A stretch of 64,000 bases of DNA from Sphaerolaimus hirsutus (lineage: Eukaryota; Nematoda; Chromadorea; Monhysterida; Sphaerolaimidae), in NCBI GenBank assembly GCA_964036195.1, contig OZ038451.1, forward strand, positions 9,428,529 to 9,492,528, read 5' to 3'. Positions 1 to 64,000 of this stretch are shown piece by piece. Under the pieces are notes generated by a model, which worked only from the letters and a program-made list of their open reading frames with translations, did not search any database and was not told the origin of the DNA. Position 1 is the stretch's first letter; every line of letters starts with the position of its first letter. Both the position numbers and the translations under genes were made by a program.

Positions 1-3000
1 TCAAACTTTTCCTTCAATTCAGCATTGCCTAGAAAAGTTGAGTTGCGTTTTTACCCATTCTCTGAAGTATAGACATCAAATAAATAAATAAATAAATTCA
101 AATTAGTCAAATAAATCCGCAAACCGATTGCCCTGGCAGCATTCTGCACCTCCCTCAGCAGTTCCTCGAGTCTGCGTAGGGCACGAATGATACTGCCCTC
201 AAATACGGTCGTCTGCCGGCAAATGTCCGCAAATGACCGCCCATTGGACCACTCGTAAACCACGCCCATCAGTTGCGGCCTGAAAAAATGAAGCCAGCTG
301 AGATACCGTATATCCTCGAATAAGTCCCCCCGCTTTGATGGGTGGGAAAGACAACCATGTAAAAATGTATAATCTAGTAGTGTGTTCACTAGCATTGATT
401 TCATGCAAGAATTATGGATTTTGTATTCCGACTTAAAAGTTTACTGGACTAATTTAACCCCATGCATAAAATATATTGATCATGTTATTTTACTTCATAA
501 TCTGACGAACAAATAACTCCCACGGGGTCTTATTCGGGGATATACGGTACATCGAAATCGGTACATCGACATTCCTACAACATGCACACACTGTGCAGCT
601 CAACTGTATAATAATAATGGAGCATGTTTCTCTTCACTACAAATGGACAGAGTTTCATGCTATAAAACACGATAAAAAATAACTACCCCTCAAATATCTC
701 CCCAGTACATGTAGTTTGACGAAAATGACTATACGGCGGTCTGAGAAGGACGTTATGGTTGACAGTGATACGAAAAACTGATATTTCCCCAGGATTATTC
801 CACCACTCGAGAAAATCTAGCTGATAAAACCCCCTAGGCTTTATTATAAAATTTGGATATTCGAAAATCAAACTGACTTGAACGAATCCACATATTTATC
901 CTCGTCCAATTCGATGTTGCACTCCTTCGTGATTTTGGCGATTCTCCGCGCATATTCCTGCGCGATGGAAAAAACACAGCGTGAAAAACATTCTGCATTC
1001 ATCCCTAAAACTAGACTACACACCAGAGTTCTTACAATACTGGTATTTTTGGAAAGCGTAAATGAAAACGTAAGTACTTTTTCTGATTTATACTAAACAT
1101 TAAGGTATTTTTAAAATACCGGGGAAAGCGGAATCTCTTTCTTTGATTGCTAAACTAGCATTGTGATTTTGTGATGTTTGCGTATTTTTAGTTTCGCGGT
1201 ACCCGGGTATTTCCGACGAGAAAGCGTAACAAATCGTAATGGTATTTTTGGAAAGCGTAAGCGTAAACCTTAGCATTAATACCCAAACTACCTACGTATT
1301 TCGGGCAAACGAAAATACGCTTTCGCAACTCCGCCACACACTAACAGTCAACTTTCTCAGCAACTCCACCAATCTGTCGTTGTTGATGGCGGCCCCCTCT
1401 GCCTTCTCCTGGAACACGAAACAGGACAGAAGCGCGGCGCACTCCTGCGCGCTCAGGTCGTTGAACACGCCGTCGAACAGCATCTCGGTGAGCAGGATCT
1501 CGTCGGCGGCGCTGATTTCGCACGCGACTCGACCCTGGGCGTCCAAAGTGCATTATTTGATGGCTGTGGTCATCTGATGTGATGGCACTTGGTTTAAAAA
1601 AAAAATAGCATCGAATTGACCACCTATTTTCGACCATTTTCACCGAGTTTCAATACTTTCAACTTTTGGCTATTCACCTACAAATGTGACTTATTAGCCT
1701 ATTTTAGTCGATTTTCTCACATTCGGAACTTGTAACTGAAACAACTGTTTGCGCGAACTCAAACACGTTTTAGTTTCCACAAAGTCCTTTCCAGTTGCCA
1801 ATACATGCGGCACGCGTTTCATGATGTTCCAGTACACGAGCCCACCAAAAATGCAAGTCAAAAAGTGTCAAGAAAGTGCCTTTGTAGTGATGACGCCCTG
1901 TTCGTCGCAGCATCCACAGCGACGCAGCAACCGCTGCCGTCGTCGCAGCTCGTCTTGCTGCAGCAGCGACAATGCGCGCTTCACTTCAGACTTGGCAGCG
2001 CGCCAGCCAGCCTTCGCCTGAGAATCGCAAGGCCTAATTATGCGACACAATGATAAATCCGTAGGTGGCAAATACGCAGTACACGTTTTTATTTTGCGGT
2101 AAACGGTACGGTGCGGTAAATCTGAAGAGTGCGGTATGTGGTACGGTATGTCAGAAATGTAAATCCGTGACAAACCTCCAACTTCTCTTTGTATTTATCA
2201 TAACAAGACTTGAAGTTTGGCTTCTGTCGCGCCGGGTGCTCAGTGAAACGGGTGGTCATTTCTTTTGCATGTTTCACCGCTTCCACGCAGGACTCCTCCT
2301 TGATTTGAAGGTCATCAATAGGGTCGAGTAGCGGCATACCTTGCGGGAAGCGCTGTTTCACACGCTGCGTGTGCATTTGTAAATGTGAACCAATACATAA
2401 TGCGTATGATCAGTATACTAAAGTACAATCGAAGAGTTCCCAAAGGTTCATTCCAAAAGTGCATATGTCCACAAAGTTCGATTGTTAAATATCGCATTTT
2501 AAAGTTTTGTAAAAAAACAACGACAAAACCGATAGACAAACTTCAATGGTCAACATTACACCACGTTTCGCTTCCATGGTGCTCAGATCCTCTGGGAACT
2601 TTATGCGCACGGCACTGATTTCGCCGATGAGATTCAGCATGCATGGTACCACCTGGATAGGTTAAGGTAACGTTTACACGAAAAATCAGGGACGACAAAA
2701 TGTTCTTTTAAAGTTTCATATTTGAAGGAAAAAGTTGTGCATTTGTGATAGAAGGCAGTGTCAAGTTTCAGATAATTATTGCTTGTCATTGCTAAGTTAC
2801 AGGCATTTCTGTTGGCAAAATTCTGCCGTCGCAGCTCTGTCGTGGCCGCGACAACTGAAATTCTTAAGACACAACGAGCACAAATTGCCTGAAACTTGGC
2901 ATGTGTGTATACTCAAGTAGTATTTATATTCACTTCACTGCCTTTTCTTAGAAATATAAAACTTTTACCTTGAAATATGAAGTGTTGAATCAAAGTTCAA

Positions 3001-6000
3001 AAAACTCACAGCGGGCTGAGCGCTATGATCCACGTCACTAGTCTTGGGCGGTCTCAACTCATTGAGGCTTTTAGCGCCCTTTTTGCTGTCAGTGGACAAA
3101 TTCAAGAGCACATCGACAATGTAGACAGTGTTCTCGCCCTGCTGAGGGTTGGGCACCAGGCCAGGCACCTCGGACACTTGCTTTTTGGAGTAGTTCAGAA
3201 TGACGCCCCACGAGAAGTCCACGGAGGCGGTGCGGATCTGAGGTAGGTTGCAAAGGTTGTCAAGTGTCAAGTTAAGTGTAAAATGTCATGTAAAGTGTCA
3301 ATCTGAACAAAAAAAGGGAAAAAATTATTGAACTTTGCCTGAAAGTTCGTGAGACGTGCAGAAAAGCAAGAAAATACAACCGCCCCCCCCCCCAAAGCAA
3401 GAGACCACAATCCAATACCACAGCCACAGAAACTCCCCACCAACATGAACCAATCTGCCGGCCACCAAAAAGGGCAGTATATACCGCGGCTGCACGATGT
3501 ACTTCTGCACGGTGTCGTTCAAGGCGTCGATCTGCTGCTCCAGTTGGTGCACCGCGTGCATCTGAGACTCTTGCGGCACTTTTATCGACTCCAAGAGTAC
3601 TTTTGCGTCGTCGCGTTCTGAGGGTGGAGTTTTTTAGATTTTTCAAAAACCAATTTGGACTGTTTATCGTGAATTTTGTGATGGTGAATGGTTGTTTGAG
3701 CCATTTTTGTTTGTTGACAAAAACGGAAACAGAAACGGAGGCATAGGCCCTGCGCACACTAGTTTTCACACGAAATTACGAAAACTCATAAATGAGCTTT
3801 AAACGTGTTTGAGTTTTCCACAATGAGTCATTTTCAATCTCCGTCAACTGTAGTTGACGGCTACCTCATTGTAGAAAACTCAAATGCGTTCTAAGCTGAT
3901 TTGTAAGTTTTAGAAATTTTGAAAAAACTAGTGTGATTTTGTGTGAGAACTAGTGCACAATGGTGACAATCAACTAGCCGAAAACATGTTTTTTGTTAAG
4001 TTATTAATTACCGACCCTGCAGGGCGCTGCTTTATTACAATTGATTCAGGGCTTATTACAATGATGCAAGCTTTACTTTGATTTATGTATTTTTTTAAAC
4101 ATAACAAAACAAACAATTTAAAACACAAACTAATCACAATCAGTGAAAACTAGCGAAAATTGCTCAGGAGTGTTAGATAACACAGAAAATGGCCTCACCT
4201 TGAACAAGTCTGGGCAAAGACGCGAAATTCTGAAACTGGTGGAATGATCTTGACAACATCCATTCGGGATACAGCTGCTCAACTCGCATCATATTCATCA
4301 CCTAAAAAATTGACATTGACGAGTTTTTGTACAGAGTCCAACAGTTTAAATTTGAAAAAATCTCAAAACTTTTTTAAACCAACCATATTGTAGGTGAGAC
4401 GAAACTGGGAATTCAGAGGATCCGCCTGGCCCTGTGAAAAATGTTCAGCTATAAACACGTAATACACTTCCCACACAGCCACAGCAAAGACCCCAACTAT
4501 GACCAAAAAAACGTTGTTGTTTTTTTCAAACGACTGTTCGTTAAACGTTGTTTAGAAAACCTTTAAAAAAACACCGACCAACCCCCCCCCAAACCTTGAT
4601 AATATTCTTGGCAATCTCGCTGGGCATCTGCTGGTCGAGCATCAATATAACCAAACCCCTATCATCCTTTCCCCTGCGGCCGGCCCGACCCGACATTTGG
4701 ACATATTCGCCCGAGCTGACCCAGCGCATGTCGGTCCCGTCGAATTTCTTGGCCGCCGTGAAGAGCACCGTGCGCGCGGGCATGTTCAGCCCCATGCTGA
4801 ACGTCTCCGTGGCGAAGAGGACCTGTGGGGGTGAAGGATGCGGGGGTCTCCAATGGGGGTGGGGGTTGGGGGATACCCGCCAAATCGGTCAGTCTTTTTA
4901 CCCTTTTACTATCCTATCTATTGAACCCTCAATATACCCCTATGGTATCCCAAGAAAATGCAGCTAGGTATATTTATATCCCCTTGGAGGGCCGATTTAC
5001 TATCAATCGAACCCCGGCGAAAATCAAAATCCTGGTAACCCCTGGAAGGGCGTAAACACCCGTGCTGCAACTTGCGCGCAAAATCAACCTCTGAAAAACC
5101 GACCTTGATCAGACCCTCGCCGAAAAGTATTTCAATAATTTCCTTCAGAATTGGCAAAAGGCCAGAATGGTGGATGCCGATTCCGCGCTCCAGATATGGT
5201 ACGATGCTGCGAACCTGCGAAAAAAGTAGGAATAAATCCTTGCTCTACAAATAAAAATAAATGATCACCTGCTCCAGCTTCTTGTCCTCATCCGATAAAC
5301 CATCAATCGCGTTGAAGAATATTTCGCGCACGTGCGCCTTTGATTGGCCTACAAAGACAAAATATCCAAATGTTAAAAAATATCCTAAAAAGCAGCACCA
5401 TTTACCAGCAGAACCAACGACCCTGTGCCTGTGAACACACTAGTCATCTAGACACGCCAGTCATGTATTTTATGGGGGATTAGCATGGTCCAGGGGATTG
5501 GTGGCAGCAGGTTTGCACGATTAGTAGAGACATAGCACGGGCCGCAGTGCGTGCGCTCTTCGATGACACTTCGATGGCACGATAAAAAAACACATGATTC
5601 CACCTAAAATTCGTGACTGGCGGGTCTACATGACTAGAAGGCCAAAGTCGAACCAACTATCGTTGAAGTCGAAATCGCCCAGCTCATTAGCGTAGGCCTC
5701 GCAATCCCTCCGCGAGAAACTGAACACAATAGCGGGCACCATATCCTTATCCTGAATAGTACGCACTATCCTTTTAACATTAGCCTCAAGTTCCTGTTTG
5801 GACTTTTTCGAACTGCCAAAGCCGCCCAAAGCGCCGCCGGTTACTGAGGCGCCTGCGGGACCGGCCAGGCGGGCCATGGCTTCGTTGAATTTGGCTTCGC
5901 GGAATTCACCCTGGGTGGGGTATTTGTTGTTTTTTGGGGGGTATGATGTTGTTTTTTATTGGAATTGAATTTTTTGGGTTGGGCTCTTTGCCAAATAACC

Positions 6001-9000
6001 TAAAGCAACAGTGGCGTGAAAATGTGAGGTGAAAAGTCAACCGTCGAGTAACGAATTTAATTAGATTCTGATGACTGTCAGTAGGGATTAGGGTGTCAAA
6101 AAAATTTTTTACGGAAAACGGAAAAAAATTGCACTTGGCGGAAAACGGAAACGGAAAAAAAATTTCAGCGGCCGGAAAACGGAAAAAGAGGCCGGAAAAA
6201 CGGAAACGGAAAAATCAAATTTGCACGGAAATGGAAAAACTTGCTGGAATTTTGCCGGAAAACGGATAAAATTTCGGAAAACGGATAAAATTTGCTTAAA
6301 TTTTGCTGGAAGTGGAAAAAATTTGCAGTAATTTTGCTGGAAACAGAAATTTTTTTACATCATTGACAATCTGCATGAATTTTTGCCAGTTTGGCTGATC
6401 AGAAAACTGAAAGTTGAGCCAGAAAAAGGTAAAATGAGGCAGAAAAATGGAAAATTGAGGCGGAAAATGGAAAAATGTAGAAAAACTGGAAATTGAGGCG
6501 GAAAATGGAAAAAAGGCGGAAAAACTGAAAATTTAGCCGGAAAATGGAAAATGAGTCGGAAAAACGGAAACGGAAAAAAATATTGCCGGAAAACGGAACG
6601 GAAAACGGAAAAAAAAATTTCAGCAGCCAGAAAACGGAAAAAATTTGCCTGCGGAAAACGGAAACGGAAAACGGAAACGGAAAACGGAAATTTGACACCC
6701 TAGTAGGGATGGAAAAAAAGCGCTTTTTTTAACGGCCCCGCTTTTTTTTTAAAAAAAGCGCTTTTTTCGCTTTTTTCAAAAAATCTTGAGACGTTCCCTA
6801 AAAACCTCCCAAATATGGTTCTGTATCAATATATACAGGTATATCAGACAAGTGGCAGTACTTGTGATGATATATAGCCATATAATGGCTGTGTAGTCAT
6901 TGGATAACATGATCAGTGGTGATTTCTGCCAAAAAAAATACTTTTTATGTTGACTCATTATGTATATCGCAGTTTGTGAATGTTTCATGACTTCGAGTGA
7001 AGTTAGGCATGAAATAGTGCTTATAAAAAAGGCTATGAAAGAAGGCTAATACATTGAGACTAATGTTCCCCACTGATGACGTATTTGGAGCACATTGGCT
7101 GAATATTCTATACTACACTTAACATATCACAACTTATTATTACATGATAGCATGCAGGGATAGAAGCAATGACGCTAAAAATGCCAACAAAAAAACAATG
7201 AAAACAGTCACCAGTGGTAATTTGCATGTGAAATTTTGCGCGTGCACACAAAAAATAGCAAAATACCTAGTGCATAAGTACAAAATTTTTTGCCAGCGCT
7301 TTTTTTAAAAAAAAAGCGGCGTTTTTTTAAAAAAAAGCGCTTAAAAAAAGCGCTTGCCATCCCTAACTGTCAGTCAACTAAAATTAGAAATTCTCAAGCA
7401 GAAAAAAGTCAACTGAAAAACACACGAATTTCCGATTAAAGGAGAGAATTTCCGATTTAATTCACATTTCTACGGTTTGTGAAAATATTGTGACCACAGT
7501 GTACATCTACTAGCGATATTCGCTACGGTGCATTCAAACCAGAATCTTTACAAGTAGGTAATCTAAAAATAATAATTCTTAAAAACTGACATCAACGGCG
7601 ACAACTTCGTAAAGTCCATCGGCGCCGACGGGAAAAATGAAGTGCTGCAGCGGCACGGGCCGGTAGTCGGTGTAGACCACGTGGCACGCTTGCGAATGCA
7701 GCCACGCCACCCACTCTGAGGGGGCGGAGTTAGCAGATCACTGATCACGATGGACGCGAGGTTGAGAGCGAATGAATATAGTCTAGTGATGGCACAAGTT
7801 ACAATGAAATCTATTATATCCCATCTGAATAAACGAACAGACAAAAAATTTCGTCGTCAGTAGGGTTGGGAATTTCAAAATTGTCGGGTTCGGGTATCGG
7901 GTCCAAAAATTTCGGGTCGGGTATCGGTTCCAAAATTTTGCGGGTATCGGGTTCGGGTTCGGGTATTGAGGTCGGGTATCGGGTCAGGTTTTCAGGTTAA
8001 AATGTCGGGTATCGGGTAATAGAATTGATGGGTATGAGGTAATAAAATCATCTGGTATTGGATTGAACAACAAAAATACAGCATGGTGTAGTAAAATACA
8101 GATTCGGTTGAATGGTGTAGGTTCGCGCTATGTAGTGTATCACAAAGTGTATAAATAAATGCAAATACACATGGGTATCGGGTTTCGGTTCCAAAAAGTG
8201 TGCGGATATCGGCTTCGGGTCGGGTTCCCAACCCTAGTCGTCAGATCAGATAAAGTTGCTCCTCCTACTGGGTGCATATTTTTTCACGTCAATTTACTCA
8301 TCAAAATATGGTAGCATTCATTTTATAGCGTTATATCCGTCCAGTATAAAACACAGCACACACCGGCAAATTGTCGGGCATTTGGTATCGTAGCGGAGAG
8401 AAACACGTAATGCACGTTGTCGGGTAGGAGCACGATCGTCTCCTCCCACACGACGCCTCGTTCTGAAAAAGATAGGAGGAGTTCAGTTCGCCAAACAGCA
8501 GAGTATGCGCCCAAAATTACGTATGTCTTGGTCGATAATGCGCCAGCCTGCACGATACTTATGTGCACACAAAAAAATATATATTAAAAAGGCGGAGTCG
8601 AGTACAACGTTTTGTGCATGTCACATTTTTTTGTTTTTTTCACAATTTTGATTTTATTGACGATGACGTCATAATAGTATTTCCTTCAAAAAAATGCATG
8701 GGCACGCATGGTCCGCGGAGTATACATGGTAACTACAATATTTCAATTTCCAAAAATCTCCAACCTTTATCTCTCATGTAATGGATTTCGTCGAATATGA
8801 CCCAACCAACTTCGCGCATTATCTCCGAGCCCTTGTAGAGCATCGAGCGCAGAATCTGTACACACAGCGATGAGTTTTCCCGGTCCAAAATCAGTTTTGA
8901 GGTGACTTTATGGGCTACAAAAAATGGCGAAAGACCGGTGCCCAAGTAAACCCGGTGCCCAAGTACACCCGGTGCCCAAGTTTAAATACCCGGTGCCCAA

Positions 9001-12000
9001 GTACGCCTGGTGCCCAAGTAAAGTGCCTGTACTTGGGCACCGGGCGGATGTTTACTTGGACACCCATGTCCGGGTCTGTCGAGTCCGGGTCACATTCCGG
9101 GTTGTGAACATGAATGCTAGTTTACTTGCGATCACCTTCACAACCCGGAATGTTACCTGGGCTCGATAGTTTATTCGGGTTTTAATTACAAGGGCTAGTT
9201 GACTAGTGCTCGTATTACGATCCGAAAAATATTGAGTCCAGATAATATTCCAGGTTGGGCCCGCACACGCTAGTTGACATCGACACCAAATGTCAACTGG
9301 TGCCGATCCCGATTCAAAGCTTGCTGACGAGTGGACAAACAACGTTCAAACGCAATCGTCGAATTAGGAACGGAACCAGTTGACATTTGGTGTCGATGTC
9401 AACTAGCGTGTGTGGAGCCATTGTGAAGGTGATCGCTAATGAACTAGTATTCATATGCCCGGAATGTTACCCCGACTCGATATTTTTTTCAGGTCATAAA
9501 TACAAGCGCTAGTTGACTAGTGCTTGTATTTACGACCCGAAAAGATATCGAGTCCAAGTGGTGCCCAAGTACTGCACAAGTATGCCCAAGTAAAAAGCCG
9601 CCTGGTGCACAAGTAAACATCCGCCTGGTGCACAAGTACGGGCACTTTACTTGGGCACCGGGCGTACTTGGGCACCGGGTATTTAAACTTGGGCACCGGG
9701 CGTACTTGGGCACCGGGTCTACTTGGGCACCGACACACAGTCCAAAAAATAACTCAATGAAAACCGACACCTGTTAATTGAACACACGCTGGTCAAGGAA
9801 TGAATGACCATGGATTGTAGAAAAATTGATTTTTGAGCAGCCCGATTTTTATATCGCTGTAGTCAAGATTAGTCCTATTTTTCTTTGTAATTATCTCTAG
9901 GGGGTATAGATGAAACTAAATACCATTTTTAAAATCTATTTATTTTTTAAAACCCTTTAAAAAATCACTTGAAAAAACTCGCTTGCCAACCCTAACGACC
10001 ACCGAACCGACCTCAGTTGTCATCACCAAACAAGAAGCACTAGGCGCTATAGTGACGTCACCAGTCATTAACCCAACGTCATGAAACTCGTCCTTCAGTT
10101 CACGGTATTTCTGATTGGATAGCGCCTTTATTGGACTGGTGTAGATCACTCGCTGCTGTTTTTTCAGTGCCATTGCCACGGCGTACCTGTGTATGGGGAT
10201 GGAAAGTAATTATTTTTAAACTGTGACTGTAACAAGTGTAATTAGTGACTGTAACAAGTGAAAATGTTAAGTTTGCTATGTTAAGTTAAGAGAAGTGCTT
10301 AAGTAAGCCTAGAAGAGAATGTTCACGCATACAGAGTTATGTTTCATACTTCAGAAGCACGTGGAAGCACAACAGTGGCTGGATTTTGTACACTCTAACA
10401 TATCACGGCTTATTATTATTTGGCAGCATGAGAAAATGGAAGGTTTGCGACTACAAAGACGTAACATCAACGTATAAAAATATCAACGTAAAATACCCCC
10501 ACCGTTAATTTGTATGTGAAAGTGCGCGCTTTCACGCATAAAATTACGGAATACAAAATGACTCACAAATAAGTCACTACTAGTTAATCACAACAAAAAA
10601 TACATATGTTGATTTCGTTTTGAAAAAACCTTGTTGTTTCAAATCAAAATGACTCACAAAGCAACGACAGTTTTCCCAGCACTGGTGTGAGCGCTCACCA
10701 GCACACTCTGCGTGTTGTCAATGCATAGTAACGCCTCTTTTTGGAACGGGTCCAATTGGAATGGAAAATCCTTCACTGGCTCGGTGTTCGGCGCTTTCAA
10801 GGGGACGTACTCCACGCCGGACGGAACGCATACCTGTGGAGAGAATCAAATTACGTTGGGAGAGTGAAAATCGACATATGCTGTACCGGTTACAGGCGGC
10901 CAGTCAATTAAAAAATTACGGTACCGTGGGAGTATTCAGCGACGATAACCCATGTACCGTAAGCCATTTGCAACCTGCAAAACGCCGTACCACTTGCTTT
11001 CAAGTAGGCCTGCTAGACATGTGGACCCTCTAGTCATGTAGACCCGCCAGTAATGTATTTTAGGGGCGACTAGCATAGCATGGGAGATTAGCGTGGTCTA
11101 CATGACTGGCGAGTCTACATGACTAGCGGGTCTACATGACTAGCGGGTTCACATGTCTACATGCCCATGGTGCTTGCTTTAATGCCTGCCAGTCGCTCGA
11201 TCGATCCCACAACCCAGGCACAGTTCAAAGAAAGTGCGCCCACCTCGTGTATACACTTCTCAGCGGTCTCGACCGTGTGCACAGTAACGCGCGGCACCGT
11301 CTGCATCAATTCCGTGTCGTCGCACTGCACCGTGAATTGGACGGCACCTTCGGGGGCCTCGTCGGGGGCGGAAGCCGCTTCGTCCAGGGCCGCCGGACCG
11401 TCACCGTTTTCGGTTGACTGTTAAGATGGTGAATGTAGTTTTTGCAACGTGGTTGCTGGACACTTGTATGGTGGACTTAATTTCAAGGAATTCTCTTCAT
11501 GGTTAGGGGTGGCAATAAATCGCTTTTCATAGAATCAACTAGGTTTGTTTCTCAAATTTGACGGATTTTTCTCGAATTCACCTGGGAAAGTGTGTACTAA
11601 AGTGTGAAACTAAAAATAAGGATATTTTGGGATATCCCCTTGGTAATTCTGCTTTTCCAATAAATTATTTCCATTCCAGCCATTTCCCATCTATTTATGT
11701 AGGTAAATTCATATTTGGCAGTTTTTCCTTGGCACCTGGCCAAATTTGTTTCTGAACGCTTTCTTACGATCCCAGCAACTATCCTCCAACAGGTAAACCT
11801 AGTTGGTAAACAAAATGGCAAAATACACACCTTAGCCGCCTTTGACGCGTCAGGCGCGCCATTCTCAACGTTGGACTTTCGCTTACGCGTTTTATCCTTT
11901 TTGGTAGCAGCCGCATCTCCGACGAGGGAGGCAAGGAGGTCCGATGCCCTGAAACGATATAATATACATGATTTTAGACTTAGATACTGACAGACTAGCA

Positions 12001-12063
12001 TATTTACCTCTTTTTGGCGTCGTCGGTCTTGGCTGACTCCAAATTGCGCATAGCATCGGCCAT
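1..12063 (-). CDS. MTR4: MTR4 (SKIV2L2/MTREX) exosome RNA helicase, 23 exons, C-terminus cut by window edge
   Basis: DExH-box helicase that feeds nuclear RNA to the exosome (TRAMP/NEXT-type complexes). Exons, 5' to 3': 12063-12008, 11948-11831, 11417-11244, 10833-10658, 10186-10012, 8855-8765, 8462-8364, 7715-7591, 5910-5658, 5348-5269, 5214-5104, 4822-4595, 4431-4384, 4301-4199, 3617-3451, 3237-3010, 2652-2560, 2364-2176, 2017-1880, 1534-1346, 957-878, 279-125, 28-<1. All junction phases agree, giving about 1,034 codons against roughly 1,040 in animals; only the last ~20 residues are missing. Seen: Walker [10 protein letters not shown] (~163-171), DEIH (~255-258), SAT (~286-288), [10 protein letters not shown] (~528-537), then the MTR4-type arch/KOW region and the C-terminal helical domain ([16 protein letters not shown]). 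The short acidic N-terminus favours MTR4 over SKI2. The start is the first ATG in frame. One intron (1879-1535) has a GC donor. Confidence 0.96.
3745..3960. repeat. Fold-back MITE with CACACTAGTT-type ends
   Basis: Inverted-repeat element in the MTR4 intron 4198-3618. Its ends resemble ACACTAGTT and AACTAGTG, and the two halves are complementary around a TTGACGG-type centre. Relatives lie at 21035-21240, 33297-33440 and 38580-38745. No coding content. Confidence 0.55.
5430..5640. repeat. Inverted cluster of TCTACATGACT words
   Basis: Intron sequence with inverted copies of CTAGTCATGTAGAC-like words separated by a GGGGGATTAGCATGGTC-type spacer. The same arrangement recurs at 11008-11163. Nothing coding is seen. 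Confidence 0.5.
6082..7365. mobile_element. hAT-like MITE (poly-A/AGCGCTTTT type), with a second MITE inserted in it
   Basis: Starts TAGGGATGG, ends CCATCCCTA, and is flanked by the 8-bp duplication ACTGTCAG (6074-6081 and 7366-7373). Runs of A and T around AGCGCTTT lie inside each end. No transposase frame. It fills most of the 1.7-kb MTR4 intron 7590-5911. Confidence 0.85.
6089..6702. mobile_element. hAT-like MITE with GGAAAACGG-repeat interior, nested
   Basis: TAGGGTGTC..GACACCCTA ends with duplication GTAGGGAT (6081-6088, 6703-6710). The insertion lies inside the first bases of the element at 6082-7365, so it is the younger of the two. The interior is almost wholly permutations of GGAAAACGG. 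A related copy lies at about 28947-29310. Confidence 0.85.
7861..8236. mobile_element. hAT-like MITE with GGTATCGGGTT-repeat interior
   Basis: TAGGGTTGGG..CCCAACCCTA ends with perfect 8-bp duplication GTCGTCAG (7853-7860, 8237-8244). The interior is a degenerate array of CGGGTATCGGGTTCGG words. It lies in the MTR4 intron 8363-7716. Confidence 0.88.
8935..9740. repeat. Inverted GGTGCCCAAGTA arrays around a fold-back MITE
   Basis: In the MTR4 intron 10011-8856. Blocks of CCCGGTGCCCAAGTA-type repeats at 8935-9055 are matched in inverse orientation at 9590-9735. Between them lies a palindromic ACTAGTTGACATCG..CGATGTCAACTAG element (about 9240-9420). Open frames across the arrays are repeat translations, not genes. 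Confidence 0.7.
11008..11163. repeat. Second TCTACATGACT cluster
   Basis: At least four TCTACATGAC words or their complements within 150 bp, plus a GCCAGTAATGTATTTTA spacer shared with 5430-5640. It lies in the MTR4 intron 11243-10834. Confidence 0.5.
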
Positions 12064-12325
12064 TTTGAAACAGACCGGGTCATTTATAGCAACTTGGCCC
12101 ACGTCCAAGTTACCAGTTGCGTGTTGTATTTTGAGTAATTTTCCCTAAATTGTTACTCAAAATCGCTAAAATTTGCTCATTTTACCAATTTCCACTTTCA
12201 AAATCGCTACTTTCGTCTAAATACATGGTTACAGACCTATTGTTGGCTATTTTTGGCCAATTTTATCTACGTTTATAGCGATTTCGATATTATTGGCCAA
12301 CTGCCAAGGTGACATAAGGTGTATC
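12064..12325 (-). promoter_or_regulatory. MTR4 upstream region, built on a repeat shared with the CDK5RAP1 upstream region
   Basis: From 12078 the sequence matches 52230-52487 in the same orientation relative to the downstream gene. Shared parts are an inverted repeat ACTTGG-CCCACGT-CCAAGT (12092-12110), TATAAA read on the minus strand (12088-12083), and an AT-rich body. The TATAAA is only 20 bp from the ATG, so it cannot be a conventional TATA box for this start codon. A copy without the inverted repeat lies at about 18205-18410. A promoter role is inferred from position only. Confidence 0.45.
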
Positions 12326-12953
12326 TCCGTTTGAAACGATAGCTATCAAATGGATACAAGTATTCATTACAGTGTGTCCCGATTTTAGATTACTAAAAAA
12401 TGTCTTCCGTTGTGCCGTGCCAACATTGCGATGAAATAGAAAGAAAAGTTTCAGATAAATGAGTTTTTACATTATCATGCAGAATGCACTGGCGCAGTCA
12501 CGCCTGACAGTTATACTCCGGTATCCAAATGATACGCAAATTTTCTTTTTTTCCTATTTTGAGTGGGGACACTCGTGCGTGCTGGTAGGATAAAAAATCA
12601 AATGCAAATACATCGATCATCCAAATATCGAAATCACAATGTGTTAGGAGTTTTTGTTGAAGGTCTACTATTTTCCCGTTGAAAAAAAATCGCAATGACA
12701 ATCACAACACTTCAGACACAACCTCTTTCCACCACTTGTGTACCACATAAATATTTACAAAAATTACAAGTATTGTTCTACATTATTCCAACGCGTGCTC
12801 AACCAATGATGTCTTTCACACTTTCTTGCTTTTACAGCTGCGGGCAATTTCCATAAATATGGTGTGACAATAAGTAGCACTAGTGATAAGTAATTACAGA
12901 ATAAGCTGCTGTCTGTTTTTGTTACTGTTTTATTATACAGTGCTATCCTACAC

Positions 12954-14057
12954 AGTTGTTAAAATGTATTTACCGTATTACCTCCAATATAAGGTACCCT
13001 CTAATATTAGGTATAACTTTTGGCTATTTTGAACGCGACGAAATAAATATAAGGTACCCTCTAATATTAGGCATACCTCTAATATAAGGCACAGCTGGCT
13101 GCGTGCCAAAACGCGCAAAATCATAAAAACGGTCGCCAAACATGGCGGAAAATAATGAAAATGGTGCCGAAGGGCACTGCGATAAGTCTCCGTCGATTTC
13201 TGCCATTTTGTAGTGATACTGTACCACCTTTTTCGTATCCAATTTGGAAAAGTGAATTGTATCATTGTTCACTGCTGGTAAAATTTCTTTAAAATCTGGT
13301 GAAAATAATTGAAGGTACCCTTTTGGCTCGAAAAATCTGACGAAAACAATATAAGGTATACCATATATTAGAGGTAATAAGGTACATTACATTTACTTGA
13401 AAAATACATATACTCGAGTACTCAGTAAATACATTTACCGTATTTCCTCGAAATACACCCCCCCTCGAAATACCCCCCTCAAAATGGGCACTATGACTTT
13501 GTGGTCCGGGAAATGCATAACAGACGTACAAAAAACTTACTGTGTTACGTACGAACATCGTTTATACCATCTACATCCTTATATAAGGCTGTAAAAACTT
13601 ATAAATGGTGGTTATTGTTGCATTTTTCACGTTTTTCTCTCAAAATTTTCACTCTGAAAAAATAAACCCCCCGGGGGTAATTCGAGGAAATACGGTACAT
13701 AGACTTTTAAGTTTTAAGTACGGTTGTTTTAAGTACCTGTGCACACATTTACGTGTACTTTTACTGTACCTTGAAGAAATTATTTTTATTTCCAACTGGC
13801 GATTTTTTTCCATCAAGTAAAAATCGCTCTGACATGTGAAAAGTACCTAGTAGCGTTTACATTTTCCATGAAAAAGTTTTTACATACTCTATGAAGAAAA
13901 GTACTCACTTTAACATTTTCCGGGAAAGGAAGTAGGTACTTTATTTTATATTTTACTGGGAAAAAAACATTTTACTCATGTTTACAGGTAAAAAAGTATT
14001 TTACATATACAACACCAACATATATTTACTTTGAAAAAGTTCAGTAATTTCACAACT
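12954..14057. mobile_element. B-type MITE (AGTTGTTAAA ends) with two nested MITEs
   Basis: Begins AGTTGTTAAAATGTATTTA and ends in a CAGTAATTTCACAACT-like inverted copy. Inside are a CCGTATTACCTC-type element (12971-13384, both ends present) and a CCGTATTTCCTCGAAATAC element (13438-13698). No gene is seen between 12064 and 14488. Confidence 0.6.
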
Positions 14058-14250
14058 CTGATACAGTGCTATTCCACTGCTCGTGGTTTGTCTGCATGTT
14101 GGTTTGTCAACAATTTTGCTAACAATGCATGAATCCCCCAATGTGTTCAACTTGAGTGTTTGGTTGAGATAAGTGCTTTGACAATTTCCCAATAGTGTGG
14201 CAGACTGAAACAGATTTTTTCTCGAAAGTAAGCGGCACAGAATTACCCTG

Positions 14251-14427
14251 GGGGCCAGTCCCGCAAGATGACAAGTACTTGTCTCTTGACTCTTTCCATT
14301 TAAATTTTACTTGGCATTTGATTTTGCTCTTGACTCTTGTGTTGACTTTACTCTTAACTTGCTATTTTTTCATTTTACGTTACTCTTGACATTTCGCTCT
14401 TTACGTGCCCACTTGCAGGACTGGCAC
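14251..14427. mobile_element. Harbinger-like D-type MITE flanked by CTG..CTG
   Basis: Ends are GGGGCCAGTCCCGCAAG and CTTGCAGGACTGGCAC, flanked by CTG at 14248-14250 and 14428-14430. The interior holds GACTCTTGACTC-like words. It lies outside any recognised gene. Confidence 0.65.
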
Positions 14428-14488
14428 CTGATCAATGCAATTTTGTCTGAAAAATATTAGAAAGTATCATATGGCCGGTTATTGCCCG

Positions 14489-14691
14489 TCACGGTAATTT
14501 TACGTATGTGCCATCTCCAGTACTGATTACGGTACCGCTGCACGATAACTGATCGGTAATTGAACCCGATTTCACAATTGACGCTATTTCAATTGAATGG
14601 CCGTCAACTAGTTTGCATCGCATCTTATCATATTCCATTTGGAAATGGGTAAATAATAAAAATACTATCATATTTGATGTTGTTGTATTTT
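14489..14691 (-). CDS. Possible terminal coding exon, function unknown
   Basis: A minus-strand frame opens at a strong acceptor (ctatttctttgcag just before 14691), runs 66 codons and stops at 14489. It includes MEYDKMRCKLVDG and SGTVISTGDGTY. I could not find a phase-compatible upstream exon; three frames around 14760-14870 are partly open. It may be a real 3' exon or chance; no family recognised. Confidence 0.28.
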
Positions 14692-15213
14692 CTGCAAAGA
14701 AATAGACAATTGTAAAACATTTTTATCATCATCCTTCCATATTTTCCATCGCTAGAGCTCGCAAACATGAGACCGCACTCCAGCCTGGGTAAAAATTCTT
14801 CCAGCCACAAATGCGTTCATTTTTCCGGGTTCGAATCCATTAGTTTCGGCCGCACATCCATCCGAACTGTTCGCAGTGCATTGAAGCCGATAAAATACCG
14901 ACATTTTATGGAACAGTTTGAACCTTGAAATGAAACCACTCAAGGAAAAAAGGTTTGCGTAAATACCTATGTTTGAAGGATGCACTTGGGTAGAAACAGC
15001 AAAAAGAGAAACATCAAGATTTCCAAAGCTTAGGTTGGTATAATCAATCATATATCTACCTACCTATATTATTTTACAAAGCTTTTTTGAGCACAGCTAG
15101 TTACCGTATTTCCTCGATATACTCCCCTCTAGATTGCCAGTATGAAGTAATAACCCCACCCCCACCTCGGAATACTCCCGTCTGGAGTTACATCATGCAA
15201 TATGCATGCATAA

Positions 15214-16121
15214 TTGTGAAAACGTATTTACTTTTACTCGATAAATACGTATACTCGAGTACAGAGTAAATACGTTTACGTTTCCTCCGAAAAAAGTTCC
15301 TGTACTCGCTTTTACGTATACTTTTTGAATTTACTCGAGTACAGAAAACGTATTTCAGATAGTTGTTTATATCGACTTTTTGAAGGAATAGAAGGGGAAA
15401 ATGTAGAGAATACCGTACTACCTCAATTATCCCCCCTTGAATTAACCCCCCCCCCTCGAATTAACCCCCCCCCCCCCTCAAAATGGGCTGGGGAAATAAT
15501 AAACCCCCCTCGAAATACCCCGCCCCCATTTGGAATGATGTACGTCATGTACATAATAAATACGTCATGTATGCAATGTACATGATGTATGTATATTACT
15601 GTTAATTTGCATTGCAGCTACACATGGACTAGTTTGTGTAGCTATCTACGTTTTTATGTTTAAATATATCCTGTTTGGACACATTTATTACCTGTTTTGG
15701 GTATGCTAATGCCTACTATTTACTACGATCCTTACGAAAATTTCTAACTAAATAACAACCCCCCCTCAAATTTTTTCTGGCGAAATAATAAACCCCCATG
15801 GGGGTATTTCGAGGTAATACGGTATGCTAAAAATAGGGGAAAACAGTCGAAAATGTGTATATATGCACATACATAACCAAAAAATGCTTAAAACAGTCAA
15901 AAAGTATGAAAATTAGTGATTTTGAGCGAAAATTGGGGTGACATTTCTCAAAAATACTCACGTTTACGTTTTCTGGGAGCAAAAGTACGTTTACGCACGT
16001 TTACTCACGAGTAAAAGTAAAAAAAATTACTTTACATTTTCTGTACTCAGGGGGTGAGTAAAAATAAATACTTTACGTATACGTATACTGTGAAAAAAGT
16101 TCGGTACTTTTAACAACTCCT
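15214..16121. mobile_element. B-type MITE interrupted by CCGTATTTCCTCG elements
   Basis: Outer parts repeat the ACGTATTTAC..TACTCGAGTAC pattern and end at CTTTTAACAACT. CCCCCCTCGAAATACC-type elements occupy about 15410-15825. No coding content is seen from 14700 to 16398. Confidence 0.55.
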
Positions 16122-16398
16122 TATGCATGTATGCAATGTACATGGTGTATTTATTGCTGCCAGTTTGAATAGCAGCTACGCATATACTCGTTTGTGTCCA
16201 AAAAGGTAAATATATCATATTTGGACACATTTATTACCGGTTTTGGGTACTTCAAAGCATATTTTTTACCACAAATTTCACGAAAATTTCTGACGAATTA
16301 ATAACCCCACCCCTCGGAATACCCCCTCGTTTAACTCCCCTCAAAAATACCATTATGAAAAAATAAACCCGGGCCTTTTTCGAGGAAATACGGTAAAT

Positions 16399-16797
16399 TT
16401 ATGCTTCAGCGTGCGAGGCCGTCACACGTTGAACAAACGGGTACTCATCAATCCATGGGTGGTTGATATCGCTCAGCTGGCCAGGTGTCATTAGCGATAG
16501 TAATATTGTGCGCCGATAGAACGCCAATGGCGCCAGCGCCAAAACGTTGTCAGTGTTTATGTGTGCGTATGAAAATGTTTTTCAACTTCTATTTTTATTT
16601 TTTATTTGTCGTTATATTTTTTTCGTTACCTATACATCCGCGTGCGTCATGAAAAGCATGTAAAATACCCTGTAAAATGGTAAAACTTTTCAAATCACAG
16701 GGCACTTTACAGGAGCTGGACATGCCTCCTGGATGAGTCGAGCAAACACCAAATGGAAGTTAATCCTTACCAGTTTCAGCGCGCCAGTATCATCCAT
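16399..16797 (-). CDS. Possible two-exon microprotein (34 aa)
   Basis: Exon 1, 16797-16771, encodes MDDTGALKL and ends at a strong donor (gtaagg). Exon 2, 16476-16399, starts at ccag, encodes a frame containing DINHPWIDEYPF and stops with TAA; phases match (0/0). The start lies about 107 bp from the divergent ATG of the plus-strand gene at 16904. It could be a genuine short gene or two chance exons; no homologue recognised. Confidence 0.33.
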
Positions 16798-16903
16798 GAC
16801 ATTTTTTATGTGCACGTATCGTATTTACACACTACAAGTTTTCTAACCTTTTGGATGCTATTTTAAACGGTTTGTGCATTTGGCTATTTAGCACCTAGAT
16901 CGG

Positions 16904-19900
16904 ATGGTTCTCCGGAATTTCACACCAAAAGCCGATGGCGTCAAACTCGTGACGTCGCTTATAAATAATCGCCACGGCTTTTTGCCAACACTAAGCAAAC
17001 GCAATTCACTCAAGCGTAGTGATGTAAAACGCCAACATTTTGGCGCCAAGCGCCAAAAAGGGCCATGGTGCTTTTCTAACCCTTAGCGCCAATCGCCCTC
17101 GGCGCCAGAGCAAAATGACGCCAAGCGTCAAAAACACCATGGCGCTTTTTCCTTTGGCGCTAGCGCCAAGCGCCAGCGCAAAGCAATTATGTTCCTGACG
17201 TTACCGAAAATTAGCGCCAACCGCCAAAAGAGCCATGGCGCTTTCAGATGACTACTCAAGCGACTCATCGGATACAACTGGTTCATTACAAAGGGCGCGC
17301 TGCAGACTACAGCGCAGCGTGGTGAATGGCGAGGTGATCAGCATCATAGGCGGCGTAAGGATTGTCTGTACTCTCGAGTTGCCCATGTCTGTTTCGCCAG
17401 TAGAGCATAGGCCAGTGCTCATGCATCTTAGTGTCAACTCATCTTGCTATATTTACGTATTGATGCATGTTTGGCTGCGGTGCATTTTGCCGCAGTGTAT
17501 TATTAACTATTTTCGTCCAGCATACAAAGGTTGGTGAGATTTGGTGCGGTCACTTTATTGAACTGTCCATAAAAGCAATTAATGAATTTGTTGCAAATTT
17601 CATAAATAATTAATGGAATTAGTTTTTCTTAATTCCCATCAACTACAGTTGACCAGGGTTGGCAAAGTCTCAGAAAAAAAAATAAACGGGTTGACAGATA
17701 CATAAATAAAAATGACTCTGAATTGACACTATAAAACCGCACTTCACATCTGCGTGACAACACAATTTGAGCCATCGGCGCCTTTTGCGCCTTTTGACTC
17801 TGCCGTGTGCATCAATTATCTTTTCCAAACTGTCAACTACCATTTCCGTTTTTTTACAAATCCTTATGAAGTGGTCATTACTGAAGTTTTAGTCGGCTGA
17901 CCTTTTATCTGTGCGCAAACAACAGATTTTCACTGGGCGCGTGTGCAGTGCATGAGCATAGCCGGACGGACGTACCGGGAATAATACGAGATGAAAATAT
18001 ACAATCAGCCACTAAGTCCGCATGCTCCCGAGATCAAATGGCACTGTATGAGACTTTAATATATGAAACTGTATTGGGCAACCCGAGAGCACTCCGGCGT
18101 AAGTGCTTGTGCGCTTGCGAATGTCACAAGCGGGATTTTCGGTGTCACAAGCAGAAATTTCACTGTCACTTGTGACATTCACAAGCGTGTATTGTAAAAC
18201 TGAGAGTGAAAGCTCAAAATTAGTTCTAAATCGCTAAAAGCTGCTCTATTTTGCCAATTTCCACTTTTATAATCACTATTTGCATCTATATACATACATG
18301 GTTATATAACTATTTTTAGCCAATTTTACTTATATTTATTGCGATTTCAAATTTTTGGCTGACTGCCAACTTCACGTAGGAGCTCCGACAAATATTGGTC
18401 ACAAGGTGAAATCTTGGCTAATGTGAATGTCACAATCGCAAATTGGGACTTTGCGCCGCCTATGATGAGCATAGTGAAGTCCACCGCGAACGAGGAACAT
18501 CAATCAGCCATGAGGCGACTGTTCGCGTTTTATCGTCGCTGTCGCCTGGTCGATCAATGGCCGCGGCGCACTGCAGTCTGAAGGCTGCGCGTCGCCGCAG
18601 GGATACATAGATTATGTGCTCACTGGGCGTCGCACTGCGGGCGCGGAATTCAATTGAACCGACGCGCGCCTTTCAGGGGCGGCCGTGTTTAGGTAAGAAT
18701 GACGTTTGGTTTGGTAGAAACGTTTGGTAGAAAATGTACAGTTGTTAAAACGTATTTACGTTTACTCGATAAATATGTATACTCCAGTACAGCGTAAATA
18801 CGTTTACGTTTCCTCTCAGGAAAAATACCGGTACGCACTTACTCGCTTTTTGAAAGTACGCGAGTACTGAAAACGTATTTAATGGCGCATCAAAGTGAAA
18901 TTTTGACAGACAGAAAGTGACAAATATAGGACATTTTCCTAATCAGGACATCTTTGATGTATTCTGGAATAACAATTGGCAAAATTTTTGACTTTTACGT
19001 TTTCTGTGAGAAAAATACTCACTTTCACGTTTTCTGTGAGAAAAACACTTACGTTTTCCAATAATAAAATTATTTTACTTATGTTTTACGCAGTGTAAAA
19101 GTAAAAAGTCTTTACTTTACGTCTTCTGTACTCAGTGATGAGTATAAAAAAATGATTTACGTTTACCATTACTTTGAAAAAAGTTTCAGTACTTTTAACA
19201 ACTCTGACCAGATGCAACGGATTGGGTATATTAGCTGGTAAAAAAACCGGCTGGGATAGTTGAATTTCGCGCCAGCATTTCACTCCAGCGTGAAGCGCAG
19301 TCCATCGGATCGGTGTCCGTCCATTTATGGCCGCGAGATGCGTCGCTACTACTACACAAACTCCGGTGCATTTCAGTGCGCAGCGCACCCAACCGGAGTG
19401 TGTTCCACTTTACATCCCTAACGGTTTACGTGCTCACGCTTTTCATTCAAAATGCTCCGTTTTACTTGCTAAAACATACGGTTTTCATCCCCCAGGCAGG
19501 TTTTTGCATGCCAAATTTATGTGACACTTTTCATCCCACAGTGTAGCAGTTTACGTGCCAAAGTACTACGGTTTACAAGCCACAGATATGCCATTAAAAT
19601 GTGCCACATAAATTAGCATGTAAACAATCATACCTAGCAAGTACAATTGGCACAAAACACACCACATGACTTTGACTTGAAAAGTGGCATACTTGTACCA
19701 AGTAAAGTGTCACACTTAGCTAGTAAAGTGACACAGAATAACATGAAAACCGTGGGCATGTAAACCGTACGGGATGAAAAGTGGAAATCGCTCCTGCCGT
19801 CCACCCGAATAGGCGAGTTCTTTTGACGTCGCATAATTTAGTTTCAACGTTTTTTTTACGTTTGATTGAAACCGTCGAGCCAAATGCAAGCGCGCGTCGT

Positions 19901-20504
19901 TCATTTTGCGCCCCATTTCGATTATTGGCAATTCGAAAAATGGGGTGGCCCGCAGTTCTCAGACTCCCAGCGCGCCATAAAATATTTATGGCGCGCGAAT
20001 GAGGCCCGACTGGCGTTATTTTATCATGCTTCGCGGCCGGACGGCCATCATTTTTAAAGACACGACACACGCCGTCAAAATGCGCATTCCTCCAAAGACC
20101 GAGATCACTTTCGGAAGCTTATCTACGACATGGAACCCATAAACGGTCAGCCATAAATGGGGGGAAAGAATAGAACCGCGCTAGCGACCTGACAAGATAC
20201 CAATAACACCAGGCAACAAGCGATATTTTTTCCCCGGTCACACCCGGGCGGCGCGGCGGCAGTCACGCTCACTTACACAGTAAACACAATCGCGGTAGCG
20301 CCGCAGCGGCCGCTAGCACATGTAGCCCTGATTGCCTCATGCAATTTACACGTGCCTCCAGAGAATCCATTCGACGCCACTCGCCTGGCCGCTCCTGTGC
20401 CGGTCCGCCCGCCCCCTAGCGTGCGTTTGGGGCGTTCCAGAAGTACTGGGACACCTGTGGACGAATTAGATGGAGTTTTTGGAATGCGGGATTGCATTTT
20501 TTAA
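16904..20504 (+). CDS. Unrecognised 202-aa protein, five exons
   Basis: Exons 16904-17018, 17248-17354, 19289-19365, 20060-20145, 20281-20504; phases 1, 0, 2, 1 all agree and the frame closes with TAA. Features: basic N-terminus (LSKRNSLKR), a Ser/Asp-rich stretch (DYSSDSSDTTGS), a compact central part (GEVISIIGGREAQSIG, SVSVHLWPRDASLLLHKLR, DHFRKLIYDMEP), and a proline/arginine-rich tail with an ENPFD motif (NPF motifs bind EH domains) and VRPPPSVRLGRSRSTG. No signal peptide or membrane span. No family recognised. The first exon could extend upstream to an acceptor at about 16890, in which case the ATG is internal. Intron 1 consists of GGCGCCAAGCGCC-type repeat. Confidence 0.72.
17019..17247. 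repeat. Intron made of a GGCGCC-rich MITE
   Basis: Begins GTGATGTAAAACGCC directly at the splice donor and ends in GCCATGGCGCTTTCAG at the acceptor. The interior is dense in GGCGCCAAGCGCC palindromes. A similar AGTGATG-ended element lies at 27501-27690, and its core recurs inside the CAGGG elements at 43550, 49007 and 56436. Confidence 0.6.
18480..18735. other. GC-rich stretch within an intron
   Basis: Contains many CpGs and a short open frame (MSIVKSTANEEHQSAMRR), but has no splice sites joining it in frame to the surrounding gene. Upstream, about 18110-18440 is repeat with TGTCACAAGC ends. Confidence 0.3.
18737..19207. mobile_element. B-type MITE
   Basis: AGTTGTTAAAACGTATTTAC at the left, CAGTACTTTTAACAACT at the right; interior with TACTCGATAAATA and CGTTTTCTGTGAG words. 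It lies in the intron 17355-19288. Confidence 0.7.
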
Positions 20505-22028
20505 CACTCATTTCAAAATTTCAGTGATAGTTAGGGGGACTATGTGAGTATCAAAATAAATCCCACACATTTATCTAAAACCGCAAGAACTTTTCATCAT
20601 GGTATTTATAACCACATGTTCCAGTCAGTTTCAGGCCTACAGTGCGCGCAGATATTTTGCTTTGCACGCGCCAGTCCGCGTAAGCTCCGCCCACTATTGT
20701 GTTAATGCCCATGCGCACTAACCCCAAAAATCATGAGCATTCAATCAGGCGTGCCTTTTTCTGTGTGTGCGCTCAATAATGACAGTTAAATTTCTACATT
20801 TTCTTACATTTGACAGAGAAAGCACATAATTTTAGCCATCTGTGTGTATGCTCCACCCACAATTCCCATTTTCAAGCTCGTGATGGGCCTCAAAATGTTC
20901 ATAAAAGTCACAGATTTGTTTAGGGAGAATGACATGCGTGGCTGAGCCAAATTCAGGTGCAGTTTAATGATGCAGGCTGGCGCGAATGCGTGGAGTAACA
21001 GTGGTACATGCATCCATGCCATTGGCGCTGCACACAGTAGTTTACCAACAGAAGTAAACTCATTTTGGATGCTTGTAAATCAGCTTTGAACGCATTTGAG
21101 TTAACCAAAATGAGGTATCTGTAAACTACAGTTGATGAGGTCTAAAAAATGTATTCTGGTAAACTCAAATACATTCAAAGCTGATTTATGGGCACCAAAA
21201 TTGAGTTTACTTGTGTTAGTAAACTAGTGTGTGCAGCCACAATATGCACTGGAATTTCTGTGCGCACTGTAGGTAACCAGAGTGAATTCCTCATGCTCTC
21301 TGAAATGACAAAGCTAAAGAGAGGAACTGCATCTCACAAGCAATTTTGTCAGTTTTTACTGTGATGAAAATCTACCATTTTCTGACTTTTGGATTTTTCA
21401 TACATGCAAATCCAGTGTCACATGAGGCATACAGATCTTTATCCCTTTCAACAAGTTTCTTGTCTGTGGTTACTCTTTCAATCACTACCTTTGTGAAAAG
21501 TGGTGTTTGCAGCTGAACCCCATAGAGTATTTTTGCACAGTTGGCTTTTTAGCATTCTTTAGCACAATCTGTTAAAAATTTCATGATAATTGCAGACAAT
21601 TTTCAGTTCCAAAATTTCGTTTTGATATACAGTTGCAATTACCAAGAAGTTATAGTGGTCTGAAAAATACACTGTCCATCTATTTCCGGAACGCACCATG
21701 CACAATACGTACGTAAATATGTGCCACACGCTTTCCAAGTTGTTGCAAAATTAGCACTCCCAATGCCGTCACGTCATCCTGCCCACTATAAGCTCGGAAA
21801 CTTCCATCCAACATGAAAAAAGTCTATTTACGTGGATATCATGCTCCTTAAATAACTACATAAACCGAGACTCGCAAAAGTGCTGCCACACTGAAACTGG
21901 ACGTTGAGTGTGGTAGTAAAATGGAATGTACAGTAATTCAATCGTGAGTCACACTGGAAAAGTTGCAGTTGGCTGCAGTTGGGCAACTACGTACAACAAA
22001 TTGGAGTGCGGCAGCTTGTAGCGCCCAC
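20505..22028. other. Intergenic, no gene seen
   Basis: A fold-back element with ACTAGTGTGTG-type ends occupies about 21035-21240. The remainder is single-copy looking, with no splice-bounded open frame that I can support. Confidence 0.4.
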
Positions 22029-22494
22029 AGTTGTTAAAATGTACGTACATTCACTCGAAAAATACGCGTACATAATAAATACATTTACATATACTTTAAT
22101 GTACTCACTTTTACGCGTACATTTTGAACTTTTACGCGTACGTACAGATAAAATGTATTTTTTGTTGCTAAAATCACAAGTTTATGTTGCTATAATAAGA
22201 AAATTTGAAGAAATCATATAATTTTTCAAAAAAGACTAAATGATCACTAAAAAACGACATCCATTATGTCTTCCAGTGTAAAACTCACTCTACATGTAAA
22301 AAGCAGTAGCTTTTACATTTTCCAGGGGAAAACTACTCACTTTTACATTTGCTTGTGAAAAAAGTATTTTACTCACATTTACGCATGAGTACGAGTAAAA
22401 CAAGTATTTTACATTTTCTATACTTTTTGGTGAGTAAAAAATAAATACTTACATTGTATACTTTTTAAAAAAGTTCAGTAATTCTAACAACTCT
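22029..22494. mobile_element. B-type MITE
   Basis: AGTTGTTAAA and TCTAACAACT ends; interior ACGTACATTCACTCG..TTTACGCATGAGTACG, the same layout as the copies at 18737 and 26663. Confidence 0.65.
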
Positions 22495-22733
22495 GGTAGC
22501 GCCACCCCCACACTTCATGTGCGCGCATTGGCTGAAACTTTTCCACAAAGATACGTGGAGAGGGTCTCGTGGTGCCAATTGCATTTGCATTTTGTGCATT
22601 ATGTTTTGAAGCACACACTGCGTTCGTGGCAGCCGTTATGTGCACTTATTTTGGGACTATTTTTCTTTAGTGACGAAGTCGACTGATGAATATTGTCGTA
22701 CGTGAGGGGAACTGTTTAGAATTACAAGGACAG

Positions 22734-22954
22734 GGGCCAGTTCCGCAAGTGGAAAAAGTTAAGAGTTAAAACTTAAGAGTTGAGTAAAATGACAAATGAC
22801 AAGTTATGAGTAAAGTTAAGAGTTAAGAGTTGAATAAAACGACAAATGATTTTACTCAACTCTTAACTTTTAACTTTACTCTTAACTTATCATTTATCAT
22901 TTTACTCAACTCTTAACTCTTTACTCTTAACTTTTCCACTTGCGGAACCGGCAC
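22734..22954. mobile_element. Harbinger-like D-type MITE flanked by CAG..CAG
   Basis: Ends GGGCCAGTTCCGCAAGTGG and CCACTTGCGGAACCGGCAC, flanked by CAG (22731-22733, 22955-22957). The two halves are complementary and made of AAGTTAAGAGTT words. An intact intergenic copy, useful as a reference for the intron-forming copies. Confidence 0.8.
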
Positions 22955-23132
22955 CAGGTTTCCGGGAAGGTTACATTTTTGATGAATTTTCGAATTCACC
23001 ATCGAATTCCAATTTCTATGTAGTTATTTAATTCTCCTGTATGTGAAAAATGAGTGCAAAAAAAACTCTCGCATTCATCTTTTCATTTTAAAACATACGC
23101 AATCGTTCTCATACAAAAAGTGTGTCATTTTA

Positions 23133-23220
23133 ATGAGCGCATCTCTGGACAATGTTGATAAGCGAACAATGTCAACTAGCGATGCAAAAATACCACGCGC
23201 CGCAAGAAAACTACGATTAG
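23133..23220 (+). CDS. Possible first coding exon, unassigned
   Basis: ATG opens a 29-codon frame (MSASLDNVDKRTMSTS..) that ends at a good donor, gtaata, in phase 1. I could not identify the next exon with confidence; one at about 23662 would stop after ten codons. The remainder of 22955-24323 holds no other gene I can support. Confidence 0.25.
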
Positions 23221-23408
23221 GTAATACACCCCATTCTTCGTCGCACATCCTAAACTATGTACTGCAAGTAAAATGTTTCAACACTTTGAACTTTTATCCG
23301 ATAGCTGGAATTTTGGAATTTTCGGGGCATTTGCCCCTATGCTTGGCAACTGGAAGCTACTTCATCAAGTAGGAAATGTCAAGTAATTTGACAGATGCAA
23401 TTTTGTGC

Positions 23409-23615
23409 ATGATAAATACGTGACAATAATTCAACTGCTACTTAGAATGTAATGGAAAAAAATACAGTAAAAATGAAATTGCTGAAATTGTCTTGTATCA
23501 AGTGTAAAAATACCTAGGTACACAGTTGACTAAGACAATTTTAGCAATTTCATTTTTACTGTAATTTTTTCCATTACATTCTAAGCAGCAGTTGAATTAT
23601 TGGCACGTATTTATC
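23409..23615. repeat. Long palindrome (fold-back)
   Basis: Two arms of about 84 bp: GATAAATACGTGACAATAAT.. on the left and its near-perfect complement ending TTGGCACGTATTTATC on the right, around a ~40-bp loop. Its DNA would form a hairpin; probably a young MITE. Confidence 0.75.
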
Positions 23616-24323
23616 ATTAAATCACGTCTTGGCAATATCGCCTTAAACTCGAAAAGTGCAGGTGCAGGTGTTTCGGTGGTCTCGTGGAACTAGGTATTTT
23701 ACCTATTTACATTTACCTATACACATTTCTGCGAGTGCTAGCGCTCTAACTGCATAGTAGCGTATTTGAGCGCGCTGGGTTGAAACGGGAAAACCAGCGA
23801 CAAATTGTCAAAAGATAAGCACGTGTTTGGTCTAGCAGCAGCGCGTAACCATTGAATGACTTCTCCCGCTGCCGTGTTGTCGATTGGCGCTGGCTTTTTT
23901 GGTATTTACCTGTGCAGCGAGTTTACTGCAGTACACAGCCGCTGAAAATTTTCGTCGAGTTAAATAGCTAAGAATTATTCGGAAACATTTTTAGGAGTGA
24001 AATAAGTCCACGCATTTTAAACGATATTTTACATTTTAACGTACCGTATATCCTCGAAATACCCCCCTCGAAATATACCCCCATCGAAATAATCCCTTCT
24101 TTTGGCGGTTTTTTTAGCATTTTTCTTTGTCTGCGTAAATACGTTACAAACATCAATTTCTGGGATTTAAAAAATTTCTAGCGAAATAATAACCCCCCCC
24201 CTCGCTTAACCCCCCTCAAAATTCTCACTCTGAAAAAACCGTGGGGGGTTTTTCGAGCAAATACGGTAGCTCTTTTACATTTAGCGCTACTTCCCAGATG
24301 AATCAGCGAGAAGTCGGCCACCA

Positions 24324-27300
24324 ATGGGGCCTACATTCGTTACCCTGACCACACTGGCGCTAGCCGGCGGCCTGGCCAGCGGCGCCAGGTGCCAGTCCCA
24401 GACCCTGTAAAATGCCCTGTAAAATGTCAAATGTCATGCAAAGTGTCTAAATCATGTAAAACAAACTGCCATTTTTCCAAAGCATTTTACACGACTTAAG
24501 GCACGTTGCATGACACTTTACATTTTACATGGCATTTTACAGGGTCCGGGACTGCCCCCAGAAGCGCCATCGACCTGTTCTTGTTCCCGCTCGATATCCA
24601 CTTGCTGACCGAGCGCACCGGCACAATCACAGACAATCAGTTTTGCCTGCAAATTCTACTTCCCAGCGATGGACATTACGATGAAAACGACAATATTTTC
24701 AATCTGGCCGCGACCGCGGAAAACGGAAAGATGACAAATTCCGCGCACGACATGCTCGATTCGAGGGTGAAAGTTTTCTCCACCGGTTTACTTTATGTGC
24801 ACTTTCAATTACTGGATTCGTGCATTACCAGGAGGCCATTTGGACAAGTGGCCGTCTGGCAATATAAAATTGGAGAGCAGGTAAATTAATATTTTCTCTT
24901 AATACCCCCAGGGGTTTATTCTTTCAGAGTGTAAATGGGGGGGTAATCGAGGGAGGGATTATTTCGTGGGGGAAATGGTGGGAGGGGTATTCTGAAGGGG
25001 TAGGTATATTATATCGCCAGAATTCGTTTGAACTCCCAGTATTTATTCATTGTTGGTAACGTACGCAAATGTAGAAAATGATGTTTTTAACATGTGTTCT
25101 GCATCACACAGATCACAAACTGCAGTTTTTGGCAATAACATTCTATTTACAATTTCGGGTGGGGGTATTTCGAGGGGTTTTTTCATTAGCTAGCTCAGAC
25201 CGGGGGTATTTCGAGGGAGAGGGGTATTTCAGGGCAATACGGGATAATACGAAAGCAGGCACTAATTTATCGACTCATTTAAATCTTCAAACAAATATCC
25301 TCACTTAGCGCGCCAGCGGACACGCGACCGTCGCCAGCGTGCACTACAACGTCACGTTCAACTACGGCATCTCCCTGTGCCAGTCGTGCGCCATCGGCGG
25401 GACCAACCCTTCCCGCAATGGCAGTTCCCCAAGTGACGACTGCATAGTGTGGTACGCGTTGGTGCTGCCCTTGGCTGGCCTCATTTTGTGCCTGCTCGTG
25501 TGCATAGCGGTCAAGGTGTTCTTCTTTGAGAAGGGCAGTAGGAAGGGTAGAGCCAAGATGACCACGATGAATGGAGGCTCGCCGAACAGGCGTGAGTTTA
25601 TACTTGGTGTTTTTTATTGCATTTTTCGACTTCTGCGTACGTTACAAACAACAAATTAGTACTGGGAGCTGAAAAAAATTCAGGCGAAAAAATAAGCCCC
25701 CCTCGGTTAACCCCCACTGTGAAACAATCACCCCCGGGGGGTATTACGAGGAAATACGGTACCTATTCTCGTGAATGAATTATGGAATTTGTTACATTTT
25801 TACAGGTTTATGGAACTACTAATTTACCTAACCCCATTCATACAACATTATTTATCATGAATTTTAATCCAAATTTCTAAAAAATCTGACTTAAAAAATA
25901 GCTCATCCCCTTGAGCATAATAACCCCTCTCTCTCTCTCTCGAATAACTCTCCATCAAGAGTCTGACGAAAAATATTTCCCCTGGGGCCAGATTTAATTC
26001 TCCCTACAGATTTGTAGGGTAGGGCGTACGCCCGATAGATTTTTTAAAGTTCAGCCGCATCAACGCACATGCACCGAGAGCAAGGCGGTTTGTAAAATAT
26101 ACGAAACCATCCCTTAAGGTCGCCGATATTGCAATATGACGTATATCGCTTCAATTTTGGCCCAGAAATCACTATTTCGTCATTTCTTGGCCGTCTGCCA
26201 ATTCGCTTATTTTATTTTGTCGGGCGGGTTACTCGCATAAGTCGCGCTTTTGTACGCTCGTGCATGCATTTCTTTCTTGTCGCTGCCCTCGTGGTTTCGG
26301 TTGCAGACAGTGAACACTAAAAAAGTGACCACTTGACTACACAAAAGCGCGACTTATGCGAGTAACCCGCCCGACAAAATAAAATAAAAAACGAATTGGC
26401 CGACGGCCAAGAAATGACGAAATCATGATTTCCGTGCCAAAATCGAAGTGATATACGTCATATTGCAATATCGGCGACCTTAAGGGATGGTTTCGTATAT
26501 TTTACAAACCGCTTTGCTTTCGGTGCATGTGCGTTGATGCGGCTGAACTTTAAAAAATCTGTAGGGAGAATTAAATCTGGCCCATGGGTACTTATTCGAG
26601 GATATACGATATCTACATTCAAACAATCATAAATATCTACAAACAATTCCCTCGCACACCAGAGTTGTTAAAAGTACCAAACTTTTCTCAAAGTATACGT
26701 AAACGTAAAGTATTTATTTTTTACTCACCCCCTGAGTACAGAATACGTAAAGTAAATTTTTTTACTTTTACTCGCGAGTAAAAGTACTTTTTCATTCAGA
26801 AAACGTAAACGTGAGTATTTTAGATAATTTTCACCCAAATCGTCAATTTTCAGAACTTTTTGCCTATCTTCAGCAATTTTAGGCTATTTATGTGCTCATA
26901 TGGCCATTTTTGACGATTTTCCCCTATTTTAAACATATTCGCTTTGTTTTTTCACTTAAAACACGATATAAAAGACTACCCGAAATACGTTTTCTGTACT
27001 CGAGTACTTTGAAAATACAATACAATACAATACAATGAAAAAGTATACGTAAAAGCGAGTACTGGTACTTTTTTCTGAGGAAACGTAAACGTATTTACTC
27101 AGTACTCGAGTATACGTATTTTTCGAGTAAAAGTAAATACGTTTTAACAACTATGTCGCACACCCACAGAGCTGATATCGACAGTGGATGGCGCGCGCGA
27201 ATTATGCGACAGAACCGAGTCCAGCCACATTAATGCGACGCCGCTGACGCAAGTGCCCGCCGCCAACTGCACCACCGGCGCCAACTCCGGCGTGGACGGC

Positions 27301-28084
27301 ATCGAGCTGAACAGACCGGCGCCCAAGCCGGCGATCAAAAACAACGGCGGCAAAAGGACAGTGTCCTTTTGTGATCAGCAGTTGCAAAAGAAAGAGAATG
27401 AAGGTGCAGAGTATGAGGCGCGGCTGAGCTTGAGCCAGAGAAGACCGGTCATTATTGCGCACTCTGGTACGTTATTTGGTTATAAATATTTATTTATCAA
27501 TCGGATATGGTGATGTAAAAGCGCCAGAAAGAAGGGCGCCAAGCGCCAATGGCGCCATTCAGAAACAGGGCACCAAGTGCCAGGGTTGCCATGACACCAT
27601 TCAGAGACATGGCGCCAGGCGCCAATGTCGTCATGGCGCGGCGCCCTCAAATGGCAACAGTGCCATGGCACCATTCCATCACTAGGTAATCGGGTCGATA
27701 TAATCGTATAGAATATCTCCAGTCCAGTTCATCTCATTGAATGCAAAAATAAGGAATTTTGAACAAAAATCGAATAAAAATAAAAAATTATTCGCCATTA
27801 ATTCGCCAACAGATCTGCCCGAGAGATGCTCAACCTCCACACCCCACAACCCGGCCGTGAACAATCCCCTCGCCACGCGACGCGACTCGGAGTTCGGCTC
27901 GGCCTACTCGCTCAGCTCGGACACGACGGCGGGCGCGAGCAGGGCCACCGACGACACGTACTACGACGTCGTGTCCGACAGATACCAGAGCGTCAGGTCC
28001 GATTTGGACAAGCTGTCGCTCGACGAAGGTCTGGGCTCGTTCGGAAGCAGCGGCAGCTTCCCGAGAACGCCCACGCCGCGGTGA
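24324..28084 (+). CDS. Signal-peptide, single-span membrane protein (411 aa), unrecognised
   Basis: Exons 24324-24388, 24562-24880, 25309-25591, 27170-27466, 27813-28084; phases 2, 0, 1, 1 are consistent and the stop is TGA. Exon 1 is a signal peptide (MGPTFVTLTTLALAGGLASG). Residues ~22-174 are a lumenal/extracellular domain with an N-glycosylation sequon (NVT) and several cysteines. A membrane span follows at ~175-198 (WYALVLPLAGLILCLLVCIA) and then a ~210-residue cytoplasmic tail rich in Ser/Thr/Asp, with TYYDVVSDRY and LSLDEGLGSFGSSGS. Intron 1 is exactly a Harbinger-like MITE; intron 2 holds a CCGTATTTCC-type element and intron 3 a G-type and a B-type element. Type I topology is inferred. 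I do not recognise the family. Confidence 0.8.
24389..24558. mobile_element. Harbinger-like E-type MITE forming an intron exactly
   Basis: Left end GTGCCAGTCCCAGACCCTG, right end CAGGGTCCGGGACTGCCCC, flanked by CAG (24386-24388 and 24559-24561). Removing the element plus one CAG joins codons GCC-AG|A in frame between the signal peptide and the ectodomain of the membrane protein. Halves are complementary (AATGTCAAATGTCATG type). Confidence 0.88.
24895..25245. mobile_element. CCGTATTTCCTCGAAATACC-type MITE (A-type)
   Basis: GGGGGTATTTCGAGG-like strands at both ends with a TTCTGCATCACACAGATCACAAACTGC interior shared with copies near 29780, 31450 and 35590. It lies in intron 2 of the membrane-protein gene. 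Confidence 0.6.
25985..26582. mobile_element. G-type MITE, long fold-back
   Basis: Starts GGGCCAGATTTAATTCTCCC and ends AGAATTAAATCTGGCC; flanks are CTG and CAT. Arms exceed 200 bp (GCGATATTGCAATATGACG type). A closely similar copy lies at 53591-54211 in a Tudor-gene intron. Confidence 0.75.
26663..27158. mobile_element. B-type MITE ending just before an exon
   Basis: AGTTGTTAAAAGTACC at the left and GTTTTAACAACT at the right, ending 11 bp before exon 4 of the membrane-protein gene. The right end therefore contributes to the acceptor region. Confidence 0.65.
27501..27690. repeat. GGCGCC-rich element
   Basis: GATGTAAAAGCGCC at the left and CCATTCCATCACTAG at the right enclose GGCGCCAAGCGCCAATGGCGCC palindromes. 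It lies in the intron 27467-27812. Confidence 0.55.
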
Positions 28085-29312
28085 TATGCAAATTTATTCT
28101 ACCGTAAATTCTCTAATTATACGACTGTCGCATTATTGTTTTCAGCACATTTTTAGGGGTCACACTTTTGGTTAGATATCATTAATAGGGAGGGTCGCAT
28201 TTTTTTTGTCTCAACTCAACGACTCAACTGTCTACACGACTGTGTGACCATGACATTGTAAAGGTTTTTCAAGGCGTAGAAGGAAGAAAAGGGAGAAAAG
28301 TCGCTCAAACTTGGCAAGTGAAAAATAGCTCAAAATTTATTCGACGTGGGGGTCGCAGTATACTCACACAATGTGCCCAAAAAGGTCGAACTACGGCAGG
28401 GGTCACTTTATTGAAGGGGGTCGTAATAATAGAGAATTTACGGTAAGTGATTATTATCCGCTTTTGACAGCGCAAAGTGCCACAACGCCCACCCCTTAAT
28501 CCGTTGCTCAACATAAAATTCAGGGCTCACTTCCTGATTTAGTTTTACTCGAAACGCATCATTTTCGCTTATGTTTAATTGTGAAAGAATCATATATTTG
28601 GAAGTCACACATAAATATATTTGCAACTATTATGATTATGACTACTTAAAACATTATCTATGAATATTAATGAAATGAACCACGTTTATTTGCACCTAGG
28701 GCGCGGAACAACAACAGCAATGCGATGGAATCACGCACCTCTCTTGAATGGCACGGGGCGCTGTTTGATTAGCCCGACAATTTGTTTCGGGCTGCCCGAT
28801 AAATTTCATCTGAATTTAACAATGGGATTGGGAAAGAAACATATTCAAATGCGACCCGTTTTTCGAAATGACCTACATATGTAGTTGAGCAGATCATGGG
28901 TAAAATATATAAACTAGGTATCACTTAACTAAATAGAGTTGAACCTTGGGTGTCATGTCAACTTTTAGTTTTCCAGCCGCTGAATTTCTTCCATTTCTTT
29001 TCCGTCTTTCCAGCTCATTTTCCGTTTTCCGGCAAATTTTCAGTTTTTTACGCCTCATTTTCTTTTTTTTCGCCTCATTTTCCACTTTCTGTTTTCTGTT
29101 CCAGGTTTTTCAATTATGCAATTTCTTCCTTCTCCGGCAAAATTTCTGCAAAGTTTTTCCGTTCCCCTCAAAATCTTTGATATTTTGCTTTCCGTTTTCC
29201 GGCATAGAATTTTTCAGTTTTTCGTTTTCCGTCGAGTCAAAAATTTTCCGTTTCCGTTTGCCAGAAGTGCAAAAAATGTTTCATGTCACTTTTCCTAAAA
29301 ATTTTTTTGACA
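28085..29312. other. 3' flank of membrane-protein gene; repeats, no supported gene
   Basis: About 28100-28445 is a fold-back with TACCGTAAATTCTCTAATTAT-like ends. 28947-29310 is a GGGTGTCA..TTTTTTGACA element with a TTTTCCGTTTTCC interior, related to 6089-6702. An open frame at 28660-28884 lacks splice support. Confidence 0.45.
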
Positions 29313-30419
29313 AAGTTGCACCGCCATTCAGAACCACAGTAAATCAGGCATCCTCAATTCCAGTTACAATAATGAATAGAGCTGCCAGAGAAAAACTACA
29401 AGGCTAATTCAATTTTTCAACAGGCAATGGACGGTAAATTTTGTTTGCCCACTACTCCAATGCATTAAAATCTGACTGCAGAGAGTCTGGCCAAGGCAAA
29501 AATCGAAAACGATATGTATTTAGGTAGGTACCGTATTTCCTCGAAATACCCCCCGGGGGTGATTGTTTCATAGTGGTCCCGAGAGAGGGGGGGTTAAACG
29601 AGGGGGGGGGGGTATTTCGAGGGGGGGGTTATTATTTCACAAGAAAATTTTTGAAAACAAAGTACGAAATTGTCGTCTGAAACGTACGCAGACGTCGAAA
29701 AATGCAACAAAAACTGCCATTTATAAGGTTCTGTAGACTAATATTAGTACGTAGATGGTATAAACACTGTTCTAACGTGATTCCGACATTGTTTTAACGT
29801 GTGTTCTGCACTACGCAGAACATAAACTGCCGTATTTGTCATGTACGTTCTCTTTACACTCAATTTGGGGGGGGGGTATTTCGAGGGGGGGTGATTGTTT
29901 CATAGTGGTCTCGAGAGGGGGGGGGGGGTCAAACGAGGGGGGGTATTTCAAGGGGGGGGGGTATTTCGAGGAAATACGGTATACTACATGGAAAGCGAAC
30001 AGGGACAATCTGTCACCGGAGAGAACGCAGCCAACCAGGAGCCAGTTCCGTAAGTGGTAAAGTAAAAAGGAAAACTTTCCTCTTCAATTTACTCTACTCT
30101 TCACTTTTTACTTTACCTACTCTTAAATTTTCCACTTGTGGAACGAGCACCAGGGGGCAGTCACAAAGTGTGAACTGTGTATCCAAATCTTTTTTTTTTG
30201 TATCTAGCTCGTATGTTTTTGTATCCAGATCTTTGGGACTGCCCCCTGGCGCTAGTTCCACAGGTGGAAAATGTAAGAGTGAAGTAAAAAGTTAAGAGTA
30301 GAGTAAAGAGTCAAAGTGAACAGTGAAGAGTACAGTTCCCTTTTTACTGTATCACTTGCAGAACTGGCCCCAGGATTTCAAGATTAAATAAATATTTCGA
30401 CAGTGCGATTTGTGTTTGA
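29313..30419 (+). CDS. Doubtful small coiled-coil gene
   Basis: Candidate exons: about 29313-29393 (..IMNRAAREKLQ), a micro-exon 29414-29423 (GCAATGGACG), 29482-29523 (ESLAKAKIENDMYL), 29996-30038 (ANRDNLSPERTQPTR) and 30374-30419 (ISRLNKYFDSAICV, then TGA). From the micro-exon onward the phases agree (1, 1, 2), and the joined piece looks like a helical, charged protein. The first junction (after ..KLQ) has no GT donor, so the 5' part is unproven. Intron 29524-29995 is filled by CCGTATTTCC-type elements. The last intron is a composite of three Harbinger-like MITEs. No family recognised. Confidence 0.35.
30039..30370. mobile_element. Composite of three Harbinger-like MITEs between candidate exons
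   Basis: D-type 30039-30150, short E-like 30154-30245 and D-type 30249-30370, separated by CAG/CTG trinucleotides. The outer left end is GAGCC, not GT. An inner donor, C|gtaagtgg at 30050, and an inner acceptor, cacttgcag, exist within the ends. Splicing with outer or inner sites gives two different in-frame C-termini. Confidence 0.65.
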
Positions 30420-30878
30420 GTATGTACTCCGGTTGGCTAGTCAGATCAATGTCGCTGCAAAAAAATAAATTATTCAGTGTTTATACTCCGTGACCGAGAA
30501 AAATTAAGTAATTTTTTGTACAACATTTTTCTACCGGGCGTGATTGCATATTATTGGCGCCGGACGAAAAAAAATCGGGGTGTAAAAAGAACAAACACGA
30601 TAAATACCAGATATTAGGTGGACTTTGTCATCCTCAACGAGTCAAAAAATCGCGTATTTAAATCGTCTAAAGTAAACAGGCATTGACGCACTGTGATTTA
30701 GCCCATGTATAGCCATGGATAAAGATTGCCAACGTTCAATTTTCCGCCTACGCTAGCATAAACAGTCGACAACGGGACAAAACTGTGTTCAAACAGGCAC
30801 TACAAATTTAGAATCACGCCTGAAACAGTTCAAGTCTAGACTTGTCTATTGTGTAGCCCGTGCATAATTTTCACTGCC

Positions 30879-33800
30879 ATGGCAAGGGCGCTGGACACAT
30901 GGAAGAAAATGGTCATGAGCAAGTTGGTTTAGAGTGGATTTTTTATGTTCACATCAGAATGGTTCGATTTGCCATTTATATATTTGGTTCAAGGAGATAT
31001 CTTAATATGTGTTTCAGTTACATTGTTCCATCCCTCCAAAAATACCTTATTTTCATATGTAGGCAGACATCTCGCGGCTATCGAGACATAAAGAATGGAT
31101 CTTTTTTACAGAAATCATTCCTTATAATGCTATCCCATGGCTCCACAGCCATTCTACGGCTAAATTTACCACCACAAAGTACTGGCAATTGTCTGATACC
31201 GTATTACCTCGAAATACCCCCAGGGGGTTTATTATTTCGCCAGCAAAATTTGAGGGGGGGATTATTCGAGGGGGGGGGTTATTCGAGGGGGGGGGGGTCT
31301 ATTATTTCGCCAGAAATTTTCGGAAATTCCCCATACGCAGACGTAGAAAAATCGAACAATCACATAGATTTATGTGTTTATAGGCATATATTACTGTATA
31401 TACACAAAAACCCTTCCCTAACGTCACTTAATCATCAGTGTTAACGTGTGTTCTGCATAGTACAGATCACAAACTGCGGTATTTGTCATGTACGTTCACG
31501 TTACACTCAATTTTAGGGGGGTATTTCGAGGGGGGGGGTTTATTATTTCCTCAGCCGAAATTTAGGGGGGGTATTTCGAGGGGGGGGGGGGTTAATTCAA
31601 GGGGGGGGATAATTCGAGGTAATACGGTATACATGATCCATAACCATATTTGCGAGCTTTTTAAAAAACCCGTTCATAAAAAAAAACTACGTTTTTTATG
31701 TTTTTGTCTTTAAAGAAACAGGGTCGTTAAAAAACATTTTTTTGGCCATCCCTCCCTACACATAATGGAGCATTTTTAGCAGATTTTGTCCCAATTTTCA
31801 CTCAAAATCACTAATTTTCATTACTTTTTGCCTATTTTCACCTCCAAACTGACTAGTTCATGTGATTTTTGCCTATTTTCTGTTATACGTTTTAACAACT
31901 ATGCTGCACACCTAATATTACAAGTGCATCACATATGCCAAACCCTCAGAAACCAACCAAAATTTGAGTACGACGCGGAGTTTCCTGACATCAAACCAAA
32001 CCATAGATTCAAAATATAGGTAGACATTTTTGTGTATAATTAATGCAAATTCTTACATTCACCGCGCAGATCTGTCCTGATAGCAGTATCGCTGGGCATC
32101 CTGATCAATGCCATATTCATACTGTTATTCATCGTTGCCGGGCTGGTGGGCGTGCTGGTGCCACTCCGAACCCTGTAAAATGCCCTGCAAAATATAAAAT
32201 GTCATGTAAAGTGCCAAAAGCCGTTTACCATTTCACAGACTAATTTTACTTGATCTTCAACACTTAGCATGACATTTTACATTTTCCAGGATATTTTACA
32301 GGGTCCGGGAGTGCCCCCCGATCTTCGTGGTGATCCTATTACTCGCGTGCGGACTGGCCGGCGTTTACTTCGCTTTCTGCATCAAGAGAAACAGAAACGT
32401 TCAAGCGGCGGCGGATGGGCCAGTCAAAGTGCACGTTGAAAATGTGAGTCTCGTGTGAACTCTTTTAACTTTAAACTCTTTCATTCTTAACTATATAAAA
32501 GGTACAGATTTAGATCTTCTTTGCGCCAGGATACAGTCCCCGAGCCCTGTAAAGCGTTAAGTCAAGTGTCACGTGTCATGTGAACTGAAGTGTCACAAAA
32601 ACAAAAAAGAAAAGATTTTATTACTGCACTTTGCATGACAATTGACACTTTACATTTGCCATGAAAATTGAGAGTTTTGCGAGACATTTTACATTTTACG
32701 GGGCTTGGGACTGCCACCAGTAGCATTTAAGTATTTATTTTATTACACACCTATTCACTTATACTCGGCGAACAGCACACCTAGTATGAAAACCCACCAT
32801 AATTTGATGAATAAAATCATGTGATAATTTTCATAATTAATTATTCCATAGTAAAAACGAAATATTATGATGAAAAAAATGTATAATTTTTGGTTCATTA
32901 TTCAGGCGGGATATGGTAGGTATTCATAACAAGTGTGATGTCCGCCGAGTATACCTAAAAATTCAGAAGCTAGTGCCGTCAACAAAGCCGACGGAAAATG
33001 AAAGGCCAATTGACGCGGGCAGCATGCGGGACGACCAAAGCATGAAACTCAGTCACTCAGAGCTCAACGTGACCAGTGGGCAGCTGGTGCTCAGCCAACA
33101 TCCGGACCATGGTCAGTTGGGTTGTGATCGATCTTTCCGTGGACCATGTCTAAAATAATTGCATGGATTCAAAGCTTGAAATGGCCAGATTCAATACGAA
33201 AAGTACTCTATATCAAATACATAGCGTATTTGCTCGAATAATTCCCCTGGGGAATAACTTTTCCATCAAGCTTTTTGGGGGGAGGGTCTATTGCAGCCAC
33301 GCACACTAGTACCGTATCGAAAGTTGGGAAAAAGTCATAAATCTGTACATGTTTTCTGATCGCCGTCAACAATAGTTGACAGATTCATCATTGTGGTAAA
33401 CTCAAATGATCCAAAAACGGATTCACCAGTTCCCCAAAGTTCAGTGGTGTACTGTGCACAGTGCCATTCAAGCGGACGAATAATTATTTCGTCACAATTT
33501 TCAAGCACGTTTCTATCAACCAATTCTACAAAATATGCATTTATTACACAGTAACACACCATTTTTGTTCAAACTGGGTCTGGATGTAACAAATTGATCA
33601 TATGCCGTAAGAGGTGAATTCTTTTTTGCTCAATCGAATTACGGGGGGAATTATTCGAGCAACTACCGCATTCATGTACAGTCCGATACCAGACTAGTTA
33701 ATAAAGTAGGTAACTCTAAATCCGTGCAGTTAAACACAAACACATCCAACCACATCTAAACCAAATGAAACCTAACCCACCCAGTAGAAATCACGCCGCT

Positions 33801-36037
33801 GTCCCTAAGCGAGCTGGTGTACGAGCCGTTGAGCCTGTCCGAGGTGGCCCACGAGCAGATGAAGTTGGCGCGCGGCCACGGCAAGGACTTTTGGAGGCAG
33901 CCCGTGTCGCACGACAGCAACGATTGGGTGCAGCTGGAGGACGAGTTGAAGGATGGGTCGCCTATGCCGCTGGTTGGTGGAGATACACATGGGGGGGGCT
34001 GTCCAAGCCCTGTGAAGTGTAAAGTCAAGTGTCAAGTTTAGAGTTTTAAAAAAATTTTTTTAACAAGCTGTGATATGTTAGTGTAGTATATAATAACCAG
34101 TCAATGTGCCTCCACATACTTCTACAGTGTGTGTGTGATACATCGCTGCCAATGTAAATACTAGCGTTCTCTTTTAACCTTATTTGAGTACTATTCCATG
34201 CCCAACTCCAGTTGAAGTCACAAACGTTTGGCAAAAGGCGATGTATGTAAAAAAAGACAACATAAAATGGATATTTTAGACAGAAATCATCACTTATAAT
34301 GCTATCCCATGGCTCTATAGCCATTCTATAGCTATATATAACATCACAAAGTATTCCACTTGTCTGATATACCTGTACGTGTTGACTCATAAGTAGGGTT
34401 GGCACAAAAAATCAAGGGGTGGAAACTGATTTTAATTTTAAAAAATCAAAATGAAAAATTTCTGGTAGACTTGCACTAGGTATTTTGCAATTTTTTGTGC
34501 GCAATTTCCAATACACATTACCATTGGTGGTGTTTTCATGGATTTTGGAGCATTTTTAGTGTAAAAGATTGCATTTATTCATGCTACGGTGTAATTATAA
34601 GCCGTGGTATGCTAGTGTAGTATATAATATCCAGCCAATGTGCTCCTACATACTTCTACAGTATGTAGCATCACTGACAATGTATTAGCTTTCTCTTACA
34701 GCCTTATTTAAGCACTATTCCATGCTCAACTTCACTTGAAGTCACGAACGTTCGACAAAAGGCGATATACGTAATAAGTCGGCGTAAAATGGGTATTTTT
34801 GAAAGAAATCACTGCTTATAATACTATCCCATGACTCCAGTCATAATATGACCACAATAGACATAACAATACATTGTCTGACACTTAACATAAACATATT
34901 TTTTCTCTATACCCCTATTTTGGGCGATTTAAAAAATCTGATTTTAATTTAAAAAATCAATTTTTTTTAAAAAAATCAAGGCTTTAAAAAAAATTTGATG
35001 TTTTTCCAACCCTACTCATAAGCATATCCGGGAGGTTTTGAAAAGTTTAAAAAACCCTTTTTTAAACATTGTTTTTTTTTTACCAGCAGGTCATTGAAAA
35101 TTTTTTTCTCCATCCCTGTCAAGTGTCATGTAAAATGTCAATTGTAATGAAAAATGTAGTCTCAATTGCCATTCAAAGTTCACCACCTTATAAAATAATG
35201 TCTTTTTGTTTTGATTGACACTTTACTTTACACTTTACAAGTCTTAGGACGGCCACTTCGAGGCAGTCCTGCACACTGTTAAGTGTCAACTGTCACGCAA
35301 AATTTCATGAAAATTTGTCAAGTCTCATGCAGAGTCAAAAGTATACCGTATTTCCTCGAAATACCCCCCGGGGGTGATTGTTTCAGAGTGAGAATTTTGA
35401 GGGGGGTATTTCGACGGGGGGGGGCTTATTATTTCGCCAGCAATTTTTTGAAATCCCGGTACAAATTTGTCGTTTGTAACGTACGCAGACGTCGAAAAAT
35501 ACATCAATGAACACCATGTAGTAGAGTCTATACACTTACATAAGTATGTAGATGGTATAAAAAGGTTCTAACGTAACACAGTGGTTCTTTTTAACGTCTG
35601 TTCTGCATTGCCCGGATCACAAACCGCAGCTTTAGTCATGTATGTTCCCTTTACATACAATTAGGGGGGTATTTCGAGGGGGTGGGTAATTACTTCAGTG
35701 TCCATTTTGAGGGAGGTATTTTGAGACGGGGGTATTTCGAGGAAATACGGTAGTAATTATACCTTTCCTTTTTTGATTGACATTTTACAGTGGACCCATA
35801 ATTCCAATGCCTAGTGAACTTTTCACAGTACATTCACGCACCCAAAAAAGCACACTCAATACAACCCACACACAGCCACGCATTACCCTCCTCAACGAGG
35901 AAACTGCAACCGAACACACAAACAACCAGGACCAAGTCCACCCAGAGGAGAAACGCTTCGAGGACAGCGCCGTGCAGACCAGGCACCTGGTGCACAGCTC
36001 CAACGGCTTGGAGAAGAGCCCCACCTGCACCTTCTAG
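30879..36037 (+). CDS. Two-span membrane protein with long cytoplasmic tail (about 276 aa), unrecognised
   Basis: Exons 30879-30926, 31925-32019, 32070-32174, 32302-32443, 32967-33111, 33785-33972, 35930-36037; phases 0, 2, 2, 0, 1, 0 agree and the frame ends TAG. The N-terminus is basic (MARALDTWKKMVMSK), followed by a Ser/Thr/Asn-rich stretch. Span 1 is ~49-78 (LIAVSLGILINAIFILLFIV), a 12-residue loop follows, then span 2 at ~90-110 (IFVVILLLACGLAGVYFAFC), KRNRN, and an acidic tail. The loop is encoded by transposon terminal repeats; the ancestral protein probably had one continuous hydrophobic hairpin. The exon-6 donor could instead be at 34011 (same phase), and the last exon may start as early as about 35794, so the tail is uncertain. 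No family recognised. Confidence 0.68.
31195..31632. mobile_element. A-type MITE in intron 1 of the two-span protein gene
   Basis: ACCGTATTACCTCGAAATAC at the left, AATTCGAGGTAATACGGT at the right, with G-runs internal to each end. An apparent 194-codon frame across 30860-31444 is exon 1 read through into this repeat. Confidence 0.7.
32158..32317. mobile_element. E-type MITE in coding sequence, spliced by its inner signals
   Basis: Flanked by CTG (32155-32157) and CCG (32318-32320, presumably a mutated CTG). A CTG site yields no AG at the right border, so the outer acceptor is absent. Inner donor CCCT|gtaaaa and inner acceptor ttttacag|GGTCC give phase 2/2 and keep the downstream frame, retaining 36 nt (12 codons) of terminal repeat and flank. 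Confidence 0.75.
32530..32717. mobile_element. E-type MITE within an intron
   Basis: CAG-flanked (32527-32529, 32718-32720), ends GATACAGTCCCCGAGCCCTG and GGGCTTGGGACTGCCAC. It lies inside the intron 32444-32966 rather than defining it. Confidence 0.65.
33990..35266. mobile_element. Three-level transposon nest
   Basis: An E-type element (left GGGCTGTCCAAGCCCTGTG, right ACAAGTCTTAGGACGGCC) is interrupted by a poly-A/T element (about 34040-35115). That is interrupted in turn by a TAGGGTTGG..CCAACCCTA element at 34394-35014 with perfect duplication CTCATAAG (34386-34393, 35015-35022). A further E-type copy carrying an A-type insertion follows to about 35790. Confidence 0.72.
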
Positions 36038-37041
36038 ATGCTGATGTGGGTGATTGTGATGATAAGGAGTGTAGGTGCAGTTCAGTGCCATATTATCCCA
36101 TTGTATGTCAGTTGAACACAGACATAAAGGTCCTACACAGACTCGTTGACAACGAGACTAAATGTCAACTGGTTCAGATTTCAATTTAAAGCATGCTGAT
36201 GAGTGACACAACTCATTTTTCTACACACAAACACTCAATGACGGCATTGTACGTAAATACAGCAGTTTTTTCCATCAGTACAGCTACATTTGCAACATGA
36301 CTCAACACTTTTGCATTCAGATGTCGTTCGTCGGCTCGTCAGCAGGCTTTGAATTGGAATCGGAACCAGTTGACCGTTGAATTAGCTGTCAACTGGTGTG
36401 TGTACGGCCAAATACATACATAACATATTTATCGTATCCAACGCAATAATGCATAAATGGCAAATTTCAGTATGTAAATCTTGCCAGTGTGGAGTTTTTA
36501 AAGTGAAAACTCAAAAAAATTGCGTTGGAATGCGTGAAAAGATTTCCAAGCAGCAATGGTTATGTTTGTGGCAATAATTTCACGTGTATGTATCATACAT
36601 AAAATATGTGGGTAAGATATTTACTTTTTTATAATAGAAGTTTGACCCGAGAACATGAACACAGAATGCATTAGAAATAAACTTCAAAGAACGTAACTAC
36701 AAATAAATTCAGATTGGAAAAACGTTTTCATTTGGATATTGATGAATTAGGTAGACTTTACAAAAATTCTTAGTACTCTGAAACAATTAGATAGACAACC
36801 CTGCACAAATAATCGGTGGCAATATTCACAACGGCACACGAAAAAACTCGAAAATGTGGTTTCGCAGGTAAATAACTCTCCGTTCGTATCAATCGCGCGT
36901 CGACCGGCGGGTAGTTTTGCTGCGCGACAAAAAAAATAGTGGCAAAAACTCTTTTTATCAAAAAAATCAAAAAAGAAAAACCAATCAGCGTGCATCACCA
37001 ACTAGGAAGAGCCGGTGTTTTTTCAAAAGTTTTTTTTTCTT
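36038..37041. other. Intergenic, no gene seen
   Basis: A fold-back element with CTCGTTGACAACGAG/AGTTGACCGTTGAAT-type arms lies at about 36130-36410. The rest is AT-rich without a splice-bounded frame. Confidence 0.4.
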
Positions 37042-37458
37042 AAAGCGGCGTTTACACGGTTTCGTGTGCCGACAAAAAAAAACGAGTGAAAAAGTTCCAT
37101 AATTCCGGAATAAAGTTCCATATCTGCAAGGAAAGGCACCGAAGTATACTCACTAGTTAAGTGTACACACGTGCCAATTTGCAGATAATTTGCGCCTGTC
37201 GTTCAAGACTTGAAAGCAAATTACACTTGTCGGTTTGGTTTCAAAACGAAAACCGAACCGACAAGTGTAATTTGTTTTAAACTCGTGAACGACATGCCCG
37301 AATTATCTGCAAATTGGCATTTGTGTACACTCAACTAGTGAGTATACTTCACTGCTTTGTTTTGCAGATATGGAACTTTATGTGGAATTATGAAACTTTT
37401 TGTCTTCGTTTTTGTCGGCACAAAATGCGCCGCAACAAAAGTGTAAACGCCGCTTAAA
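37042..37458. mobile_element. Fold-back element with AAGCGGCGTTTACAC ends
   Basis: AAAGCGGCGTTTACACGG on the left and GTGTAAACGCCGCTTAA on the right, with long complementary arms (AAAGTTCCATAATTCCGGAA, ACACTTGTCGGTTTGG). A degenerate relative lies at about 55920-56130. Confidence 0.72.
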
Positions 37459-37821
37459 GAAGCAGAAATAACAACGTAAACAGTACAGCGTGAAACATCA
37501 CTGTCAATGTATTCTCCTTCTCTAATAACCTTATTTGAGCACTTATTCCATCTTAAACTTCACATGAAATCAGGAACGTTCGACAAACGGCGATATACGT
37601 AACGATTCAACATAACAATTGATATTTTTGACAGAAATACACATTTATGATGCAATCCCATGGCTTAGCAGTAAATTTATGGCTATAAATAACATCACAA
37701 GGTACTGACACTTTGTCTGAGATACCTGTATATGTTGACTCATAACCATATTTGGGAACAATAAAAAACGCGTTTGATTAAAAAAAACGGTTTTTAAAAC
37801 AAGGCAATTCATTCAAAAAAG

Positions 37822-38027
37822 CCATTTCCATCCCTACGTCCACCCCAACCAACCGCCTGGTGCCGCCGGCCAAGGGGTCCGTCCTGGGCGTGCTCGGCGC
37901 CCTGTTGGAGCTGGTGGCGCGCGCGCCCGACGAGCCGGGACTGCAGCCGGCCGCGTCCGAAGACGCGCACGAGGCGGCCGCCGATGTGGTCGACACGGAG
38001 CACGAACCCTGTAAACGGGTGATATAG
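37822..38027 (+). CDS. Orphan C-terminal coding exon
   Basis: A plus-strand frame rich in GC at third positions encodes NRLVPPAKGSVLGVLGALLE.. through DVVDTEHEPCKRVI and stops at TAG. A poly-A/T MITE (CCATCCCTA end) abuts its 5' side, so the natural acceptor is obscured; the only AG upstream in frame has no pyrimidine tract. CGAACCCT|GTAAAC near the end resembles a Harbinger-like inner donor. It may be an alternative end of the two-span protein gene or a gene broken by the insertion. No family recognised. Confidence 0.4.
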
Positions 38028-38772
38028 GAGTCGAGAAAAAGCGTTGTGATAGAAAAAATAGGTGTGTTTAAGTGACACGAGAGCGACGGCGCAGGACCAG
38101 TGCACAAGTAAACCCGGTGCACAAGTAACAATGGCCGGTGCCAATGTAGACACGGTGCTAAGGTATGGCCCCCATACTTGAGCACTGAGTCTTCATGGGC
38201 ACTGCAGGGGTTCAGTATGGGGGTTGGAGGTGGGTTGGGTTACCCCCTAAATGCACCAGCTATCTACATATTATGTATCTAGCGATTTTTCTCCCATTTT
38301 TCCTTCTAAAGCTTGAAAACCCCCATATATTGAACCCCTGCGACCCCCCCGCCAAAACAACAATTTTACACATGAATAGTAATGGAATGGCACCATTTGA
38401 GGGCGCCAAAATAAGCCGCACCATGGCGCCCTTCTACTACTGTTCCTACTTGTGCACCGACAACCCCCCCCCCCCCGAGAGCGACAACTATTGTTGAAGC
38501 ATTTTTCACTCATTTACAGCTTCAATCATGACTTTTCATCTATCGGAATTTAGGACCGGTAACCAAAAATTCAGAAACTGAAAAATCAGCTTTGAAAGGA
38601 ATTCGAATTTGCCGGAATGATGAACTACAGTTGACGGATATCAAAAATGACATAAAACCGGTCAACTCAAATACGTTCAAATATGATTTATGAGTTAACT
38701 ACATTATAAACATTTCCGTAGTACACTAGTGTGCGTAGGCATCTCGTCAGTTAACGACGGAATGGGAACCTG

Positions 38773-38941
38773 GTGCCAGCCCCAAGGCCCCTGAGGTGCA
38801 TAGTCAAGTGTCATGTTAAATGTCATAGAAATTTGTCAATTGTCAGGGATAGTTCAGTGATAAATTATTTAAAGTTTTGATTGACATTTTACATGACATT
38901 TGACACTTGACTTTACACCTTACATGGCTTGGCACTGCCTT
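38773..38941. mobile_element. E-type MITE flanked by CTG..CTG
   Basis: Ends GTGCCAGCCCCAAGGCCCCTG and GGCTTGGCACTGCC, CTG at 38770-38772 and 38942-38944. The right duplication is one base away from the MATH-BTB stop codon, so it lies at the start of that gene's 3' UTR. Confidence 0.7.
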
Positions 38942-38945
38942 CTGA

Positions 38946-41900
38946 TTAGAAAAGTAAAAAACTGGAACCAATGCCAAAAATCTCGAACTCGCTCCAAACC
39001 TGCAGCACAATATGCTCCAAAATATCATTGGCCAACAATGGCTGGCTCCTTTTCAACCTGAGCCAATCATCAGTATTGAGCGCGGTGGCTCTATTCGACG
39101 CCAAGTACAGCGTGCAGGCGGCGCGCAGCCGGTGCGCGTTGTGCGTGTCGGCCAACGTGAGCAGGTCGCACACCGAGCTGTCGTTCAACGTGGTCACCAG
39201 GAAACGCTCGCACTTGGCCTGGAAGTAATTGGTGTGGTTGGGCGTGGTTGTTTGATAATGGAAATTGAGAGACGGGGGCGGAAAATTGAATTGAAAATTG
39301 AATTTGCGGCCCACAAACTAGTTGGCGCATTTGTGTCAACTGGTCTGTGTCAACTCCATTTTCGCCTTCAGGGGTCGCAGATAGGGTTCAAACGGGATCC
39401 CGATCCCGATCCCGGATCCCGTGAAATTCCGGGATTTTGCAATCCCGATCCCGATCCCGAAAATTTTCAAATCCCGATCCCGAGAAACTCCCAAGTCCGG
39501 GATCCCGATCCCGGAAAAACTAGTGAAATTATAAAAAGTAAAAAAATGACGCTTTGCATGCAAAAATGTGAACAAAAAACCCCCAGCGTCCATTTTTTAC
39601 CACTTTTCTGGCATCCAACAGTGTTTTGAGACCTTTATGAACAACTGTGGATGCCAGAACATTGGCCAAAAGCTCTATCCCAAGACCCCAATCCCGATTA
39701 GGGTTGGAAAAAAAACGTTTTTTTTTAACTCGATGTTTTTTAAAAAAAACAACGTTTTTTTTATAAAAAAAACGTTTTTTTTTAAAAGCTCCCAGATATG
39801 ACCTAGTGTCAACATATATAGGTATATCAGACACTGACAATACTCTGTGATGTTAAATATGACCATATAATGGCTGTGGAGCCATGGGATAGCATTATAA
39901 GTGGTGATTTGTGTCAAAAATATCCATTTTTCGTCGACATATCGTTCGTATATCGCCTTATAGTCGAATGTTCGTGACATCAGGTAAAGTTTGGCACGGA
40001 ATGGTGATCAAACAAGGTTATAAAAGGAGGTTGTTACTTTGGGAGTGAAGTTACACACTGTGGAGGTACATGGAAGCACATTACCTCAATATTATATATT
40101 ACAGCAACATATGTCGGCTTATTCACCCATGGTAGCACATAGAAATGGATTTTTTGATACTAAAAATGCAACAAAACCAATGAAAACAACCACCAATGTC
40201 AATTTGTGTGTGAAATTGCGCGCTTGCGCGCAAAATTTTGCAAAATACCTAGTGCTTAGTACTAAAAATTTCGGCCGATGTTTTAAAAAAAAAAAAAAAC
40301 ATTTCGGACGTCATGTTTTTAAAATAAAAAAAACGTTAAAAAAAAAACGTTTAAAAAAAACATCGGCCAACCCTAATCACGATCCCAAAAAAATGCCAAT
40401 CCCGATCCCGATCCCGTGACCCCAATCCCAGGCAATCCCGAAATCTCAAAAAACCAATCCCGATCCCGAAAAGTCAATCCCGTTTGAACCCTAGTCGCAG
40501 AGCGATCTTCCAATGCACTCGCCGTCATATTCATTTTTGAACATGTGCATTCGGAGATCGCTCTGCGACACGCAGAGCCGAAATCTGAGTTGATACAAAC
40601 CAGTTGACACACACGTGTCAACTAGTGTGTGTGCCGCTTTTAAGTACCTTCAAGTCGCGCAAATCATACTTTTCTGCCAAGACAAGCACGTCCTCCGCGT
40701 GGGTCGTGTCCAGCTCGCCCGTATACATGTATTCCACCATGGCGTTCACCTGTGAGAAGCATAGAACATTTTATATTGTGGCAGTAAATATACTCCGGTT
40801 ACTTTACACCCTGCACGCGTGGTTCCCGCTGGAAGTGTGCCAACGATGGTTAACGCGTCCGAGTTTCATAAAAAGATGACAAAATTGATCGTTGTTATAA
40901 TGTTATTCATTAACACATTCACATCGATGAGGTTTTTTCATATTTTTACGGAAGTCGCATGATTTTATAATCATTGGCACGCTTCCAACACGCGACATAA
41001 ATCAGTGCGACGGCAGAGTATCACGTACGCCGAGTATACAATTAGCCTGCGCTTTGTAAGGTGCAATTTCAGACGACTGCAATTCCCACGAACTGTCATG
41101 AGTAGGGGTCAACTTTGCGTTTTCCGCTTCCGCAGGCAAAATTTTATCCGTTACGGTTTCCCGGCTGCTAAGTTTTTTCCCGCTGCTTAACTTAGTTAAT
41201 TAAATCAGTCACATTTCAATGGTTGTTCATCATTTTCAGCTTGAAACATTTGAAAAGGCATGCAGATTCCATTTCTGAAATCGAAGCACATTGTTTTTTG
41301 GTATATCACTTTGTGACATTCCTAGTAGACATTCCCGAAAACAACCGACCACAAAAATCCCGGCAACTTCCACAAAATTCACAAAACAGTCTATCAAAAG
41401 TCTATCAAACTCAAACCCACCGGTGCGAATCCCGAGTCGGTGATGGTGATGATGCCGCTGTCCGCCTCGGTCATGCCGTCGTGCGACAGCATCGTCTGGA
41501 ACACCTGCGAGTGCAGCGCCAGGATGCACCTGTGCGCGCGCACCGTCCGCTCCGCGCCGCACTCGTTGATCTGGGGGGATTGGGTTTTGGGTGAGGAAAT
41601 TGGTGGGTTTGGGTGATGTATTGGGTTGTAGGGAAAGTTCTTTCCGTTTTATGATCCTCGTGTTGGATCATCCTGGACGAGCAGTGGAGTTTCAGCCGGC
41701 GGGGGGGGGGGGATAAGCTGGAATCTGTTCGATCATAAAATCTAAACGTGAAATTGATTACTTAATAGTGTATATAGTAGTAATCTATCACTTTAAAATG
41801 TCAAAAACTCCACCATTTTCATGGTCCACCATTTTCAGAGTTTTCGATTTTTCAATAAAATTTTAATATAAAATCACTTGGAAACATTTAGAGGCATGTA

Positions 41901-44900
41901 TAATCTATGCACTTTATGTAATCAATTTTGCAATTAACTTATATTCTTGAATTTTTGTCGAGCTGTAATTCCAGCTTATGTGTACCCGACGAAACCCTCA
42001 CAATCGAGGACTATCCAAGATGAGACGACCTAGAAGCGGAAGAAACTTTCCCTACAAGCCAATTATGGAGGTGGCTAATTCTGAAAGTCGACAAGTCCTA
42101 ATTTTGATAATTTGGTCCTGGGCCCGGAAACGTTATCTGGGGCTACTCACGCACATTTTTCATTATTTTCCAGAAACTTTTTGACCTCACATGCCCCTAT
42201 ATGATAGTGTCTTGAGACTTCATTGTCAACATTTGGAACCTTTTGGTAGGCATGAGTAGGGTTGGGACGATATATCGTATCGAATATCGAATATCGGATA
42301 TCGACGATTTTTTCATATCGAATATCGATATCGAAAATTTTGAAAAAATATCGAATATCGATATCGAATATCGACTATTTTTTCGATATTTTCGATATTC
42401 TTCCCTTCCCTGGCCTGACTTAAACTGTGCCAGGAATGGCATTCTTATAAAGCGATTTTGTTGGTAATTTTCAAAAAATTTGTGCCCAAGCACGTACTCT
42501 GTTGTCAGATGAAAGGTATGTCCATTTCAGCAGTTGCAAACACCTTGAGTGTTGTGCACGTCACAAATGTCCACGTCAGAGTATGTACCATGGTGGTTGA
42601 ACCATGCTACATTTTCCTTACTAATTTGATCAAATTTTAGGGGGTGGGGTGATTTTATGTTCATTTTATGTAAATTTGTATAATTGAGTCTTCAGTAAGG
42701 AGATGATTAACTATGTTTGTGACCAAATGGAAATACAATATGACATTCAAGTAAAAATAACAAGAAACAAAAGTAAAATATCGAAATATCGAAAATATCG
42801 AAATATCGATATCGAATATCGAGCATATTTTCATATCGAATATCGATATCGTATATCGAGGGTCCATATCGTATCGATATCGAATATCGAGTTTCAGAAA
42901 AAAATATCGAATATCGAATATCGATATCGAAAAGTCATATCGTCCCAACCCTAGGCATGAGCGACATATTGGACAATAACACGGGCCGTGAATTGGTAAT
43001 TAAGCATAAATACGATTTACTCAAACGACTTGGACATATCAACTTTTTAGAATCAGACGCCTCAATAATAAAAAAAACCCAGAAAATTTCTTGAGAAAAT
43101 CCAATTAAATCTATCTGGAAAAAATAGATTTTGATATTTGCAAATAGTTTAAAAATTTAGTTAAAAAAAATATATACCCGACAATTTTCGAACGCCACCG
43201 GTAATACACGTGTCCCAAAAGTAGTCGCGCCAAACCCACCACAAAAGCGCAATCAGTCAATATCTGCTGCTGCAGCAGCGGCCGCAGGTCGATGTAGCCC
43301 CTATTAGCCGTGGTGCCGCGTTCGTCGTGACTTTCCGACGCGCTTTGATTATTGCCGCCCATCCAAAAGTCGCTCTCGACTGCAGATTCCTCAGTGGCGG
43401 CGTGCCGCTGCCCCGGAAGGCAGTACTCAACTTCGCAAACGACCAGTAAAGAGCCGTCCGTTCCCAGGGCCGGGGCGATTTTGTCTCGGGCGACCTGGGG
43501 AGGTAAACAAACATAAATGCAATTTTTAAAAGTATCCACAGGGTATGAGCAGGGACGTATCCAGGATTTTTGAGCGGGGGGGGCTGCTTGTTTACGGAGG
43601 CCGGCGAGGGGGGGGGGGCTCAGCCCCCCCCCCTAAAATTTTAGCTACATAGTGGCGGGATGGCGCCATGGCGCTGGCGCCATTAGTAGGCGCTACGCCA
43701 TGGCGCCATTGGCGTTGGCGTCAGCGCCATGGAATGCTGTAATATCTATGTAAATACATACAAAACAGCAAAAAAACACAACATTGAGTGTATTTATAAT
43801 GATTTGTGGCCACATGGTGCAAATCCGATAATAATACCTTATGTCTGGTGAAGAATGCGCGCTTGCGCGCAAAATTTTTGCGCTGACGTTGAAAAAGTCG
43901 CATTTTCCGGTCACTTTTTGGTCTCGCCCCGGGAGGGGGGGGGCTGCAGCCCCCCCCGCCCCCCCCCTGGATACGGCCCTGGGTATGAGGCCCACACACA
44001 CTAGTTGACATCGCAAATAAATGTCAACTGAATGTCAACTAAGTAACACAAATTTTTTTAAAGCATCACACTTAACAGAAACAATGAAAATTAAGTGTCA
44101 CGATCAAAAATTTACTATGCTTTTATCACATCAAGTTGCAATCATATAATTTACAAAGTTTATATGGTGTGTGGTGCAACTGAAATGGTGTGTGGGCCGT
44201 ACAAGTCACAAGATTCCCTCACCTGAAACTTTCCCCTTCCCTGTTGATACACGAAATCTTTGGTGTCCCTGCACACGCTGGCCCTCTCCTGATTAGCTTT
44301 CAGGCAGTAAATTTGAAACTCGCACTGAATCGGGTCATTTTTGGCAGCGGTGCCAATCTGCCGCAGGAAAAAAGAAACCTGGCCCGTGTCCTCTTCGCGC
44401 TTTCCGTTCGGGTAGACGTGCAGCTCCCACACCACGTCGGAAGCGAGCGGCGACATGAACTGCGTGCGCATGTTGAACTGATTGAGTGTTACCATATTTG
44501 ATGACCACTTGCCACATTCGGTGGACGTTCAGGAACGTGGCAGTTTTGAAGTGAATAGGGGTCCTCAAAGCTGGCCCAGAAGTCGCGACACCATCGCGAA
44601 ACCCAATCGAAATGAAAACTACCGTATTTCCTCGAAATACCCCCAGAGTGTTAATTTTTTCAGAGTGTAAACTTTCAGGGAGAGAAATTCGAGGGCGAGC
44701 ATATTTGAGGGGGAAATTTTCGTGAAGGATCGTAGTAAAGAATAGGAACTAAACACCTTCCCGATCAAGTCCGGCCCCCAATTTTTTATTTTACTTCTGC
44801 CGTCCTATCTACAGTTCTAGGATGCGCCAGAAGCTAAAACTTGGGGTAGATATTGGCGCAACCCCCCTCTACTTCGCATGAATTGAAGGGGTCGCGGCGA

Positions 44901-47723
44901 CCCCCTACAGGGTGGGCGCCGAGTGCAAAAAAATTTTGCAGCTTTTTTAGTGTCCCACACAGGTCCGGCCCCCACTGATTTCTTTCACTGCGGGTGCCGT
45001 ACCTCCACCTGTGGGAGGGGTATAAATCTACAATTTTGGGGATGTGTCGCCAACACCCCTCCCCTACTATACACTGGCCAGGCGGTCTTTAGCAACTCAC
45101 CACAGTGTGGGGTGCAAAGTTTAAAATTTATTAAAATGTTACTGTCCAACACAAGTCCAGCATCCAATTGAATTTAAAAAAATGAACACTTTAGTGTTGT
45201 TTTAACTAGGGTTGAAAAAAAACGTTGTTTTTTTTAACTCGATGTTTTTTAAAAAAAAAACGTTTTTTTTAAAAAAGCTCCCAGATATGACCTAGTGTCA
45301 ACATATATAGGTATATCAGACACTGGCAATACTCTGTGATGTTAAATATGTACATATAATGGCTGTGGAGCCATGGGAAAGCATTATAAGTGGTGATTTG
45401 TGTCAAAAATATCCATTTTTTGTCGACATATCGTTTGTATATCGCCTTATAGTCGAATGTTCGTGACTTCAGGTAAAGTTTGGCACGGAATGGTGATGAA
45501 ACAAGGTTATAAAAGGAGGTTGTTACTTTGGGAGTGAAGTTACACACTGTGGAGGTACATGGAAGCACATTACCTCAATATTATATATTACAGCAACATA
45601 TGTCGGCTTATTCACCCATGGTAGCACATAGAAATGGATGTTTTAATACTAAAAATGCAACAAAACCAATGAAAACAACCACCAATGTCAATTTGTGTGT
45701 GAAATTGCGCGCTTGCGCGCAAAAATTTTGCAAAATACCTAGTGCTTAGTACTAAAAATTTTGGCCAATGTTTTTTTTTTTAAAAAACAACGTTTAAAAA
45801 AAAACGTTTAAAAAAAACATCGGCCAACCCTAGTTTTAACACTAATGTGGTTGACAATGTGAAATAAGCATGAACTATCCTCTAAAAAATATCTTATCCG
45901 ACCTAAAACTGCCCACCACACAAACCCCTCCCCCCAAGTGGGTGACAAAAAAATCATCTTTTACAACTTTTTCATTAGACACTTGAACTGCTGGTTTACA
46001 ATGATTTATAGAGGAGGGTTAAAGGTATCAAATTGTGTAAAAAACCTTACCTCAAAAATGCCTTCATAAGAAAGTTTGCTGGGGGTAAATTTAAAATTGT
46101 AAATTTTGCCTATTTTTGTTCCTGCAATGATGTCATTTTTACAATTTGAAATTCACCCCCAGCAAATTTTCTTATGAAGGCATTTTTGACGTAAGATTTT
46201 TTACACAACTTGAGACCTTTAACCCGCCCCTATAAATTATTGTAAACCAGCCATTCAAGTGTCTAATAAAAAAGTTGTAAAAAGTGATTTTTTGTCACCC
46301 ACTTGGGAGAAGGGGTTCATGTGGTGGCCAGTTTTAGGTTGGATAAGATATTTTTTAGAGGATATTTCATGCTTATTTCACATTGTCAACCACATAAGTG
46401 TTAAAACAACACAAAAGTGCAAATTTTTTGAAATTCAATTGGATGCTGGACTTGTGTGGGGCAGTAACATTTTAATAAATTTTAAACTTTGCACCCCACA
46501 CTGTGGTGAGTTGCCAAAAACCGCCTGGCCAGTGTATAGTAGGGGAGGGGTGTTGGCGACACATCCCCAAAATTTTTAGATCTATACCCCTCCCACAGCT
46601 GGAGATACGGGACCCGCAGTGTAAGAAATCAACCGGGGGCCGGACCTGTGCGGGACAGTGAAAACGCTGCAAATTTTTTTCACGTATATGGCGACCCCCT
46701 CTATAGTGAGTCGCCGCTGCCCCATTTATTCATGAGGGGTAGTGGGGGGTTGCGCCTATATTCCACCCAAGTTTTAGTTTTCCACCCCTCCCACAACTGG
46801 AGATATGGCCTGCGAAGTAAAAATAAAAATAGGCGGCCGGACTTGATCGGGAAGGTGTTTACATTACATACATAAAACTACTAATAAATGTGAATAAACA
46901 AGATGTATTTGGACATAGCAACGTCCAACGCTACACAAACTGGAGTAATGTGTAGCTGTGGTGCAAATTGGCCCCAATGATTGCATCATGCACTTGTATA
47001 TAATGGCATATATGATGTACCTCATTCCAGACGGGGGGTATTTCGAAAGGGGTCAATTCAAGGGGGTATTTCGAGGAAAAACGGTAAGCAAAAACGAATC
47101 ACGCCGCACAAATCCTCCCCAAAACCCACCGGTTTCGACAACAAATTCTGTCCAGGCTTGTACAATTTAATCAACTTGTCAAAATTGGCGATGCTCCACT
47201 CGAGCTTGGCGGACACGGGCGACGCGTTGGTCATCTGTCTGCTGATGGACGCGTTGCCGGACATGACCAGCAGGGCGCCGCCGCCGTCCGACTGCCGGCT
47301 GCGCTTGGACACGCCCGACGAGCCCAGGTCGCTGTCGTCTGGGGGTGGGTGGATGGTTTGGGGGGTTTGTAGGCTGGGTGCAGGACTTTTTCATTTTGCC
47401 AGTTTTTTCAAATGATTTATTTAAAAAAAATGATTTTTTCAAACTATGAAAAGTGTGAACACAAGATTTTTAGCGACGTGCAACAGAGATATTGTAAGGT
47501 GCCTGAAAATTTTCATGAGCTATTCCTGGCACTTTTTATGTCCGGCCCGGAATAAAAATTTTCATGTTTCAAAATTTCGGGATCGGAATAGAGAAGTCTC
47601 AGGATCGGGATCACATAATACCGAAAATTATCGGGACGGGACCAAAATTCCGTTTGAACCCTAAAAGCAGCAAGAACCATTTGAAGGAAACTCACTCATT
47701 GAAGATCCCGGTCGCTTCGACAT
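38946..47723 (-). CDS. MATH-BTB protein (SPOP/MEL-26 type CUL3 adaptor), seven exons, 423 aa
   Basis: Exons 47723-47696, 47338-47130, 44477-44223, 43494-43240, 41570-41421, 40749-40648, 39218-38946; phases 1 then 0 throughout; stop TAA. After a Ser-rich N-terminus, the MATH domain begins with KLEWSIANF (~54-62), continues through VVWELHVYPNGK, SFFLRQIG and QGRGKFQ, and ends at VCEVEY. The BTB domain starts near ~240 (LTDCAFV), then RAHRCILALHSQVFQTML and VEYMYTGELD. A BACK-like tail (DLLTLADTHNAHRLRAAC) ends at the C-terminus. Known members recruit substrates via MATH to CUL3 ubiquitin ligases via BTB; which substrate cannot be told. The ATG follows an AG (ttgaacag|C), leaving a 5'-UTR intron or trans-splice site possible. 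The introns carry many nested MITEs. Confidence 0.92.
39382..40493. mobile_element. hAT-like MITE with GATCCC-repeat interior, carrying a nested MITE
   Basis: TAGGGTTCAAACGGG..TTTGAACCCTA ends, perfect duplication GTCGCAGA (39374-39381, 40494-40501). The interior is an array of ATCCCGATCCCG words, split by the element at 39699-40375. It lies in the last MATH-BTB intron. Confidence 0.9.
39699..40375. mobile_element. hAT-like MITE, poly-A ACGTTTTTT type
   Basis: TAGGGTTGG..CCAACCCTA with duplication ATCCCGAT/ATCACGAT (one mismatch). Over most of its length it is nearly identical to 45207-45832, so one of the two moved recently. Confidence 0.88.
40790..41045. repeat. Dispersed repeat with TACTCCG..CGAGTATAC ends
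   Basis: Shares ACGCGTGGTTCCCGCTGGAA, GTGTGCCAACGATGG and CATTGGCACGCTTCCAACAC with 59333-59592 in the same orientation. Shortened relatives carrying ACTCGGCG and CACCATAA are at about 32758 and 61215. Confidence 0.7.
42257..42953. mobile_element. hAT-like MITE with ATATCGA-repeat interior
   Basis: TAGGGTTGGGACGAT..ATCGTCCCAACCCTA, perfect duplication GGCATGAG (42249-42256, 42954-42961). Both inner flanks are dense arrays of ATCGAATATCGATATCG. In the MATH-BTB intron 43239-41571. Confidence 0.92.
43550..43981. mobile_element. hAT-like CAGGG-ended MITE, 432 bp
   Basis: CAGGGACGTATCCAGG..CCTGGATACGGCCCTG, perfect 8-bp duplication GGTATGAG (43542-43549, 43982-43989). G/C homopolymer blocks lie inside each end and a GGCGCCATGGCG palindromic core in the middle. 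Confidence 0.93.
44750..46861. mobile_element. 2.1-kb fold-back transposon, nearly fully palindromic
   Basis: Left end TAAACACCTTCCCGATC, right end GATCGGGAAGGTGTTTA. Each arm is about 740 bp once the nested element at 45207-45832 is removed; the centre is near 46111. Arms share GGTCCGGCCCCC, CTATACACTGGCCAGGCGG and GTGGTTGACAATGTGAAATA. It lies in the MATH-BTB intron 47129-44478. No transposase frame. Confidence 0.85.
45207..45832. mobile_element. hAT-like MITE nested in the fold-back element
   Basis: TAGGGTTG..CAACCCTA with perfect duplication GTTTTAAC (45199-45206, 45833-45840). Nearly identical to 39699-40375. Confidence 0.92.
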
Positions 47724-47955
47724 GCTGTTCAATCTAAATGTGAGAAAACACTAATTAAACGACAAAGTTTTCAATAATCACACTAATTATTTTGATAGCG
47801 GCAGTGCGAACACGTCCCGACGGAAATCATGACCGTCAGAAAAGAATAGAAGTGTGATAAAAACGCATTATTGAAGTATTTCATTTTATACACATACATT
47901 AATTTGAATACATAAAATACCTATTATTTAAAAACAAACACCCCTAGACAACAAA
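47724..47955 (-). promoter_or_regulatory. 233-bp spacer between CDK5RAP1 stop and MATH-BTB start
   Basis: Same-strand spacer with no recognisable promoter. Reading on the minus strand it ends ttttctcacatttagattgaacagC-ATG (shown in parts): two possible acceptors lie directly before the start codon. Only AATAAT-like polyadenylation variants are seen after the CDK5RAP1 stop. Compatible with an operon-like pair or merely close genes. Confidence 0.35.
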
Positions 47956-50900
47956 CTAAATCGCAATGGTTCGACTTTGATCAAATTGAGCAATAGACGA
48001 AAAACACATAGGCTCGGCATGTATAGTGTGCGACGTGCACGACTGCACATTCACTCGAACGTAATCACCGGGCACGGGTTTTCGCTGTTCAACTGGACCG
48101 GCCAGAGATAGACTCCGCCTTTCATCCAGCAGTGGCGTCCATTGACAAAGTACCGGCTGGCCGCCGTCCAAAACACCGCGCCACTTTGTGGTCGGCTGAC
48201 GTTTGCTCTCCTGAAAATTTTCACGTTCGTTTGCCATTTTCAAGACATGACTTTTGACACTTCGTATGACGATTTATATTTTACAGATCCATTTACATGA
48301 TATTTGACATTTTACAGGGCATATTACACACCATTTCACATTTTTCAGGGTCTGGGACTGGCACCAGGAAACCCAAACCAACCCTTTGGACAAGTGCCAA
48401 TTGCTGAGTACCAAGTAGCAGTTTGTTCCTGGCGAGGGCGCCTTCTTGGTAAGCATCGTGTACTTCCATTACGCGTCTGTTTTTCACGGCTGTCGGCACG
48501 TCATCCTCATAGCGCCGATGCGCCATAGTTTTCTGGCAAGTTTTTTGCACTTTCAATGGATTTTTGGGCACACTATAGTGAGAAAAAGTAAGTAAGGACT
48601 TGATGTAAATTGATACGCAGTATTTAGGGAAAGACATAATTACCAAAGCAGCATCTCTCAGAGGATTGAAATGCTCACACTATAGTTAGAAAAAATTGAT
48701 ATTTGAAGTGGCCTAATTTTTATAATAGATTAATCAACACCCCACGCCAAGGAAAAAAACCCATACTGACACCCACTCAATATCTATGCCTAAGTATTAT
48801 TTATCGCCTTCACCCCCGCCCCCTTTAAATCCCCCCCAACAAACCTCTCTCATACTGTAGGCAAAGCAGAATATTCTGTCAAACTGCACAGTGCGGATGA
48901 GGTCTAGAGTATCCTGGTGGTCCTGTTCGGTTTCCCCGCAAAAGCCAGCTATGAAATCGCTCACTAGTGCCACCCCTGCAGAGGAAAAAAGTACAGTTGT
49001 ATTGAACAGGGCCGTATCCAGGGGGGGGGGCGGGGGGGGCTGCAGCCCCCCCCTCCCGGGGCGAGACCAAAAAGTGACCGGAAAATGCGACTTTTTCAAC
49101 GTCAGCGCAAAAATTTTGCGCGCAAGCGCGCATTCTTCACCAGACATAAGGTATTATTATCGGATTTGCACCATGTGGCCACAAATCATTATAAATACAC
49201 TCAATGTTGTGTTTTTTTGCTGTTTTGTATGTATTTACATAGATATTACAGCATTCCATGGCGCTGACGCCAACGCCAATGGCGCCATGGCGTAGCGCCT
49301 ACTAATGGCGCCAGCGCCATGGCGCCATCCCGCCACTATGTAGCTAAAATTTTAGGGGGGGGGGGCTGAGCCCCCCCCCCTCGCCGGCCTCCGTAAACAA
49401 GCAGCCCCCCCCGCTCAAAAATCCTGGATACGTCCCTGGTATTGAAATTGTTTTTGTTTTTTGTGGCAGAACTTTTAAAAATCAAAATCAAATTCCAAAA
49501 ATCAAGCTAGTGTTTGGAAAACAGTCCATACAGAAAAAATACAGATTTGCAAATAAATATATAAATTGATACTTCAAACTTCAGAAACTAGTTAAAATTC
49601 CGAAAACGCTTTTTTTAATCCATAGTTACAAGGATTTCAAACGATCTGAAACCTTTTTATGCCTCCAGGCTATTACATAGAACAGTCCGAATTTTTTTGA
49701 AAGATTTTAGAGGTAGAATAAAAATAACCTGGGATCCTCTGTCGTATTCTATCCACCAGTTTCAAGTACGCCTCCTTGGTGTATCCCCGACGCATACGTT
49801 CCAGCATGAAATCAGAGCCGCTTTGAGCTGGCATGGTGATTTGTTTGCATACGTTCGCGTGCGCCGCAACCGCGTCGAGCACCTGAAAAGTACAATTTCT
49901 TGAAGAAAAAGACCTTGCGTGTAATTAACTGGGGGGTCTCCAATGGAGGGGGTAACCCGCAAACCACCCAGCTATCTATCTACCCTGTATGTATTTTTTG
50001 ACTACTATCCCCTGACCTCCCCCCAAATCGGCCAGCTATCTGCAACCCGCGTAACCCCCTCCCCAAAACCACCCCCAAAAAATATTTTTCCCCAGCTATC
50101 TATCCAGAGGTGCAATTTGCTATCTAATCAACCCGCGGTGACCCGGTAAAATCTAGGTGACCCCCGAACAAATGTGAATATGTTTCCCTCCCAAACCTCA
50201 TCAGGAAAATCCTTCGGATGAGGGCTAGTAAATCGTATCCGCATCTCAGGATCAATATCCGCCACGGCATGCAGCAGATCCGCAAATCTCCGACCGCCAA
50301 CTTTCGGTCTGTAGACCGTGTCGAAGCCGTGCGCGCGCGGCGTCACCTCGCCCGAGTTCGGCACTGACGCGCCCGACGCGCCGGGCAGCGCGAAGTGCTG
50401 GCTGGAGGACAGGTCGCGGTAGCTGTTTACGTTCTGGCCCAACAAGGTCACTTGACGTACGCCCTGAAATGGGCCACAGTTGAGGCGTCAAATTCTATAA
50501 GTCGACCAGGGCGACCAACTTTGGAAATCTTAAGTTAGACCTGGAAACGTCGTCTGGGGTTGCTGCCGCCGATTTATTATTATTTTCCATGATTTTTTGA
50601 CAAATTTTTTTGACATGCCCCTTCTCATAGTGGGGGCTTTTGGAAAAAATGCAGAATTTTTTTTAGCAAGAAGTCAACAAATCCATTTAATTTTGGGTTA
50701 AAATTTGACGCTTAAGTCCACCTTTTGCGACCTTTTTGTTTGGGAAACGCAAGAATTTTGTGGGCAGTAGAATAAGACACAATTGCGTTATTTTTAACAA
50801 CACGACAGTCGACGGCTAACCTGTTCCGACAAAATCCGCACTTCATTGACAATCGAGTCGATAGGTCGACTGCGCTCGCGGCCGCGCGTGAATGGAACGA

Positions 50901-52163
50901 TGCAAAAAGCGCACATGTTGTCGCAGCCGCGCATAATGGATCTGTGCGAAGGCGGTCAAACATTGCCAATGGATATTTTAGAAACACTTTCAGAACCCTG
51001 GCAAAATATATCCAATTTTGAGCCGCATGGCTTACACAAAAGCATGTTTTCCATCCAAATCCTGTCTTACAGGCACAATATCAGCATACGTTTCCTCCGC
51101 CGAAAGTTGAACATTCACAGCGGCATCCGCTGCAATGTTTTCGTTTGATGTTACCGCCGCAATTAGACGCGGCATGTCTCGATACGCGTCAGGCCCGGCG
51201 ATGATATCGACAGATTTTGATTGCTCCAGCACTTTTACTTTCAGCCGTTCAGCCATACAGCCTGGGCAACACAAAAAAACCTGTGGTTGAGAAGAAAAAG
51301 GAACACAGACAAATTTGACGCACCTAACAGGCCAATTGTGAGTTCCCGAGATTTTGAGCGGCCGCGCCTTTTGATCTTGCTCAGCTGTCGCAGGCGGCGC
51401 CAAATTTTAATCTCGGCACTGTCGCGAATCGCACAAGTGACCAACAGAACCACGTCCGCCTGGCAATTATTGCAAATAAAATGTACGGAAAATTAAAAAC
51501 AAAAAAACATCTGGGGCCACCTGATAAAAATGTCGCGTCTCTTCATAACCGGCGGAGTTGAGAACGGCTCGCAAAACTTCAGAATCATTTACGTTCATCT
51601 GGCACCCGTACACCTCGAAGTAGACTGCAGTAGAAGAAGAGACATAACCGGGTTATTTGAAGGTGAAATGGGCAAAGTGGTGTGAAAATTGGCGATTTGA
51701 GCAAAAATTTGCCAAAAAAATCCAATCCCATCAAAATCGCTTCAGATGGCTGGGCGATTTGGCGAGGTCTTACCCACCCCAATCGGACAACCTTCCAGCT
51801 ATGTTAACTGCACTCAATGTAGAGTAAAATGTGTCAGCGAACTAAACCTGGCTCAGTGCCAACTGAGGACAAAAGAAACAAATGAGAAGGCTAACCTTTT
51901 CGACCGGCTGCATCCAGCGCTCTACTTGGCAAATACCCGCCATAATCTAACGGCACCGCGGCCGCCGGAACCCCATGAGCGTTCGCGCCGCGCAGAAAAT
52001 CTCGAAAACTCGGACCCATGTCGATGACATTTCTGCCCTTCACGTCATTTTGTCGACAGGATTTTCGCTTAGCGTGACTTGTGCCCGCATCAGCAGCCCT
52101 GGCTGCTGAACAGAGGCAACGAGTTGACGCGTAGAGACGGGACAATGCGCATAGCTGGCGCAT
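47956..52163 (-). CDS. CDK5RAP1: CDK5RAP1, mitochondrial tRNA methylthiotransferase, ten exons, 603 aa
   Basis: Radical-SAM enzyme that adds the methylthio group to N6-isopentenyladenosine at tRNA position 37 (family knowledge). Exons 52163-51896, 51624-51521, 51459-51324, 51261-51036, 50941-50821, 50463-50197, 49882-49729, 48975-48845, 48532-48383, 48210-47956; every phase agrees, and 603 aa is close to the human length. Seen: Arg/Ser/Ala-rich N-terminus ([16 protein letters not shown]) suggesting a mitochondrial presequence. N-terminal cluster cysteines are at ~97 (YGCQMN), ~133 (LLVTCAIR) and ~171 (GCMAERL). The radical-SAM CxxxCxxC is CDNMCAFC at ~251-258; then [36 protein letters not shown], and a C-terminal TRAM-like stretch (PGDYVRV). 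It diverges from the Tudor gene across 587 bp. Confidence 0.97.
48240..48364. mobile_element. Degenerate E-type MITE in CDK5RAP1 intron
   Basis: CTGGTGCCAGTCCCAGACCC end (minus orientation) begins 18 nt after the donor at 48383; the other end is decayed. An outer donor at 48365 is also phase 0, but using it would add six codons absent from homologues, so 48383 is preferred. Confidence 0.55.
49007..49438. mobile_element. hAT-like CAGGG-ended MITE, 432 bp
   Basis: Perfect duplication GTATTGAA (48999-49006, 49439-49446). Inverted relative to 43550-43981 and nearly identical to it. In the CDK5RAP1 intron 49728-48976. Confidence 0.93.
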
Positions 52164-52750
52164 GCTGCGGAGATCTTGTGGGGGTTTTGATGGACAAAGG
52201 TAATAATGTTAAAAAATAAAAACTGGATCGGATCATTTATAGCGACTTGGCCCACGTCCAAGTTACACTGGTTATGTATTGCACATGTACCGATTTCCCC
52301 AAATTTTTATCCTAAATTCTCTAAAATTTGCTCCATTTTGCTAAACTTCACGTTAAAATCGCAATTTTCGTCTATATACTGGTTATATACTTATTTTAGC
52401 TATTTTTGGCCAATTTTATTAAATTTTAAAGTGATTTCGAAATTGTTGACCGTCTGCCAAGTTTTCATCTCTGTATCTCCGAAAAAAATATAATATATTT
52501 TATACGACACGTACAGAAAAGCGTTGTCGTTTTTACAGCGTTCGAGTGAAAATTTCAATCAAAAAACGATATACAGTGCACCCTTTCTCGAATAAACTTA
52601 ACAGTTTATTCACAACGATCTCGTGTTTTCTACAAGAAGTCGCCGATCTCTACAAATCATATAAAACCCCGATTTTCACGAAAAAAGAAAAGTCGACGTG
52701 CCGTGGGACCCGGGTCGTGAGCTGAAACTGGCCCCAATTTTTCGCGTTGT
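52164..52750. promoter_or_regulatory. Divergent CDK5RAP1/Tudor-gene promoter region with shared repeat
   Basis: Contains ACTTGG-CCCACGT-CCAAGT (52245-52263) and TATAAA on the minus strand (52242-52237), 74 bp before the CDK5RAP1 ATG, a workable distance for a TATA box with a short leader. 52230-52487 matches 12078-12325 upstream of MTR4. Promoter function is inferred. Confidence 0.45.
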
Positions 52751-55700
52751 ATGATGTATGACGACGGAATCGGTGAGATCATCGTGAGCGCTCCTCAAAG
52801 AGGCAACCATGTATGTTGCACAGGCACGTCCTTTCGGTCCTGCCAGTATTTTTGCCATTTTTTTGGCGTGGTTTCTTTTGCCAGTAGGTTTTTGGCTCCG
52901 TTTTTAGGCAGCGGCGGCGGCAAAAAATGGCGCGGCGACTCAACAGCCATCTACCGTCGACGAGGAGACTTTTGTGGAAAGGGTTTTTGATATTATGAAG
53001 GATTATCAGTGCGGCACCACCAAAGAGAACCTGGAGAATGTTTATGTGAAGCTGTTTGTTTTTGTCTTATTTTTCTGATTTTGACAATTTCTTTTTGTTG
53101 CAATCGTTGAGAGACTTTGAGTATACGTGAAAAGTCCCATTCTATCACAGCATAAAGCTTAATAATTCTTTTTCATCATTTTTATCCATTTATTTTCATT
53201 TTTAGGTAAAATAAATGAGGTAATTGCTAAATTGATTTTAAATTGCAGCAGCCACGCGCATTAATGGTGTAAAAATCTACTGGCCTTGTAGGATTAGCTT
53301 TGAATCTCATCCCATGGGCCATGGCTCCACAGTCATTATATGTCCATGGTAGAGAAGAAAGGCGACTGCACTGCCAGGGTGTACAAAATTCAGTCCTTGT
53401 TGGCGGGGATAATTTTCTTTTTCACACGGGGACTGACACTTGTACTTGTGGTGAATGCATTTGTGATTCATATATCAACAACGCTATAAGTTGCTGAGGC
53501 AACATGACGTTGTCCATTTTCAATCATTACCGTATTGGGGGTTTGGTGGGGGGGTTGGGGGAGGGTCATTCCGGCATATACACACACCAGGGGCCAGATT
53601 TAATACTCCCTACAGATTTGTAGGGTAGGGCGTATGCCCGATAGATTTTTTAAAGTTCAGCCGCATCGACGCACATGCACCAAGAGCAAGGCGGTTTGTA
53701 AAATATACGAAACCATCCCTTAAGGTCGCCGATATTGCAATATGACGGTTATCGCTTCGATTTTGGCTCAGAAATCACGATTTCGTCATTTCGTGGCCGT
53801 CTGCCAATTCGTTTTTTGTTTTATTTTGTCGGGCAGGTTACTCGCATAAATCGCGCTCGTGCAAGCATTTCTTCCTTGTCGCTGCCCTCATGGTTTCGGT
53901 TGCAGACAGTGAACACTAAAAAAGTGACCACCTGACTACACAAAAGCGTGACCTATGCGAGTAACCCGCCCGACAAAATAAAATAAAAAACGAATTGGCA
54001 GACGGCCAAGAAATGTCGAAATCGTGATTTCCGGGCCAAAATCAAAGCGATATACGTCATATTGCAATATCGGCGACCTCAAGGGATAGTTTTGTGTATT
54101 TTACGAACGGCCTTGCTCTCGGTGCATGTGCGTCGATGTGGCTGAACTTTAAAAAATCTGTCGGGCGTACGCCCTACCCTACAAATCTGTAGGGAGTATT
54201 AAATCTGGCCCCAGGGGTTGCTGAACTGCGTACATGCAGTAATCTGCGAAACAAAATACGGAAAGAAAATAGGGGGAATTCCGCGTGCGTGACGCACGTG
54301 CATGCGCGGCATTCATGTAAATGAGACTGCCAGCGCACGGTTTCACTACTAAAGCTCAGTTAACAGCGAGTCTGGCTCAGGTGGAAGTGCTCGCGCTTAC
54401 CACGCGAGAGGTCCTGGGTTCGATCCCCGGGACCACTCTTCCTCCCTGAGCCACTGTTAATTCCTAATTCTGAATTCTTGGCATCAGCCTCCGAGTGGTT
54501 TCCAGACTGGCAGTGCAGCTGCCGAGAAGAAAAGTCAAGCAGTTCAAAATGTATGCCCCCCAACATTTTTCAAAATATAACACTCGTTGTATAGCTTTCA
54601 GTCTGATGAGAAAGCAACATTGACCAAACTAAACCAAGCCTAATGCTGTTTCCAATAACTTAACCACGCCTCCAAATTCAGTTTCGTCGAGCGCCCCCCA
54701 GCGAATTGGCTGTCCATTCTCAGCGATGCCGATGAATTCGACCTGCAGACATTTGGACCTGTCACCGCTATTTATTGCCGCTGCAAGAAGGTGAACCGAG
54801 ATTTTGTGCCGATAGCGGAAAAGGATCTTTTTCAGTACCTCCGGTTTTTTAACAAAGACAGCAGTTTCCAAAAACATCTAGTTGTTGTAAATCGCGAAAA
54901 AGATGGACACTTAATATTTTACTTTCAAACCAAATGGATCTATTGAGGAATCATTAGAGCCCTGAAGTAGCAAAAATTTCAGACACTTGTTGACTGTTGT
55001 CAAACATTTCTTATGTAGAATTATTGCGTGTGAACTGCGTCATTTCTGGGTTGGAAAAAATCAATTTTTTAACAACCGCGATCTTTTTTTAAAAAACTCG
55101 ATTTTTTCAAGTAAGTCCCATTTCTCCATAATAGTGCCTGATAGGAATAGGCAGTGCACACATATGCTTTATGTGGTAATATAACCACTGTAGACCTTTC
55201 GAAAAGCTTGAAAGTCAGTTATTTTTCAATTTAAAAGTAATTAAATTGTTAAATTTGGTGCGTGAATCACATTTCATCGACCATTTGCAATTTTCTTACC
55301 AGAAATTGCATTTTCTTGCTCAGAACGAAATATAAATCATATTGGAAGTGAACATGGATGCATTTGCATAAATGTTTGATGTGATAACACATAACTATGA
55401 ATACTTCCCGAAATGATTCACAGCCTACATTACACACTTAAAAACACACAGAAATGACTACTACACCACCAAATTGTTTGTAACGGTCATGAAAAAAGCA
55501 AATGATGGATTGCTTCCATGAAACTGCGCGCTTGCGTGCAAAATTTTTGCTTTTTACCTGATGCGTGTGTACCAAAAAAATTTGCCAGCGATTAAAAAAA
55601 AGATCGCTTGCTAACCCTAGTCATTGCTACTGCAAAAGACTACTTGATATTAAAACAATTTATTATCCGCAGAAGGCGTGTCCACTCTTTATATTTGTAC

Positions 55701-58700
55701 CACAATCCAACAACCCAGGTTTCCTTCATCGAAAACCCGCCGCACGCGAGTGTTTCCACCAGCAAGGAGGGGGGTTCAGACCCCCAGACGAGCGTGTCCA
55801 CCGACAGCACCGAGTCCGCCGCCACCGGCACCCCGCCCAATGGAAACGCTGCCACGTGGGACGAGAATGTGGTTTTCTTCACTAAGACACCAGTGCAGTT
55901 GGCTAGGTTTGTGCGCTGTAAGGGGTTGTTTACAGGGCTTGTGTGCCTACAAAAAATAAGGGAAAAGTTCCATAGTTCTGGAATAAAGTTCCGTATCTGC
56001 AAGAAAAAGCAGTGAAGTATAATCACTAGTTAATTGTACACATGCCAATTCACAGATAATTTGAGCCTGTCGTTCAAGAACTTATAGACATAAAAGGATT
56101 TTCAGTTGTCGGTTAGGAATTTTCCATTTCCCGGAACTTTTTCAGTTACCGCAAATCCTCGAATAAGACCCCCCCTCGAATAACTCCCCCCCCCTTGAAT
56201 AACTCCCCCCTGTTGGCGAGGCGAGGAAAAAATAACTCCCCCCCCTTGAATAACTCCCCCCTCATGAATAACTCCCCCCTTTGGATGAAAACAATACAAT
56301 ACAAAAATACAAAAAATATGAGACTACAGCAGCGAAAGCAGATACATACGTTATGTGTATGCAATGTATACACTCTTTTGGTTGTTGTTGGACAGTTAAA
56401 TACATGAATCACATAAGTTACAGACTCCATCCATGCAGGGCCGTATCCAGGGGGGGGCGGGGGGGCTGCAGCCCCCCCCCTCCTGGGGCGAGACCAGAAA
56501 GTGACCGGAAAATGCGACTTTTTCAACGTCAGCGTCAAAAATTTTGCGCGCAAGCGCGCATTCTTCACCAGACATAAGGTATTGTCATCAGATTTGCTCC
56601 ATGTGGCCGCAAATCGCTATAAATACACTCAATGTTGAACTTTTCGCTGTTTTGTATGTATATTTACATACATATACAGCATTCCATGGCGCTGGCGCCA
56701 ACGCCAATGGCGCCATGGCGTGGCGCCTACTAATGGCGCCAGCGCCATTCAGCCACTATGTAGCTAAAATTTTCAGGGGGGGGGGCTGAGCCCCCCCCCT
56801 CGCCGGCCTCCGTAAACAAGCAGCCCCCCCCCCGCTCAAAAATCCTGGATACGTCCCTGCATCCATGCAATGAATAAAGTCCATGTTTTCTGAGGAAAAA
56901 ATACCCCCCCCCCCCCCTCGAATAACTCCCCCCTTGAATAACTACCCCCTTGAATAACTCCCCCCCCCTCCAAAACGTCTGAGGAAAAAATAACTCCCCT
57001 GGGGTCTTATTCGAGGATTTATGGTAATTTTTTTTCGGCACGAGGGCATGCAAAGTATTGCTTGGCACATTTCCAAATTCCATCAACTTTTTTAACACCT
57101 TACGCAGGGACCTAATTTTCGCCACCTATCCGAAGGGGTGTCGGTTGCAGGTGGTCCAGGTGGGCCCGGTGATGGACAATGGAAGATTGTGGGCCAGACC
57201 GGTGGAAGGCCAGCATGTCTATGATAAGTTGTTGCGGGTAGGTTTATTCATTCATTGTGATTGCCACTAGTGTTGGAAAAAATAAATTTTTAAAACGATT
57301 GATTAAATTTTTAATTTAAAATATTTTTTTTTCAAATCGTCGAAAATGAGGGTATAGAGAAAATGTGGAGAAAAATCGCAAAATATGAAGTGCATTTCTG
57401 CCTTTAATAAAATCAGTTACCACCATCTGATAAAAAAAATTCAGATTTAAAAACATCAGTTGAATTCCCAATCAAATCAGTTGAAATCAGTGACATTCCC
57501 AATTGCCACCACCCCAACTTTTGTTATAACAAGTTCCACCCCTCCCTAACAACCCCCCAGGACCTCCGCGACAACTACGGCGAGTCCGGCCCCGGTTCCC
57601 TACCCCCAGACGTGACCGACGTGGCGCCGGCTGCCGCGCCTGCAATCGACCCTTGGATCGATGGCAAACGGCCGCCCACTTTTAGACCTTGCAGTTGGGA
57701 ATTGGAGAGGGTGCATAGGCCGGTCAGGCCTGAGGCATTGTTGGTGGGTTTGTGTGGACGTTGTGTTGTGCTGATGCTACAGGCGTCGCCAGGATTTTGA
57801 CCTGCAGGGCTTGTTCACATAGATACAGCGAATCGCCTTGCCTGAAAACTCCTGAAGCACTCCTTAGACCCTATAAAATGTCGAATACATATCATGCAAA
57901 GTGTCAAATGTCATGTAAACTGCGTTTGCTATTTTACGGGGCAATTTACATGAATTTTGACACTTCGCATGACATTTTACAGGGTCTGGGAGTGGCACCT
58001 AGGGATGGAAAAAAACTTTTTTACACAAAAATCCATAAAACCAATGAAAAATACCACCAATGTCAATATCTATCTGAAATTGCGCACTGCGAAAATGCTG
58101 GAAAATACGCGCTTTTTTTGGTGAATAGGTGCTATTTTTGGCTGTTGTTTAAAAACGGTTTTTCAAAAAAAACAAACACAAAAAACTGCCAAAAACCCCG
58201 TTAAAAAACGTTTAAAAAGTGACCCTTAAACACCTTAAACGTTATTCTCAAAATTATCGATCTGTACCACTGTCCGAACCACAGGAGAACGGCCTGTACG
58301 TGTGCTGGCACGACGGCGCGTGGCGGCGGTGTTTGGTCACCACGGTGGGCCCCCAGGCAAAGTGGGCCACCGTGGCCATGCTCGACGATGGCGAGTGCGT
58401 CGAGGCTGTTGATAGGAAGTCGATTCGGTTGCCCATACCCGGTGTGTTAGAGGGTTGGATTGAGGGTGTTGGATGTTTCACACAGTTCGCGCGGCACAAT
58501 CCCATACTGCCCCCCACACAGACGTGATGGAGTGCTGCGTGTCCACCATGTTGTGCCTGGCTGACTGCGAGGTGGTGAACATGACCGACCAGCCGTCCTT
58601 CGACATGCTCATCTACGGCGTGAGCCACGCCATCGGCAGCCCGTTCCCCCTGCACTCGGTGCACGTGGCCGGCCAACGGAACAGGGGGCAGTCCCAGACC

Positions 58701-61045
58701 CTGTAAAATGCTCTGTAAAGTGTCAAATGTCATGCAAAGTGTCAAAAGTCATGTAAAATGCCCTGCATATGGCAAACGTACGTTTGCCATTTTGCAGGGC
58801 ATTTTACATGACTTTTGACACTTTGCGTGAGATTTGAAATTTTGCAGGGCATTTTACAGGGTCTGGGATTGGCACCAGGGCTAAGTGGAGTGATAGCGGA
58901 TCGGCTTCGCCTGGACCTGACTTGAGTATAGCGCAGGTAGGTCTCTATCGCAGGGTTTAATGAATTTGGACCCACCGGGGGGTTTCGTATAGATAGTAAT
59001 TTGCTCTTCCGGAGGTATAGGTGGCTGAAACAACAAAATTGGGGGTGGGGGTTCGCGGGGGTTCAATTTAGGTACGCTTTTTCGGTAGGTGTATTAGGAA
59101 GAAAGGGAGAAACATCGGTGAAAAATGGCAAAGAATAGGTATATGTGCACATGTATAGCTAAAAATAAATAGTTGAAAATATGCAATAATTCACATGAAT
59201 GGTATTGATTTTGAATGTGAAAAACTATAAAATGATATTATACTCTGGTTCGTCGGTGCTGAAAATATTGCGTGCTGAAAATATTGCGCTGTGCTTCGCT
59301 CATTCACTCCATTTACCTATGCCGTCCACTACAGTGGCAGACTGTATACTCCATTTACTTTACACCTTGCACGCGTGGTTCCCGCTGGAAGTGTGCCAAC
59401 GATGGTTTACGCGTGCTACTTTCATAAAAAGATGATAAAATTGATTGTTGTTATAATCTTATTCATTAACATATTCACATCGATGAATTTTTTCATCTTT
59501 TTCGGAAATCGCATGATTTTATAATCATTGGCACGCTTCCAACACGAGACATAACTCAGTGCGAGGGCAGAGTATCATGTCCGCCGAGTATACATGTTTT
59601 TTTTTACATGGGTACGGTTAATTTTTTTTCTCTGTAAACGGTACTGTTCGGTAAATCTGAAAATCGTGGTAAGCAGTACGGTAAATTTCGAAAATTGCTG
59701 TAAGCAGTACGGTACTTTGCTGTAAACATTAAAACGAAAATTGCTGTAAACAGTAGTAAGTTTTCCAAAAATGCGGTACAGTAAATTCTTCCACACTATC
59801 GTGCACTCTGCAGCGCGTGGCGGCCATGGCATTCAGCGAGAGGGCTGCAGAGTCCACCAGCAGGTCCAGGGAGCAAGATGTCCCGTCTAGCGCGAATGCC
59901 GCGGCACCTGCAGCGACACAAGCGGCAGAAAGTGACGTCACCCCCGAATCGCCGTTGTCGCCGTGGGTCGTAAAAACGCCCTCGGGACAAACATTCTCCG
60001 GCCATGCGGTGTCCAGTTTTGGTCCCGATGAATTTGCTGTCATCGATGATGTCGTGCAGCCGGTGCCGGATTACCTCAAAGTTTGTCGCGTAATGTCACC
60101 TATCAGGATGGATCAATGTTTTAATGATTGTTTTTGAGAAAAAACGTCTGAAAAACTTCATTTTTTTAAAATAAAACCGTTTTTTTTTAAAGCTTGCAGA
60201 TATGAAACGACCACCAATGGTAATGTGCATGTGAAATTGTGCAAAAAATGTGCAATGTGCAAATTGTCCATGCGCAAAAAATGTAAAACACGTAGTGCTT
60301 AGTTTTGCTAAAACGTTTTGGCTTATGCTCTAAAAAGAACGATTTCGCTGCCTGTGTTTAAAAAACACACAAAAAACACCGGCCATCCCCAATCTCAACC
60401 ATTTTCTGTTTATCGCCATTCGCATTTCCATCACTCCACCGTTCACCTCCCCAAACGCAGACCGAGCTATCAAAGGGCGCGCCGCTGCCGCCTGACCAGG
60501 AGCCGTCGCTGTGGCACGTGTACGGCGCGCTGGTGCAGCGCGAGCAGGCGGCCGGCATGGCGCCCAGACGCGACTGGCAGCGCGTGCTGCTCGTGCAGCG
60601 GGCAAAGTCCAGGTGCCAGTCCCGCACCCTGTCAAAGACCCTGTCAAGTGTGACAGACCCTGTAAAAGTGTCATGTAAAAGACCCTGTCAAGTAAGTGTC
60701 ATGTGTATCCAGATCTTATTGTATCGTATCTTAGTTTTATCGTTTTGAGTCTAAATCTTATGTCCAAAAGTAAGATTTAGATGCAAAAACATAGGATTTG
60801 TATATGACCAAATAAGATTTGGACACACCTGACATTTGAGTGGGTTTTAAATGACACCTGACATTTTACAGGGCCTTTTACACTTTACAGGGTCTTTTAC
60901 AGGGTCCGGGACTGCCCCCAGGGAGCGTGCTTACACCGTGTTCATGGTGGACGTGGGCGAGTTCGGCGTGGTTGACATGGATCATTTGAGACGCATACCC
61001 GATTCGTGCGCCGTCGCCAAGTATATGTTCGCGATCAAGTGCAAG
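52751..61045 (+). CDS. LOTUS and multi-Tudor protein (TDRD7/Tapas-like), 3' end not found
   Basis: Exons 52751-52810, 52908-53053, 54682-54790, 55719-55906, 57108-57237, 57561-57743, 58285-58441, 58522-58702, 58879-58936, 59814-60080, 60461-60612, 60922-61045; phases 0, 2, 0, 2, 0, 0, 1, 2, 0, 0, 2 agree, 585 codons with no stop yet. Residues ~34-105 form a LOTUS/OST-HTH domain (FVERVFDIMKDYQ, NVYVKLFVERPPANWLSIL). Three Tudor-like regions follow: ~150-211 (weak), ~265-385 (LYVCWHDGAWRRCLV, VAMLDDGECVEAV) and ~495-585 (WQRVLLVQRAKSRERAY, FMVDVGEFGVVDMDHLRRIP). LOTUS plus several Tudors is the TDRD7 layout; such proteins act in germ granules with Vasa and piRNA factors. Introns 8 and 11 are Harbinger-like MITEs. 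If the outer donor at 58684 were used the protein would lose six residues. Confidence 0.88.
53591..54211. mobile_element. G-type fold-back MITE
   Basis: GGGCCAGATTTAATACTCCC..GGGAGTATTAAATCTGGCC (shown in parts), flanked by CAG (53588-53590, 54212-54214). Long arms; closely similar to 25985-26582. Confidence 0.85.
54371..54440 (+). tRNA. tRNA-like sequence (pseudo-tRNA or SINE head)
   Basis: Has an A-box-like TGGCTCAGGTGG (about 54373) and a B-box GGTTCGATCCC (about 54417). The anticodon stem-loop TCGCG-CTTACCA-CGCGA would read TAC. The D and T stems each have a mismatch and no convincing 7-bp acceptor stem pairs, so a working tRNA-Val is unlikely. Confidence 0.4.
55047..55619. mobile_element. 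hAT-like MITE, poly-A ATCGATTTTTT type
   Basis: TGGGTTGG..TAACCCTA ends, duplication GTCATTTC/GTCATTGC (one mismatch). In the Tudor-gene intron 54791-55718, 100 bp before exon 4. Confidence 0.75.
56436..56859. mobile_element. hAT-like CAGGG-ended MITE, 424 bp
   Basis: Perfect duplication CATCCATG (56428-56435, 56860-56867). Third copy of the family at 43550 and 49007. A-type CCTCGAATAAC elements flank it (about 56150-56290 and 56895-57030). Confidence 0.93.
57865..58000. mobile_element. Degenerate E-type MITE
   Basis: AGACCCTATAAAATGTCGAA on the left, TTACAGGGTCTGGGAGTGGCACC on the right. In the Tudor-gene intron 57744-58284, followed by a poly-A element (about 58005-58215). Confidence 0.6.
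58685..58875. mobile_element. E-type MITE defining a Tudor-gene intron; outer GT lost
   Basis: CAG-flanked (58682-58684, 58876-58878). The left end reads GGGGCAGTCCC, so the outer donor is GG. The inner donor CCCT|gtaaaa, 18 nt further in, has the same phase; the outer acceptor ggcaccag is intact. Both give codon phase 2 joining to G|GCT-AAG. Confidence 0.82.
59333..59592. repeat. Second copy of the TACTCCG..CGAGTATAC repeat
   Basis: Same orientation and order of blocks as 40790-41045. In the Tudor-gene intron 58937-59813, followed by a tract of GCAGTACGGTAA-like repeats (59630-59790). Confidence 0.65.
60613..60918. mobile_element. E-type MITE forming an intron exactly, inside a Tudor domain
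   Basis: Left GTGCCAGTCCCGCACCCTG, right GGTCCGGGACTGCCCC, flanked by CAG (60610-60612, 60919-60921). Removal of the element plus one CAG joins TCC-AG|G-GAG in frame, giving the continuous Tudor segment AKSRERAYTVF. It is longer than the other copies because of a TATCCAGATCTTATTG-type insert. Confidence 0.9.
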
Positions 61046-64000
61046 GTGCGTCGGTTGTGGGATCGATCAAACGATGGCAAACCCCATGGAAAAAAGTATT
61101 TAAGTTTTTGAAGTGTTTTTGCTAAAACGACTTTTTGAATCTCAAATTTGAATTTTTTTCGCATTTTCTAGCCTTTTTTTACTACTTTTCGAATTTTGAG
61201 CATTTTCGATTTGAATATACTCGGCGGACATCACACTTAGTGTGGAAACCTACCATAACCCATCTGAATAAAGAAGCAAGAATTATACTGTTTTATCATT
61301 ATAATGGGCCTCCACACGCTAGTTGACATCGCATTTTTCGCATGTAAAATGTCAACTCAGAGTCAACTGAAATTTTTCTCAGTTGACTCTAGTTGACCCC
61401 GTACACAGTAATGATAATGTCAACTAGTAAATTTGGGCAGTACAGATATTTGTGTCACTGGCCGAGTCAACTAAAGCATACGCGTATGTTTTTTTGCGTA
61501 CGCGTATGTTTTTTTGGCATACGCGAACGCAGAAAAACGTACGCGTATGTTTTTTTGCGTACTTATACAAATTTTTGCGTACGCGTACACAATTTATGCC
61601 TTTTGAATTGCCAAAAGTGTAAAAGTGAAAAAGTTAATGATGAAATGTGGTGATAGTGATGTATTTTTTCATGTTTTCTTGCATACGCATACACAATTTG
61701 CAGTACTTTTATTTTGAATTGCCAAAATAGGATAACTTGAAAGGTTAATGATGAAAGTGGTGATAGTGATGTATTTTTTCATGTGATAGTGATGTATTGT
61801 TGCCTTTTAAATGTTGCTTTATATTTCATGTAATTTACTGTTGTTTCCAGACACAATGTGTATAAAATAAAAATTTAACAACAGAATACTTGGGTTGACT
61901 GACAACTTAAAATTTTTTGAACCAGATAATCTTTACATATCAAAAAATTTGTAAGAAAAAAAAAGAAGAGGAGATTCATTTTAAACTTGAACAATTTGGA
62001 GATTGAAAATAGCAAACATGAAAACTTTAATTGTTGCATTTTTGCATATTTTCAAAAAACATTTACAGCTTTTGACACAACTTTTTGAAATTTTTATTTT
62101 GAAAATTCAAGGTAAAAAAATTCAAAATTTAGTTATTCTTTAAAAGTTGCACTTTTGTGTCTAACAAAGAATTCATATCTGCTATCTATTTACTATTAAC
62201 AACAAAACAAAAAGTTTCCAAATTATTATAAAAACAAGCACATTCAAATCTTTCCAAAAATTCAAAAATACTCAAAAATCATCGCAAAATACCAAACAAA
62301 ACCACTAATTCCAGAAAACATTCAAGCCATTTCACTTCATACACCGCCCACTGCTGCCACTCTCCTGAAAGTATCAATAGAGTTAAGAATGGATTAGTCT
62401 ATAAAATGTCAACTTATATATTGTTTACTTCACTACCATGCCCCACACAGGCTACTTGACAACAACAGAAAATGTCAACTGTTTCCTGTCCCAATCCAAA
62501 GCTTGCTTTTCAATTCCTGAAAGCGAGCTTTGAATGGGGATCAGTTTGGTTTGGAAATTTACATTTGGTGTCGATGTCAACTAGCCTGTGTGGGCCCTAT
62601 TTTTCAATTATGAGGTGGAGCCAACCACTTACACACACACTCAAACTTATATAAGTTGACATTTTCAATCTATAAATATAACTATAAGCAACATAAATGA
62701 CAACATGCAACCGTAAATGTCAACTAATCTGTGTTTACATTTGCAGTTGACATTTTCATTTACAGTGTTCATTGAATTGACTTTTTGGCTGTTTCAAAAG
62801 TTTCAATAAAAGTGAAAATCATGATCGAAAATGTCAACTGAGCTGAAAGTGTACGCTGCGTACGCTAGTATACGTTTTTTTTCATTTCAGTTGACACAAG
62901 TGTTGTGCATACGATGTCAAGTACCCAAAATCGTATGAAAACGTCAAAAAATGTATGCAAAAGTGCGTATTTCCGGCAGTTGACTCAGCGCTCGCCGACT
63001 TTCCAAAAGTAACTTTATTTATCCAATTTACATTCTATTTATACGAAATTTTAGGTACACATAGAGAAAAATAATGCGCATCTTTCATAGAAGAACTTTT
63101 TGCAAAGGAACAGTTCAAAAAAGTGTGAGAATTTTTTTTGTTCAAAATTTCCAAGTCAGTTGACATTGCGTTTTTTGTATACTATGAGTGCATACGCATA
63201 TTGACATAAGCTACATAGACATTTTGTCAACTTCAAATTTTTTTCTACACTTCATGTGTTCAGTAAACAATGCTTTTCAATACTAATGTTCTGATTTTGT
63301 TGATGCAGAGGTAGCTGCACCAGATATTACTATCACAAGGGACACTACTTGGTGATTCTGTTCATTTCTGCAAGTGCTGATTTGTGTGTGCAGTATGTGC
63401 ATCCTTAAATTTATTTTTACACTTATATTTTTGCTATATTATTATTATTTTTTAAATTATTTTTATTTAAATTTTATTTTTTTATTTGTTTTAAATGTTT
63501 TTACTTATATTTTAATGTCCATTTTTTTAAATTGTTTTTTTTTTCTTAAAGTTTTATTATATTTATTTTTATGGGTATTTTATCTATTTTTTATTTTTCA
63601 ATTATTTTTATTTTTTTAAATAAATTTTATTGTTTTCATTTTACTTTTTACTAATTTTTTTTAATTTTTACTTGAAGTTTATAATTTTTATTATTATTAT
63701 TTCATATTATAATTACTTTTTATTTATGAATTTTATAATTTTTATTATTATTTTTTTCTTCCTATTTTTATAACTTTTTTATTTATATTTCAATTAAATT
63801 TTCCTTATTTAATTTAATTTTTTATGTTAATTAATTATGTTTTTTTTATACAAAAAGATACTGTATACTGGCAAGATTTCTGAGTTAATGAGTCAGATTT
63901 AAAAGTTATGTCAACTGATCCATTTCTAGGTGAAATGAATCAGTTGACATATTTTTGTAAACTGTCAGTGTCAACTCATCAATTTTTTTCAGAGTTAGAT
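61046..64000. other. Presumed Tudor-gene intron or flank; no exon recognised
   Basis: Contains CACGCTAGTTGACAT..AGTTGACC fold-back elements (about 61310-61420 and 62445-62605), GTACGCGTATG tandem words (61481-61580), and a very AT-rich tract (63390-63870). No splice-bounded, codon-biased frame was found, although the Tudor gene needs at least one more exon. Confidence 0.5.

Follow-up and report, generated by a model that had tools for sequence, protein, structure and literature searches.

Can a transposable element (TE) become a spliceosomal intron by the very act of inserting itself into a gene? This question is raised by a locus in the window analysed here, i.e., the whole 64-kb stretch of Sphaerolaimus hirsutus DNA (C2:9428529-9492528, in an assembly of 348 Mb in 762 contigs), where an element with complementary halves stands between two pieces of open frame. 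The original prediction was that the terminal inverted repeat (TIR) gives GT and the duplicated CAG gives AG, so that insertion into a coding CAG makes an intron at once. It is noted that such cases have precedents, the statements on published systems here and below being drawn from parts of the cited papers. Introners are TE copies that form whole introns in unrelated genes, with some families carrying the 5' splice site and co-opting the 3' site from the duplication (as in Chrysochromulina) and others adding codons; within animals and land plants, the large survey recovered them from just two groups, each of them animal (Gozashti et al. 2022, PMC9860276).

The focal element and its host gene

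The features at the focal locus, all on the + strand, are as follows.

24324..24388, +, coding part of exon 1, from ATG to ...GCC AG, ending in the left CAG (open frame)
24389..24558, +, fold-back MITE of 170 bp, 5' end GTGCCAGTCCC, 3' end GGGACTGCCCC, one of 231 exact-ended copies
24559..24561, +, right CAG of the target-site duplication, the predicted 3' splice acceptor (right-repeat base test)
24389..24561, +, predicted spliceosomal intron GT...AG, phase 2 (frame restored exactly)
24562..24880, +, exon 2; the intron after it, gtaaat...ttag, looks ordinary (open frame, codon score)
25309..25591, +, exon 3, with a transmembrane segment by eye and its end placed by eye at GTGAGT (open frame)

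The order read at the site is exon ...GGCGCCAG, then GTGCCAGTCCC (from 24389), running to GGGACTGCCCC (to 24558), and then CAG AAGCGCC, with the left CAG at 24386-24388. As had been claimed, complementary halves are flanked by CAG on both sides, the pairing extending over 64 nt at 86%. For the RNA of 24369-24581 a fold of -100.4 kcal/mol is predicted, as compared with -51.9 kcal/mol for shuffles (z -12.2), with 0 of 200 shuffles as good. Cutting out 24389-24561, that is, the element plus one CAG, gives GCC AG|A AGC, so the predicted splicing would restore the AGA as originally proposed, with the frame open for 34 codons on the left (21 from the ATG) and 108 on the right; the codon score at the junction is 9.1 on the exon 2 side and 4.3 on the left side. 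The focal observation is confirmed at the DNA level, the removal of the intron being predicted.

It is also noted that, as judged from its sequence, the host gene is an orphan. Its protein gave no homologue among 980 candidates compared and no match in Pfam, and the labels of signal peptide and ectodomain that had been given to the parts on either side of the element stand on the reading frame alone. Two further inverted repeats were seen by eye nearby, one at 23440-23620, just upstream of the gene, and the other a long fold-back element at 26000-26580, with arms of roughly 250 bp around 26320.

The family, its ends and its target site

When the genome was searched for the focal element, 2582 first-look candidates came up, from which 40 places were scored and all 40 read, with the element ends corrected by hand in 6. 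In this set, which was not chosen on CWG, 31 of the 40 places have a CWG triplet at either side of the element. A strict pattern, requiring both 11-bp ends with 130-160 bp between them and CWG outside, was then counted across the genome, as the original prediction had proposed for the TIR, and gave 231 exact-ended copies with CWG on both sides as compared with 0 for the reversed-pattern control; since the patterns are exact, 231 is a lower bound for the family. In the window, the 11-bp end with at most 2 mismatches has 34 matches versus 8.5 expected, and these two comparisons together exclude chance. From the 231 copies we sampled 78, keeping 76 after removal of the duplicates L089 and L108, while L025 was dropped from the first 40 in pooled counts. 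The consensus from 110 pooled different copies is a near-perfect palindrome of 184 nt, from which single copies diverge by 3 to 34%, with averages of 7 to 12% in the four main classes. L021 and L025, about 66 kb apart on C7, look like one insertion that was copied along with its surroundings in a segmental duplication; their elements show point changes and a length difference of 12 bp.

The two ends are not alike. One begins GTGCC and the other GGGGC, with GT at both ends at only 4 places; among 39 copies not chosen on exact ends, all have T as the second base and 38 have GT. (At L019, with CTG on either side, both ends are GT-like, GTGCC and GTACC.) The target as read from the empty site is the palindrome GNC-CWG-GNC. 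The exon part of a splice site is MAG|G, which is contained in CCAGG, and thus the choice of the transposase and the demand of splicing agree for the CAG half of the targets. Two points count against the introner reading: the donor GTGCCA is weak, and 46 of 53 CAG/CAG copies (left/right repeat) have an AG 19 nt ahead of the intron end, the use of which would shift the frame. In the predicted fold of the consensus (-163 kcal/mol), the internal GTAAAA and TTTTACAG are buried while the unlike ends stay unpaired, the free stretch being 4 nt long at the 5' end and 7 nt long, made up of CCCC and CAG, at the 3' end. Based on this fold, the pairing of the arms may guide splicing.

As to the class of the element, the original prediction had named PIF/Harbinger as the duplicator of CWG. 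This has to be corrected, because a CWG duplication defines the NuwaI group, whereas for PIF/Harbinger in the strict sense it is TWA (PMC4482050). The duplication here is CWG and not TWA, and by this the element is classed as NuwaI-like (PHIS superfamily) rather than as PIF/Harbinger in the strict sense. NuwaI is described as having a TIR usually beginning GGG and, in the survey concerned, as occurring in animals only (PMC4482050); the CWG duplication is shared with our element, which begins GGG at one end and GTG at the other. NuwaI TIRs have lengths of 12-61 bp (PMC4482050), while the arms here span nearly the whole length. Among the matches listed, no title joins Nuwa to introners, which does not prove absence from print. 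The genome also holds 163 matches to the transposase profile DDE_Tnp_4. Many of these have nearly equal scores and take up 633 bp to cover 147 profile positions, and in most of them 4 internal TGA are present; perhaps they carry an insert of about 190 bp, an intron or introner inside the transposase gene itself.

Coding location, predicted exact removal and the right-repeat base

The flanks of the copies are GC-rich like exons: the two 60-bp flanks of the 76 sampled copies have GC contents of 0.61 and 0.57, as compared with 0.41 at points 450 bp away, and a good part of the copies lie in GC-rich coding sequence. With the cut-off for a coding call set at the 95th percentile of the codon score at 152 control points, the joined site is called coding on the strand where GT comes first in 29 copies, on the other strand in 5 and on neither in 42. 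The split of 29 versus 5 has p 3.9e-5, and becomes 27 to 5 without L059 and L060, which are among the training fragments of the codon model. By class, the numbers for GT-first, other and neither are 15/2/24 for CAG/CAG, 8/2/14 for CTG/CTG, 6/0/2 for CTG/CAG and 0/1/2 for CAG/CTG. Note that the 42 of 76 with no coding call on either strand, including 24 of 41 CAG/CAG and 14 of 24 CTG/CTG copies, count against reading the family as introners, and that some copies sit in noncoding DNA or older introns. The intron phases 0/2/1 among the GT-first coding copies are 22/7/0, near the 96/27/17 (n=140) that CAG/CTG sites in the host coding sequence offer, and thus no phase preference is claimed.

All fragments with a homology match have GT first on the coding strand, although the frames submitted were mainly GT-first. 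GT-first frames, picked by frame and by eye, had a Pfam match in 3 of the first ten joined proteins (zinc finger, 7tm_1 and KIF21A; the other 7 without match) and in 7 of the second ten (TUDOR, Oscp1, Mon2_C, AMP-binding, Srx and, weakly, Ig and TPR; the other 3, the focal protein among them, without match). In the opposite orientation, none of 10 candidates (nine antisense frames and the window copy of opposite orientation at 58685..58875) had a Pfam match.

A closer look at exact removal is given by eight products, chosen because they are recognisable, in which the flanks were joined minus one repeat and compared with solved structures (PDB chains). All eight align across the junction without a gap there: EFTUD2, USP39, ADH5 (class III alcohol dehydrogenase), BLM, CNOT9, PPP2R1 (the PP2A scaffold A), GRK2 and POLRMT. 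The copies in ADH5, GRK2 and POLRMT are CAG/CAG, that in BLM is CTG/CAG, and those in EFTUD2, USP39, CNOT9 and PPP2R1 are CTG/CTG. In many genes the intron predicted from frame and homology coincides, base for base, with the element and one of its repeats, and codons directly adjoin the repeats on either side. U2-type GT and AG stand at the exact ends in the CAG/CAG and most CTG/CAG coding copies, the focal one included, with L035 as an exception, where a stop interferes with the exact GT-AG intron; in the CTG/CTG copies the exact ends are not GT-AG. In many unrelated genes, similar elements thus end at predicted splice boundaries, which supports the introner mechanism that had been proposed. 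As in published introners, the donor would be carried and the acceptor borrowed from the duplication (PMC9860276), but the Chrysochromulina introner has 4-bp duplications and no TIRs, unlike the fold-back CWG element here (PMC9860276). Recognisable PIF/Harbinger sequence is also described, along with other TEs, inside recently gained fungal introns (PMC8476143); these differ in that no exact match of element to intron and no CWG rule is described in the parts of that paper used here. Introners explain bursts of intron gain, and a NuwaI-like element would give a clean mechanism for this in an animal; the genes found, among them 7tm receptors, GRK2 and Tudor, likewise suggest an animal host.

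Four other copies in the window can be compared with the focal one.

60613..60921, +, second exact intron of the family, phase 2, interrupting a Tudor-domain exon and made up of a 306-bp element and CAG (Pfam TUDOR)
58685..58875, -, copy of opposite orientation in a + strand open frame, CAG on both sides, GT end on the right
32158..32317, +, copy within an open frame, flanked by CTG (left) and CCG (right), no AG at the end
48240..48364, -, copy about 25 nt inside an apparent older intron, not an exact intron, its inner end approximate

The joined protein at 60613-60921 matches TUDOR across the junction (E 3.3e-6). For the copy at 58685..58875 no exact GT-AG intron is available, because the GT end stands on the right; splicing from CCT|GTAAAA (58703) to CACCAG (58878) might instead add 6 codons in frame, and its joined protein has no Pfam match. 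The gene around the copy at 48240..48364 we take, from its open reading frame, to be CDK5RAP1-like.

The targets CAG and CTG make up a built-in experiment, in which one type of insertion occurs with and without an AG. In the genome the left/right repeats are CAG/CAG in 133 copies (by subtraction from 231), CTG/CTG in 60, CTG/CAG in 29 and CAG/CTG in 9; additionally, the right middle base is C or G in 10 left-CTG and 4 left-CAG copies. These counts pool coding and noncoding copies with segmental duplicates included (among the 9 CAG/CTG places, two resemble each other), and independence of the copies is assumed in the p-values. After a left CTG, the right middle base has changed in 39 of 99 copies, to A in 29 of the 39 and to C or G in 10, whereas T-to-A makes up 20.8% of the changes of T inside 103 aligned elements (p 1.2e-12). 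After a left CAG, it has changed in 13 of 146 copies and A is retained in 133. The ratio of CTG/CAG to CTG/CTG, 29/60, compared with that of CAG/CTG to CAG/CAG, 9/133, gives p 2.9e-7. Moreover, 6 of 8 sampled CTG/CAG copies are coding on the GT strand, as compared with 0 of 3 CAG/CTG copies. The excess of T-to-A and the retention of CAG, i.e., the acceptor A being gained or kept, point to selection for AG at exactly the end of the newborn intron.

The proposed mechanism and the CTG insertions

We propose that a fold-back MITE, non-autonomous and of the NuwaI kind, serves here as an introner, and in the introner reading we have high confidence. The features seen in the DNA are the family, its ends, the CWG duplication, the palindromic target, the coding location of a good part of the copies, the restored frame, the strand preference and the selection on the acceptor base. 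In the model, a transposase acting in trans would cut CWG. The 5' splice site would come from the GTGCC end, which has T as its second base where GGG is the usual start in NuwaI, and the other end, CCCC, together with the duplicated CAG would form CCCCCAG as the 3' splice site. The arms would pair, burying the internal GTAAAA and TTTTACAG and leaving the unlike terminal bases single-stranded. Insertion into CAG would then give a GT-AG intron at once, a reading consistent with the focal copy and supported by the family-wide tests. Insertion into CTG would permit exact removal only as a GT-TG intron, tolerated at first, and a later T-to-A change in the right repeat would make this intron canonical.

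The original expectation of CAG as the insertion target thus holds for the focal copy but not as a rule for the family, since CTG is also hit and leaves no AG acceptor, so that exact removal there would need a GT-TG intron. The many CTG targets lacking an AG acceptor are new here; in Gozashti et al. 2022 neither a CTG class nor a maturation from TG to AG is found in the parts used (PMC9860276). The CTG/CTG copies in EFTUD2, USP39, CNOT9 and PPP2R1 imply, from their sequences, GT-TG introns, which is the simplest reading for conserved genes. That the animal uses constitutive GT-TG introns, born from CTG insertions in conserved genes and converted base by base to GT-AG, we consider slightly favoured. 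If it is true, the birth and maturation of introns would be watchable in one genome, and it becomes testable whether the spliceosome accepts TG as a sole acceptor. Constitutive GT-TG introns would be unusual, as in a human survey TG was never seen as sole acceptor and TG sites occur only as alternative sites (PMC2374985). The human TG sites have an AG within 28 nt (PMC2374985), to be compared with the AG 19 nt upstream of the end in 28 of 32 CTG/CTG copies here; the EFTUD2 copy is without this AG but has one 8 nt downstream. The difference is that the human sites are only ever alternative, while the predicted GT-TG introns here are read as constitutive. Among animals, Fritillaria has non-canonical intron ends too, with introners named as a possible source (PMC13326754); its commonest such ends are, however, AG/AC and AG/AT and its U2AF is duplicated (PMC13326754), whereas our element would combine a GT donor with TG as the unusual acceptor.

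The human survey also speaks for the view, doubtful but deserving weight, that exonic CTG/CTG copies are not spliced exactly, with internal GT-AG pairs adding or dropping codons or with the mRNA being mostly broken. We examined 20 CTG/CTG copies, coding and uncertain. In 5 of them a GT-AG pair keeps the frame at a cost of only 18-30 added nt: with the outer GT, the USP39-like L006 adds 18 nt, L019 24 nt and L074 30 nt, and with the inner GT and an AG inside the exon, L117 adds 27 nt and L092 30 nt. By contrast, 12 of the 20 need at least 36 extra nt, and for 3 (L041, L022 and L039) no in-frame pair exists. Combined with the common donors, the internal AGs that are usually present, at 19 or 31 nt from the end, cause a frameshift, and CNOT9 is aligned over 118 residues without a junction gap. 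Except for the five copies named, internal splice sites as the usual pair are therefore judged unlikely on frame.

It is improbable that the coding copies are young and heterozygous, with the other allele keeping the gene working. A single assembly as the basis would allow this, but the nearest sampled relative of a sampled copy differs by a median of 11%, the best match of the focal copy among the other 39 scored places is only 88% identical, and the arms within one copy, which in the consensus form a near-perfect palindrome, differ by a median of 10-12% (EFTUD2 7%, CNOT9 14.5%, PPP2R1 13%). Still less credit is given to a hairpin-guided, non-spliceosomal removal in place of splicing. The strong stem in the focal copy and in the consensus would suit it, and it would treat CAG and CTG alike; for the same reason it predicts no preference for AG, while T-to-A is strongly favoured and CAG is kept, and GT is retained in 38 of 39 copies.

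Finally, that MITEs entered older introns whose old flanks were lost is hardly credible: the copy at 48.3 kb does lie inside an apparent older intron, but in many genes the predicted intron consists of precisely the element and one repeat, and the repeats lie directly next to codons. Elsewhere in the window, the open frames with FPF/FRF repeats at 6200-6730 and 28940-29410 arise from low-complexity DNA and are likely no genes, and diverged copies of the family, not evidently exonic, stand at 14251-14427, 38773-38941, 32534-32717 and 57868-57998.
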